This document shows, piece by piece, positions 1 to 64,000 of a DNA stretch of 64,000 nt. Position numbers and translations under genes: made by a program. This stretch comes from Microcyclospora pomicola (lineage: Eukaryota > Ascomycota > Dothideomycetes > Capnodiales), in assembly GCA_002786065.1 (NCBI GenBank), contig NHNY01000003.1, positions 186,001 through 250,000 of the forward strand, given 5' to 3'. Under the pieces are notes generated by a model, which was not told where the DNA came from, searched no databases, and saw only the letters and a program-made list of their open reading frames with translations. How positions within the stretch are numbered: position 1 is the first letter of the stretch; every line of letters starts with the position of its first letter.

Positions 1-300
1 TTTATATAAGTTGCGGCGAGCTAGATATGCTCGCGCCCTACAGAAGTGAGTACAGCAGCCACTGTGGTCCACTCCAGCCAGTAAATTTGAACCAATCAAG
101 CATGGCGCATTTCTCATGTCATGATCGGCTGGACCTGCTCGAACGGGAAGGTATGTTCGTAATGTCTCTGGAGCGGGGAGAGAGAGCATACGTAAAGCAG
201 GTAGGCTCAGGATCAGGTGTAACATAGCCATATTACTGTTCAGAAGTATGTTGGTCAAGACTGTTGACTTGTTGATTGTGATCGTTCCGTATCATGATTA
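1..300. other. Intergenic, left edge of window
   Basis: No gene is supported here. The stretch begins with a TATA-like run (tttatataag) at 1-10 and lies downstream of the stop of the leftward PPR-like gene, so it should hold that gene's 3' end and perhaps part of a neighbour outside the window. A 66-codon open frame at 27-227 shows no recognisable domain. Confidence 0.4.
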
Positions 301-2970
301 CTATATTATCTGAGAGCTTGCTGTCCGACTCTCTTCCGCCAGCGCTTGAACATGATCGCTTGCTTTGCTCTTTTCTTCAAGCTTCTCCTTCTCTCCCAAG
401 GAACGTGGGGGACTAATTGCTTCACGTCGAGCCTGTGCCCAACGACCATATGCCGCTGGTTTGTTACTGAGTTCGAGCACCTGTTCGTATTCGGCCCTCC
501 ACCGAATGTTGTTGTCGGTGAGCGCAGTATCACTGTAATAGGTGAAGGGTATTTTTTGCAAGTGGGACACTGGTTTGGCGATGTACTGTTTTGTGTCGAG
601 CAGATGCTTGGTCCAAGCATCTACGTCCAGGAATTGTGCCCGCTCCTTGCTGACACGCCAGGTTGGACCGAACACCGCGCGAAGCAAGTGTGGGTGATTC
701 TCTGGAACATCGTCTTGAAGGAGTTCGGCTGGAATGTCAGGGAACATATCCGGCCATAGTGTGTTGACATGTCTAACGTGATGAGCCAAGGATTGTCGAT
801 TTCTGCGGCGTGCCTCGTTATTCAGTGGTTTATTCGAACTGCCAGGACCGAAGAGTATTATCATGCGGGAGAGGAAAGCACGACGCATGGCATCGATGCT
901 CACTGGTATGTCGTACACGTTGTTCAAAATTCGAAGCAACGCCAAACCACGGGCCCATGGCGCCGGTCCAGTCGGATTTAGGAATTCACGCAATTTCGAC
1001 AACCACAGTCTTGACCTTTTATCGCGTCCGTTCTTCGTCCGCGCTGTCGCAACTTGTCGAAAGCCCCAGATCACGAGCTGGCCGTGTAATTCGGGATCGG
1101 ATAGATAGGCATCAGTCCAATGTCGCTTGACTACAGTTGAGGCATGGTCAAAGGTATCGCGCGCTCGAGAACGGCTCTCAGCAAGCTTGAGAATCATTCT
1201 CTGTACGCTGTCGAAGTGCCCTCGAAGACCTTGATTTGTGATTGAATACGCCCACGTCCACTTCCCTTTGAGCTCGAGGCCACGATCTTGCGCGTACATC
1301 AACGCCTGTGCAACAAACTCGTAGGGGTCGAAGTTACTGGACTCCACAAATGGACGCCGTCCTCGCTGCCGTTCTGGTAATAAGTTCTTGTTCAGGGATG
1401 CACATGTCTCAAGCGTCAATGGCAGACTACTCGATTGTATCTGCTGCATCGTCTGGACGATCTTCGGTACATCCCCATGTGAAACATAGTGTTGCATCAA
1501 CCTGTTCCATGCCCGAGCATTAGCTTGTTGCCCCAGGAGCTCCAATACCGCAAGCGTTATTCGGACGCTGGGCCAGTCATTCAACTCGAGCTGAGAGATC
1601 AGAAGTTTTTCTTGCAAGCCGGCATCCTCGTACGATTCATGATGTTGATCGCTTCGAAGTAGAAACGCAAAACCATCGCCAGTTTCCTCCCTGGCTAATT
1701 GGCGCAATAGACGGCAAAAGACCTCGTCCGAGACATGGATGCCACCTTTTGCAAGTGTCGCGAGCGACTCACGAAAAATTGCCGGGGTGCCGGCTCTTAT
1801 TGCCAACTCTCGTAGTGCGATCGGGCCTATCTTATCGATGCCCAGAAATCCCACACCGCTGAGGGCCACTTCCAGAGGAAACGCTCGAGTGGCAAAGATG
1901 TTGGCAATGAAGGTATCACTGATGGTTTTTGGCTTGATCCCATGAACCTCGCCGACCAGAATGGACATGTTCGCTCGTGTCAACTTCGGCCATGCTACAG
2001 TCTGCTGTATTCTCTCCGTAGGCGTGCGAGCGGACGGTCTGGTTATCATCGGGAGCGATTTATCGTTGTCAAGTTCAAACAGGTGTTGAACGTCAAGTCT
2101 CGCGAAGCAGGAGCTTGATGGCGCATCACCATGAGTGATGAACAGACGATGCCATCGAAGGACTACAGCGTCGTCTGCCTTGTCCGCAAGCAACACCCCA
2201 ATGGCGTGATCGTACAGGTTTCTCTCACCAGATCTCCGGTATAGTGTCTGGAAGCTGCGAAAGGATTCTTCGGAGGTGCTCATCTCAGTTGATCGTGTAA
2301 CCATAGCAAAGATCTGTTTCATCGCATCTGTCGGCATGAAGCCAGCGTCTCGGAGTTGGTTATGCCACTTAACAGCCTGGGAGGGAGAGAGCACTAACAA
2401 ATGACCAACCACGCAAGCATAGAGGCGATGATATTGGATGTTCTCTTGAGCTTGCAAGGATTGCGCGTAGAACAGAATCTCTGACAGCCGATTGTGTACA
2501 ATAGCGGAAACGATCAATGGTTCCCATAGTCTGTCGGCGAGCTCGCCTTCGACTGGCAAATGGAATTGACGCTGTCGCATTTCTCGCCAGACCCTGCGAA
2601 TGCCTGCTTCTCCATGTAGTCGTTGCTCTTGTTCTAACACCGTGACCCAGGCTTTGGCAGAGTCCCCTTCCTGGCGAAGCAGATCGTCCACCATGCTCTC
2701 ATCTATCCTGTTGGCTCCGATGTCTGTATGTGCATTGAGTGGGTGGCGCCTCGGATGTTCGTCCGCAAGTTGCAGCGTCTGCTCTTCATCCTTCCCTTCT
2801 TTTCTGGCGTGTCCCGTCACCATGGACATGAAGGTGGAAGCATTGCTCCGTTGCTGCGATCTTCTGATCATGCGCAGCTGCGCGACCCTCGGGCATGGCT
2901 CTCCAATGAGCTGTCGCAAGATATTCAATGTGGATGGTCTTGCGAGCCACCTGTTGAACCTCGCGCCCAT
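301..2970 (-). CDS. Pentatricopeptide-repeat-like mitochondrial protein
   Basis: A single uninterrupted frame encodes 889 residues. The first 60 residues are rich in Arg and Ser and poor in acids (MGARFNRWLARPS, then RRSQQRSN), which looks like a mitochondrial presequence. The rest is almost wholly helical, with degenerate helix pairs of the fungal PPR type, for example WNRLMQHYVSHGDVPKIVQ near residue 500 and similar 35-residue blocks around 170-250. Fungal PPR proteins of this size usually bind mitochondrial RNA and act in transcript stability, processing or translation; no particular target can be read from the sequence. The start is the first ATG of the frame. The frame stays open upstream without another ATG, so a short 5' exon cannot be excluded. 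Certain as a gene, moderate as a PPR protein. Confidence 0.72.
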   Translation of the reverse strand: MGARFNRWLARPSTLNILRQLIGEPCPRVAQLRMIRRSQQRSNASTFMSMVTGHARKEGKDEEQTLQLADEHPRRHPLNAHTDIGANRIDESMVDDLLRQEGDSAKAWVTVLEQEQRLHGEAGIRRVWREMRQRQFHLPVEGELADRLWEPLIVSAIVHNRLSEILFYAQSLQAQENIQYHRLYACVVGHLLVLSPSQAVKWHNQLRDAGFMPTDAMKQIFAMVTRSTEMSTSEESFRSFQTLYRRSGERNLYDHAIGVLLADKADDAVVLRWHRLFITHGDAPSSSCFARLDVQHLFELDNDKSLPMITRPSARTPTERIQQTVAWPKLTRANMSILVGEVHGIKPKTISDTFIANIFATRAFPLEVALSGVGFLGIDKIGPIALRELAIRAGTPAIFRESLATLAKGGIHVSDEVFCRLLRQLAREETGDGFAFLLRSDQHHESYEDAGLQEKLLISQLELNDWPSVRITLAVLELLGQQANARAWNRLMQHYVSHGDVPKIVQTMQQIQSSSLPLTLETCASLNKNLLPERQRGRRPFVESSNFDPYEFVAQALMYAQDRGLELKGKWTWAYSITNQGLRGHFDSVQRMILKLAESRSRARDTFDHASTVVKRHWTDAYLSDPELHGQLVIWGFRQVATARTKNGRDKRSRLWLSKLREFLNPTGPAPWARGLALLRILNNVYDIPVSIDAMRRAFLSRMIILFGPGSSNKPLNNEARRRNRQSLAHHVRHVNTLWPDMFPDIPAELLQDDVPENHPHLLRAVFGPTWRVSKERAQFLDVDAWTKHLLDTKQYIAKPVSHLQKIPFTYYSDTALTDNNIRWRAEYEQVLELSNKPAAYGRWAQARREAISPPRSLGEKEKLEEKSKASDHVQALAEESRTASSQII

Positions 2971-3236
2971 CGCCGAAGGTCTGTCAACGTGACTTTGCCT
3001 TTCGGCGCCATTGCATCTGTTGTGTGATCTCGAGCAGAGTGCTCTGTTGAATTGTTGGAGTGTGCATCACCTCTTGAGATCAGCTCGCGTGAGGACATTC
3101 TGAGGCACGGCAAGTTCCGACGCTCGCCGAGCAGCCGACTTCATCCTTGCTGTGTCTACCTTGAAGCTCTCTCTCGACTGTGACCAGGCATTGCGATCTA
3201 CCCACAGCTCAGGAACTCTCGTACGGAATCCTCAAA

Positions 3237-3707
3237 ATGCGTGCTACTCTCATCCGTCGCATGTATGTGCTTCCGAGGCCACTCAATGCCATGCCCAGGC
3301 CCCCAGCGATCATCCCGACTAACCTAGCATACACAGGAACGTGCCCTTCCCGGGTCTTCACGCGAAGAACAACGTACCGTGGTGGCAGAGACTGCACCAG
3401 AACCACGATGGTCTGAGACAGTGGGACAAGGTTCGTACACCAACTGCAGTCCAGGATATAGGAAAACACAATTCGAAGGACGAAGGACGAAAAGGCTTGA
3501 TGCAAGATCATGACTGACGACGGCACAACACAGGGCCCTCGCGCCAAGGCAATGCTTTACCCATACTACGCCCTCATGGTCGGCACTACATCTGGTGAGT
3601 CTGGGCTAAGGACGGCATTGGTCGAATTGTTGCAAGGCTGACGCGGAGTGATAGGCGCCATGTACATGATGGTCCGTATGGTGCTGGGCAAGAAGACATG
3701 GTACTGA
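3237..3707 (+). CDS. COX7: Cytochrome c oxidase subunit VIIa (Cox7-like)
   Basis: Four small exons (3237-3262, 3337-3430, 3534-3594, 3655-3707) splice to a 77-residue protein. Donors are GTATGT, GTTCGT and GTGAGT, acceptors ACAG, ACAG and ATAG, and the frame is kept across all three introns. The product has a matrix-side N-terminal part (NVPFPGLHAKNNVPWWQRL), a loop QWDKGPRAKAMLYPYY and one membrane helix (YALMVGTTSGAMYMMVRMVL) ending GKKTWY. This is the layout of the fungal Cox7/VIIa subunit, a nuclear-encoded accessory subunit of respiratory complex IV in the inner mitochondrial membrane. It lies divergently from the PPR-like gene with about 270 bp between the start codons, so the two mitochondrial genes may share a promoter. 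The first intron follows only eight codons. Confidence 0.85.
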
Positions 3708-3901
3708 GCAAAGGATGACTCTGATGGTGGAAGTATGTCGCTTCGAGATCCAGGCAGGCTTGTGCAGATGATCTGGACGACCAAGGAGATGCAGCTATAG
3801 GTCTCTCGAAAACCATTCCCTTTGTGCCAACATGTGATAACTTGGGGACATGTACAACTCGCTATGTACATTGTGTATACTCCGGTTGCCACGTTATTCT
3901 A

Positions 3902-4501
3902 TCAATCCGTCCTCACGCCATCCATCGTCACCGCAAACAAGTCCACGGCCATTTTCTTCACATCTTCGTCCTCGACCCGTGCCAATGCATCTTTGATCTG
4001 CTCAACGGTCGCGTCACTGAGCCCGCTCCCATCCCTCGAGTACACGTCAATGCCAGCAGGGGTGAACATGGTCTTCGCAAACATAGTCACGACCCATTTG
4101 TTGCCGCTCTTCTCGTCTCCCCAGCCCAAGACTTCCCAATGACTGCTCGCAATTTTCAGCCAGCCTTTTCCCCTCCAGTCCCACTCGCCTCTAGCATCGC
4201 CGGTTCCAGCGACTTTATCGATGCCGTGGACAGTGCTCACTTTATCACCGTCGATACTCTGGTACGTTACAGTATCGTCCATGCGATCCGTGTTCTCCGC
4301 CGGGATACTGGGGTCGGAAGGCGGAAGAGGAGTATATTGGATGCGGACATTGCGCTTGCTCTTCCACATGGGGAGCGAAGAGTGTGTTACATGCCAGGTT
4401 TCGGTAAGCCAAGCTATGGTTGGACTGCGAAATGTGGAGGTATTGGTGGTTGCTGGGGAAAACGTGGGAGCGCGCAGAGTGATGATATTCGGAGTCGCCA
4501 T
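3902..4501 (-). CDS. Conserved fungal protein, calycin-like
   Basis: The intronless frame codes for 199 residues. After a 30-residue N-terminal stretch, WLTETWHVTHSSLPMW looks like the GxW-type first strand of a lipocalin or calycin barrel. It is followed by a beta-rich core (NVRIQYTPLPP; GEWDWRGKGWLKIASSHWEV; GNKWVVTMFAKTMFTPAGID) and a C-terminal helix (VEQIKDALARVEDEDVKKMAV). There is no signal peptide or membrane segment, so it is probably cytosolic. Similar fungal proteins are generally unnamed; a small-ligand-binding role is only an inference from the predicted barrel. Its 3' end faces the 3' end of COX7 194 bp away. A long frame on the opposite strand (3824-4534) is a shadow. Confidence 0.7.
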   Translation of the reverse strand: MATPNIITLRAPTFSPATTNTSTFRSPTIAWLTETWHVTHSSLPMWKSKRNVRIQYTPLPPSDPSIPAENTDRMDDTVTYQSIDGDKVSTVHGIDKVAGTGDARGEWDWRGKGWLKIASSHWEVLGWGDEKSGNKWVVTMFAKTMFTPAGIDVYSRDGSGLSDATVEQIKDALARVEDEDVKKMAVDLFAVTMDGVRTD

Positions 4502-4843
4502 GTGGGGCTGAGAGTATGGATATGCTGCGTGTAGGCAGGCTGGGTACTTGAGGTTCTACATCATGCTCTCGTGGTCTTACATCAAAGCTCCCTGCATCTT
4601 CTGGGCTCAAGGTGCTCGGAACCAGAGCTTCCCGAAGCGGGCGACTTCAACTGCATGCGCACGTTCCCTCATCGTCACTACTTCAAGTCGATACTCCATC
4701 AACCGCCACAATACGCTGCGGCTGATATACTTCGAGTCACGATTCAGCCCGAACTTGATAGGGATCGAAAGTCATCTAAATAGACTTGACTTGATAATGA
4801 GGACGAGCGCATTGAAGACTGAGTCACATTTGCTACCAGGTCT
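4502..4843. promoter_or_regulatory. Divergent promoter region
   Basis: These 342 bp separate the start of the leftward calycin-like gene from the start of the rightward LRR-like gene and must hold both promoters. I see no convincing TATA box, repeat or small gene. Open frames here are short and read into the neighbouring genes. Confidence 0.5.
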
Positions 4844-6490
4844 ATGCCCAAGAAACGTCAAGTCACTTTCAAGAAATTCGAGTCATCGTCCTCCCAGCAC
4901 AGCAACAACGCTGCCACGCAGAATGGCAGCAATAATAGTGTTGACGGTCCCGCCCAGACTGTCAACCAACGACTGAGCGCTCTTCGTATACTTCCTGCTG
5001 CAGAGGCCAAAGCTAGGAAGCAACAACTCGCAGACCAGGCAAATCAACGTTCCGTACCACCACATCTCCGAGGGATCTTGGGAGTTCCTGAGAGTGCAGC
5101 ACCAAGGCCCAAAATGGCGATGAGGTGGAGAGATAGGATGAGAACTCCTGGACCACCTCCCCCAAGAAGCTGGCTTGGCTTTGAGCCTGCTTGGCAATCG
5201 AAAGGCTCTGCAGGGAGAAGGAAAATGCGCAAAAGTGCTAATGATGTCGAGCGTAGGAGACCCGAATCGTTATTTAGGTTTGAGAAGATGTCCGATGAGC
5301 ACGTCGACGATGGTGTTGGGAGTGGCCGCCTTTTGCACATGACTTTGAAACGAATGGCGCAATCATGGGACATGCTAGATGAGGATGATTACCCGGCTTT
5401 ACTTGATATCTCTCTGCGATTGCGACTACGGCTACTTTCTTATCTTGGTTTCTATGGACCAACAATCGACGGCGCAACACTGCACGCTTTGACACAAGGC
5501 AATGAATTGGTCAATTGTCTTGACTTGGGTGGTCTTGCTGGTCATGGTGCTCTGAACCTGAAGCGCGTGGCGAAAGTGTTGGAGATGGATCGATTGCAGA
5601 CGGGGAAGAAAGAAAATCTCATTGCTGACTCTTGGGACGCTGAACCATCGACCAGAGATGTCGTTACATTTATGCCCACCATGTCTCGCTTCTCTAATCT
5701 AACAAAACTCTGCCTGTCCCACCCGCCACCAACGATTCTATGGCAGGATCTCCTAAATCTCTCCAAACACACACCACAGGTCACACACCTATCTCTAGCC
5801 CACTGGCCTCGACCAACTCTGACTCCCAATTTGACAACTGCGACTGTGTCTGGCCAGCATGGTCCAGATGTCGATGCCGGTGGGTCGAATCTCTACTCTG
5901 GCATTGAGTCTGATCGTGAAGAGCCCGCCGCTTTGCTGAAACAGCTTAGCAGCCACACTCTTTGCCTGCAATGGCTCGACCTTGAAGGCTGTGCCGAGTG
6001 GTCACCAGCTTTGAGTCTCCCCATCGAGCAAGCTAATGCTTCTTCATCTGCCATTGCACCTCGTCCCGTCCTCGGCAACGAAGAAGACTACTGGTCTCGA
6101 ACCACTCCGAGTGCCACGACCATCTTCTGCGACACCTGGAAAAACGTCGTCTATATCAATTTCGCCCAGGGCGGACCTCTGCCAACACTTGTCGGCATCG
6201 AAGCCCAGCCACCTGGTCGAGGCAACGATGAACTTGTCAAGCACATCCATGACTATGCTCGCAGCCAAATTCCTATAGGAAGCATCGCCTCTCCGCCCGC
6301 GAGCAGAGACATCTACGACGTCGAGAAGCGATTCGCTGCCATGTGGCTAGACCGCGAGCGGAAACTTCATGCCACTGCACTTCACATCCATAGAACGCGT
6401 GTAAGCCGCAAGATGGACGTTATGGTTTCAGATTTCGGGTGGAGGAGGGCTATCGGCACGGCGATGAGAGATCGTAGAGTTGGGGCGTAA
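4844..6490 (+). CDS. Conserved fungal protein with LRR-like segments
   Basis: An intronless frame gives 548 residues. The N-terminus is basic and disordered (MPKKRQVTFKKFESSSSQ), with Asn/Ser-rich stretches to about residue 45. A conserved-looking block VPPHLRGILGVPESAAPRPK at about 70-90 leads into RDRMRTPGPPPPRSWLGF. From about residue 180 the protein is Leu-rich, with strand-like units such as LVNCLDLGGLAGHGALNL, THLSLAHWPRPTLTPN and LQWLDLEGCAEW that resemble ribonuclease-inhibitor-type leucine-rich repeats. The C-terminus (270 residues from about 280) includes a basic helical tail. I do not recognise a named family. No signal peptide or membrane segment is visible, so a nuclear or cytosolic scaffold role is a guess. 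Confidence 0.7.
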   Translation: MPKKRQVTFKKFESSSSQHSNNAATQNGSNNSVDGPAQTVNQRLSALRILPAAEAKARKQQLADQANQRSVPPHLRGILGVPESAAPRPKMAMRWRDRMRTPGPPPPRSWLGFEPAWQSKGSAGRRKMRKSANDVERRRPESLFRFEKMSDEHVDDGVGSGRLLHMTLKRMAQSWDMLDEDDYPALLDISLRLRLRLLSYLGFYGPTIDGATLHALTQGNELVNCLDLGGLAGHGALNLKRVAKVLEMDRLQTGKKENLIADSWDAEPSTRDVVTFMPTMSRFSNLTKLCLSHPPPTILWQDLLNLSKHTPQVTHLSLAHWPRPTLTPNLTTATVSGQHGPDVDAGGSNLYSGIESDREEPAALLKQLSSHTLCLQWLDLEGCAEWSPALSLPIEQANASSSAIAPRPVLGNEEDYWSRTTPSATTIFCDTWKNVVYINFAQGGPLPTLVGIEAQPPGRGNDELVKHIHDYARSQIPIGSIASPPASRDIYDVEKRFAAMWLDRERKLHATALHIHRTRVSRKMDVMVSDFGWRRAIGTAMRDRRVGA

Positions 6491-6842
6491 CAAAGAATTG
6501 AGCTCTAAGTGTTTACCTAGAGTCCTGATGTGCGTAACATCTCATCATTAAGCTACAACCGAATATGTTCGCACGTTTATCCGTGCCTGTAGAAATTTTC
6601 TCCTCGTCATCAGAGTGTTTTACAATACATCGAATCCATCCAGATTTCTGGTCGGTCACTGTATATATTGATCGTGTCAAAATCTATGCGGCAGCCATAC
6701 AGGCCACGAACGCGCAGGCTTATCAATGCGCTTTTCATGATCGATTGTCATATTGCGTCTTTCAGAACATCTCTCGTGAAACCACCGAAACACCGGAACA
6801 CCTTCGCTAAACCCGAGCAGATATCCTGCTGTCATTACAGCA
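6491..6842. other. Intergenic 3'-3' gap
   Basis: Converging ends of the LRR-like gene and YAF9 flank these 352 bp. They contain the two 3' untranslated regions. A short open frame (6565-6810) has no coding character, and I see no repeat. Confidence 0.5.
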
Positions 6843-7610
6843 TCACTTCGCAGCCCCCACCTCCTCCAACCTCTTCCTCCTACCCTCCGCCGCTCGCTTC
6901 TCTTCCGCCAGCATGGTATCCAGCAAGCCCGCGCTCTGCGCCAACTGCGCAACCACCTGTTTCTCGTAGAGCTTACTCCACGCGCCGCCGGCGCCCATGC
7001 CGGGACCCTGTCCAGCACCGACCTCCGGCAACTGCGCTGTGGGCAACACATCGCCCTCGAACACCATATCCGGCTTCTTGCCCTTGCCGCGGCCCTTCTT
7101 GACCTTCAGCCAGTCCCACTGCTCTTCCGCCGTCAGCGACCGCCACATCTCGCCCGTGGGCTCGTTGAACTCGATCGTCTCGAGCCGCTCGGCGACCACC
7201 TCGTTCGCCTGCTCCTGCTTTGCCCGCTGCTCCTCCGACCCATACGGCGCCAGCACGAGGTAATGCTCTCGGTACACCGCCTTCTCCCCGCTCTCCTGCG
7301 CAAAGTACAGCCGGATCTCGACGCCAAACTCGCCGTAGCCTGTCTCGCTGACTTCGAAGGGGCCCGGAGCTTCGATCGTGCGCGAGGCGTCTTGGTAGGT
7401 GTGATGGAGCTTGAACTGGACTTTCTTCAGCCAGGTCGTCATGTCGGGGCCATTCGGTAGAGGCCGGACATAGATCTTCCAGCCCTTGGTGTGGTTTTCG
7501 GGTGGTGGGTTGGGGAACGCAGGATGTGGGAGTGTGTGCGCGGTGTTGCCGATGATAAAATGGCGAGTGATCTGTGTCCCACGGACACGCTTTGATGTTG
7601 CAGCCGGCAT
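6843..7610 (-). CDS. YAF9: YEATS-domain protein Yaf9
   Basis: 255 residues with no intron. The start at 7610 was chosen because MPAATSKRVRGTQITRHFII matches the usual Yaf9 N-terminus; the frame extends 32 codons upstream to another ATG, but that stretch looks unlike the family. Residues 1-150 are the YEATS domain: GNTAHTLPHPAFPNPPPENH, then the WKIYVRPLPNGPD strand, HHTYQDASRTIEAPGPFEV with the aromatic reader residues, and the GYGEFGVEIRLYF strand. A C-terminal helical segment (residues 215-255) would be the coiled coil. Yaf9 is a shared subunit of the SWR1 histone-exchange and NuA4 acetyltransferase complexes and reads acylated histone H3 in the nucleus. A longer frame overlapping on the same strand in another phase (6973-7995) is a shadow. 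Confidence 0.9.
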   Translation of the reverse strand: MPAATSKRVRGTQITRHFIIGNTAHTLPHPAFPNPPPENHTKGWKIYVRPLPNGPDMTTWLKKVQFKLHHTYQDASRTIEAPGPFEVSETGYGEFGVEIRLYFAQESGEKAVYREHYLVLAPYGSEEQRAKQEQANEVVAERLETIEFNEPTGEMWRSLTAEEQWDWLKVKKGRGKGKKPDMVFEGDVLPTAQLPEVGAGQGPGMGAGGAWSKLYEKQVVAQLAQSAGLLDTMLAEEKRAAEGRRKRLEEVGAAK

Positions 7611-7984
7611 TGTAGCGTCGAACAGGTAGACCACATGTACTGGGATGAAACACTTGGGTGAAGCGAGAACATAGAGATGGGAAGCTTTCGCGTGAGCACG
7701 TGACATACTGGACTATCACATGAAAGAGGGTCAAGGGACTCCACAGCCATGAATGATGATATGGATCAAAGCATGCTACATATAGCACGCAAAAGAACGC
7801 CATTCCCTCCACCCGATGCAGGCATTTCGTTCGTGTACTTTTGATACACCCCCTTCCGAAATGCTCGATGCTGAGAACGGGTGCCAGATGCCCATAACGC
7901 CATGCTATGCAAAAGCAAACCAGATGTCGCGTCATAGCGTGGTCAATTGTCGTGCATAAAATCACGATCCGCTGTTGGATGTTG
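7611..7984. promoter_or_regulatory. YAF9 promoter and CDC27 3' end
   Basis: These 374 bp lie between two leftward genes and hold the YAF9 promoter and 5' untranslated region plus the CDC27 terminator. I see no further gene or repeat. Confidence 0.5.
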
Positions 7985-10465
7985 TCAGTCATCATCTGAA
8001 TATTCGTCGTCCTCGTCCAGAGCCTCCATAGCCTCTTTGATGTGTGGTGCTGCCTGCGTAGTGATGTATTAGCATTGGATGTGAAACTGCTTTGTAGAAA
8101 AGCACAGCCTTACCTGAACGTCCAGGTTCAGTGCAGTCGTGAAAGCCTTCAAGGCTTCACTCTTCTGTTCCAGACCCTTGTAACATTTTCCGAGCAGGAA
8201 CCACACGTTCGCCTCATCCGGAGCTTGATCCCGTAGTCTAGATAACTCCTCCAATGCATCATCGAACCTTGTCATGTGCATAAGCACTCTCGCTTTCTTG
8301 AACCTAGCCAGCGCGGAATTTGGCGCGAGCTCGAGAGCTCGAGAGTAATTTGCCAGCGCGCCTTGTTTATTTCGAAGTCGTTCCAAGACCATACCGATGC
8401 AAACAAGCAAAGTTGAGTTGGAAGGGTTGATCTGAGCGGCGATGCGATAATGGCGTTCTGCTTCTTCGAGCTTGCCCATTTGCTGGTATGCTCGACCAAG
8501 CCCGTACCAGCCAGTATAGGTTCGCCTGTCAATGGCAACACTCTTGCGGAAAGCCGATAGGGCAGCCTCAAACTCTTCATTGGAGCAGTACTCATGACCC
8601 ATCAATGTCCAGGCATAAGCGAAACTCTCATCGAGCTGCGTGGCACGCTTGAAAGCCGCGATTGCTTGGTCATGTTCCCGAGCCAACGAAAATGCATTTC
8701 CCACTGCGACCCATGTTTGAGCTGCATGGAAATCCTGATCCTTGAGGGTATGGCACAGACAGGCAAGAGCAGATTCTTTCTTCAAATGCCAAAGTACGGT
8801 CGAGTAGACCTCCATGTCCTCCATACGAGATGGCTGTATTTTCAATAACCGAGCAAAGCACTCTTCAGCATTCTTATAATCATTCGATTCGTAGTAAGCT
8901 TTACCAAGCTGTGCCAGAACCCAGGGTGTCTCGCGCTGCGCCGAAGGTAAACTTCTGAATGTCTGAACAGCTTTCGGAAGTTCAAACCTAGAAATTGCAT
9001 ACGAGCCTACAGCCAGCTGTCGAAAGTTATCCAGTAGAGCGGCCATTGCTTGCTTTTCAGCTTGCTGATTGGCGGCTGCTGCAGAGACAGGCTGCCTCTG
9101 TGCCACAGCTGATATGACACCAGGTCCAATTGGCCTGACGGCATTCCGGCTGGAGGTTCGGCTGTCTTTGTCCTTCTCTGCTGGATCAGGGGGCATCATT
9201 TTGCGATTTCCGCTTACAACCCTTCCTACTGTACCGGTTCTACCTTTGGCGCCAGTTGCTGCTTTGGCTGTACGTATTGTTCTGTCAATTTTGCTCACTG
9301 GAGGCGCCGAGGGATCTACGGCTGATCGTGTAGGTCTACTCGACACTGCTTGCCCGAACAATCGATTACTTCTCCTCGGTGGAGCAGAAGGATCGATGCT
9401 TGATGTAGTCGCTGCTTGTGATGGATGTCCGGATATAGTACGCTTTTGTCCGCCCATCAAGGATCTATCCTGAATTCCATCGGAATTTGAGTGAACATGC
9501 CCACGCATGGTTGGTAGTGCAGGAGGCCGCGGCCGATCTGACGGCTCTAACTGCTGTCCCGGTCTTAACCTTCTAGGTGGTGCCGCGGGTGGCTCGTTGA
9601 GCAGGCTATCATTGACGAGGTCGACCTCTCCCATGGTGATATCATCGTCCAGTAACCCACCAGTGGTTGGGGTGTCCCAGTCCGATACAGGTTGCCGTAG
9701 GCTTGCCGTCGTTGCTGACCTTCCTTTCACATTCGGCAACGCAAACATTCCTGGCACAGTATCTGATCTGGAGCTGTTGAATGGATCGGCTGAAGGCGTA
9801 AATACTTGCTGGTTGAAATTGTTTTGTTGCGCCAAAGGTTGCGCCACCGGCGCTGGATCGTCCGTGTATATGGCGGGACCATTAGAGTTGGCAGCGAGAT
9901 CAGCTGTGACATCTACCATAGGTTTGAACATGTTGGATAGGTTCAGATCTGCTCCAACCTTGCATAGGCCTTCGAATGCATCCCAGACGAAGGGATTCGC
10001 CTTGTGTGCTTCAATGTAGCAGTCGCCAGCTTTCCGAGTATCCCCATATGCTTGGTACAGCTTTGCCAACAAGGTCCACACCGCCGGTGCATCTGGCAAA
10101 TGCCGTCGTGAGGTCTCAGAGTGCTTGTTCCAACTGCTCTTGCCCACCCAGAAACTCTTCGCCTTCTCCAATGCTGTGCATCCTTCCAGGTATTGCCCAA
10201 GCTCCAGACATGCTTGCGCATACACGTAGGCACACCCTAGGTGACGTCCACTCGCGCCATATTTGTGACCGAAGTCTGACGCTGCTTTGAACCGCCGCAA
10301 GCGCAGATATGTCAGAGCCAACAGGTGTGAAGCGTCCGGGTTACGAGGTTCCAGAGCATGCAGTCGGCCAGCAAGGAAATTGGCATTATCGAGCAGGTCG
10401 TTGTCAAGGTGGTAGAATATCAGTTGTCGAAGCTGTGAAGAGGCTATACTACTGGAGGCCGACAT
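7985..10465 (-). CDS. CDC27: Anaphase-promoting complex subunit Cdc27/APC3
   Basis: Two exons (10465-8114, then 8053-7985; intron GTAAGG...GCAG of 60 nt) give 806 residues. The N-terminal TPRs (about 1-190) begin QLRQLIFYHLDNDLLDNANF. A disordered Pro/Ser-rich linker spans about 215-480 (IDPSAPPRRSNRLFGQAV twice in variant form). The C-terminal TPR superhelix runs from about 505 to 784, with units such as YKNAEECFARLLKIQPSR, TWVAVGNAFSLAREHDQAI and WYGLGRAYQQMGKLEEAERH. The last exon adds an acidic tail (EALDEDDEYSDDD). This is the BimA/Nuc2/Cdc27 layout. The protein is the dimeric TPR subunit of the nuclear APC/C ubiquitin ligase that binds the IR tails of Cdc20/Cdh1 and APC10. Repeated S-A-P-P-R-R-S-N blocks in the linker are potential phosphorylation sites (inference). 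Confidence 0.95.
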
Positions 10466-10825
10466 GGCAGTGGTGGAATCGTTCGAGGGCGCTGGGCACA
10501 GTGGGAATTATTGCCTTGCCTTCATGGTAGACCACTGAACCTGCAGTGACCCGAGAGCAACGAACTATCCAAGCGCAAAGTATTTGTAGGCGTGGGTCGT
10601 TGTCGGCATGGGTCCGCGATTCCGTAGTCTCGTGCTTGTGATGTTGACGATGTTGTTTATAGCGGGCAACCACAACCGCCGAAAGTCGATGTTTCACGTG
10701 ATGCTATGATCTACGCAGTCGGGCCTCAAACAACGCCTGTCGTCGCTCGAAGACGAAACTCTCCAATGTCCTGTCTTGACTTCTAGCATACCTCTACTTT
10801 ACATTTTGTGAGTGGCATTGGGATA
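10466..10825. promoter_or_regulatory. Divergent promoter CDC27 / SND2
   Basis: 360 bp between the start codons of leftward CDC27 and rightward SND2. The stretch must carry both promoters. No TATA box stands out, and nothing else is visible. Confidence 0.6.
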
Positions 10826-11415
10826 ATGGCACAAGTAAGTAATCGCACTTATCCACTATATCCTTCTTAGAAGACACAGGGTATCTGATTCGGACGCAGA
10901 AATCTGCCAAAACGTTGGCTGCCAAAAACGCCGCCACACTCAATCGTGCTCACCTTATTGCTCTGGGGGTCAACGTCTTTTACCTTCTGTTGCGGACATT
11001 GTTCTTCACTCGGCGTTTGACTCCATATGTCGTATGCAATGCCCCCGCTCTTCTGTTCCAGTTCTTCTTCGAACGCAACTCTCGTCCACGTCTTGGTCCA
11101 GATGGTGAGCTGAAGCGCGCTGGCGAAGACCTCGAAGCAAAAGGCTTGACAGAATGGATGTGGGATATTGTATACTGGACCTGGGGCAATGTGGTTTTGG
11201 TGGCCGTCTTTGGTGACTGGCTCTGGTGGCTATACTTGGTCGTGCCGGCTTACAGTGCTTGGCTCGCATTCACAACCTACACTGGAGTGAAACAGGGCTT
11301 TGGCGGAATGGGAGGAGGAGCCACGTCTGAGAGCGGTGCTTCTACGCAAGCAGGGCAGAGCAAGAGGCAGGCAAAGATGGAGAAGCGAGGAGGACAGAGA
11401 GTCGCATACCGATGA
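10826..11415 (+). CDS. SND2: SRP-independent targeting protein Snd2 (TMEM208)
   Basis: Exon 1 is only nine bases (10826-10834, MAQ). A 65-nt intron (GTAAGT...GCAG) follows, and exon 2 (10900-11415) continues KSAKTLAAKNAATLNRAHLI, giving 174 residues. The MAQK-basic start, a first membrane hairpin (about 25-70, LIALGVNVFYLLLRTLFFTR and YVVCNAPALLFQFFF), a conserved LTEWMWDIVYWTW block and a second hairpin (about 100-140), ending in a Gly-rich and basic tail, match the TMEM208/DUF788 family. Yeast Snd2 sits in the ER membrane and helps deliver proteins with central or C-terminal transmembrane segments independently of SRP. The nine-base first exon is easily missed; without it the protein lacks its true start. 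Confidence 0.9.
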
Positions 11416-11574
11416 ACAGAGCTGTGTGCACGAACGTCACAGGAAAAACGGTCGGATACATAGCAAAATCAGATGTTGCATCTCGCCAGAACACCCGACT
11501 ATGCTCAACCGCAAGCAGGCACTGTGGCAAAGGATACGATGGATACCAGCGCACATCTGAATATCAATTACACA

Positions 11575-12181
11575 TCAGGCCATCAGAGCTTCTGGCTTCA
11601 ACATTCCACGCTTAAGCATCAGCATCATTGCCTGGGACGGGTCGGAGAAGATCTGCGTCCGCGCAAGCTTGATGTCGTCGCCGCTCTTGACATATGTGAA
11701 GTGGAAAGCTGTACAGACGCGAGTCAGCGTACCATTTGACGGAGAGCACAATCATCCTCGAGTGCGACATACCGCTTGGTGTAACACCATCCCACTCTAC
11801 CCCCTTATCATCTTTGACCTTGGCCGCGTCTCCTGGAACGGCAAGGTTCCACCACAGCTTCGCGTTTCCGAACATCGTCCATCCATTTTCCGTCTCCCAG
11901 CAGGCTATGAAGTTTGGAGCGTGGACGTGGCTATGGAACGGTCCGTAGATTTGCTCGGTCAGAACCTTCCAACCCTCATCAGCGCCAGAGATTGTCTCGC
12001 CTGTCGACTTGACCAGGATATGGTCCGGCGTGAGACCAGTCTCGGCGGCAGACATGGAAAAGGCGCGTTTGTCGATGATATCAGCCGTATACCGTTCCAT
12101 CCATTCCATCGCCGGATGAGAGCGCGTGGTATCGCTCCACCCGCCAGTGTAGATGAAGGCATTGGTGGTTGGATAGGACAT
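11575..12181 (-). CDS. NTF2/SnoaL-like protein
   Basis: Two exons (12181-11773 and 11708-11575; intron GTATGT...ACAG of 64 nt) give 180 residues. The protein starts with TGGWSDTTRSHPAMEWMERY, an N-terminal helix, then has beta-rich segments (IYGPFHSHVHAPNFIACWET, GWTMFGNAKLWWNLAVPG, AFHFTYVKSGDDIKLARTQI) as expected of the NTF2-like cone fold used by SnoaL-type cyclases and many binding proteins. The tail MMLMLKRGMLKPEALMA is helical. No signal peptide is present. A catalytic role is not evident; fungal relatives are mostly uncharacterised. The intron was chosen because skipping it restores a beta strand and a normal C-terminus. Confidence 0.75.
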
Positions 12182-12792
12182 TTTGAGATGGACGTTTTTT
12201 TGTTTCGTGAAGCAGAAAAGCAGTTGACCAAAAGTGGAAGGGAAAATAAGTTAAGTGAAGACTTCATTCAAGCTCATGCGCTCGAAGTGTCTGTAGGTAT
12301 ATGTATATACACCACTCGCCGATCATCGTCAAGTATCGAGCGCCTCCATACCTAGGGTACCGTGCCGCTACGCCCAGGATACGCCGGCCGGCCACCCTGT
12401 GCGTCGTCTGACCAGCGGACCCTCGCCATCGCGTATACCGCCTCGGTCACAATCCTGATCCTCATGTACACGTAGCTTCGCCAACAAGCTGAGGATCACT
12501 TCTGCATTCATACGAACCAGCTGCATTGTATCGTCACAGCCCTAAAAGGTGGTCTGGCTGGCCGCCTTAAGGCGTACCCTTAAAAGTGGCTTGCGGGGCT
12601 CGCTAGCCACGCTCATGATGCTGGCGACAAGCTGAATTTGGCTACATTTTCTTGTGCACTGTGAGCTGGTAGGGAGCCATTGACTTAAGGTGATCATAAA
12701 GCATTGTGCTGGGCTACCATGGGCTGCTTCTAAAGGTATTGAGAGTGATACTTTTCATTACTACTCCATAGCTCTAAGGTACCTGGGCAGCT
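12182..12792. other. Intergenic 611 bp
   Basis: Promoter side of the NTF2-like gene and 3' side of CDC37. It contains a perfect 10-bp palindrome gccttaaggc near 12571, two near-copies of a ccttaaaagtgg-like motif around 12541-12590 and a taaggtacct motif at 12775-12784. No coding capacity is apparent. Confidence 0.5.
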
Positions 12793-14343
12793 TCAGTCCA
12801 TCCCAGGATCTCCACTCTCATCCATAGTCACCTGCGGTTGACCGTCTTGCTGGGGCATCTTGCCACTCTTTTCGATCTCTGCCATGGCCTTCTTACCCTC
12901 TTCTGTGGTCGCATCGATGACCCCTTCTTCCAGTGATAACATGCCACCATTTCCTAGCTGTTCAACCACTTGCTCAGCTTCGTCGACAGACATCTTGCCG
13001 AGCACTTCATTGACTTTGTCCAGACTGCCGCTCTCCAGAGCGCGTCGAAGACCCGGGGGGAAGGTTTCGAAGATCTCTCGCGAGGCTTTTTCGTCCTCGT
13101 TCTGGCATTGATCCAGTGGCGGCGGTGTCACAATATTGATCTGCGTGTTGGGATCAACGGCATGGAGCTGTATTTGCTCACGATCCCCACTTCCTCCTCC
13201 GGCTTCTTCCTCGACTTTCAGCTTGTTCAATTCTGCAGTTCGTGACTTGATGCGTGCGTACGTTGAGTTTACGTCGTCCAGGAACAACTTTCGAGCTTGG
13301 TGGTTGGGCGTTTGTACGCGCTTGAAAAAGAGCCCCACGCCATCTTTGCCTAGTTGACGACAGTATTGTAATAGGAGGGCCTGGTGGACGCACTGGCGAG
13401 CATAATCCTCGTCCTCCTGAGTTTTGGCATTGCTCTGTGCATTGAAACCCTCCACTAGCAAACCATCCGTCTCTTGCTCGTTCAGGATCTCAGGATGCTG
13501 GCCAATAAAGTTGAGACTCGTGGCGTAGTCGCCGTAAGGAATCCGACCAAAGGTTTTCGCTGTGGGCGAAGCCTCCATTTCGGCGTCGTCGTCATCGTCA
13601 TCGGCTTGCGCACCTGACGAGGAGTCTGCTTGCGATCCTGTACTCAAAGCTGAAGGATTCAGAAGCTCGGGTTGCTTGCTGGTTTTTGTAGTGACAGCAC
13701 TGCTAGGCGCAGCAGCTGCTGCTGCTTTTGACACAGATGATCGATCGAACCCAGTGTGTATGCTCTCGCTTGTAATCTTTCCACTTTCTTCCTTTTCTAG
13801 TCTCGCCAGCTCGGTAGCAAGGTCAACCTGTAGTTTCTGCACTTTGGCTTCGTGGCCTTCGACTTCTGTGATATAGGCCTCATATCTTTTGCTCCCTTCC
13901 TTTGCAACACCTTTGTCAACCTCTTCTTTGGTCTGATCCACCAGTGCACCCATCATCCTCGAATAGCTCAGCTCCGACTCCTTACTGTGCACACCCTCTG
14001 GCGGAGTCTCTGGCAGGTCAGGTCCTAAGCTGCTATCTTGGCTCACATCCATCAATGCCTCGAACACCACTTCGTCCACCTCATCACTTTCTTTCTTGTC
14101 CTGTATCTTCTGCTTGTGCGCTTCCAGGCTCTTCAGCAGAGCATCTATGCGCCGAAGAAGCCCATCATTGACCACCCGCTCGTACTTCAGCGTTGTGATA
14201 CGATGCTTCCGCTCGAATCGCTGCTGGTGGATCTGATTCTGCTTGGCACGGATGAAACTTCGTTTGTCGACATTAGGGTGGACTTCAATGTCGCTGTCGT
14301 CGGAGAGCTCGAGAGCATCCCACTTGCTGTAGTCGACAGGCAT
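12793..14343 (-). CDS. CDC37: Hsp90 co-chaperone Cdc37
   Basis: An uninterrupted 516-codon frame. The N-terminus VDYSKWDALELSDDSDIEVH is the diagnostic Cdc37 start, including the CK2-type SDDSD serine needed for kinase-client binding in other species, followed by RRIDALLKSLEAH coiled coil. The middle Hsp90-binding domain lies at about 265-430 (FGRIPYGDYATSLNFIGQHP; GVGLFFKRVQTPNHQARKLF). The C-terminal domain is at about 430-500 (FPPGLRRALESGSLDKVNEV). It recruits protein kinases to Hsp90 in the cytosol and is probably essential. The Ala/Ser/Asp-rich insertion around 205-255 with an acidic run (DDDDDDAEME) is a fungal linker. Confidence 0.96.
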   Translation of the reverse strand: MPVDYSKWDALELSDDSDIEVHPNVDKRSFIRAKQNQIHQQRFERKHRITTLKYERVVNDGLLRRIDALLKSLEAHKQKIQDKKESDEVDEVVFEALMDVSQDSSLGPDLPETPPEGVHSKESELSYSRMMGALVDQTKEEVDKGVAKEGSKRYEAYITEVEGHEAKVQKLQVDLATELARLEKEESGKITSESIHTGFDRSSVSKAAAAAAPSSAVTTKTSKQPELLNPSALSTGSQADSSSGAQADDDDDDAEMEASPTAKTFGRIPYGDYATSLNFIGQHPEILNEQETDGLLVEGFNAQSNAKTQEDEDYARQCVHQALLLQYCRQLGKDGVGLFFKRVQTPNHQARKLFLDDVNSTYARIKSRTAELNKLKVEEEAGGGSGDREQIQLHAVDPNTQINIVTPPPLDQCQNEDEKASREIFETFPPGLRRALESGSLDKVNEVLGKMSVDEAEQVVEQLGNGGMLSLEEGVIDATTEEGKKAMAEIEKSGKMPQQDGQPQVTMDESGDPGMD

Positions 14344-14796
14344 TCTGAAATGACCAGGTGGCGCTGTGTCTCTTCGTGTCTTTCGGGAAAGAGTTGCGTG
14401 ACCCTTGAGTGCACAACTTTTGTTCTGGAATGTGTGCAGGTGTGGTTTTGCTTCGAGAACATGCTAGAGGTGGACCCCACCTTTCAGCCACAGGCACGAG
14501 CTGCGGGGCACGTGGGTAGAACTATGCATGTCGCACAGCCACCAGTAGAGGCGTTCAACCGCACTTCACTGTAAGGTAGGTAGGATTTCCGCTACGATTC
14601 ACGCGCTCGAATACATAGTTCAGACACAGATCCATCCAACGTGCGAGCCATCGAAGTGGCGCAAGCGTGTCAGGACCCATTATGCGGTTCAAGATATCGA
14701 CTCTAGCTATGGTCCCGACACTCAGAGCTGTAGCCTCTGGGGCAGGACATGGAGAGGGACATCAAGTTTCAGGGTTGAACATAACGCTATGCTATC
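14344..14796. other. CDC37 promoter / synthetase 3' end
   Basis: 453 bp between two leftward genes. It carries the CDC37 promoter, including a taaggtaggtagg element near 14574, and the terminator of the acyl-CoA synthetase gene. Nothing else is recognisable. Confidence 0.5.
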
Positions 14797-16842
14797 TCAA
14801 TCCGAGCCTTTACCTTCTCGTAACAGCTGCAAGCCCATTTCTCGCAACTTGAACTTCTGAATTTTGTTGCTGGCCGTCTCGGGATAATCATTGACCCAGA
14901 ACACGTATTTTGGGACTAGAGCATCGATTGTCAGCAAACGCTCGAGTCTCCCTTCATGCTACGAACAAACTTACCCAAATGCCCACTCAGCTTCGCCCGA
15001 ACCCAGTCCCGTACCTCCGCTGCGATGATGTTGGACCCCATGTTCTTCACCACGAACGCGGCAACGACTTCTCCGTACTTCTCATCAGGCAAACCGACCA
15101 CACTGACCTCTCGGACATCATCGTGCGCCAAAAGACAGTTCTCGATCTCGAGAGGATGGATATTTTCCCCGCCACGGATGATCAGATCCTTGATTCTGCC
15201 TGTGATTTGTACGTAACCTTCGGCATCCATGCTCGCTTCGTCCCCAGTCAGCATCCACATTTTAGATGGGTCGTTATGGTCTGGAATCTTCGCCTCTGCG
15301 GTCTTCTCGCTGTCGCCCCAATACTCTTTCATAAGAAGATAGCCTGATACAGCAAGCTCGCCGCGTTGACCGAGAGCCAGGGTTCTGTTAGGGTTGGAAG
15401 TGTCCACGACCTTAGCCTCGACGTGAGGAAGTAGCCGACCGACAGTGTCGGTCCGCTTCGATAACGGGTCATCTGTGCGTGTCATGAGCGACACAGGAGA
15501 CGTTTCTGTCATCCCGTAACAGATGACTAGTTCGTGTAAGTTCAGAATCTTGTGCAGCTTCCTCATGAGCTCTGCTGGAACGGATGAGCCAGCCGCAATA
15601 CCCGTGCGCAGGTGCTCGAATCCTTCATGCTTTACAGTGCCGTTCGCGAGTAATTCTAGCTCTGCAAGAAACATGGTAGCTACACCATACAGGCCTGTAG
15701 CTTTGTATTCCTGCACTGCCTTGAGCGTCGCAAGAGGATCGAAAGCTTCAGTAGGGAACAGAATTGAAGAGCCGTGGGTAGCTGTGGCCATGTACCCCAG
15801 AATACAGCCGAAACAATGAAATAGGGGAGGCGGACAGCAGATGATATCCCTCTCGCTCAGAAGCATACGAGCACCGATCTGTTGACCGTTGTTCAGGATA
15901 CCCCTATGCGTGAGCGAAGCAGCTTTTGGCACGGAAACGGTACCACTGGTAAACTGAATGTTGACCACATCATCCCTGTGCAGACCTTGATCCGGTAAGG
16001 ATTGACCCTCGCCATTTCGATACAACTCTTCGAAACAGACAGCGCCTGCCAGGTCATTCGCAACTGAGACTCTCCCATACGAATTATCCACCAGTACTAC
16101 CCGTTGCAGACTGGGGACCACTTCGCTCTCTATTCTTCTTCCCCCAGAAGTGCTGTCCGTTCCTGTTCGTGCAATGTCCGGCACCACATGTCTTAGCAGC
16201 TCCACATTGCTCCTCGGCTCCTTTCTGATCAGGTTGGTTTCCGCGCCAATAATCAGATGACTGCTCTGCAGATGCGCCATGGCGCTCACGACCTGTTGCG
16301 CGTTGAAGGAGGGATTGAGCGGATTGAGCACAGCCCCCAGCTTGAAAACAGCGTAGGTGACAACAGCAAATTCGATGTTGTTCCCTAACGACACGGCTAC
16401 GCGATCGCCTTTCCGTACGCCAATGCTCTGCAGCCCGCGTGCCAGGGCGTTGGACTCAGCATCGAGTTCGGCATAGGTGAGAGTCGTAGATTGGTGACGA
16501 GAATGGACACTAAATCATACATGAGTGTGGAGTCTACAATGTGCCCATATGAACCTTACGCTGGTCGATCTCCATAACGAGACACTATGGACGCGAAGTG
16601 CTCTGGTATCGTTTGCTCCAGGAGTGGCGGCTATGTGGTCAAAATCAACAGTGATCTTCGAAGTCAAGCGAGGTGGCTTCGTAGAGCAGTCCGACTCTCA
16701 CCTCACATGGGCCAACATCATGAGCCAGGCCGTCCTGGATGTAGCTCTTAGTAGCTAGTGATCGAGGGAACGGCCACCGTTTCGTCTTGCAACATGGCCA
16801 TCTTCGGGAGGCGAACTGCCTGACGACAGCACGTGCAAACAT
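14797..16842 (-). CDS. AMP-binding acyl-CoA synthetase, mitochondrial type
   Basis: Four exons (16842-16702, 16630-16560, 16509-14975, 14915-14797) give 621 residues. Introns have donors GTGAGA, GTAAGG and GTAAGT, and the frame is continuous. The N-terminus [20 protein letters not shown] looks like a mitochondrial presequence. Adenylate-forming motifs follow: a P-loop variant [16 protein letters not shown] near 255, a YGMTETSP A5-type motif, [37 protein letters not shown] with the hinge, and [11 protein letters not shown]. The C-terminal lysine motif is [11 protein letters not shown] in the last exon. The layout fits the medium-chain/ACSF2-like branch that activates fatty or aromatic acids to CoA thioesters. 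The substrate is not readable. The P-loop reads T-V-S-V where T-T-G/S-x is usual, which may matter for activity. Confidence 0.88.
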
Positions 16843-17704
16843 CCCCAGGAGAGCTGCATGGAACAGTACGGATCTGCCATCGGCGACGGAAGCCTACTTT
16901 CGAGAGAAATCATGGTAAGTATCCACATAGTCGTGGAGGATTTATATATGGTCGTAGATGGTAGAGCTACGTCGAAGGCGGGGTGAGATGCCGGCAAATG
17001 CGGGGTCTGGGGAAATCGCCATTGAGCGATATGCGGAACACAGGCAAATGGGGGATGACCCGAGCTATGGACTTGATTGCGTTGTTAGTTCAAGTCCAGA
17101 TTTATTGTTGAATGCTAGAGAGGTGTTGAGTCGGCCGGACAGTCTGGTCGAAACGACCACCTCCCTGCGATATTTCCCCGTGTAGAGACACGTACGGTAC
17201 GACCGCGTATCACTAAACCATCCTGTAGCTTCTGCCCGAGAGGTTGCCATTTCGGCTGAGATCCTGTTACACCTGTATGTGGAAAATATGCAAGTGAAAC
17301 AAGCGCCTGCCTACTTAGAGTTAACTCAGGTCAAATCGGCAGATCAGGTCAGATAGATAGGACAGGTCAGGTCAGGTAAGGTATCTCGATTCTGTCATGA
17401 CAGTAAAAAACCTAGGTCTAGCCAGCGTTCTATGCTGCTGGTATCTCATCAAATCGTCGCAGACAGTCCTGTGGTAAAGGTGCTCCTGCTGGAGCCTGCT
17501 TGTTGCGCATCGTTCACGTATGCTGCATCGCTCTCGAAGCACGTCGCTGGACCGTTCGATCGCCATCCGAGGACTCGATTGTAGCAAACAGGGGCATCAA
17601 TGCTAGGCGGCATTCGGTGGGCGTGATATCATTATACCCAAGAACGAACCACTCAAGACAATACGTGATGGTCGTGGTGGATAATGTACAGACATCCTTC
17701 GTCT
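16843..17704. other. Intergenic 862 bp with CAGGTCA cluster
   Basis: Upstream of the synthetase gene and downstream of the PKA gene. A run of CAGGTCA-type hexamers or heptamers sits at 17327-17383 (see repeat entry). Short open frames on both strands show no domain. Confidence 0.45.
17327..17383. repeat. Cluster of CAGGTCA repeats
   Basis: At least four copies of caggtca, two of them directly tandem at 17363-17376, followed by caggtaaggta. It may be a decayed microsatellite or a multi-site protein-binding element; the sequence alone does not decide. Confidence 0.5.
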
Positions 17705-18941
17705 CTAGAAGTCTTTGAATGCACTCTCGTATTTATCTTGCATCTCCTGTACGGCGGATTTGTGTCAGTATTTGCGGTCAACCTTTCTGTCCTCACGAAC
17801 ATACCTTGGTGTAAAGATCTCTATGCACCGGCTCCGCATCATACTCGTCGAAATTTCTCGTATCATCTGCGCTCTTCAGATGAGGCACGATCGGTCCTTG
17901 CATCTTGCGATGGTAGAGCGCGTCCCAATCAATGTTCGCAAACCACTTGTGCTGCTTGACAGTCTCTGCGCCTCCCTTGATATTTCCCAAGCGCTTGGTC
18001 ACATCAACCGTACATAGTGCGCCTATGATATCTCTGGCGTCTGCTGACATGGCCGACGGGTATCGAACCTTGCCTTCGACGATTTGTTCATAAATCTTCA
18101 TCGGGTTCTGGTCCCAGAACGGCGGTTGGCCAACAAGGAACTCGTAGAGCAGGATCCCAAATGCCCACCAATCGACCGCAGTCCCATGACCGGTGTTGCG
18201 AATCACTTCCGGAGCGAGGTACTCAGGTGTGCCACACAGGGTATATGTCTCACGACTAGCAATCTTCTTCGCAAAGCCAAAATCCACGAGCTTGAGATGG
18301 CCTTCAGCATCGATGAGGATGTTCTCAGGCTTTAGGTCGCGATATGCCACACCCTCTTTCTCGTGTAAGAACTGTAAGATCAGTACGATCTCCGCACCGT
18401 AGAACTGGGAAGTGGCCTCATTGAATCGTCGCGCGCGCCGTAGATACGAGAAAACCTCGCCTCCAGGGCAGTAGTCCAGAAGCATATAAAGCGCATCCAT
18501 ATCCTGGAAACTCGCGACCATTGTGGTGATGAATGGGTGTCCCGCTACAGCAGCCAGCACGTTCCGCTCATTTCGTACATGCTCGACTTGCTTGAGCTTG
18601 ATCACATCTACCTTCCTCAGGATCTTGAGCGCGAAAACCTTGTTGTTCTCAGGAGTCTTTGAATTCGCAATCTTTGCCAGCCATACCCTCGCGAATGTAC
18701 CTGTGCCTAACGTCTTCACGAGCTCGAAATCTTCTTTTCGAAGGACTTTCGAAGAATGGCCCACGGGCTTCGTGTTGGGGTCTACGAGGATCTCGCTCGG
18801 CTCGAGCGTGTGCTTGTTGGCTTCCCAGTCTGACAGTTTCTGCTTCTCATCCTCTCGCGCGGCATAGTTCTCTTTGTCTGTCGTGCTCTGGCTCATGCGA
18901 TGAAATCGCGAAGCTATGTTAGAGACTACCGCCGGCGCCAT
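17705..18941 (-). CDS. cAMP-dependent protein kinase catalytic subunit
   Basis: Two exons (18941-17805; 17746-17705, intron GTATGT...ACAG of 58 nt) give 392 residues. Kinase landmarks are complete: LGTGTFARVW glycine loop near 79, ALKIL lysine near 106, YRDLKPENI catalytic loop, DFGFAKK magnesium motif, activation-loop TYTLCGTPEYLAPEVI, and the AGC C-terminal tail ending EMQDKYESAFKDF. The final F-x-x-F tail was recovered only with the 13-codon last exon. PKA acts downstream of cAMP and is held by the regulatory subunit. The N-terminus is short, without the long Gln/Pro-rich tail of the main fungal PKA-C1, so this is probably the second (type II, PkaC2-like) isoform. The start was set at the first ATG (MAPAVVSNIA); an extra upstream exon is possible. 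Confidence 0.9.
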
Positions 18942-19848
18942 GGCTGCCAAGCGGACTCGAGGTCTTGGAGGCAAGGACAAGGCGATTCGGGAGTTGCAAT
19001 CGATCGGGTGGTCTACATGTCTCGAGACATTGTCAGATCCAAGTCGTGGTGCCCGGACGGCGGAAGCTTAGTGTTGCCCGCAGGTAATCAGCCGCACGCC
19101 GAGAAGGGCACCAGGTGGAAGACTGGGTGCTATCGCTAACGAACGTGTGAGAGTAAATCGTAATTACAATACGCTTGTCAAGCCTGATAACGGAATCGTC
19201 TCCATGATCGCGAGAGAGACTGGGGGACGAGAAGGATAGCAGCGCAGTCAGTGGTGGTCCCGCGGGGCAGCTTGCTTGTGATCCTTCAAGTCCAGTTTCC
19301 GACGTCCACGCAATGACATCACATTCATTGTCGACGTAGCGATTGGTTCCACTTCTAAGTGAAATCTACGGGAATCACTGCGCCAACGAGGCTCGAGGCT
19401 GTGAATGGCTGCTCTACATGTCCATTTTCAATATGAGGGCCCAGCACTTCCGGTACCTTTCGTATGGTCACACAGTCATTCCGATAACAGAAGTAGCGTG
19501 CAGCACAAAAGCCATCCGAGAGTTTAGCCGTCACTTACCGGTAGCTACCTACTATACCTTATGTTACCTAGATACAAGAGGTATAAACCTCAGCAAGACT
19601 CGTTAGTCTGTCTTGAGGAAAGTGCAGCTTCGATCCGTAAGCAGTATTTCTGTTTGTAACACTCTGGTATGCTGAAATCTCCGGCTGCAGGACTGTGGTG
19701 ATGGCATTATGAAGAGACGCTAGAATCAATCCTCTCCGACCAAGTTATGTATGAGTATCTAGACTCATTCTTTCTCGTACGCCAAAGTGGCTTTTGATTC
19801 ATCACGGCGTGCAAGTGTTCCGGTTGGTTAAGGTAAGGTAGTCATCAT
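18942..19848. other. Intergenic 907 bp
   Basis: PKA promoter on the left, epoxide-hydrolase-like 3' end on the right. A taaggtaaggtag element lies at 19829-19841 and related taccta motifs near 19545-19575. No gene is supported; the longest open frames are under 90 codons. Confidence 0.45.
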
Positions 19849-21012
19849 TTACAACCCCGCCAAGAACTCCGTCAACTGCTTTATAACAGCTTCCGGCTGC
19901 TCCTGTTGTATCCAGTGTCCTGCACCGTCAACGAGAAAGACCCCTTTCTTACATCCCTCCTTGACAGTCTCGGGGTCATCGTAGCTTTGCAGGGCACCAG
20001 GCTGCTGGTAGTTCCCCCAATCACTCTTCCCCGAGATGAAAGCACATGGGACTTCCAGTCGCTTTCCTGCGAACAGTAGCATATCCTTGGCTGACTGTGG
20101 CGTCGATGATGTCTGGGCACGGTACCACGATAATGCTGCGGTGAATCCGGTACGACTCCATTCCGCGCAGTAGACTTTGAGCTCTTCCGCCGACAGCCAT
20201 GACTCTGTGGCCTTGTAGTCGGCATTGGACGACTCCATGTTAGACTTCACAGTCTCGGGCATGCTGTGGTCCTTCCGCATGATGTAGTACTCTGGCATCT
20301 GCTCGAGGGCTGCTGCGGACCACTCCTTCAATGGTTCTGGGTGGTTTAGAGTCCAGTTGGCAGACTTGAGATGGAAATAACCTCGTAAGAACGACGAAAG
20401 ACCTTGAGGAGGATTATCCCACTCTTGAGCAGCAGCAGCAGTCGAGTTGTACCACTTGTAGTGCTTGCGTGGTGGGCTTAATTTTGCCAGCTCGGCTTGA
20501 ATAGCTGGCTTGGGAGCCTCGCTCTTGTCGCCCAACGGTGGCGATGGAGGAGCGTGATGTGGATGCGACATCTGGACTGTTGCTTTGAAGATGTCCGGTC
20601 TCATCAGTGCGGCCATGGCACTGCTGACCGCACCGAAGTCGTGGCCAACAATACATTTCACTTCCGTGTAGCCCAATCTATACGTCAGACATACCAGATC
20701 GCGTACCAAATTCGTGAAGGTATAGTTCTCCAGTTTGGTCTCTTCGTAGGGTACCTTTTCCCATCCTGTAGTCCGGCCGTAGCCACGTTGATCAGGAGCA
20801 ACGCAGTAGTAACCTTGATCAGCAATCACGGGTAGAATCTTGCGCCAACTATATGCGAGCTCCGGGAAGCCATGAGTGAATATGATCAGGGGTTTACCTG
20901 GCTTTCCGGCTTGGAGAGTATGGAAATTGAGCCCACAAGAAGAGGAACAATCGACGTACTGCGACGTGAGGTTCTCCGGCAGCGGTAAAGGCACCAGATC
21001 TTGAGTAGCCAT
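19849..21012 (-). CDS. Epoxide-hydrolase-type alpha/beta hydrolase
   Basis: 387 residues, no intron. The start at 21012 (MATQDLVPLPLPENL) is preferred because the 52 codons upstream lack family features. Motifs are the oxyanion-hole segment THGFPELAYSWRK (about 47), the GHDFGA nucleophile elbow with Asp125, the DQRGYGRT loop, a cap domain (about 160-300) with tyrosines suited to epoxide activation (PEYYIMRKDHS), an acid-bearing strand ISGKSDWGNY and the GAGHWIQQEQPE histidine. Asp rather than Ser as nucleophile points to epoxide hydrolase or a haloalkane-dehalogenase relative rather than esterase. Likely cytosolic, in detoxification or lipid epoxide turnover. It is divergent from a second hydrolase 283 bp away. 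Confidence 0.88.
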   Translation of the reverse strand: MATQDLVPLPLPENLTSQYVDCSSSCGLNFHTLQAGKPGKPLIIFTHGFPELAYSWRKILPVIADQGYYCVAPDQRGYGRTTGWEKVPYEETKLENYTFTNLVRDLVCLTYRLGYTEVKCIVGHDFGAVSSAMAALMRPDIFKATVQMSHPHHAPPSPPLGDKSEAPKPAIQAELAKLSPPRKHYKWYNSTAAAAQEWDNPPQGLSSFLRGYFHLKSANWTLNHPEPLKEWSAAALEQMPEYYIMRKDHSMPETVKSNMESSNADYKATESWLSAEELKVYCAEWSRTGFTAALSWYRAQTSSTPQSAKDMLLFAGKRLEVPCAFISGKSDWGNYQQPGALQSYDDPETVKEGCKKGVFLVDGAGHWIQQEQPEAVIKQLTEFLAGL

Positions 21013-21295
21013 GCTGATATCCCGGAATCTCTCGGCAGAGACGTATGTCGAGGAACGTAGACAGACATGAGGCACATAGCACGCTAGCCCGAAGATGGAA
21101 GGACCTTTGTAGCAGACGGGATCTAATCGCATGCTTACACGTGCACCCTGATGATGATGATTGAACATGTAAATGAGATCACCCAGGTACCTTAGGTATG
21201 CAAGTGCGTACTGTACCTATATAGCTACTGTCAACTTATGCACGGAGGCTTTCCAGTGATCTCACATCTAAGGTAACCTGGCCTATCATTGAAAC
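21013..21295. promoter_or_regulatory. Divergent promoter between two hydrolases
   Basis: 283 bp between two start codons. It contains ggtaccttaggta at 21186-21198 and a related ctaaggtaacctgg near 21269-21282, so each gene has one copy of a similar element about 80 bp apart. Whether these are functional sites is unknown. Confidence 0.5.
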
Positions 21296-22316
21296 ATGAC
21301 GACAGAAGTGCTTCAACTTCGGCTCCCGAGCGGTCGTAACATCGACTATACTGTTTCTGGTCCAGCAAATGGTCTGCCCTTGATATGGTTTCACGGAACT
21401 CCAAGCGCGTGCACTCTTGTGCCGCAACTGTTGTCTGCTTGCGAGAAGAAGAATTTGACGTTGATCACGTTCTCACGAGCAGGATATGGAGGGACCTCTC
21501 GAAACAAGGGTCGACGAGTCGTAGATGATATCGAGGATGTGCAAGCATTGCTCGACCACTTAGGCTACAAGCGCTTCGTAGCAGCTGGATGGAGTGGCGG
21601 AGGTAGGATAACGCTTTGAAATGTCTTCCCCTGAACAAGAGCCCAGATCTGATACAACGAACCCTTTCTAGGTCCACACGTCTTGGCATGTGCCGCACGT
21701 CTTCCTGGTTGTGTCGCTGCCGCAGTGATCGCAGGTGTGGCACCATGGAACGCCGAGGGTTTAGATTTCCTCGCTGGTCAGGGCGATGACAGTCAGTACA
21801 GTAGACCTGCAATTGCCTCGGCGTGTTACATGACTGATACGCTTGATTCATACAGACGTTCAGGAATTCGGAGCTGCCTTACAAGGAGAGGCTACATTGC
21901 AAGCATTCTGTGCCAAGGCTCGTGTTGAGATGCTTCAGACCGACGCCGCCGGCCTGACCGCTTTGCTCTCCTCGATTCTGCCCGAAGTGGACAAGAAAGC
22001 ACTGCTGGGATCCAAGGAGTTTGGGTCTTATGTTGTGGACGCCACGGCTGAGTCTCTGAAGAACAATTCAGATGGCTGGGTGGACGATGATCTGGCTTTC
22101 GTTGCACCGTGGGGATTCGATCTGGCAGATGTGAAATGTCCTATTTTCCTCTACCAGGGCAGCGAGGACAAAATGGTTCCATTCTCACATGGCAAATGGT
22201 TAGGCTCGCACATCCCAAACGTCACTACGCATCTAGAGGAGGGGGAAGGCCATATTTCAATTTTTTTTGGGCGCATGGACGGTATGCTAGACGAACTGAT
22301 TGCGGCGGCTGCATGA
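21296..22316 (+). CDS. Serine alpha/beta hydrolase
   Basis: Three exons (21296-21602, 21672-21791, 21856-22316) give 295 residues; donors GTAGGA and GTCAGT are non-consensus but the frame and motifs continue cleanly. The protein has [10 protein letters not shown] (oxyanion hole, about 32), [11 protein letters not shown], a GWSGGGP nucleophile elbow with Ser100 split by the first intron, [11 protein letters not shown] with the acid, and GEGHISI with the catalytic His. This is a classical alpha/beta-hydrolase fold without a large cap, of the proline-iminopeptidase/hydrolase type common in fungi. The substrate is unknown. No signal peptide is present. It faces the V-ATPase gene 3' to 3'. Confidence 0.85.
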
Positions 22317-22658
22317 TCCCATGTGGCAGGCGGGAACCTCGCCACTGATCACATACTCCACGTCGAAGACATCAAAGGGGGGTTCGATTGCGTTGCTATT
22401 CGCCGCATCCGCTCGCGGAAGGATGCTGGAGGCAGGGCACTACGGGATACGATGTTCCTTGTGTATCATTGATGGAGCGTAGAACAATACACACTGACGC
22501 TTACAGCATAGTATTTGAAACTGTATACAGGCTATTGATACAAGATCATGAGCGCGTGTTCTATACTGGCCCATGCGGGGCATGCTGGAGCTCCGAGATA
22601 TTCCACATACCATAGATGAGAACAAGGACCAATCGCCTCAAAGGTTCGGCTACTGCTC
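22317..22658. other. Intergenic 3'-3' gap
   Basis: 342 bp between the converging ends of the serine hydrolase and V-ATPase proteolipid genes. It holds untranslated regions; nothing else is visible. Confidence 0.45.
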
Positions 22659-23402
22659 TCATCCCTGCGCTCTAGTATTCAAAATAAGTGCCACGATAAG
22701 CCTGGCGAAGGTATTAGCGGAAATAGAACTGTCATGAACCTTCCCTTTCGATCGCGATGTTCAACATACCCATAAAGACCCAGCACTTCACCAAAAATCA
22801 AGATCAACACCATGCCAACAAAGATTCGTGATTGTTGCATGTATGCACGTACGCCCTGTTACGCCTGTCAGCTTCCGAACCGTAATCTGCCCTCCAATAC
22901 TCTGCATGAGGTATCCCTGGTGTCTCTCTCAAAATCTTTCTCCTAGCTGAGAGTGCAGACTTACAGAATCTCCCACAATGCCAATCGCATATCCTGCCGC
23001 AAGACCCGTCAAGCCCACACTCAGCCCACATGCAAGATGTAGACATCCTTGATACAAGCTGTAACTTTTGCCATCAGGTGTCGGGCTCTTCATGTCTGAA
23101 CTAATCAGGACCGCGACCACGAGCGCGTAGACGGCGATGATTCCCGACATGACCACGGGGATCAGTGACTTCATGATCAGATCCGAGCGGAATGTGCCCA
23201 CGCCGGCGATACCGATTCCAGATTTCGCTGTGCCATATGCTGCACCCATACCTGAGTAGCACAGAGTGCGTCAGTCCACCATGTATCAATCGTCGTGCGG
23301 GAGAGGCAGGATCATACATCCAAAGATCATGGCAAAGGCGATGCCTGCCATCCCCACGAAGGGGGCGAATTTGGGAGCCAGGACCACTCGCACTTCTTCC
23401 AT
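22659..23402 (-). CDS. VMA11: V-ATPase proteolipid subunit c' (Vma11-like)
   Basis: Four exons (23402-23318, 23251-22965, 22855-22770, 22701-22659) give 166 residues. Four membrane helices are present: [20 protein letters not shown]; the [20 protein letters not shown] hairpin; [20 protein letters not shown]; and [19 protein letters not shown] with the proton-carrying Glu147. The [21 protein letters not shown] segment is the c' form rather than c (Vma3 has a different second-helix start), and the N-terminus [10 protein letters not shown] also fits c'. The subunit is part of the Vo rotor that pumps protons into vacuoles. The last exon ([13 protein letters not shown]) is 43 nt. The intron-rich layout of this small gene is why only a piece of it is visible as one frame. 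Confidence 0.9.
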
Positions 23403-24353
23403 GATTAGTAGCGCGCAGAGCGTCCTTCGAGGAAGAGGAGAAGAAATGAACACAGATTTACTGCTTGAAAGCTTCCCAGTTGATAAGTCGTAGATGGAGA
23501 GGTGACGCTGAGCAATGGCACGGCACGTGATTGCAGCCTGAGGCATCAAGCACAACGATCTGAGATTCTATACATCCGTTACATGATGTGCATTGTATTC
23601 TTCAGAATCATGTCGAAAGACTTCGATTTCAAGATCCATGAGTACTAGCAGAACCACTGCGAAGCTTGCAATTGGTTTGCGCCGCCTCAGATCCTGAAAG
23701 ACGTGACCACTACCGTATGATAGAAGGCTGTAACATAGATTTATTGCCACGTGACTCAAGCATGGCAGAGATCGCCGCGCTTTGTTGAACGACATGTTAA
23801 TGCTGCTGTTTCGGATGGTCGCTATGGAGAGGTTTCCATAGTCGTGTTGAACAGTAGATCTATTATATATGAAAGGGTTCGTCGCATAATCAGTGCAGAT
23901 CGGAAAGTCTGGAATGTCATCTGTTAGTGAGAAGTGGTGCCGAATATCATACCTCTGAGCATTGAACTACTGCTGTGGACCGCGGAACCGAACGACTACA
24001 ACTCTGCTCGTTCGATCACCAAGCACCACGAGTCAACGCCATTTGCACAAATAACACTCCTTTGGCCATATTCCTACCTGGCTACCTGCCTTGTTCTCGG
24101 ACGGTGGTACAGACTCCTCCCAGTCACCATACTCTCGGACAATCGACCTCGCGTTGCCACGCATACTCGGCATCTGAAGACTCCATTCCGCTATCACCGA
24201 AACCTACCCCACCGGAAAAATTGTAAGAGCCTGTCAGGTCTGGAGGGAGTTGTGGATTGCAAGCGGGGAGACCGCAGAGATTGAAGGGGCCGATGTCTGG
24301 CAGGCTGCGGGCTTCGCAAAAGCAGGCGCTAGACAAGAAGTCGAACGTTCGAC
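23403..24353. promoter_or_regulatory. Divergent promoter V-ATPase c' / Rho GEF
   Basis: 951 bp between two start codons. The right half (about 23930-24350) is probably the long 5' leader of the Rho GEF, with several short upstream frames. I see no gene, repeat or RNA. Confidence 0.5.
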
Positions 24354-27300
24354 ATGGCTCAATATCAGCATGCGCAGCAGCAGCAAGGCCGTAATTACGG
24401 CTCCACCGGCGCTGGGTCAAATAGCTATGCCGCGAATGTTTCCAACGCGCAGCGGGATGCGGCGTTCTCTGATATCTTTGGAGGTGCGCCGCCTGGGGGA
24501 CGAAGTCAGACCATGACGGGCGGAATACACCCTATACCGTCTGACCGCGCATCGACGATGAACACAGCTACCGCCCAAGCATACGCACAAAGAGCACCCC
24601 CCGTCAGGCCGGGCGCGCAGCCGAGTGGATACCCCCAAATGTCCCAACCAAACATATCACACATGCAAAGGCCCGGTGGGCAACAGCCCTATATGAATGG
24701 CCAGGCCCTTCCACCACGCCAACCGCCTCTTCAAGCCCTTCCGCAGCCTATTCGGCCGGACAGAGCTCCATACGGACAACCGCAACGACTTGACTCACGT
24801 GCTCCGCCCGCTCCTGGCGCATATCCGCGCCCATACATGCAGCGGCCATTCCCGCAGAACGGCCCTGCTCTCAACACCGATGGCTATCGCACACAGTCAC
24901 TAGCTAGCAATCCGCGCCCAGCATATCAGCCGCCCGGTGGGTCATATGGTGGTCCAATGAGTGGTGCGGCTCCGGCTCACGCGTTTCGGCAAGCGCAGTA
25001 CACGAACCCGGCGACTCGCACGATAACAGCGCATGGCAGGATCGTACCGGAACGTACTGGCGACGAACGTACCATGTCCATGTCGTCGTATCAAAGAGAT
25101 CAGGACTTTTCACAGACCAGTCATGGAAGAGTGATACCAAACAGAAGGCGTGAATCCGAGGATATTGTAGCATCCGAGACCACATTAGTCAACGGTCATC
25201 AGTATGCGGGAGCGCCAAATGGACCCCAGGTCAATGGTAGACTTCCAAGCCTTGTTGGCCAGGCTCCGCAATCACGAACGATGAGCATGGCGTCAACAAT
25301 AGTCCCAGACGGAGCGTCTCCGAATAACCTGAGCACCCAGCGTTCGAATAGTGGAGCAACCCAAGCCAGCACAATGGTGGCACAAAAGAAACCGTCACTG
25401 GTCTATGGTGCACTGCTCTCGAATGTGGCTTCTGCCTTTAGGGAGAGAATAGCGGTCGCTGAGAAGGAAAAGGATGGTCTGATCTACCAAAATGCATTCA
25501 GTGGATACGAAGCCGTGGAATTGATTGCGTACATCATTCGCACGTCGGATCGGAATCTGGCGCTCCTATTGGGGCGATCTTTGGATGCGCAGAAATTCTT
25601 TCACGAGGTCGCATATGCCCACCGCCTGCGAGATTCTCCGAGCGAGGTATATCAGTTCAAAGAAACGATGAATGATGAGACACCAGAGGTCAATGGAGTG
25701 TTCACATTGCTTACGGAGTGCTACTCTCCTACCTGCAATCGCGACAATCTTTGTTATTCTATTGCGTGCCCAAGGAGATTAGAGCAGCAACAACGATTGA
25801 ACATGAAGGTCTCCCCTGGGCTCAAACGTGAGACATCACGATCCAGCCTGCACGACGAGATGGAAAATGAGCAGAAACTATGGATCAATACTGTATCGAA
25901 GGAAGTCTCGGATAGCGTGAGCGAGCGCGAGAAGAAGAGGCAAGAGGTCATCTCCGAGTTGATGTATACGGAGCGCGACTTCGTCAAGGATCTGGAATAT
26001 CTCCGCGATTTCTGGATCAAGCCTTTACGAACGCCCGAACTTTCGCCCATACCTGAGCATCGACGAGAGAAGTTCATCCGTACAGTATTCTCGAATTGCC
26101 AGGAGGTTCACAGCGTGAATGCACGTATGGCAAGCGCACTCACAAGAAGACAACAACAAAATCCCGTTGTTAGGAATATTGGCGACATCTTTCTCGAATA
26201 CGTTTCGCAATTTCAACCCTTTATCAAGTACGGCGCGAATCAGCTGTTCGGCAAATTTGAGTTCGAGAAGGAGAAAAGCTCCAATCCTGCCTTTGGACGA
26301 TTTGTTGATCAGACCGAAAGACTAAAAGAGTCGCGAAAACTTGAACTGAACGGATACCTCACCAAACCCACGACAAGACTGGCAAGATATCCTCTGTTAT
26401 TGGAAAACGTGCTGAAGAACACGGACGACAACAATCCCGATAAGCTTGATATCCCGCGTGCCATCGAGCAAATTCGCGAGACTTTGACACGAGTCAACGA
26501 GGAGAGTGGAAAGGCCGAGAACCATTACAACCTGATGAACCTGAATGCGACGCTCAAATGGGGCCAGATTCCCCACATGGACCTTAAGCTCACTGAGGAG
26601 GCACGCCAGCTCATCTTCAAAGGTAACCTGAAGAAGCAACCGACCAGCGAGCAGGCGGACATTACAGCCTATCTCTTCGACCACGCCGTGTTGCTGGTCA
26701 GAAGCAAGATGGTCAACAAGCGAGAAGAGATGAAAGTGTATCGAAAGCCCATCCCACTGGAACTATTACAAATCAAGGAAATGGAGCAGGTTTTGCCACG
26801 AACGGGACTTGCAAAGCGCCCTTCTAGCAGTATGATTCCAGGCGTGGGCCGAGCAACAGCAGCGAACCGGCCACCTGGTGAGCAAGGCTATCCGATCACA
26901 TTCAAAGGTCTTGGAAAAGGCGGCTACGAGTTGACTCTGTTCTGTACGAGTCAGATCCAACGCGAGAAGTGGATGCAACATATACAATCGCAGAAAGAGA
27001 AGCTTTCAGAACGCCACAAGATCTTTGCCATGGAGAAACTCAACGAGGGCTACTTCACTTCTGCTGTGCGCATCAACTGCTGCCGTCCGATCGATGGTGG
27101 CCGGAAGCTTGTCATTGGCACTGACTTTGGTGTCTACATCTCGGATCGCAAACCCAAGGATGCAAGCCAGAAGCCTAAACGTATGCTCGAAATCAAGCTC
27201 GTTACACAACTCGAAGTCCTGGAGCAACATCAAATCCTGGTTGTCCTTGCCGACAAAGCTGTCTACACATATCCTCTCGAGGCGCTGGAAGACGAGAGCA

Positions 27301-28111
27301 TGGCTGCGCCTTCGAAACGTGGCAGGCGTATCTGTCATGCCAACTACATCAACGCGGGCATGTGCAATGGCCAAACCTTGGTGTGCTGTGTTAAGTCGAG
27401 CTCTCTATCTTCTACAGTAAAAGTCTTCGAGCCCATGGATTCCATGACCAAAGGCAGGAAGAAAGGTGGTCTAGCAAGGATACTTGCTTCGGGACAAGAA
27501 GTGCTCAAACCACACAAGGAGTTCTACATTCCGATGGAAAGCAATAGCATCCACTTCTTGCGATCGAAACTTTGTGTTGGCGGTGCCAAGGGCTTCGAAA
27601 TTGTGTCTCTCGAGACGCTCGAAACACAATCCCTACTCGACCAAGCCGACACAAGTCTGGACTTTGTGGCACGGAGAGAAAACGTCAAGCCGATCTACAT
27701 CGAGCGCAACACTTCCGAATTCCTCCTTTGCTACAACGATTTCTCCTTCTATGTCAACAAAAACGGATGGCGGGCGCGCGGTGATTGGAAGATCCTGTGG
27801 GAGGGCCACCCCAACGCATTTGCAACCTGGGGCGAGAAGTACATTCTTGCATTCGAGCCGGAGTTCATCGAAGTCAGAAGTAGTGAGTCTGGCGGCTTGG
27901 TGTGCATCCAGACGCAGCGCAACACGAGATTCTTGCACCAGAGCACGAGAGAGGTATGTTTCATTTCATGCCATCATGGCCCCATTACATTTCATTGGCG
28001 CAATCGCAGCACGACTAACATGCACGCTCGTCACAGATTCTCTTCGCCTACGAAGACGAGATGGGAGAAGACGTCATCGCTTCGTTGGATTTCTGGGGCC
28101 AGCGGGTGTGA
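24354..28111 (+). CDS. ROM2: Rho1 guanine-nucleotide exchange factor (Rom2 type)
   Basis: Exon 1 (24354-27953) and exon 2 (28037-28111; intron GTATGT...ACAG) give 1224 residues. The domain order is a Gln/Pro/Ala-rich disordered region (1-345), DEP (about 350-450, GYEAVELIAYIIRTSDRNLA), DH (about 527-730, EVISELMYTERDFVKDLEYL; YLTKPTTRLARYPLLLENVL), PH (about 740-885), and CNH (about 890-1190, GTDFGVYISDRKP ... FLLCYNDFSFYVNKNGWRAR). This is the Rom1/Rom2 and Rgf layout. The protein activates Rho1 at the plasma membrane and feeds the cell-wall-integrity MAPK pathway and glucan synthase. The short last exon restores the conserved CNH end (ASLDFWGQRV); without it the frame runs on into unrelated sequence. 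Confidence 0.95.
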
Positions 28112-28589
28112 TGAGACTGTGAGTGCCATTCTTGATGTGATGAAACAGACGAGAAAAAAGAATTCATGTTGTTTTCTGTATGCTCGGCGTAGCCTATTGT
28201 TCATCTCACCAAATGCCGTCTTTCCATCGATGATCTCCTACCCGAGTGGCTCCCTAATCACATACCAGGACGAAGTAGATGATGTGGTACGGTCAGACCT
28301 CCGTTTGAACTTCCACCTGTCAGAGATGTACACCGTTAGACTTCGATCAGCATTCGTCCACCGCGTCCATTTCCGATAGCACGTCGATACGAAGGTGAGT
28401 AATCGCACCGGTTGACCGATCTTGCATGTCTTGGGCGGAGCTACGTCCCTAAGCAGGCGCTGGACAAACCAACTGGTATCGTCAGACATGGACAAAAATT
28501 CAGTCTGACAAGCGTCTGATCGCTACGTTGACTCCAAACTGCGCTTCGACGCACAGGTGAGTGGCCATTCTAATAATAGTTTGCGCAGG
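28112..28589. other. Intergenic 3'-3' gap, 478 bp
   Basis: Between the Rho GEF stop and the stop of the leftward unknown gene. The forward frame stays open past the GEF exon to 28379, but only by reading through its last intron and beyond its proper stop. No other feature. Confidence 0.45.
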
Positions 28590-29261
28590 TTATCTCGGGT
28601 ACAGGTTCTTTTCGGTCAGCAACACTGGAAACCCAGACCCGACTGATTCCTCCTCATCAACGTCCATCAGCCGACCTGCATAGCATAGTCTTCGCCACCA
28701 GCCACTGCCAGACAGCCGAGTCTTGCCAGATGGAGAGACTGACGCTCTCTCAGAACGACGGCCCAAACATCCCCCTTTCCGCTTCAACTGCATCCGACAC
28801 TGCACACCATTCTTCCAAGATCGCGCTGCCCTGTCTCCGTCGGATGATGCGATCTGTCTCTGCGCCGCCACTAAGATCTCCTCTCGAAATTCCGTGCTCC
28901 ATCCTTTGACGCCTTCCATCGCCTCTGTTGCTACTTCTTCCTCTCTATCGTCCTCCCCCAGCTTCCACACACCGCCACCCAACCTCCCGCGCTGTGTATC
29001 CCGCTCCAACCTGAATCCATCCGCCGCGGGCAGACTAACATAGACGCCGCTCTCGAAATCGCGGTCGGGACCAACATTCGTGTCCCAGGTGTCGCACCGC
29101 CCGGAGCCAGCAAAAGTCGACCGCGTCGGCGAAAGGGCCGAGAAGTAGCTGGGAGAGAGGCTTGAGTCGGCGGCTAGGACGGAATAGGCGCCGTCTGGGG
29201 AGGTCAGGGTGATTGATGGGATGGGGGCGGGGTGGATGGTTAAGGCGGTAAGATTTGGCAT
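28590..29261 (-). CDS. Hypothetical protein, 223 residues
   Basis: An intronless frame beginning MPNLTALTIHPAPIPSITLT. The N-terminal half (to about 110) is rich in short strands and turns (PDGAYSVLAADSSLSPSYFS; ESGVYVSLPAADGFRLERDT). The middle is acidic helical (GEDDREEEVATEAMEGVKGW), and the C-terminus is basic with cysteines. I recognise no family. No signal peptide or membrane helix. The base composition and third-position GC match the coding neighbours, which is the main reason to accept it. It could bind a small ligand or be an orphan of a local lineage. Confidence 0.5.
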   Translation of the reverse strand: MPNLTALTIHPAPIPSITLTSPDGAYSVLAADSSLSPSYFSALSPTRSTFAGSGRCDTWDTNVGPDRDFESGVYVSLPAADGFRLERDTQRGRLGGGVWKLGEDDREEEVATEAMEGVKGWSTEFREEILVAAQRQIASSDGDRAARSWKNGVQCRMQLKRKGGCLGRRSERASVSPSGKTRLSGSGWWRRLCYAGRLMDVDEEESVGSGFPVLLTEKNLYPR

Positions 29262-29966
29262 GGCTGGGTGGCGAGTCTGCCTTGATGGTCTGCTGGAGCT
29301 GGGAGATTTCTAGGTCCGCTCTCTTCTAGATGAGGTGTGCAGATCTCGCCGACGAGCGATTTCGCGATGTGTATTCGATCTCCCGGCCGACCGCCTTGAA
29401 TATGGACAATAGAAGTTATGATGCTGTATCGACCGGTCGGGCTGCTTTCGATCCGAATTCAGAATGTTCATACGAGTACTAGGATGGACAGAAAAGCAAT
29501 ATGTTCAAAGTATCGAGAGTATTATAGATTGAACTTAACCATCGATCGATGATTAAATGTTTGTGAGACTGAGACAATGTTCAATCGCATTGTCTAGCAG
29601 TATGTGAGACATGCGATGTGCCGTCTAGGCGTGACAAACAGAGAACGAGACATGTTTGGCATTGCTGTTTGAGAATCTGGAAAGGCGATTTTGAGTGTCA
29701 TAATGTGCTTTGCACAGTGCTGCTGATGGTAAGGAGGCCATGAATTCATTTACGGGGGATGGAAAGCGGCAAATGATGGTTCTTCGCCTACTTGTCAAGT
29801 GGTTCATGGGTGATCCATGGATCGAATGATTGCATGAGGTCTCACGTATCGTCAAGAAGGCTTGTTCGTACATCAATCGATCATCGTCTATAACACAATC
29901 ACATACTGTCGTCACAGGTGAGAAATCAAATCATCCAGCTCCCCTTCATCAGCCGCACCACATCAT
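29262..29966. other. Intergenic 705 bp, AT-rich
   Basis: Promoter of the unknown gene (right of 29261) and 3' region of the OPT transporter. The stretch from about 29480 to 29640 is AT-rich with short direct runs of gattaaatg-like sequence. No gene is supported. Confidence 0.45.
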
Positions 29967-32701
29967 CTAACCGGCATTGGCAGGGTTGACCATGCAGTAG
30001 TCAATGTTGTGTATGTCCTGCGCGGAAAAGAGTGTCAGTAGACGCCACGGAACAGGCAATAGAGTCAAGCGTAAGCGAACGGAGACAACGTACGGTATCG
30101 GGGTTGCCAGCCCAAGTCGGGAATGGCACGGCTTTGCCACTGCCGCCGAACACAGCGAAAGTGAAGATGAACACGAGCACCTGAGTGCCGCCATCAAGCG
30201 CGGCCGAGACGAGGTAGTTGTACTTGACGAACATCTGGGGGTGGTACTTGCGGACGTAGAACTGGGCGGTGAAGCCGACGACGAAGAACATGGTGAGCGA
30301 GCTGTTGATGCCGACGAACAGGTTACCCATGTACCACAGGATGATGGACAAGTTGACATAGCTGAAGACGCGCCAGCCGGTGAATCGGTGCAGGAGGTAG
30401 AGAGGAACGGGCACGGCAAAGCCGAGCAGGAAGCTGAGCGTGACCCATTCATAGCGAGCACCGACGGAGAACATCTCGCTCGCGATACTCCAGGCGATGG
30501 CCAGTGTGTTGAACTGTTGGATATTCTGGCCAGACCAGATGTTGCTGCCTTGGATGCTCGTCAGGATAGGCGCCTGGTTCTCTACGATCTGTTTATTCAT
30601 CAGTAAGAGAAAGGGTCATTGTCTCTATGTGTGACACATACCGAGTACATCATGACCCAGTTCATGATCGCGCCAATGAAGCATCCGCAGATCTGCACCA
30701 AGAAGGTACACATTGGTGGCAAGTGAGTATACTGCGCCAACTTCAGGTCCTTGGCCAGCAACTCGCCCATCTGAAGCGCATTGAAGGTGTAGCAAGTGAA
30801 GTAGAAGTTGGCCAGCGGACGACCGGGGAACAAGTACCCGCCCAACATCTGGCAGATAGGCTGGATGTTGAATTGGAAACCTTGAGCATGGTAAGTATCT
30901 GCTTGTCAAGGTCTGCTCCACACCAGATGGACTCACCAGTGATGCCCATTTGTGTTCCGAAGAAGAGCATGAAGACGAAAGTTAGAATGGTGCTCAAGAG
31001 GAATCCCCACCATGGAAGGGTAGACTAATTCTTGTCAGCGCTGGAACGAGGTGGGTCATTGTGGCCGCAGGGAATTGGACGAACCTTCATGGCATAAAGA
31101 CATGCGATGCCCATGACCCAAGCAATGATCACAACGGCGGCCCACCACCACATCGGCGTTTCCTTGTACAGGTTGCGCATCATGAGCTTGTAATGGGGAT
31201 CGAGCGTAGGGTCGTTTTGCTTGCGCTCCATACGAGCTTGAGGCGTCTCCTGGTTCTTCCAGAACGTCCACGTGCTCTTCTTGAACAGCTTTCTCAGATT
31301 TGAGGGTGATGCCCAAGCCCAGCCGCCTTTCACGTCATCCCAGTTCCACAACAACATGTGTGTGAAGGTCGCAGTCAGTCCCATGTTCGAAGTGATGAGA
31401 TAGCCGATGTAAGTGCCCGTGAGAAATGGGATACCTTGTTGATCGAGAGCAGCTCTATCGATCTCGAACTCATCATTTAATACCAATGACTGGTTCCAGA
31501 CTTGGAAACTGGTCGAGTTGCTTGTACCATTGAAAAGTTCCTGCGACAGAAATGGGAAATCTTGCGAGCGCCAAAGATTGCCGTAGTAGATCCCCATGAA
31601 GAAGATGTAGCAGCCGATGATACCCACCATCTGGTTGAAGAGTGTCTGCAGAGGATACCACATGGGCGAGTTGAGGCCAGCAATGTAGTTCCAATCGAGA
31701 CTGATCGACAGCATACCAAGTCCTTCGTTACCAGAAGCTCCACCGAAGAGGTTGGTAAAGACAAGATTGTGTTGATCTGCCAGGCAGAATACAGAGACAC
31801 CAGTCAGCACGGTGAACATATATTCGGGGAACGCTTCCCAGACGAAGATGCATCCGAAGATGATGTAGAAGACCTTCAGCCGACGTCGGGTCTCTGCCTT
31901 GTCACGATGAAGGGTTTCAAGGAGAGTGGCCACTGGAAGGTTGATAGGCCAGAGCAACCTGGTGGGATACACAAGGATGTCGCGAAGCATGCCAGCAATA
32001 CCGTACCCAATGAGCTGGGATGAAAGCACGATGAAGACTCCAGCTGCTTTGCTTGGATAGCCTCCATAGAATAGCTGCTGGGCGGCAAGTGCTTCGGTGG
32101 CGAGAGCAGATTGGGATGCCGCAGATGCCATAATGGTGATTGCAGCATGTTCCTTTTGGTTGAATGGGCCAGGGTTGAAGTAGCGACCGATGCCGCGGCG
32201 AGGAATGATGATGGCCAGCGCCTCACCCAGAATGTACGCGATAACGCACAGGAAAACGACCGAGACATAGATGGTCTGAGGCTTGAAGTAGAAAATCTCC
32301 TGAAGCACAGAACCGAAGATGGACAGGCCGCATCCTATACACTCATTAGCATCGATTTCGCACTTCGCTAAGGTCATCTTACCGAGAAAGAAGACACGAA
32401 AGGTGTATGGACTCAATGTAGGGTCGTCGTCAACGTGAAGAACCTGAGTGACCAGATCCTTGGCAGAGCTGACGGGCTCGGTGACTTTATGAAAGCCATC
32501 TTCGTCAACGTTGTACTCTGGGGGCGACTCTTCAACACGCCCCTCGGAGACATCAATGTATGCGCCCTCCTTGGCATCCGGGTCGCGGAAGTCGTAAGTG
32601 CCTTTGGAATTGCCAGGTCTGGATCTGTCCATCAGCTCGATATCCTGCTGTCCATCGAGATCAGTAGTCGTGCGTTGGAAGCCTGGTCTATGAGATGCCA
32701 T
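29967..32701 (-). CDS. OPT-family oligopeptide transporter
   Basis: Six exons (32701-32383, 32334-31085, 31024-30937, 30880-30642, 30588-30094, 30017-29967) give 813 residues; all five introns keep phase. The cytosolic N-terminus of about 105 acidic residues is followed by the first helices (GCGLSIFGSVLQEIFYFKPQ), the OPT signature NPGPFNQKEHAAITIMAS, and about 14-16 membrane segments spread to the end. The conserved QPICQMLGGYLFPGRPLANF and DLKLAQYTHLPPM blocks are near 565-610, and the C-terminus is NIDYCMVNPANAG. OPT proteins are proton-coupled importers of tetra- and pentapeptides, glutathione or siderophore-related ligands at the plasma membrane. Small-peptide import is the default guess; the exact substrate is not readable. 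An antisense frame (30004-30606) is a shadow. Confidence 0.93.
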
Positions 32702-35662
32702 GTCGGCGGTCTATGGCGAGTCACCCTCTTCAGCGTAGTGAAGAATGCGAGGAGACCGGAGCTTGCCAAACCACCCACCATGGAACATGTCATCTACTTA
32801 ATCGCCGCCCACCCAGAGCTGTCTTGGTGGACACTACACATGGGTGACACTGCCAACAATCCCACTGCTGTCATTGGCGCGCACTGGTAGCGCTACTGTG
32901 CGTTGCAGGAAGGATAGATGGACTAACCTAGTGGCCCTCCAACGATGTGTATCGGTGGCGCCGATAGTAGATAGGCCGACCGTCTCGTTATGGTAGGTGA
33001 TTAGCACCTCCACATGGGTCCGCGTGTGAGAATACACGATCTTGCCCTCTTTCCCGACGACTCGCTTCGTAGTGCCGACTTGAGAACCATAGTTCGCACA
33101 CCCGGGCTACGAGGCGTTCAAGGTGCGGAGCTTCTTTCTGCCACAATTGCTTGGTGAAGCTTAGAAAAGGCTTGGCTCTGCAAGTGAATGGCACAGCCAG
33201 ACCTGATGTGTTACGGAACTGTAGCATGCCGAGCATCCGTTCGGTCGGGGGACGATGCATGCACTGCTGATAACACTGAGCCGGGCTGCGGCACTGCAAC
33301 CTCACGTTAGAACTAGTGCTTCCATGCATCGAACAGTCGTATCCGCTTCGCCGCTCAGACCCTCTCGGGTATGATCACCGCTCTTCGCGGTACTCACACG
33401 AGCAGCCGGTAATGCACGATTTTTTTGCGTGTCCTCGCGGCTACCGACTTTTAGTCCGAGGGAAACTGGAAGGGAGCCTACCACGGATACAACTCCGAGT
33501 CATGAAAGGTATCGTGTTGGAGTTCATGCACGTCGATCCAGGGTTTGCCTTCGGTGCTGTGCCACATAGTGCTTGGATGTTCTGGTTGGATCGAATCCTT
33601 ATCAGACCATGTTCGCAAACAGAAGGCTGGAAATCACATATAGCAACTCCGCCGGATGTGATAGATGCCGCGTTACATCTTCGATCGTTGTGTCTGCTGG
33701 CTGCACGATTTGTCCCTCCATGCAAGGCCATTCGTGACGCAACACAGCCAACAAGGATGGTGTGAGCTGACGCCACCGCCGAGATGTTGTGACCTTATGC
33801 TTTGTTACCGAACATGTAGTGGTGTGAAGAGCAATTGGGCACTGCTCTTTGGGGTCCTGGTCCGCCATCACCACGGAGAGGCGTACATACGCCGGCATCT
33901 CGTAACGACTCCGCGATGTATATTCCCGGTGATGTGACCACCTTCCCAATTCGGCTGGATACTTCATTTGCCGTGGTCACTCGCGTCCATACTTTGGTAT
34001 ATTCTGGGACGAGTTGATAAGTGCAAAGCTTGAACAAATAAACCAATGAACCATCTCGGCGATAACCATTACAGAGCGAGAGGAAGAGAGAGAGGAAGGA
34101 GGCCTGAAGTCATTCCAGAGCAGGTGAGGTCTCAATAAACACTGTGATGTTCACGAGCAGGCAGCAGTTCGGGGAGAATCCCACGCGAGCAGTCCGGTCA
34201 CATGGCAAGTAAAGCAGGTGACCGTGCTTGCAACTGACATGTGCGCGGAGAAGAGACTCATTCAAGGTGACGAGGATGCGAGTTGTCTACGAGGCGTGTC
34301 GCTCGAGAGATTGGCTCACGATGATTCATCCTGACTCTTGCCAACGGGACATTCCCAAAGTCAAGAATCGAGGAGTGGGAAGCGCAGCTCAAAAGCAGAG
34401 GTGATTCACAAGATGGACACTGCCCAGAGTCAGGCGTGTGATTAGTTGTTGCGAGAGATGAGATCTGCATGCAAATGCGCACGAATGTAAGGTATGGTCG
34501 AGAAATGGCCATCAAACAGTAAATGTCTATCACGGCGGAAAGAGGTGGTTTGTTCATCTGCGGCGTCTAGCTCTGCCATTTGCTTGACGTGGAAGTGTAC
34601 GTGGCTGGAGGATCCTGAATCTTTCGTGTAGGGATATGCCTAATAAGGTGTCGTTGCATTGTCGCGATAGTCCGTGAACATGGCAAGCATGTACCACGCC
34701 ACGAACAGGACACAACGCATTATCCAGGATCAAAGAGGGAGCATTGGCAGACGTGGGAGCCGTCCATTCCTCCCCAACCATACGTTGAAGATAAAAGTTG
34801 GCCGTCCAGTGACGAGGAGCTCGAGTATATACTTCACCGACCAGCCATGTAGCAGTATACAGCTGTGCACAGAGGAGACTCACAGAGCTGGAGCATTGAT
34901 TTCTCTGACAGGCCAGACAGTATATACATGACTTGCCACTATGTACAGCCAGGAAGTGGACCTATGCCGAAGTCAACGTCCTAGCACCTTCAAGCCCCCC
35001 TACCACCCCGCTTCTTCGTTGTAACTATCCACTCTCATCGTCCTGCTCTACGCAGCAAGACCCCCTTCCACGCCCCGCTGGCGCTGGACCCCATCACAAC
35101 CACCACCAACGACTCCAAGTATGATATTTGCGTTTCGTATGTGATGCGAAGAGTGGAGATATAAACGAACTCGACCACAGCGCGGAGCAGAAACTAGCCC
35201 AAGTGTTCAGATCGACTTCGGTGCTAGCCAAGAAATCCGGACTGGACGGCCCATCATGGCCGAATCCAGTGCTCGATGATGAGTAACGAGGGGATATCCA
35301 ACGCCAGGAAAATGCCACAAACAAGAGCGATACGGTAACCAGGAATGCGAAACAGGTTGCGAAATGCAGAAGCGCGAATGAACAATGCTGTGTGTACAAG
35401 TAAGGAGAGAGAGGGTGCGTCCCCAGTGCCGTGCGCGAATGCAGAGATAAGATTGTGCTTGAAGACAGTCCAGTCGGACGAGGTTCGCGATCGAATCAGC
35501 GAGTAGATACGATTGGCGAAGCAAGGGGCGGTCGAGTCCAGATTGGTAGCCCAATGTCGAGGACCATGTCCAGTTTCCCTATCCAAGTTCCAGCCCGATC
35601 CATCGACAACAGCTCACAAACACAAGCCACAATAACTGCTGCGCGAACAGACGGATGGATTG
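32702..35662. other. Gene-poor stretch, 2.96 kb
   Basis: The left part is the OPT promoter. Beyond it I find only short open frames on both strands (longest 149 codons at 33316-33765), none with a domain, signal peptide or good start context. A purine-rich tract (gaggaagagagagaggaagg-like) lies near 34080-34105. A pyrimidine-rich, promoter-like stretch near 34980-35110 precedes a short ATG frame with a GTATGT donor, which might be an unrecognised small spliced gene. Confidence 0.4.
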
Positions 35663-37731
35663 CTATGCCACAGGCATACCTCGATTGGTGGTAGCGCCTG
35701 GAGATATGGCACCCGGAGTCGGTCCAGGGCCGTGGTAATCCGCTCGACTTGATACCGGAGGAGGATAATAATCTGCATCGCCTAGGCCATCGTGATATGG
35801 ATCTCCGTCGACCGGCTCATACTCGTCGCCATATTCATCCTCTTCGAAGTACTCGTCACCTTCTACGCCGCCAGGCGGTAGATTGGGATCGTAGTGTTGA
35901 CCGCCTTGACTTCCATGGCCTTGTGGAGGTGGTGGAACCGCTCCGGCGTGATTGTTGCCGTGGTTGTTCTTCCCACCTTTGCCCTTCTTGCCTTTCCGGT
36001 TCTTCATCTTCGCCTTCTCGAGCAACCGTCGCTTCTCTGCTGCCTTTTTTCGCTCTTGCCTATCCTTGATTTCGTAATGCCGTATCATGGCCACAGGTTT
36101 GACTCCAAATATGTCCTCGTATTCACAAAACTCGCAAATGTACATGTTGTCCTTGACAGGTCGATGGTGGTAATTTGTATACTCTTGCTGGAGTTGGCGT
36201 TGGCGAGCTGCAAGCGCATACTCTTTGCTCGGCCGGCGGCGTGGCTTCGGTCGAGGCGCAGGAGCAGGCGCGGGCGGCTGTCCAGCTACATGATTCGCTG
36301 GAGGTGGAGGCGCTCTGTGGTTCATTCCTGGCTGTCCTTGATGGAGTGGAGGGGTTGTCTGTGTTCCTTGCGTAGTATGCATGCCTCGAGCGTTGTACCC
36401 AGGATGTCCATTTGCCCCTCGGTACGGCATGGGAACTCCTGCCGGGGAGGGAGAAGCATAGGTGGCAGCAGCTACATGCTGATCGACCATCTTCGTCGCG
36501 CTTTCAGACTCACAGGAGAATGTGAATTGTGTCTTCGGCGTGGCGGAAGAGCTACTCGCGGCCGATTGAAGGAGTGAGACATTGTTCTCTTGACCCTTTT
36601 GTGGGGTAAGGGGACCTTGCTCTGCCGCGCTCTTGATTGCTTGTGAGATGATGCCACCAGTATTTTCGATGCCTGCGTCTGGTGGTAGAATGTATTGTCA
36701 GCGAAATTGTGTCATGAGGTTGTACATGACCTGGGAAGCACATACCGATACTATCTCTGGCCTCGCCCGATGCCCTCGGAGGAGGACGGTTGTGGTAGCC
36801 ATTCACTGTATTGAGCGAACTGCTCGCCAATGGTCTCCGCTCATGCTTGCTATTCTGCCTGCCATATCGTCCGCGTCCAGCGCCACTGATACCAGTCCCC
36901 GCGGGGGTGCTATGCGGTGATTGAACATGCTGTTCGACCGTATTGCTCTCCGAATGAGCACCCACTTCCGGCTGACTAATGCCCATGTTCGCCATTTCGG
37001 CGCTCAGCTGACTCTGATGCATGCTCGATGCACTTGAGAGAGGTATTTTGCGCTTCTTTTTATTGCTCGTGTTCTCAAAACTCTCGTAGCCATCAGCACT
37101 CGAAGCAGTTGAGCCGGGTGGAGGCGGTTTGGAGGGTGTCCGAGAAGCTTCCATCAACCTCCGCTGAACAGACTCGAGAGGCCTGTGCGATCCATTCACA
37201 ACTGGCAACGCGGCCGAAGCGTAGCGGTAATGCGGGTGATCGAACTCGACTTCGTCGGCACTCTCGCCATGATCTCCACAGGTGCAATGATTGTGCAACA
37301 ATTCCTCATCTTGATCATGGTGATGCGCGTACGGCTTGCCGTTTGCCAGCCGACTCGGCGGGGTTCCATCAACATCGACCGGGACTGTACTGAACTGGAG
37401 GGTCGGAGAGAGTGGTGGTGGTTCAGGAGGGTATACGATCGATGTCGCCTGTTGCGGAGACAATTTGCTCTTTAGACGAGATCGTGGTAGGGGGCGGATG
37501 GCCCTCTCGGGGTATATCGGTGAAGCAGTGTCCGGCGAGCGCGCTGCTGGTAGTGGAGACGAACGAGAGTACCCATTGCTATAATCTGCTGATGCTGTGG
37601 CCACCTTTCGGTCAGTGACTGTTGTGCCGGCAGACGATGATTCTGTGTCTTGATCGATATCCGGTCCCAGATGCCCATCTCATCTCATCTCATTCCCGCA
37701 CCACCAAGAACATACCAGTTGCTGCTGCCAT
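35663..37731 (-). CDS. Conserved fungal low-complexity protein with CxxC element
   Basis: Three exons (37731-37716, 37618-36746, 36678-35663; donors GTATGT, GTATGT) give 634 residues. The 16-nt first exon encodes MAAAT and was found because it restores an ATG. The first 460 residues are Pro/Ser/His-rich and disordered. At about 490-560 sits the only compact block: RPSKEYALAARQRQLQQEYT, then NMYICEFCEYEDIFGVKPVA with a CxxC pair, then YEIKDRQERKKAAEKRRLLE and a Lys-rich run (KMKNRKGKKGKGGKNN). The tail is acidic (EYFEEDEYGDEYEPVDGD). The block recurs in many ascomycetes by my recollection, but the role is unknown; a single CxxC is too little for a full zinc finger unless it dimerises or pairs with another protein. 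Nuclear or RNA-binding is plausible from the basic run. Confidence 0.78.
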
Positions 37732-39038
37732 AACTCATGCGGCACTTCGCAAGATGATGTCTAAACCAGATCGTGTGTCCCTTCTAGCTGTATCGCCATG
37801 AATCGAAGGAGAGGATGAAAAGCACTGTATGACCCGTCAGTGTCAGTTTCCGATAAAGTAGCTTGCGGGGATCAGCAGGGTATTCCCATCTGAGAAGTGC
37901 TGATAGTCTGAGGATGGGCCTTACGGTCTCGTTAGCGATCGCTTGCGCACGTTGATGGGATATAGATTCGTGGCTACGGAGAAAAGAGGCGGTCATGGGC
38001 GAGCAACGTCGAGTCCACACATGTCGAAGTCCGTCCCGACTAATTTGGCTAGCAGATCGCGGCAATTTCCTCGCCCACGAACCACCACTGCCATTTACTA
38101 GTCACAGTGGTGCCCAGTCGAAATAATAGCCCCCTGACACGCTGTACGCTGTAGTGTATCTGGCTGTTACATGAGATGATTCCAATGACCAGGAACTGAA
38201 TGTATTCTTGTTCGATCTATGTTAGACAGCTCGTAGAACAGCAATTGCCTGAACATATGCATCCCCATAATCCTCACACGGCCGCGATGGAATGTATTCT
38301 GCTGTCGCTGTAAATGATCACCTCGGTCATCCCTGAAACCAGGAGAGGAAGGCAGAAGATATCACCTCAACACACGAACCACTTCATAGAAACGAAAGAG
38401 CCGAGGCAGGAGTTGCGTTGGGTCGGCATCAGGAATGAATGCTCAAGGTAGGATGAAACGTAGGTCAATGTCCGAGACAAGTCGTGTGAACCAGACGCAC
38501 GAACAGAAGGGAAATCTCATCGGCAATTTTGAATGATGGTACAATCCACTTGTTTCAATCCCCTGTTCGTCCCAATATAGTTCCCCAAAAGCTGTCCATT
38601 CATACAATTCCGCCCGCCCATCAATCCGTGCGTGAGAACCGCGTGCGTACACGCACACCTTTCCGGCCAAAACCCGTAAGCGCCATCGCAAAGAAGAAGA
38701 TACGTTACAAGTCGAAGTCAAGTCAAAGGGGAATCGAGGAAGAGGACGCTTTCCGGGAGGCGAAACGCAGCCTGTGCCATGGCACTGTGCTTGTGAATGG
38801 TTGTCCGATGATGGAGGACTGGTAGACTGGTCGGTATACACCTGGAACGGGATGGAGCATTGCGAAGTGGGGTCCCCAGATCATGCCCAACGTTCTTCAT
38901 GCCAAAAGCGCCATACATGTATCGCGCTTGCAAAGAAGGAAAAGAAAGAAAGGCTCGCTTCGTGTTGCGTTTCATGGCGCAAAGGTGGGATAACATCACA
39001 TATGTGGAAAGGAATGTCGTGTAGTCGCGCGAAAGTGC
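37732..39038. other. Intergenic 1.3 kb
   Basis: Upstream of the low-complexity protein gene and downstream of SHO1. Both are leftward, so this is a promoter plus a terminator. Open frames of 93-132 codons on either strand lack domain signals. No repeats stand out. Confidence 0.4.
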
Positions 39039-40184
39039 TCATAACAGGATGAGGTAGTTGGAGGGCGCAATACCGGTATCTCCATTCTCTTTCTTGGCCT
39101 GCCACCATCGTCCCGACACGTCGCTGACTTCGAGGATCTCATGCTTCGAAAAGGAGATCTCGTTTGCATCGTCCGGGTTTGCTTCGTAGCTGTAGATAGC
39201 TTTGGCGCGGTATGGGTATTCGGATGGTTGGGCAGCCGACTCGGCTGTGGACGGCGCAGCGTTGGCCGTGACAGGTGCGAGATTAGGTTGCGAATGGTTT
39301 GCTTGGTGTTGGGCCGGGAAGGTCTGCTGCTGCTGCTGCGGCGGCGGCGCAGGTTGTGGGAAAGTCGAGGTGGGATTGTGACCCATTGCTCCAGGTGCTC
39401 CACCAGGGTAGCTAGTGACCGGCGATGACGTCTCGAAGCCAGCGAGTTGCGCTGAGTTGTACATCTGCGGTTGTTGGCTGGACGAGTGGGCGGTTTCGGG
39501 TCGCGCAAAGGACTGAGTCATGTGCCGACTGTTTCTGCTAGGTGCGTGGTCTTTGTGCAGCGCGAACGAGTCGATTGTCTGGCGATGGGCGGCATTGGGC
39601 TGGGAGCCAAAGTAGAAGATCCAGACCACCTAGTGATATCCGTCAGCAAAGCCGAAATTGATAGGCCGAGCGTTGAATGTTTGGCATACCGCAACCATGG
39701 ACAGGAGAATGAAACCTGCCGCTCCAGCCTCCTTGGCAGGGTCGGATGAGTAGATGAACGAGTTGACTGAGGATGTGGTGAACACCAGGCCTGCGGCAAC
39801 GAAGCCCACGAGCGCCACATGATAGGTGTAGACGACATCCATCCCCACGGCGACCACAACTCCGATGATCAAGCAAAACATGTATGCCAACGTCCACCAC
39901 GAGTAGTTTGGATATCCTGCGTCAATCGCCGCAACGATAGAGCTTACGAAAGCAATGAGCCAGCCCGCCTGTGCGCAACGCGATCAGTTATTGATATTAT
40001 ACAACCTGTATCTCAACTTAAGACCTACCACTGCGATTGTTGTGGTGGCGAGCGAGAAAGCATCGCCAATGATGTTGCCAAAGTCGAACTTGTTCCCTCC
40101 GCGGCGGGGGCTGTTGTTGTTGTTGTTGTTGTTGTTGTAATCCATCTTCTTCAGCGAGGGCGAACGGCTTCCAAAGTTGGGCAT
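39039..40184 (-). CDS. SHO1: High-osmolarity sensor Sho1
   Basis: Three exons (40184-40029, 39968-39690, 39629-39039; introns GTAGGT...ACAG and GTATGC...CTAG) give 341 residues. A short cytosolic N-terminus with an eight-Asn run encoded by (AAC)n is followed by four membrane helices (about 33-150: [78 protein letters not shown]). Next come a Gln/Pro-rich linker and a C-terminal SH3 domain (about 283-341: [20 protein letters not shown] ... [20 protein letters not shown]). This is the canonical Sho1 layout. It sits in the plasma membrane, binds Pbs2-type MAPKK through SH3 and feeds the HOG and filamentation pathways. The second intron removes an in-frame stop. Confidence 0.95.
40112..40138. repeat. 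(GTT)n trinucleotide repeat in SHO1
   Basis: About nine GTT units on the plus strand, read as Asn codons in SHO1 near residues 17-24. Likely length-polymorphic between strains. Confidence 0.9.
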
Positions 40185-42568
40185 GAAGTCTAGCGGTAGA
40201 CTGGCGGGCGCGAAAAGGTCAAACGAGTGTCGCTGGGAAAAAGAAGAGCACGGGCAAAGCGAGTGAGATGGTCGACAACGTCAATGGCAGGTCGCGGATC
40301 GTGTAGGACGAGTGCTGATGTTGGGTCGGGTGCGAAACGGGAGGCGCTGGCTTTCCTGTCAACGATCGTCGCCAGCGGACTGCGCGCGTGCAGTCGAAGA
40401 GGAGTGTGTCGCGTCGCTGGGTCGCTAGATCGCGACCTAGTCGGCGGTCGATAAGTGTACGCGAGTTAGGAGGCGAAGGTGTATCGGGTGGTTGTCGACG
40501 ATGGAAGTGCTGAGTAGTCGTGGTCGAATGGAGGGCGTGAGGGCGCTTGCGGCAGGACGGGAAGCAAGCCAACCCAGCAGGACTCCACCCGACATTAGGT
40601 TACGGATTAAGGTTGTTATTATTTGCCCCTGGCGAATTGACGACAAGCGAGATACCGTCACAAAGGTGAGTTGATCACCAACAGAGGTTTCGCATTCGTT
40701 GGTACATAGAGATTGTCTTCACGTTTTGCGCGTAACAAGTTACCGCTGTATACCAAAGCCATTCACCACTTGCGGGTTCCACTCTCTACTCCATCCATGT
40801 GGGCACAACATCTAGGACGTCTACACAGCGCTGTACGAGCTCGAATGCCGGGCTATATCTCCATTGCCACGTCCATGAGATGCCACGGAGTCTGTACAGT
40901 CAACAGATCTGCATCCACGTGGCTGAAGAAGGGTCCCGAGACATCTACAGTCCACTGACTCCACTCATACCTATGTTTGAAATTGATCGGTTTCTGATGT
41001 CTCGGATCAAAGGTTAGCTCCCTGAAATAGCATCCGCACAGACTTTGGATGGCCACACTGCTGATCTCGAAAACGTGGTGATGCACGGATGAGAGACTCG
41101 CTCGAAGTATACAATTCTTTGGATTTGCAATCTCAATAATGAACCAGCATCGCGGTTCGAAGTGATCAAAGGCAGACCGTTGTGAACAGCTTCAACCGCC
41201 ATCGGCTCTCCAACGTCCACGTCTATAATTAAACAACAGACTGTGATCATGATTAGGTTGTGTTCGAGTAGACGGCTCTGGCGGTCGACTTGCAATGCAC
41301 GCACTTTACTCGGTCCATGATAAACGCGATGCTAACAGCCACCGATGCATTGAGATCAGAGAAGGCAGCTTGAGAATCATTTGCTTTTCCGCGCGATTTG
41401 CTGCGCAGAAATCCAAGGTATTCTATAGCGGGCGGATCTGTCAGGTTGTATGTCGTGGAGAGTTGATTTCGAACACGCTTTGCGACCAACGCAATCACAA
41501 CAGCACTTCGCAGATACGATGCGACACATGTATATGCGTCGACACCTGAGAATCCAGTGAGGCAGTCAAGATCGATGCGCAATCAGCCCATACGGTTGTA
41601 CAGTAGCGTCCAGCTGACACGGTTCCCTCCCTGCGGACCTCCTCCGCGGACTCCCATACTGTACACCTACTGGTTTCTCAATGCAAGTGCTGCTTGAGAT
41701 AAGAACCGGTAGTCAGAGATTGGAGGAAGCCTGGTGGGATCTATCCCACATAGCTCCTAGAGTATGGAGAGGTTCCTGACTACCTTGGTTAACACCTTAA
41801 CTTGTGCTAGGGAGGGGGCCGTATAGGCAGAGCATCACTGTAGTCTGTACGCGTGTCCTGCGGCGGTCGACAAGATCCTTGCCGCTGACATAAGCCACGT
41901 GATGCCTGAGGTGAGATAAGAACTACATCTGGATCCTACACTGCCCCTGGCACCGTCGAATATCATCAACACGACCAGACTCGAACGAGCAAGTCTGACG
42001 TGAACGACAGCTGCCTGCTAGTCTTGCGGTTCTTCGTTGGTGTGCCTGTCAGTGGTGCGCAGTGAAGAGATCTGCGTGTGGCACAGCCATGGGCGGCTAT
42101 GTAAAACCATATGCCCCTCAAGATTGCGGGCGCAGCCATGTCCTGCGACTTCGAAAAAGTCAAACGATAAGAAATGCGTTGGCTGTACGTCGCGATGCAC
42201 ATTCGGGGATCCGTGCTGGGGGCGAGAAGTGTCGCAACTGTGCCTGAGATGCGCACTCCTGACTCCTGACTACCGCACCTACGACACGATCCAGACCAAT
42301 ACCGCCAGCTCGAGCATTTTTCGATCGCTGCTATATCGGGTGATCGCCTCTGCCACTGCCCGAAACTGTATGCAGGAGGCCCCATTTCTAGGCACTCGTG
42401 GTAGCAAACTGCTTGGAATGGACCCAAATATATGTTTGAGAAGGCTGCGCAGTTTTGCTCCCCATCCACAAGCTGTAGACTGAGGCTCCATCCACAATTC
42501 TCAAAACCAATACATCTTTGACACCTGAGATCTTCCCAAGCAGTCAATACAACGTCAGTGACGCCAAT
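40185..42568. other. Gene-poor stretch 2.4 kb with inverted repeats
   Basis: The left third is the SHO1 promoter. The middle holds short open frames only. A nested inverted repeat lies at 41704-41790 (separate entry). A 311-codon frame on the minus strand (41966-42901) overlaps the next gene antisense and has no recognisable domain; I do not accept it as a gene. Confidence 0.4.
41704..41790. repeat. Nested inverted repeat (hairpin)
   Basis: Outer arms are aaccggtagtcag (41704-41716) and ctgactaccttggtt (41776-41790), complementary except for a two-base insertion. Inside them gtgggatctatcccac (41734-41749) is a perfect 7-bp inverted repeat around two bases. The element is about 87 bp. It could be a small hairpin transposon relic, an RNA structure or a protein site; there is no target-site duplication I can be sure of. 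Confidence 0.6.
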
Positions 42569-44248
42569 ATGGCAGCTCAGAGTGCCAATATGAACATCCC
42601 TGTGCTCCTCAAATGGATAAACCCCGACAAGAATTGTATAACCTGCGTTGGTACCACTTGCGCCGGCGCACGATGCCGCAATCCGATTAACCAGCACAAT
42701 CGAGCATCCGCATACTCTGTCAGCGATCGAATGAGTGGTATGGACTTGAGTAACGATCAAGTCTTGAGAACTGTTTGCCACGAGCTTGCGGGTCGTCTTC
42801 TGTGTGTCCGAAATCATCAGGACCAGGTAGATGAAGTGGCTGGAAAGTGGATCAATAGGGTACGACGGAGTATACCCGCCACAACGAATGGCGCGATCCA
42901 TGCTGGTCCAAAACCGCCAGCTGTTCCAGGCCCGGACAGATCAGCTCAAGATGCGGCGCAGGGAGACATGCAAAACCTTCGGCAGCAGGTTGGCTCCCTC
43001 CAACAGCAGGTACATGACACCAGAGGTCTGTTGGCCAGCGCTGAAGCAGCTCTCAAGCGCCTGAGATTGGACCATCAGCGCGAGCGTAATGAAACAGCAG
43101 CCGCTCATGAAATTGTTCTCCGGAAAGAGCGACAGAGCGTACGACAACAGCAACAACAAGCGTTCGAGCAGGCGCAGAAGCAGTGGCTGATTGAGCAGCA
43201 AGAAGAAAGGTTACGTCACGAGCAAGAACTGGAGGAGCAAGCAGAGGCCCGCGAAGAGTGGGAGAGACAAGACGACCTCGATCGTGCGGAGCGGTCGCTG
43301 AAAGAGGAGCAGGAGCGTGAGCAGCGGATGTGTGAAGAACTGGAGGCCCGCGAAGGACGTCTACGTGAAGAAGAAGCTGCTCGCGAACGACGAATGAGCG
43401 AAGAGCTGCGAGCCCGAGAGGAGAGGCAACACATGGATCAGACCGCCGCGCGCCTCCGTACGTTGAGACGTCATCACGAGGAGATGGAGCTAAGCCGACT
43501 TCACCAACAGCTGCTGCACGAAGAGGAAGCCGCTGCGGCTCTCCGTCAACAGCGACTGCGTTTTCTCTGGTGTGGAGCAATGCTTCGGGCGGAAGAAGAG
43601 GCTCGTGAACACGAGGTTGTAGCCAATGGTCAACTCGAAGACGCTATCAAAGCCGAGGAGGAAGCTGAGGCTCGCGAGAGGGAAGCTTCAGCGCAGCGTG
43701 CAGAAGCCATGCAGCGCCGCACCGTAGCCGAACAAGCGGAACGAGAAGCGAGGGATGCGCGCACGCGGGCAATCAACCTGACACATCAGTACGCAGAACT
43801 TGACCAACAGGAAACGTCGCGGTCACACGTTAGTCGAGAGTCTCTGCGCCACGAGCAAGAAGAGCTCGACCGTCAACGTCTCGAGCAGCAAGACTGGGCC
43901 GTCACCTGGACCCGGTACGAGCGCGACTGGACGAACATCCTCCGGGTCAACCGCCACGCTCTCGATGAACGCGTCTGCGACTCCGTCCCATGGCCCGTGA
44001 GAAGCGGGAACTGGCAGGACGTCAACGAGCAGAGCGTCGAGGAGTTCTTCATGCACCTGCAAGCGTGCAGTCGATCGCGAGGCGGGGCTTGGTTTCCTCG
44101 CATGCTTCGGCGGCAAGTGCTACGATGGCAGGAGGATAATATCATCCGACACTTTCCTCAAGCGGCGGGTGACAAGGAGGTGTTGAGAATGGCTGGATTT
44201 GTCGCGGGAGTTGTCCAAAGGCTTAGGGATGCTTTGCTATACTCATGA
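42569..44248 (+). CDS. Coiled-coil protein with N-terminal four-Cys module
   Basis: 559 residues, intronless; the start at 42569 is the first ATG (MAAQSANMNIPVLLKW). Residues about 18-45 hold CITCVGTTCAGARCRNPINQ, with cysteines spaced C-x2-C-x4-C-x4-C, suitable for a small zinc knuckle. Residues about 135-430 are a very long charged coiled coil (Glu/Arg/Gln-rich, with ALKRLRLDHQ and REEEAARERRMSEELRAREE). The C-terminal 120 residues form a separate compact domain with conserved-looking aromatics: WTRYERDWTNILRVN, VPWPVRSGNWQDVN, EEFFMHLQACSRSR. I believe similar three-part proteins occur as families in Dothideomycetes and related fungi, but I know no function. No signal peptide. It borders the gene-poor island on its left side. 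Confidence 0.72.
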   Translation: MAAQSANMNIPVLLKWINPDKNCITCVGTTCAGARCRNPINQHNRASAYSVSDRMSGMDLSNDQVLRTVCHELAGRLLCVRNHQDQVDEVAGKWINRVRRSIPATTNGAIHAGPKPPAVPGPDRSAQDAAQGDMQNLRQQVGSLQQQVHDTRGLLASAEAALKRLRLDHQRERNETAAAHEIVLRKERQSVRQQQQQAFEQAQKQWLIEQQEERLRHEQELEEQAEAREEWERQDDLDRAERSLKEEQEREQRMCEELEAREGRLREEEAARERRMSEELRAREERQHMDQTAARLRTLRRHHEEMELSRLHQQLLHEEEAAAALRQQRLRFLWCGAMLRAEEEAREHEVVANGQLEDAIKAEEEAEAREREASAQRAEAMQRRTVAEQAEREARDARTRAINLTHQYAELDQQETSRSHVSRESLRHEQEELDRQRLEQQDWAVTWTRYERDWTNILRVNRHALDERVCDSVPWPVRSGNWQDVNEQSVEEFFMHLQACSRSRGGAWFPRMLRRQVLRWQEDNIIRHFPQAAGDKEVLRMAGFVAGVVQRLRDALLYS

Positions 44249-47200
44249 CTGGACAGGTGTTGCGTGGCTTCTCTTAGTTGTGGTCCTCATGCTTCATGAT
44301 TTTGTTTCTGTGTCTTGTAAAATAGTATTCGCATGGCATTGTTTGGCTGAGGGTATATCTTCAGCTTAGTTCATTCTGTAAAGGCTCCTTCCCTCGACAC
44401 TTCGTATGGAGATAATCGTACCATACCCAGGTATACTGGCTTGCTTCTTCGCATGTCTGGCTACATCCACTGCTACCTTCAACGCGTAGCCCACGAGGAG
44501 ATCAGGAAAGCGCCGGCTCGTCGTGTCAACCAGATCATCTTCGTGCAACCAAAGGAAAACACAGACATTATGACACCCACCAACCACAGGTCGATTTTCG
44601 GGACCTGTCGCCCTCGGGGTTTGGATACGGTCAGCGACATACAATCTCTTTGCCGAGCAGGAAACAGTCGGGCTGCCACATGGGGCACGCTGGAGCTTTG
44701 CTGCATGGGAAGTGCTGTCATATCTCGCTGATTGGGGCCACAACTGGCGGCGAGATTTCGAGCACCTTGTCCATACCTCTGACCGTGATCGATAGCGATC
44801 CGGCAATATCAAAGTGAGATGCGATACCGTGAGTCCGCGGACAATGAAGTGGTCGTTCTTGACATCCCAAATCCCACGTTTCAACGCCGCCAATATCAGA
44901 ACAGCTGAGAGTCGTACATGAGTGCAATCATGTCGAGATCGTAGTAATCCGCGGTTCATGGATCATGAGGCCACCACCCGCAAGATGAGACCGGAGACGG
45001 AAGACTTCTGCCTGAAGCAGCCTAGTGCGTGGCTAGCGATCCGCAGCCAGGATGTCCAAGAAGCCCGCTGAACTGACCACCTGTATGCTTCAAACGTGTA
45101 ACTATCGGGACTTGGCATGAGTGGTGTCCGCTCCTGATGCCAATACCCACTTCAGACTTGTATCGCTACTTGCTTCCTACTTCCTACTAATCAATGCAGT
45201 AGTGCTCTGCTGAGCTTGAGCTGGCATCGTTCCAAGTGTTTTACCACATACGAGAAGACGCGACCAGCTGCACATGAAAGGAACCGCCTAAACTCCAAGA
45301 GTCAAGCGAATGTTGCCCTCGAGTAGCTTCGGGTGTTATCGTACGAGCCATGACACGGGACGGGACAATGAGTATTTCTGGTGGCACGCCTGTCAGTGGT
45401 ATTCCGAATGGACCATTCCATGACTGTCTTTGACACGGCTCAGCGAATCTGCGGAGCGCCGCAGATACGGAACTCCGATACATGATCAACCCACATGCGG
45501 CTGAGCAGCGAAGGTGCGCGGCGGGATCTCACGATTCGCATATGGACGTGACTTCTGGAGCCCGCATTGCCCAGACATCCCACTCGCGACCAATCGAGAC
45601 AATGCTGAAGGCGTCAGGATTGCAGACCCATTGAATCTGCGCCAGAGATCCAACCTGCGGAAACCTCATCCGAAGCATGCCTCACTGCTGCAAAAGAATC
45701 CGTCTGCTCACATTGATCCTTGAAGCTCGAAAACACAGCTTTGGTTCAGCCTCGCTTTGAAAACTCTAACACATACAATGATGAATCTTACAGGCTTCGG
45801 CCAGGGTGATCGTAGATCGTCCTACATGATTCTATCAAGGCCCGCATGCCTAGATGCAGGTTTAGTGTCTGTCGTCAAGTCGATTACTGAACAGCAGCTG
45901 CATTGCTTTGCATCATCTGACCATTCGACCGTACGAATTGGGCATTGGGCGCATCATCCATTCGCAGGGCCTCGCAGATATGCTCGGAGTTGTGGTGGCG
46001 ATTGCAGACAAGACTTGCGTTTGATGCATCCTTCACCGCCGAGGCTTCAAGGTGTCGACATAATAAAAGCATTATGCATGAGAGTAGGACGTTATAGGAA
46101 ACTTTCACCTGACGAAACTTGCCATGCAGCTAAACCTTGACAGGGTTTCCCCAGCGCAAGCTAGAGCAGTATCCAGGCGACGAACACAAAAAGCTTCCAA
46201 GGCGGGACCAATTATCAGTCAACGCATGGAGTGCGTTTGGCCTTGCGTGATGGTCCAGCCGAGAGTACCGCGGAATACAGCGTCGTATCCCAGTTCTGCT
46301 CTGTGTTCAGGATAGTGAAGCGCAACATACCAGGCCCACCAGCAGTTGGGATCGTGCCCGGTCAGCTTTCTTACGCATGCACATCTGTCCTCCTAGCTTG
46401 AATTTACCTTTGCGCTCAAGTGTGGATCTCGATGCATATCACACATGCGTTGGCAGGTGGCGTACATGCCCGCCAACATGAAGATCAAAAAGAACTCTGC
46501 AACTTTCTCCGAGCCGCCACGGAGTAAAAAAGTCAGCGATGAGGATGGATGATGTCGGAACTGCGACTCATCAGCAAGATACTTCCATTGGACGTGTGGA
46601 AGAAGGGTCCTTCTAGTGGCCGCCCGCGATCGTAGTCTGGCATTAGTGTTCTGACCATGAGTACACTGCTGGCAAGTCTCACCTGTCTTCAAGCTCATCC
46701 GGCACACGACGTACCACAAGCTCAGGCATGCACTCCTCGCGACTGCCTCGTGCTTCACCTGTGTCTCGGACTGTCTTGGACTCATGGGGACGTGCCAGTC
46801 GGCAAGATTGAAGCACTCCAATAGTTGGCGGTGAGCACGGATCTCTGGCGCTGATAGCGTGCAGGGTCTATCGCTCAGCACAAAGCAGTGCTCCGTGGGG
46901 ATGGGTTCAGAACGGAGGCGCTGTCATGGACCCGAATATCGGCCGTGAGGACCTGATGGTGGGGTGCATGGAGCTCTCATGTTCTAGAGAAAGCTTATGC
47001 ATCTCTACGACGGAGCCACAGTGTCGTCGACAGGTGTAATACCTCGGGAGGAGGTCGACTTCAGGTCGCATGAGTGAGGGGATCTGCAAAGCAGGGCTTA
47101 TGATCGACAGCGGGATGCGGGGGAGGATTTGACGCGTGAGTGATCGCCACGTCTAAATCCAAGCTTCTCGCCTGCTCATTGGAGCGTTGGACCCAAAATC

Positions 47201-48129
47201 TGCCGCAAGTGGCCGTCAACGTCGGCGCTCTAGCGGCCGTTCGCGGGCCCATGGCAGATCCATCCCTGGCCTCTCCGGAACTTCACTCGTATCCCCAGAC
47301 TGTCCCGCATCGTGACAGCTTCCACTGCATTTCTTACCGCGCCACCGCTTCCACTGCAGCACGATTCCCCGGACCCCAGCACGCCACTGATCGACACACC
47401 CGGCTTTTGAGGCTGCTGTATTCTCTGCAGGAAGGATTAGCCCGCACTGCGGACTTTCTCAAACCTCACCTCACGGCTTGGACTTTTCCAACGTCCTTCA
47501 TAATCCTGTGTGCCATGATGGCTTTCATCATTCCAGTCCGAGGCCATGTCTTCGTCCCTCCCTCTGTCCGCTACTGCTGCAGTCACCTTGTCACGACATT
47601 CCCATTGTGGGCCTGGTTTCTGCCACTATTATAGCGTCAAGGCATGCACGCCATGGCGCGACAAGCTGCTGGCTCCACTGTTTTGCTAGCTCCCACAGCT
47701 TCCACTCTTCGATAGTAGGACCACCGGAGCTTAGATCTCGGATGGTGACTTCACGAAAAGCTCGCACAGAATTCCCCTCAGCCTTTTGGCTCGACGACCG
47801 CTGGGAAACGCACCTCGGTCGATCACCTCACCACTACTCCAGGCACACCAATCCAGCTTCACTTTCCCGATGCGTACAAGGGACGGCATGCTCGAGCAGC
47901 TGAACGAGCTTCCTGCACCAGGTCAAATGCTGCACTAGAGATGGTGGCGTGGAAGGTCACAACCAGGCAGCCTGACTCTCCGCTCACGCAATCAAGTCCA
48001 TGAGCGGCCTATATCTTGCCCCATCTGCTGTCGAGATAATCGTCCTTCCTCATCATCCTCTCAACTCGCAGCAGAATACCATCTCCTCCGACCTCCAACT
48101 CCAAAACAACCCATAACAAATCTCTCAAG
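44249..48129. other. Gene-poor island, 3.9 kb
   Basis: One weak candidate gene (47251-47634, own entry) lies in here. Otherwise only open frames under 200 codons without domains or signal peptides: 44366-44959 minus, 46393-46881 minus (with one hydrophobic stretch), 45757-46140 plus. A short direct repeat cttcctacttcctact occurs near 45173. The last 120 bp before 48130 are pyrimidine-rich and serve as promoter and leader of the repeat-protein gene. Confidence 0.4.
47251..47634 (+). CDS. Possible small membrane protein
   Basis: 127 codons from ATG at 47251. Third positions are C-rich as in neighbouring real genes, which is the main argument. The product has a Ser/His-rich N-terminal half, an amphipathic stretch LLRLLYSLQEGLARTADFL and one hydrophobic segment FPTSFIILCAMMAFIIP, then a second weaker one near the end. 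No known family. The frame is open 37 codons further upstream. It could equally be chance; introns were not found. Confidence 0.3.
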   Translation: MADPSLASPELHSYPQTVPHRDSFHCISYRATASTAARFPGPQHATDRHTRLLRLLYSLQEGLARTADFLKPHLTAWTFPTSFIILCAMMAFIIPVRGHVFVPPSVRYCCSHLVTTFPLWAWFLPLL

Positions 48130-49019
48130 ATGCGTGCCGGAATCTTCCTCCTCCTCGCCACTTTGGCCTACGCTGCTCCGGTAAGTCTTGCCTCGTTCTG
48201 CACAGCTCTTTGACATTTTGCTGACCGGTATCAAAGGTGGCCAAACCGAGCCATGCTGTCGAGGCACGCGCTGCTAAGCCTTCTCACGCCATCGTTGAGG
48301 CTCGTGCTTCTAAACCATCACACGCCGCTGAGGTCCGCGCTGCCAAACCTTCGCACGCAGTCGAGGCTCGTGCTGCTAAGCCATCGCACGCTGCTGAAGC
48401 TCGTGCTGCTAAGCCATCGCACGCAGTCGAGGCTCGCGCTGCAAAACCATCACACGCCGCCGAGGCTCGCGCTGCTAAGCCATCGCACGCAGTCGAGGCT
48501 CGCGCTGCCAAACCATCGCACGCTGCTGAAGCTCGTGCTGCTAAGCCATCGCACGCTGCTGAGGCTCGCGCTGCTAAGCCATCGCACGCAGTCGAGGCTC
48601 GCGCTGCCAAACCATCACACGCCGCCGAGGCTCGCGCCGCCAAGCCATCACACGCTGCTGAAGCTCGTGCTGCCAAACCATCGCACGCCGTTGAGGCTCG
48701 CGCCGCTAAGCCATCGCACGCTGCTGAAGCTCGTGCTGCTAAGCCATCACACGCCGCCGAGGCTCGCGCTGCCAAGCCATCACACGCTGCTGAAGCTCGT
48801 GCTGCCAAACCATCGCACGCCGTTGAGGCTCGCGCCGCTAAGCCATCTCCCGCAGTTGAGGCGCGCGCAGTGAATCCCACCGTACCTCGTACCGCCGCTG
48901 GGCCTCTAGCTGACGACAATCTTAGGCGCCTAAGCCAAGCCATGCTGCTTACTAAGCGGGGGGAAGAGTCGGCGGACGCTGGGGAAGTCGAGCTGTCCAA
49001 TGGGAATGAGGTTGCATGA
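48130..49019 (+). CDS. Secreted protein of nineteen 11-residue repeats
   Basis: Exon 1 (48130-48180) encodes the signal peptide MRAGIFLLLATLAYAAP. A 56-nt intron (GTAAGT...AAAG) follows, and exon 2 (48237-49019) carries the rest, 277 residues in all. Right after the signal peptide come 19 tandem units of AAKPSHA[V/A]EAR, nearly identical (one has an extra Ile, one reads PSPAVEAR). A 50-residue tail has NLRRLSQAMLLTKRGEESAD, containing the only Lys-Arg pair. There are no cysteines and no tyrosines. The unit contains one Lys, one His, one Glu and one Arg. Layout (signal, many identical short peptides, tail) resembles fungal precursors processed into small peptides, but the repeats lack a Kex2 dibasic site, so processing after single Arg would be needed. 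Function unknown. A surface or matrix protein is the alternative. Confidence 0.85.
48237..48866 (+). repeat. 33-bp tandem repeat array (19 units)
   Basis: Coding minisatellite inside the secreted repeat protein: 19 units of 33 bp (one of 36 bp). Two subtypes (Val or Ala at position 8) alternate in blocks such as V-A-A-V-A-A, which suggests spread by unequal exchange of two- and three-unit blocks. Because the unit length is a multiple of three and stop-free, frames on both strands stay open across it. Confidence 0.95.
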
Positions 49020-50416
49020 TCGATGGTGGTGGGAAAGGAATATCCATAATGAGCGCATGACTTGCATATATAGAAAACATGATAACGGGAACGAATCAAT
49101 GAGCTTTTTTATTCGCTGAACGCAGCTGTGTCCCGTCTTTGACCCTCCAAGCTGTTGCAGTATTCGACAATCTTCGTGGTCTGCAGTGTTTGCCGCAATA
49201 GTCTTATCTACCTCGGCCACGCCTTAATTGAGGGCCTGTAAGTAGGTGTCTTTTGTACATCAAGGTAGTCACCTTCCATAGACACCTCCTATACCTTCAT
49301 GAGGACTCAAATATGAACACAGACAGCAAGATTACCAGCAGAAGTACCATCAGCTGTAGATTAGAGGAACTCTGCTGCTCTAATTCGCCGTATGGGCGGA
49401 TCCCCCGTACGAGCCCAACGGCATCCAGCGATGTCGCGCCTCCAGCCGTGCACTGTACTCGCCGCAACGATATGGCTCCGCCAGCGAGCCTGACGGTATT
49501 CCATCACGTAGAGTCACATTCACCACTGACGACCACACATCAAGCAATCGATCAGCAAACTTTGCCCAATGTCAATGGTGCTGGCCGAAGTGGCTCCTTC
49601 TCCGTTCGGCAATCTCCACGGCCTTGTGCATGGTATGACCGCTCACCCGTTCGACGTGAGATTGTCTGGGATATGCACGCGACGAATGTATGAGGTTCTC
49701 CGCAGTCCACCCCCCCCCCCATTTCGCTGCAAGCTTCGTGGGGAGAGTTTGATTGAACAGTGGTGTCTTGCGCGAATGGCCCCCTCCCCAGCACAAAGTC
49801 AGGATGTTACTCAACGTACTTGAGATCCTCTCCATACTCTAGAAGCTATGTGGAATAACATCCTAGCAAGAGAATTCCGATCCCTGGTCACTGGTTTGTA
49901 TCTCAAGAAATCTAGAGATCAGTGGGCGCAACGTATACGAGTTCGCAGAGAGATCCGCAGGGAGGGGGTCATTTCGGCTCCAAACCACTGTACCGAGTAC
50001 TTCGCTCCGTATGTCGATGAGGGAAGCAGCCGTTCGCGAAGTTACTACTTGTTGATAAGGTATGTTGATGTACCATAGATATGGCACTTTCAGGGCTTGC
50101 GCATGGACGAGACTCTCCGATGCAGTTGGGAATTGTATTGTGTATAGCACAACAGGACCAGGATTTCCTCTTCCACATGCTACGTGGGCAGTCACCTAAG
50201 ATGAATACGGCGATCTGGTGTCGAGTAGACTTACACTTGCGTTCATCTCGCACGGAACTTTTGCATAGAATGTGACGTGTGAATCTGTTTCGTTGCTGTA
50301 TGTACATGATTCTCAAACGTGAAGCAACTGGCCAACACCAAGCAATGCAACTCTCATGCGATATCTCTCCAGTCACGCTTGAAGCGTCCTCCGAGACCAG
50401 CTTCGGAGATACAAAT
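49020..50416. other. Intergenic 1.4 kb
   Basis: Between the 3' ends of the repeat protein and the ribonuclease gene. It holds an 11-C homopolymer (49710-49720) and open frames up to 146 codons without domain support. The last 300 bp should be the ribonuclease 3' region. Confidence 0.4.
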
Positions 50417-50913
<497 letters not shown>

Positions 50914-52407
50914 GTTGGAGGTTGGCTGCGAGGTTCTGGGGTGTCGTTGAAGTGAGCGAGAGTGTTCCTTGGTGGGGATGAGCGAGAGTGGGTGGAGAAG
51001 CGAGAACTTGGTGACTTGCTTTTACTGTTCGTTCCCAATTGAGGATGGGATGGCCGGTATTTATGTTCACCAGACCTCCACTGAGGTTAAGATACCCTCC
51101 AGGAAGGGCAGGTAGACTGAAACCTCGATGTTCCTCCCGTGTCAGCCGTAAGCTTGTCTTCATGCCTCCAACATGCAGGCCCCGTGGCGCGTTAGCATGT
51201 CTCTGCTGGAACACTATTAGCAGGTCAATCGCAGTAGGCGACTGCCGCCAAAGAGCAATCAACGTCGATCTTCCAGACGGGCAATCTTCTAGCACTCATC
51301 CGGCTGGACATCCGCATGGCACGGCTCGGAGCATTTCCCCAACAGACGTGTGTCTCGAGATGCCAGAGCAAATGACAGCCAGGCAACGCAACAACGTGCA
51401 AGCATCGGCGGGATCAATCCAAGCTGCTGATCACCTCTGCCTTTGTGGAGCAGTGTTGCAATGCAGACAAGAAGAATGTTCGACCGTCCGGCTGATCGCA
51501 ACTGTGTTAATGCACTATCCCAAGCCACTCAGCACCAGCGGCCGGCGGTAGATCTCTCACTGTAGAGGCCAAACAGCCGCTCGATCCATACAGAGCAACG
51601 TGTTCGTGCACATGTCGTTATTGGGGATTGGCGAACAAGCTTCTTTCCCCGGCGAGCATTTTACAGTCGTGTCATTCTTCACACGTAACACGCATCAGGG
51701 CTTTGCAGATCTTGTTCCTGATCGGCAGTCGATCCATAGATGCCGTCGTCGATCGTTCTCGCTCGGAACAAGCTGGCCTGTTGCACGCGCACCGCAATTG
51801 GACCTCCCGATCATGTTGATTTGCCGAGAATTGCAAGGACTTGCTTCGGCAAGAGACGCCATCACGCTCCCAGAAGCATCTCACCAGATCCATATCACTA
51901 AAAGTATACTCGCGATCAATTTTCACGCACCGAATATAGTCTTCAACGGCGCCATGGAGATCGACGGAGCGAGTTAAACCAGATCCGGTCACGTTCCTAG
52001 CGCAGTTGCATCTCTGTCCCGTGGTTGTGACGCAGATCCCCCGCGTCGCTCCCAAGCTGCTGTGTTTCAAGATCTGCTGGAGATCTGCACTGGACGCACG
52101 TGTTGCCCGCTCTCGTCGGAACGAGACTGATTCCAGAAGGTCGTAGGAGGTGCTCCGGATGACGGACACGCCGCCATCAACGCTGAACGTCATGGACGGG
52201 ATGGTGATAGGCAGCACGGTGGTTGCCGACGTATAACGCAAACTGTAACGAATTCAATGGTCGGGGATGTTTTATTCATGGCTGAACACTCTGGTCTTGC
52301 GCGACATCACTCGACATTCTTATAACACTCTCTCACAACAAGTCCCTGCTTGATAGCATCAATCTCTGCCAATCAGCCTCTCGTCCAGTGGAATCTCAAC
52401 AGCCATA
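50914..52407. other. Intergenic 1.5 kb
   Basis: The left part is the ribonuclease promoter. A 189-codon frame on the minus strand (51672-52241) is Cys- and Arg-rich but has no signal peptide or recognisable fold and overlaps a 125-codon plus frame; I do not accept it. The final 100 bp are the leader of the DUF3632 gene. Confidence 0.4.
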
Positions 52408-53290
52408 ATGCCGGGCTTCGCAGCAAGTCCAACGACCATGGACTCCCCTTCATACAAGGCTCTAGCCAAGTACATCGGCACTCAATCCTCGTCTCTTGAA
52501 GACACGCGGACCGCGTGCTGTAGACCAGTAGAAAAGTCGGCCACCTCTAACACAAGCACATCGGACGATGTCGAACAGCAACTGGGTCAGCTATGGAAAG
52601 GCGTGATCGCCTTGGCTGCATCAACATCGGAGGATGCTGCGAGGCAAAAGTTGGTAGATATTGTCCTCAGCATGGCCCAACAGACGAGCGTAGAGCAAGA
52701 CGGCCAAGCATATCAGGTGCAGAGCATGGAGTTATGGAAGGACCTGCCCATTTTCGGGTGGCAATTACGAGACTCTTGGAACAATGGTAAGCTCTTCCGC
52801 CCACCCAATTCCCCAACGTATAGAATAGAGAGCTGATGATGGGGGTTGTCTAGCTGCGTCAGATGACGATTCGTCGGAGATGCAACAACAATGGATCAAC
52901 CTCAATGCTTTCACGGCATGCTTCGTCGCTGCTGGACACGCCAGATCCAACAACCACCCAGACGAATCAATATACTGCATTTGGACTGTACGCTCTGCTC
53001 TCGAGGAGCAACAGCAACCCTCGGATGCCACTCTCTCTGCAGCGGCGGTATGGATCATCAACGCTGCGCCAGCACTTGAAACCTTCTCGAAGCAAGGCAA
53101 GACGTTTGACGGCAAGGTGGCCAAGGCCGGATCCCTGTTCAAGGATCAGGAATGGCGTGGGTTCTCGACCGACAGGTGGAGGAGCTGGGGTCAACGGCTG
53201 AGTGAGGTGCAGGGAGGCATTCAAGACACACAGACGACGCAACTTGTGGAGGACGCGAGGAGGGCTATGGGGGCAATCAAGGAGAGGTGA
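52408..53290 (+). CDS. DUF3632 family protein
   Basis: Two exons (52408-52786 and 52854-53290; intron GTAAGC...CTAG of 67 nt) give 271 residues. The helical core has the features I associate with the fungal DUF3632 family: LWKDLPIFGWQLRDSWNN just before the intron, MQQQWINLNAFTACFVAAGH after it, then YCIWTVRSALEEQQQPSD, AAAVWIINAAPALETFSKQG and a C-terminal WRSWGQRLSEVQ block. The N-terminal 40 residues are Ser/Thr-rich. It is an all-helical cytosolic protein of unknown role, usually present in many divergent copies in one genome. No signal peptide. Confidence 0.8.
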
Positions 53291-54007
53291 TGGCTTAGTA
53301 TCAACTAGTTTGGCTGGTCTAACACTCGGAGACGGAGACGAGGATGGGTTACTTCAGCAAGGACAACGAGGAAGCATTGATCGAGTTGACCAACCGCCAT
53401 GCTTGAATGAGCTCCATGTCCATGAATGACGAGAATGTTACCGACACGTCAGTTCTGTCATTCACCTTTGTCTTGTACCATATTCGAATAAGCAACAAAA
53501 TCGTTGTCGATTGGTCACTCTTGTCAATGCACTTCGTGACAACGGGATGTTTGCACGTGCATGTCGTGAAGATGCCCAAGGCAATCACTGGAGCATTTTC
53601 TCATTGGAACAACGTCGCTTTGAGGTCTCGACCGCCATTCGATCATCAGCAACCTGTGATTTGACCGTGATCTTTGTCGTCGATGACTGGTTGACACCGC
53701 AAAGTCCTGGGATTCAGCTCATTAGCGTCATATATGCAGCTAACCTCTCGCTAAACGTCGGCCCGCGATATAGCCTGCATTAGCTCTCGCTAAACGTCGG
53801 CCCGCACTGCACCACGCACTATCAAAACCCTCGCGTCTGGCTGCTTGTTACCCTCACCATCACCACAACATCACATTCTCTCACTTTCGTTCCGAACAAC
53901 TCGATCTTGTTCCAACATCCTCGACTTGTTCAACCTCATTCACCTTGCTCATACTTCCCACACCTTTTCCATTCCCAACAACACCAAGCACACCGTCCAG
54001 AGTTAAA
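53291..54007. other. Intergenic 717 bp with duplicated element
   Basis: 3' region of the DUF3632 gene and promoter of the coiled-coil gene. Contains the 39-bp tandem duplication listed separately and, from about 53850, a pyrimidine-rich leader typical of an expressed fungal gene. Confidence 0.5.
53745..53805. repeat. Tandem duplication in promoter
   Basis: The 22-mer ctctcgctaaacgtcggcc plus cgc occurs at 53745-53766 and again, identical, at 53784-53805 (39-bp period). It lies 200-260 bp upstream of the ATG at 54008. An identical pair could be a recent duplication or a kept pair of binding sites with core CTAAACGTCGG. Confidence 0.75.
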
Positions 54008-56745
54008 ATGGCACCAACCAGACCAACCGTTCCGGGGTTCAGACGCAAGCGTCGCGGCCAAGGCTCTAAGACAGCCGCTGCAACGAATCAGACCCCGCTC
54101 TCGACGCCCCAATCCAACCACCCTGGCGAGGACACGGACTTAGCTTCCTCCTCCCAGCACATCGACATGGACTTCGCGTCCCCACCTTCCGACGGGTCCT
54201 CCACCCCCGCCACGCCCTTTTCGACCGGTAGCCGCGAGCCTGAGCCTTACCGCCAGTCCACCGGTACCGAATCCACCAGCCTCTACCCAGCTGGCTCTCC
54301 CTGTAAGTCCCTGCGCTGCTGACCTCATCTTCAATCTTTCCTGTTCCCTCACACAAACACTTCCCACTTCATCACCTTAATGCCGTCCTTCACAACACCC
54401 ATCTTCAGTCACGGTGCCTGCTCCCACCTGGGCCTATGCACTGATGGCGTTTGCCACTCCGACGTCTGACAGTGCTGCATGCATTGATGCATCGACGCAA
54501 GCTGCTCAAACATCGCCTGGCACTCGTTGCGTGGTGACTCGCACCTTTCACGTCCCTCCGCACTTGTTCCTTGCTTCACCACCCCTCCCACTCTCACTAT
54601 CACCTCCGGATGTGCTCTCGAGCATACCGCTTGCAACTTTCGCTCGCTGCATAGAGTCTGACAAGCATGGCAGCTCCCACCACACCCATCCGCAGCAGAC
54701 CCGCCAAAGTATCTAAAAATGTCGCAGAACTCGACGAGGTTTACCAAGAAGCCATTTATGCGCTTGAGCTCCAGAAAGGAATCCTCGAGATCGACAAGAG
54801 TACTCTCAGCAGAGAAAAGGCCGAGCTGGAAGCAAAGATCGCGACGCAAACCCAGACCATACAAGAATTGGATCTGGAGTACAAGCGTGTCAAGGAGTTG
54901 AACATCAAGAAGGTCTCAACCATCTCGTCCACCCGCAACCAGCTGTCCGATGCGATTATCGCCCGCGAGACTGCCACGGACACTGTCAACAGCCTATGTG
55001 CTGAGATCGACAAGATCCGCGAGGAGCAAAAGACGCTTGAGAAAGACCGAGATGCATGGCGCCTGTCCTCCAGAGCCGAGAAAGAGCGTTTGGCCACCCT
55101 CACCGCCCGCTACAGCTCCTCTCTCACCTTGCAGGAGCAGCTCGACCAGTGTGAAGGAGAATACGACGAATTCCGCGACGCCCTCGGCAAGTACTTCAAC
55201 CTGGGTCCATTCAACGAATACGGGCAGTCCCAGATGCCGTCGCAGCAGATGTTGAAAGAGATGCTCGCCGTCAAGCACACTCTCAACAATTATATCGAGT
55301 CCGAGAAGAACACACCTGCCATCACCGCAGCAGCCCCTCCCCAGCCGTCGCTTCAACAAGAGTTGGACGACCTCAACGAAGATGGCAACATGGAAGTCGA
55401 CGATGCTGCGCACGACCCAGTGCATATCGCCCAGCAACGTATCGACGACTTGCAGACCACCCTCGACACCGTCCGGGCAGAGCTGAGCGCCACCCTCGCC
55501 CGCGAGGCGCAGTTGCTGAAGGAGAACAACCTGTTGACGATCGACCTCAGACTGGCCAACCAAGCCCACGTCGACGACAGCTTCCCCAGATGGCAGAAGG
55601 CAGAGAAAGAGCTTGCCAAAGCCAAAGACAAGCAGAAGCAGCTGATCGAGGAGAAAGAGCAGCTGGAGACACAGCTAGCAAACTCGAGCGCCATCAGCCC
55701 TGAGGCCATTGACGAAGCCAATCAAAAGTACAATGCCCTCAAAGCAGAGCTCGCCACCAGCCAAGAGAGAGAGCGGGAGTTGGCCGAGCAACGCCGCGTG
55801 GTACACCAAGAGCTGGAGCAGACCAAGATCACCCTCACCCAAGCTCAGCAGACCACCAGCAACCATGCATCGGAGGCCAAGACCGTCGTCGCCGAGCTGC
55901 AAAACCAGCTCAACGCCAGCAAGGACTCGGAGGGTCGATTGACCCACGAGGTCCGTACCATCAAGCAGGAGCTGGCGCAAGCCAAGAGTACGATCACCAA
56001 CAACCAGTACTCTGCCAACAGCAAGGCGGACGCGGCCAAGGGGCGTTTGGACCTGGTCCAAACGCAGCTCGACATCAGCCAGAGGCAAGAAGCTCACCTG
56101 CTTGAGCAAGCCCGCCGGCTGAAGGAGGAGTTGGCGGTGGCGAAGGCCGCCGCCACTCCTGCCAAGAGCGCCCCCGATGGCACCCCATCGGCGACAGAAG
56201 ACCTTGTCGCCGAGCTCAAAGGCCAGCTCGCCACCTTTAAGAAGGTGGAAGCTGAATCGCGGGAGCAGGTGCGTGCGGTGAAGGCGGAGCTCGAGCGAGC
56301 GAAGACTGAGGTCAAGCTTGCGAAGAGCGCCGCTGGGGCCGCCCCTGCTCCCGCACCCGCCCAGCAAGCTGCCTCGCAGCTGCAATTCGCGCTCACAGCG
56401 AGCAAAGCCCAAGAGACGCGTCTCGACGGGCAACTGCGCGCTGTGAAGCAAGAGTTGCAGCAGGCACAGCTTGCTGCCACCAAGACCGCCGCCGCCGCCG
56501 CAGACACGGCCGCATCCCGGGAGGGTTCGGTGCTTTCGAGCACCAGGCAGATCACCACCATTCCGTGGTGGTTGATTTGCCTCCTCCTGGCGATGTTCTT
56601 GGACGTGTTGCTGGCGTTTTGGGGTCCGTCCGAGGGGCTTTCGAGCTCCTCGGCCTCCAGTGCCGGTGGTGTGTCTTGGTGGGTTGACCCACTGCTCGTG
56701 GCGTTCGAGCAGTGGGCCGGCCTCAGGCGTGGCTGCCTGGGGTGA
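54008..56745 (+). CDS. Long coiled-coil protein with C-terminal membrane segment
   Basis: Two models are possible. Preferred: exon 1 (54008-54302, MAPTRPTVPGFRRKRRGQGS, Ser/Thr/Pro-rich) spliced from GTAAGT at 54303 to exon 2 at 54674, frame kept, 788 residues; the 371-nt intron is long for this genome. Alternative: a separate start at 54667 (MAAPTTPIRSRPAKVSKNVA), 692 residues, leaving exon 1 to another transcript. Either way, residues after the N-terminus form an almost continuous coiled coil (VAELDEVYQEAIYALELQKG; LETQLANSSAISPEAIDEAN; KAKDKQKQLIEEKEQLET). Near the end is one membrane helix, TIPWWLICLLLAMFLDVLLA, followed by about 45 residues. This resembles golgin or nuclear-envelope linker architecture, but no named family is recognised. 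Its 3' flank carries the hairpin repeat array. Confidence 0.65.
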
Positions 56746-59043
56746 GAAAGAGGAGGGGCGGCGTGGTATGGTGACATGGTTGTCTCGCGGACTTCCATGT
56801 CCTCCCTTCGTGGAGGTCATATCACGTCTGGGGGGAGGGAAAGGAGGAGGGGGTGGTGCTGGAGTGAGCGGCACGGGTATGTGACATGGTCGTCTTTCGA
56901 GATGGTCATGTCCTCCTCCATCTTCGGGGTGGATGGAGACATGCCTGTGCTGCCGGGGGTGGGGGGTTAGGAGCGGCACTGGTGTGTGACATGGTGGTCT
57001 TACGAGGCCATCCATGTCCTCCTTCACCTTCGGGGTGAATGGAGACACACTGGTGTCGTTGGGAGGAGAGGGGTAGGCGATGGGTATGTCGCATGGCTGT
57101 CGCGAGACGGCCATGCACTCCTCCACCGGCAGGTGGATGGATGGCATGCCCATTGCGGAGGAGGAGGGCGGTTGGGGTCGGTGCTTGTTTTTTGTTTCTT
57201 GTTTTTTTTGTTTTTGGGTGCGGGTGTTTGGGGGGTTTAGCATTGCATTTGCTTTTGTGATACCCACCAGGCGAGCGGCCGGCGGTGTCGCCGTGATGAT
57301 ATGAAACCTCTTTCCCGTTCTTGACCTACTCATTCCTCTCATCGTGACCTTGTTAAAGTTTCTCCCGTCCTGTCATCCTGCCATTGCCCGGAAAGGAAAA
57401 CTTTCTGAGTGACCCGCTTCAGTGCTCGAACATGTGCCTTTCCGGAAGAAGATGGAATGGATGGCTATGGGGAATGTGCTCACACTTCAACTATCAGAAG
57501 GGCTGTTCTATACCTGTCTTACCCCATCTATCACATCATTCTACAGCGTCTTCCCTCCCCGCCTGGTTGAGCAGTCTCGTCACGTCGCACGACGACTACG
57601 GCCAGCTCAACGACTACCTGCTGGCTCCGTTACAGAATACTCCGTGCTGCGGTCATCATGATGTCTTTCGTATTCAAGAGGTAGAGGCTGATGGTCTGTA
57701 GACTCCTCCGACTCTCGACGCGATGACCCCCGTCCATGATGCATATGCTAAGGTGTCGCTCTGGATGTCGAGCTTGGCTAGGTAGGTACCCTGCGGACTT
57801 TGAGTGGAGCTACATATCTTCCTATGCGGCCTTGTGAGGGTCGTTGCCTTGCAAGCCCTTCTCTCCGTTGGCAGAGTCGAGTTGATTCACTCTGCCCAGC
57901 CACGATGTTTTGATCCAGAAAGACCAAAGCAGCAAGCTTCCCTTGGCCGCGCCCAGGACGTCGAAGCGGATGCGGAGGCTGTGCCCAGTCCCATGAAGAG
58001 ATTCGCCATCGTTGACCTCTCGGGCCTCAAGGTAAAACACTTCGAGCCTGCTGAGTATGGGGTCGCCATGTGCAGGGCCGCGGGCCGGATGGAGGAAACT
58101 ACTGTTCATCGAGCCTTGGAGTACTCCCCCGAGTAGCTCGAGATTCCAGTACGGACATAAATCTACGAGAGAGCTGAGAACCGCGCACATCACGATCTAG
58201 CTGGATTGGAGCATTCGAGCGAAGTCCGAGCATACAGACTAGGCAGGGAGGTAAGGACAGATGGAGTCATGATTACTGCGGCATGACTTGAAAGGTCTTT
58301 GCCGTGAGATGTGTGGAAACCACGGCGCCTGGCCGGATACACAGGTCATCGTGGCCGCGCCACAGTATTCTCGTTCTCCGAGGACATGTCTCCTCCGTCC
58401 TGGATCTTGACATCTAGACCTAGCTCAGGCGATTGAGCGCACCATGATTCTCCGACGACGCAGTACCTGAAGTAACGCGGATTCGGCTCGGGCGATGGAG
58501 CGAACGATATTCTATAGACTGGGGCGCGCGCCGTTGTCAAAGGCCGAAAGCGCGAGCTGAAATTGGCTGTATCTAGCCGATGAACAGCGGCGGCGAATGT
58601 GCTGTGCTGTCCCATTACTGGGTTGTGGAGGGGTCGGAACTTCAACGGACCAGCACACGAAGTTCTGTCGTACCAGGGAGATTGAGAGTGATAGATACAG
58701 GTGGTGATATAGAGGCATATACAGCTTATGAGAGAGCTATCTACAATAACGAAGGCATTGGCCAATCTTCATGGTCATTGATAACATAAGGTAAGGTACA
58801 GTCAGAAACCATCAGACCCTGATCGCGTTCTTCCTGCGTCATCCTGAGGGTCTGCGTCGGTGGTGGGGGGCTGCTTCGATGGGCCTCCCAACCAAAACTT
58901 TCCACCTTCGGATTGTCGGAGAAAACAAATAACACATCGACACCGCCTCTTCTTTCTTCTCCATTACACCACTTCTTCACTACTTACCTATCTACCTGAC
59001 CTTACGAATCAAGCCCCATCACTACCCACGAAACACCGCAATC
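56746..59043. other. 3' flank of coiled-coil gene and gene-poor 2.3 kb
   Basis: The first 400 bp are the tandem double-hairpin array (own entry). A T/G-rich tract lies at 57185-57240. Between 57400 and 58760 only frames up to 139 codons occur on both strands, none convincing. A taaggtaaggtac element sits at 58787-58799. The last 150 bp are the transaldolase promoter and CT-rich leader. Confidence 0.45.
56757..57150 (+). repeat. Four tandem degenerate units, each with two hairpins
   Basis: Four units spaced 110, 105 and about 103 bp. Each starts with a GCGGC...GGTATGT-like lead, then hairpin H1 (56773-56801, 56883-56912, 56988-57018, 57091-57116), then hairpin H2 directly after it (56801-56816, 56913-56938, 57019-57044, 57118-57140). 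H1 stems are 10-12 bp with small loops (CGC, TTTCGA, TTACGA, GCGA). Copy 2 pairs GACATGGTCGTC with GATGGTCATGTC using three G-T pairs; copy 4 pairs GCATGGCTGTC with GACGGCCATGC. H2 stems in copies 2 and 3 close TTCG loops, and between copies C-G pairs are replaced by T-A pairs. The wobble pairs are G-U only if the plus strand is the RNA, i.e. in the 3' region of the coiled-coil gene. Structure was worked out by hand. Confidence 0.7.
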
Positions 59044-60176
59044 ATGACTTCCTCCCTCGACCAGCTCAAGGCCTCTGGCACCGTGAGTCTTTCCCCTCCA
59101 TCTCACTCTACACCCGCTGCGCTCCGGGAAAGGCATCCGAGCATACGCTGACCAGATCCATCCTGCCAGACCGTCGTGTGTGACTCGGGCGACTTCGCGA
59201 CCATTGGCAAATACAAGCCTCAAGATGCCACCACCAACCCGTCGTTGATCCTCGCCGCCTCCAAGAAGGAGGAGTATGCCCACCTCATCGACGAGGCGGT
59301 CGCCTACGGCAAGCAGCACGGAAAGACCATCGATGAGCAGGTGGACGCCACTCTGGACAACCTGCTCGTGCAGTTCGGCAGCAAGATTCTCGAGATCGTG
59401 CCTGGCAAGGTGTCGACTGAGGTCGATGCACGCTTCTCTTTTGACGAGAAGGCGTCGGTCGAGAAGGCGCTGCACTTGATTGAGGTGAGTTGGATAGATG
59501 GGTGGTAATAAGAGATAGGCGGTAGGATGTGGTGGACTAACAATCATTCTAGCTCTACAAGGAGAAGGGTATCTCCAAGGACCGCGTGCTGATCAAGCTC
59601 GCCTCAACATGGGAGGGCATCCGCGCCGCACACACCCTGCAGTCCAAGCACGGCATCAACTGCAACTTGACCCTCATGTTCTCTCTCGTCCAGGCTATCG
59701 CCGCTGCCGAAGCGGGCGCATTCCTCATCTCGCCTTTCGTCGGCCGCATCCTCGACTGGTACAAGGCCAACACCAAGAAGGAGTACAGCGCCGAGGACGA
59801 CCCTGGTGTCAAGTCGGTGCAGCAGATCTTCAACTACTACAAGAAGTTCGGCTACAAGACGATCGTCATGGGCGCATCCTTCCGCAACATCGGCGAGATC
59901 ACCGAGCTGGCCGGCTGTGACTACCTGACCATCGCCCCGGCTCTGCTCGAGGAGCTGTACAACAGCACCGACTCGGTCCCACAGAAGCTCAAATCGGAGG
60001 GTGCATCATCGCTCGACATTGAGAAGAAGAACTACCTCGACGACGAGGCCGGCTTCCGCTTCTTCTTCAACGAGGACACCATGGCCGTGCACAAGCTGTC
60101 GGAGGGCATCAGCAAGTTCGCCGCCGACGCCGTCACGCTGAAGAAGACGCTGCAGGAGAAGATCGAGAAGGCTTAA
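59044..60176 (+). CDS. TAL1: Transaldolase
   Basis: Three exons (59044-59082, 59170-59484, 59553-60176; donors GTGAGT and GTGAGT) give 325 residues, the usual length. The N-terminus is [20 protein letters not shown], with the intron inside the conserved start. Landmarks are the [10 protein letters not shown] phosphate-site loop, [17 protein letters not shown] with the Schiff-base Lys near 133, [31 protein letters not shown], and [18 protein letters not shown]. The enzyme moves a three-carbon unit from sedoheptulose-7-phosphate to glyceraldehyde-3-phosphate in the cytosolic pentose-phosphate pathway. High third-position C suggests strong expression. It is followed in tandem by SOD1 530 bp downstream. 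Confidence 0.97.
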
Positions 60177-60706
60177 ATTACTCAAGTACAGTAGTCTTGA
60201 CATGATTCGAGTGGGCGTGTTGTATACAACAAGCACATGAATGCATACATGATATCCCTCTATTTCAATTTCTGAAGTATCGGGTCAGTCGCCCATTTGA
60301 AAGACATACTAACATGACATTGGAGCCGTGGCCAACATCGTCGATCGCATTAAAGATGTTTCCCGTCTCCATCGTCGCGGCGAGCATTGCTGCAAACACA
60401 TAATATCTCCGAAACTGCTTTGAGGGGGTTCCGATACGTTCCCGACACTTCTGTTACTACCTACTCTCGGTGGCACTCGGCATCGACGTCAGAGTCTGGT
60501 GGGCGGCAGCAGCAGAGTGGGGCAAGATTGCCCCTCAATCGTGCTGACATGTTCCCTCCACCACCACCACCACCACACAACCGACATCGCGCCATTCTCG
60601 TTTCCATCCCTTCGTCTCACCTGCCATACCTTCACTAACAGAGTGACAACAATCCACCGTTCATCAAACCCAACCAATCCTTTACAACACATCCCCAACC
60701 GTCAAC
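60177..60706. promoter_or_regulatory. TAL1 3' end and SOD1 promoter
   Basis: 530 bp. The distal half holds a CAC/CCA trinucleotide run (about 60557-60576) and a CT-rich leader just before the SOD1 ATG. No separate gene. Confidence 0.5.
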
Positions 60707-61527
60707 ATGGTCAAAGCTGGTGAGTGCCGCTCTACCTTTGCGTTTTCTGGAGATGGTGTGGGAAGAAGAGGATGTAGAGAGAGATGAAAAGGAAAAGATG
60801 CAGCATAAGAAGAAGATGGATGGAGAGCAGGAATGAGCAAGTTTGCTTCTACATGCTTTCACGCTGCGGCGGTGGATCAGACGGACACCTTGATGGGTTC
60901 TAGCCTTGCACTTCACCTCTCACCCGCCTCACACTACATGTCTGCATTCGATGTTTCAGCAATACCGGACCGTAAACTGACGCCAGCATGCTTCTCTAGT
61001 CGCCGTCCTCCGTGGTGACTCCAAGGTCACCGGCACCGTCACCTTCGAGCAGGCCTCCGAGAGCGCCGAGACGACCATCACCTGGAACATCAGCGGTAAC
61101 GATGCCAACGCCGAGCGCGGCATGCACGTCCACGCCTTTGGCGACAACACCAACGGCTGCACCTCGGCTGGGCCTCACTGTGAGTATCTTCTGCCATCGA
61201 TCGTCATCTACCATCGCTAGTCGCCGATCGTTCGCCACTGACACCTTTACCTCAGTCAACCCACACTCCAAGACCCACGGCGCGCCCTCGGACTCGGAGC
61301 GCCACGTCGGCGACCTGGGCAACTTCAAGACCGACGGCCAGGGCAACGCCGAGGGCTCCGTCTCCGACAAGCTGATCAAGCTCATCGGCCCGGAGAGCGT
61401 GCTCGGCCGCACGGTGGTCGTGCACGGCGGCACCGACGACCTGGGCAAGGGCGAGAACGAGGAGAGCAAGAAGACGGGCAACGCGGGGCCGCGTCCGGCT
61501 TGCGGCGTCATCGGCATTGCTGCTTAG
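60707..61527 (+). CDS. SOD1: Cu/Zn superoxide dismutase
   Basis: Three exons (60707-60719, 61000-61179, 61256-61527) give 154 residues; the first exon has only 13 bases (MVKA) and the first intron is 280 nt, long for this window. The frame reads [40 protein letters not shown] (copper His pair and disulphide Cys), [20 protein letters not shown] (bridging and zinc ligands), [20 protein letters not shown] (last copper His) and [16 protein letters not shown]. All metal ligands and both Cys are present. It removes superoxide in cytosol and intermembrane space. There is no signal peptide, so this is the intracellular form. The long first intron might carry regulatory sites (inference). Confidence 0.97.
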
Positions 61528-63785
61528 ATTGGTAGATCTTGATCTGGCAATGATAGTACAGTGGCGAGTGATGAAGAAACGACTGGTGGCAGTGGATGGG
61601 TATAAGTATGGTTATGTACACATGTACACGCACACTCTGTCCAGCAAGTACGAGACAGCTGAACGCAAGAATGTACATCCAGCGTATCTGTCAGACACAC
61701 TGCACTCGTTTATTCCTAGTATCCCCTCTACCATTCATCTGCCTTCTACCTGTATCCTCCAGACAGCAGATGTGCCGGATCTATCGTCTATGAGGTATTT
61801 TGAAATAGGTGTTGTCGAATCGAGTTGAGTCGAAACGGAAGATGCAAATCCGATTTTATACAGCTTGCCATTGATGCTGACAATCAAGAGATTCCTCAGG
61901 CTTTTGCTGCTGGCAACTTGAAATGTGATCAATGATGTTTCACGGTGGACGGCACGGTCCATCAGGCAGACGGAGGGCCTTTGTCGGGTCATGTGTAGTT
62001 GTGTGATGTAGTTCATGAATGGGAATCACGTCGATAGAGGTAGTTTCTCATGGCAGAGAAGGTATTGTTGAACTTGGACTGAGTAGAGTATGCTTGAGAC
62101 GATGGACGACTAGAGTCCTCGGACACAAGAAGGACGACTCGTTCTCGCACGAATCGTTGAACCGGGTAGAATGGAATGCCTGTCGGACCACAGGCTGCTC
62201 GACATGATCATGCAGATGGGTAGATAGAGGTGCCTACATGTATCTATCTACCTTACGATGTGCTTATAGCAGTAAGTCTGTACCTGTGTAAGATACTTAC
62301 TTAGTGTCTACCGCTGCGCTTGTCCAAGGCCCTAAGCGTTGTTCTTACAGCTCGATCTCGGCGACTCAAACAGGCCTTTGCCCAGCCACCCGCGGTTTCT
62401 TGTCGGCGCTTGATTTTCGTTGCTTGCTCGGCTTATGCTGCATAGAGTGTCGTATCTACTGTTGAAGATACTGTACTCTACAGTCAGACTGTGCAGAGAA
62501 TACGCCAGACGTCACCCTGTCGAGCCTCCACCTCCACTCCAGCTCGCGTAACGTGCAGACGGTACATGCACAGTCGCGGCGACTCGTCACGACGACACCC
62601 ACGCGACGTGGGATGAGGAGCGCGAATCTAGGCGTCGATCCCTGCTCGACTCGCATGTCTTTGCCGTTCTTTAGATGTTTCGGAGCCGAAGACTCGTCTC
62701 GAGGGGATGAAAGGGTGAATGGATGCGTGACACGAGACGCGATGACTGGAGACGAGGGCGGCCCTGGTCACGTCACGTCATCCGGCGGCATTCGCGTGAT
62801 GACCTACAGTTTGGGATATGTACCATCATGTCATATCTTGACCTGGAGGCGGCTGCTGTAATGCGATGGATGTAACGTATGGAGTTGGAGGAGTAGTAGT
62901 ATCAAGAAGCATTCATCTATGACAGTGACTACGTTACGCCGCCGGACAAGAAGACTCACCAGCTCCATCATACCTGATCGCGTAAGCACCATCGTCCGGC
63001 TTCTACGAATAGCATCTTCTTCTTACAACGGCGACGCCTGATGATATAACTGCTTCCCGACTGGCTGTCGCATTTTTATGTCCTCACTCTCTGTCTCTGT
63101 CTCCTCTCCAACCCTGCTGGTACCTAAGGTAGCCTCTCGTCCTGATTCATCTAAAATGCTTGGGTGGTAATGCCCAGCTCGCGGCGCTCCCTCAATCATC
63201 TCGGCGTTTTCCGATTCAGAGATTGGTCCTCGATCGATCCCTGTCTGGCCTGAATTCGCCTCGCACCGCAGATCTGACCGTGGCTCTGTGATCGTTTTTG
63301 AGTATCATCTTGCTGCGCCGACAACGCCAGGTACGCTGCTGAAGTGTTGTACGGTACCGCATCGTCCGATAATTGCCAGCACTGCTTCAACATTTTCAAC
63401 TCCCGTGGATACCACCTCATCTCAACCTGCATCCGACGGCTGTGGCGCGCAAGCATTGATCCCGCCTTGCAGTTCCAGCACCAGCGACCCCCATCCATCC
63501 TGTACCGTACCTCTTTTTCTTCTCCGCCCTCCAATCTCTGGCCCGTCGGCGACCTGACGCACGAAGGCCCCGGAAGATCGGCAAGCGTGACGCCCGTTTT
63601 GTCCCGCGTCTACGCTGAATTGGTGGGATCCAGTCGTCGACCTCCTACAACCGCAATCACATTCCAGTCAGTGATCATTCAGCGTTGGGCTGGCGCATGA
63701 CGAGTCTGACGCAGGCATAAAGAGCGACGGTGTGGAGTGTGTGAGTAAGTCGCTGGATGCTATAGTCGCGAATTCACCCCATCCC
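61528..63785. other. Gene-poor 2.3 kb
   Basis: SOD1 3' region on the left, promoter of the terminal gene on the right. Contains a perfect 6-bp inverted repeat cccacgcgacgtggg at 62598-62612, overlapping TGACG-type sites at 62767-62780 (own entry), and ggtacctaaggtag at 63119-63132. Open frames up to 118 codons on both strands have no domain. Confidence 0.4.
62767..62780. promoter_or_regulatory. Overlapping CRE/bZIP-like sites
   Basis: gtcacgtcacgtca contains two overlapping TGACGTG elements on the minus strand. Fungal bZIP factors of the Atf1/AtfA and Yap type bind TGACGT or TTACGTAA-like cores. It is about 1 kb upstream of the terminal gene. Binding is not shown. Confidence 0.35.
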
Positions 63786-64000
63786 ATGTCAACACAAGAC
63801 CGCCGAGAGGGAGAACGTCAACCCCACCGCACAGCCATGGCCGGCACCCGCACACAGACCCAAATCTTCCAGCCCGCTCGTCGACAGTCCACCACCACCA
63901 CCAACATGTCCGCCGACTCCTCTCCGCCCGCGGACCAAAAGAAAGGCCTGGGCTTCATCCGACGCCATTTCCACCGGAATCGCTCCAGCGTCGGCTTCCA
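63786..64000 (+). CDS. Start of a gene cut by the window end
   Basis: An open frame runs from ATG at 63786 (or 63837, MAGTRTQTQIFQPARRQSTT) to the end of the window, at least 71 codons. The visible part is basic and Ser/Thr-rich (SADSSPPADQKKGLGFIRRH, then FHRNRSSVG), a disordered N-terminus of a larger protein. The second ATG has the better context (gccATGg). The family cannot be told from this piece. Confidence 0.55.
   Translation, partial: MSTQDRREGERQPHRTAMAGTRTQTQIFQPARRQSTTTTNMSADSSPPADQKKGLGFIRRHFHRNRSSVGF

Follow-up and report, generated by a model that had tools for sequence, protein, structure and literature searches.

As a rule, the structured elements described for cellular mRNAs occur singly and within an untranslated region (UTR). 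The localization elements of yeast ASH1 are spread over the coding sequence (CDS) and the 3′ UTR. Flaviviral exoribonuclease-resistant RNAs (xrRNAs) are tandem three-way junctions in the 3′ UTR, with a ring-closing pseudoknot formed from a hairpin loop, and the double-hairpin elements of fungal mitochondria are GC-rich paired hairpins that are mobile in mitochondrial DNA. In the passages of PMC9656906 drawn on here, the prolamine and glutelin zipcodes lie in both the coding region and the 3′ UTR. Ascomycete 3′ UTRs are known to carry covarying structures, some of them without an assigned function, and GLY1 has a multi-stem junction; the screen behind these families drew on the unannotated parts of five genomes, and those of its finds that are tied to mRNAs lay in introns and UTRs (Gao, Jones and Rivas 2021, PMC8216456). 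A survey of the open-access literature yielded no description of a structured coding region, or of a tandem or three-way-junction array in a fungal UTR, like the one reported below.

We analyzed a 64-kb stretch of DNA (the window, 186001-250000 of contig C23, to which all coordinates refer unless a contig is named) in which an array of four diverged units follows a coiled-coil gene. Each unit is able to form a three-way-junction RNA, the plus-strand fold is preserved by paired changes among the units, and the codons chosen at the 3′ end of the gene, over its last 294, build dense hairpins. An original prediction, made from the letters of the sequence alone, had placed four diverged units in the 3′ flank of the gene, each with two hairpins; these were found at 56760-57156 with small corrections to the hairpins, the array starting 14 nt past the TGA stop (56743-56745) of the 692-codon plus-strand open reading frame (ORF). 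The strong structure of the coding sequence upstream of the array was missing from that prediction. Features of the locus are collected in Table 1.

Table 1. Coordinates of the coiled-coil gene, its structured 3′ part and the array in the window
Feature	Coordinates	Strand	Details
692-aa ORF, coiled coil and C-terminal hydrophobic segment (by eye)	54667..56745	+	
Structured coding part: last 294 codons and stop, dense local hairpins	55861..56745	+	Synonymous shuffles, stem density
Long rod-like hairpin inside CDS	56362..56477	+	−68.7 kcal/mol for 56360-56480
Y-like fold inside CDS, with UUCG-capped hairpin	56511..56597	+	Weak fifth match to the model of units 2 and 3
Another CDS hairpin with a UUCG cap, 105 nt past the first	56630..56653	+	CTTTCGAG at 56638
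CDS hairpin near stop codon	56682..56722	+	14 Watson-Crick pairs, 2 G.T, 1 A.C
Unit 1	56760..56828	+	P1 56760-56771/56817-56828, P2 56773-56801, P3 56802-56815
Unit 2	56867..56954	+	P1 56868-56882/56939-56953, P2 56883-56912 (UUCG loop), P3 56913-56938
Unit 3	56972..57060	+	P1 56972-56987/57045-57060, P2 56988-57018 (UACG loop), P3 57019-57044
Unit 4	57077..57156	+	P1 57077-57090/57143-57156, P2 57091-57116 (GCGA loop), P3 57119-57141
Linkers within the span 56829..57076	56829-56867, 56954-56971, 57062-57076	+	Rich in G, none with more than one C
U-rich tract directly after unit 4	57185..57216	+	Possible mRNA 3′ end signal

Folded singly, each of the four units gave a three-way junction (a Y shape) in which a closing helix, P1, of 12, 15, 16 and 14 bp in units 1 to 4, respectively, encloses two hairpins, P2 and P3. 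The prediction had seen two adjacent hairpins only and missed this outer helix, which closes both into the junction. Its description of the first hairpin was exact for copy 4 (11 bp, GCGA loop) and needed adjustment in copies 2 and 3, whose stems are 13 bp rather than 12; the three G-U pairs of copy 2, which has a UUCG loop, and the single bulge of copy 3, a U in a hairpin with a UACG loop, were present as described. In the second hairpin, copies 2 and 3 do exchange C-G for U-A around a UUCG stretch, where RNAfold draws a UCG loop closed by U-G instead of the four-nucleotide loop that had been proposed. The four singly folded units total 140 pairs, 22 of them G-U. No base is unpaired at the junctions of units 2 and 3, and P1 and P2 are contiguous, without an unpaired base between them, in units 2, 3 and 4; P1 of unit 4 is shorter than P1 of units 2 and 3 on both sides. 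The eight hairpin loops of the array measure 3 to 6 nt, and three of them are UNCG or GNRA tetraloops, while three others contain a UUCG stretch.

Plus-strand folding energies of units 1 to 4 were −34.6, −53.2, −55.4 and −57.5 kcal/mol (z of −4.1, −7.1, −7.5 and −8.5), and none of 200 dinucleotide shuffles equaled any unit. The minus strands of units 2 to 4 folded far more weakly, at −28.9, −38.9 and −38.9 kcal/mol, and still beat most shuffles (z of −3.2, −4.7 and −3.3). Treated as one fold, positions 56746-57160 gave a z of −8.5, with 0 of 100 shuffles equal. When the array is folded as a whole, the minimum-energy structure keeps the Y shape in units 2 to 4 and leaves the linkers joining them mostly unpaired, whereas unit 1, the weakest unit, rearranges with its G-rich linker and forms no Y. 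G-quadruplex motifs (four G3 runs, loop lengths of 1 to 7 nt) were absent from the plus strand of the window, and the array was not reported by TRF at its score limit.

A covariance model built from units 2 and 3 only was scanned over the 64-kb window with default filters. The model recovered unit 4 (36.9 bits, E of 3.3e-6) and unit 1 (25.8 bits, E of 0.0013), and a fifth match, the last at E ≤ 10, fell on the strand opposite to unit 2 (16.8 bits, E of 0.16). Such a search had been proposed along with the prediction. A further model, R2, found no other unit in 307,534 bases of the same genome, from 34 of 42 loci, with those on the gene, the array or the two protein-match places left out; its only hits were two antisense ones within the array, with E values of 3.2 and 9.8.

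Covariation among the four units, anticipated by the prediction, was scored on the model-fitted alignment of the four tandem units of this one genome. In this alignment, which is itself fitted to the fold, and compared with 500 shuffles, which do not preserve relatedness between units, both sides had changed in 14 of 40 pairs (shuffle mean 6.2, sd 1.8), pairing held in 95.3% of 149 cells (82.6% in shuffles), and the covariation score was 0.483 (0.238 in shuffles); on none of five covariation measures did a single shuffle reach the observed value. Pairing fell to 30-47% when partners were slid by one to three columns. The non-Watson-Crick cells comprised 22 G-U, 2 A-C and 5 others, with 11 more cells gapped, which agrees with the earlier claim that these pairs fit a plus-strand RNA. 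The same bias was seen in strand-neutral stems: with at least six Watson-Crick pairs, the array held 8 G.T and 0 A.C, compared with 685 and 694 in a 189-kb sample of the genome, and with at least seven, 6 and 0 compared with 274 and 305. Selection on a plus-strand RNA fold in the array is very likely, and the preference of the original prediction for such selection over a decaying minisatellite is supported by the covariation exceeding 500 of 500 shuffles, the excess of G-U over A-C and the better plus-strand folding of units 2 to 4. A minisatellite in decay, where substitutions would be independent of pairing, is contradicted by the 95.3% of cells that pair in the fold-fitted alignment against 82.6% in shuffles.

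The coding gene has no Pfam family over the cut-off. Its first 398 codons were not unusually structured, and no signal appeared before about 55855. Synonymous-codon shuffling of 18 overlapping 100-codon segments (200 shuffles each, the last 32 codons falling outside the segments) gave z values of −1.6 to +2.1 in the first 12 segments and of −4.3 to −5.9 in the last six, none of which was equaled by any of its 200 shuffles. Stricter shuffles, which kept dinucleotides exact, reached the end of the ORF and changed about one-third of the codons per shuffle in the last part, assigned the first 398 codons z values of +0.26 and −1.24, and the last 294 codons with the stop values of −4.1, −4.6 and −6.1 (0 of 100 each). 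Stems of at least seven Watson-Crick pairs numbered 10 in the 885 nt of structured coding sequence and 0 in the first 1194 nt; a genome sample of 189 kb held 377 (1.99 per kb), and no 885-nt stretch of the 19 background loci or of the window's first 55.6 kb held more than seven.

The structured coding part and the array together form an island that stands out from the rest of the genome sampled. In a scan of 1062 windows of 300 nt, all 20 of the most negative GC-adjusted plus-strand values fell in 55861-57361. Compared with a background of 5738 strand-windows, made up of the remainder of the 64-kb window and 189 kb of the same genome with the locus carrying a decayed gene copy left out, 17 of the 52 island strand-windows (11 plus, 6 minus) were lower than the lowest background z of −3.53, reaching −5.01. 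When pairs were limited to a span of 150 nt, the top three of 159 tiles of 400 nt for pairing at a probability above 0.9 started at 56801, 56001 and 56401. The island region is GC-rich. The three strongest background places, with energies at or below −140 kcal/mol, were examined for their folds and lie in GC-rich stretches with open frames. As a separate observation, the plus strand also folds much better than the minus at 39121-39301, 50701-50821 and 29041-29161, where the 300-nt windows differ by 42 to 58 kcal/mol between strands.

Relatives of the gene and of the array were sought at several levels. The coiled-coil protein had no relative at E ≤ 0.001 among the best-listed 7997 candidates, probably taken up largely by coiled-coil words, from a library rich in Dothideomycete records, residues 615-692 had none at E ≤ 1 among 78 candidates, and the protein matched nothing in the PDB at E ≤ 0.01. 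Within its own genome, the gene itself aside, three pieces of a relic on contig C1 and one weak match on C10 (E of 0.14) were found. The relic, at C1 1014033-1014952, copies only the middle of the gene (window 55577-56094), is riddled with stops, contains a short internal tandem and lies in AT-rich DNA; C-to-T or G-to-A changes make up 30 of its 39 differences from 55895-56094, so that from its sequence it appears RIP-like, as repeat-induced point mutation would leave it. No convincing array match was found in the relic stretch. The coiled-coil gene and array lie just upstream of a transaldolase gene. The neighboring transaldolase exon is 81-89% identical to its best 120 matches listed, of which the named ones are mostly from fungi such as the Dothideomycetes Teratosphaeria, Meristemomyces, Saxophila and Cercospora, which suggests a Dothideomycete host near Capnodiales/Mycosphaerellales; the top match, at 89% identity, is labeled Quercus suber and probably reflects fungal contamination of a plant assembly. 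Elsewhere in the window, two ORFs at 52408-53290 match successive parts of DUF3632 and are probably one intron-containing gene, and a 33-bp tandem repeat at 48261-48868 (132-bp higher order, 4.5 copies, 88% matches) probably consists of coding repeats.

At the DNA level, where counts are lower bounds, a search of the genome (23.4 Mb in 58 contigs) gave one match to the array, namely the array itself, and no sign of a dispersed or mobile repeat. A degenerate P2 pattern with up to two mismatches matched 83 times against 53 for a backward control; three of the 83 are array matches (exact in units 2 and 3, with two mismatches in unit 1), and the other 80 carry one or two mismatches. When 52000-60000 was compared with 4227 Rfam families, five matches with E values of 0.2 to 9.3 were returned and none was over its gathering threshold; those overlapping the array were MIR2907 on the minus strand (20.6 bits against a threshold of 60) and SNORD23 on the plus strand (17.1 bits against 64), and membership in a known family was rejected. 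A 555-aa minus-strand open frame, 55675-57342, runs antisense to the coding sequence and across the whole array. Protein coding by the array was likewise rejected, as this frame has no Pfam match at E ≤ 0.1 and the register of unit 1 differs, by eye, from that of unit 2.

Several features are common to the coding sequence and the array. Among the 13 four-nucleotide loops of the island, four are UNCG, two of them in the coding sequence and one each in units 2 and 3, compared with 5 of 255 in plus-strand tiles from the rest of the window (Fisher p of 4e-4); GNRA loops account for 2 of 13 and 14 of 255, respectively. The string CTTTCGAG occurs five times in the window, and three of these occurrences are island loops, at 56533, 56638 and 56894, the last in unit 2. 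Run with filters off on 961 nt, the model of units 2 and 3 scored the Y-like fold of the coding sequence at 17.5 bits (E of 0.0017), a value close to the 16.8 bits of antisense unit 2, and the fold was absent from the whole-window hits under default filters; as a fifth match of the unit type, it is only suggestive. In pairwise alignments of coding-sequence hairpins with array units, 98, 34, 38 and 129 of 200 shuffles were as good. Homology is therefore not significant by this measure, and the coding-sequence Y fold is regarded as similar to the units, not homologous with them. Overall, the array is probably neither a separate non-coding RNA nor a decaying minisatellite but the closing part of a single structured stretch of mRNA, about 1.3 kb long, and the array and the coding-sequence structure are likely to act in one mRNA. 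The prediction had named a 3′ UTR array or a non-coding RNA as its two readings, and we lean to the former because strong structure also spans the last 294 codons.

A typical milRNA precursor does not consist of four related Y units with tight junctions. For this locus, the idea that the Y units and coding-sequence hairpins are Dicer substrates yielding milRNA-like small RNAs is also made unlikely by the lack, within the limits of DNA search, of another genomic match to the array as a potential target. Small-RNA production keeps a place among the explanations because the genome encodes Piwi, Dicer and RdRP proteins: three Piwi, one Dicer-dimer and two RdRP matches were over the cut-off, and the Dicer-dimer match sits in a 1540-aa open frame on contig C55 together with two RNase III domain matches. 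The direct joining of P1 and P2 in units 2, 3 and 4 would suit such substrates, as would the frequent association of fungal milRNA loci with protein-coding genes noted in the portions of PMC9757828 used here.

The strand behavior of the coding sequence bears on an origin at the DNA level without RNA function, in which template switching would have produced palindromes, one of them then copied by tandem duplication. Template switching can yield perfect stems as well as compensatory changes, according to the parts of PMC8794818 consulted. In 55861-56400 the minus and plus strands fold about equally well, the plus-strand energy becoming clearly better from about 56400 onward, and the minus strand of the same three structured coding segments also beats synonymous shuffles (z of −4.4, −3.7 and −5.6; 0 of 100 each), and both observations speak for such an origin. 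Stems of the structured coding sequence contain 7 G.T and 4 A.C. Strand-specific selection is supported for the array only, not for the coding sequence at 55861-56400. We nonetheless consider a purely DNA-level origin quite unlikely: palindromes do not predict the G-U and A-C counts of the array (22 against 2) or its G.T and A.C counts in strand-neutral stems (8 against 0), UNCG loops are enriched in the island, and the coding region would have had to absorb many such events with the coiled coil intact.

Were 56760-57160 a non-coding RNA gene in its own right, only adjacent to the coding gene, this would account for the compactness of the array and for the U-rich tract behind it, which could then be a terminator of another polymerase. 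Such a gene is very unlikely in view of a structure that begins near 55861, continues past the stop codon and shows in the choice of codons, of the loop type and Y-like topology found on both sides of the stop, and of the lack of an Rfam match over threshold. The reading as part of an mRNA is favored because a separate non-coding RNA leaves the codon choice, and DNA palindromes leave the G-U excess of the array, unexplained. A decay-blocking RNA that stalls an exonuclease, akin to the viral exoribonuclease-resistant RNAs, would agree with tandem three-way junctions in a 3′ UTR at the level of architecture; the fully or nearly fully paired junctions, loops of 3 to 6 nt with no obvious ring-closing pseudoknot loop, and again the absence of an Rfam match over threshold make it highly improbable. 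Chance or base composition (a G-rich 3′ flank and an alanine-rich coiled coil) can practically be dismissed given the dinucleotide and synonymous shuffles, the covariation and the hairpin density, even though the region is GC-rich and a few GC-rich background places (15 of 5738 strand-windows at or below −140 kcal/mol) reach similar raw energies.

If the mRNA reading is taken further, the array and the structured coding sequence would belong to one transcript and serve one purpose. The structured tail of about 1.3 kb may constitute a multivalent platform of stable double-stranded modules, in which the four Y units, with C-poor linkers between them, would bind several copies of an RNA-binding protein. 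The bound protein could determine the place or the duration of translation by controlling the position, translation or decay of the mRNA. Such a recruiting platform, suggested by analogy, is a possibility that we hold with some doubt. The proposal as a whole, that the locus represents the 3′ part of one bifunctional mRNA with a structured tail acting as a multivalent protein-recruiting platform, is put forward tentatively, as is the idea of a dual-purpose gene for a fast-evolving coiled-coil protein, whose last ~300 codons would make up, with the 3′ array, a continuous structural RNA of about 1.3 kb.

Were the gene dual-purpose, its transcript would serve as a message and, at the same time, as a structural or scaffold RNA, and protein and fold would evolve under mutual constraint. 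A fold of about 1.3 kb that runs across a stop codon, is visible in synonymous codons and ends in a tandem array evolving by paired changes would offer a natural case for measuring selection on an RNA fold against selection on the encoded protein. It would also provide a cellular counterpart to repeated junction elements, which are best known from viral 3′ UTRs, and it suggests that fungal codon usage and 3′ UTR annotation may hide large structural RNAs.

Compared with known systems, the locus shares single traits with several. The mitochondrial double-hairpin elements resemble it in their GC-rich paired hairpins, but the array lies on a contig with ordinary genes and was found in one copy. 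Fungal milRNA loci, as presented in the portions of PMC9757828 used here, are likewise stable hairpins at a protein-coding gene in genomes with RNAi genes, and they differ in having one precursor where this locus has repeated, covarying Y modules. The 3′ UTR families of PMC8216456 are, in the sections drawn on, conserved between species, whereas only paralogous units of one genome are compared here, and the words "tandem," "repeat" and "three-way" do not occur in the main text of that paper. As in localized mRNAs, several RNA elements are spread over the coding sequence and the 3′ UTR of one mRNA; localization elements, however, are few and short, and here about 1.3 kb is densely folded and includes four repeated three-way junctions. 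Like the flaviviral xrRNAs, the array has three-way junctions duplicated in a 3′ UTR, and each of its four units folds in this way alone; unlike them, its junctions are fully or nearly fully paired, with short loops and no evident pseudoknot, and they belong to a cellular gene.
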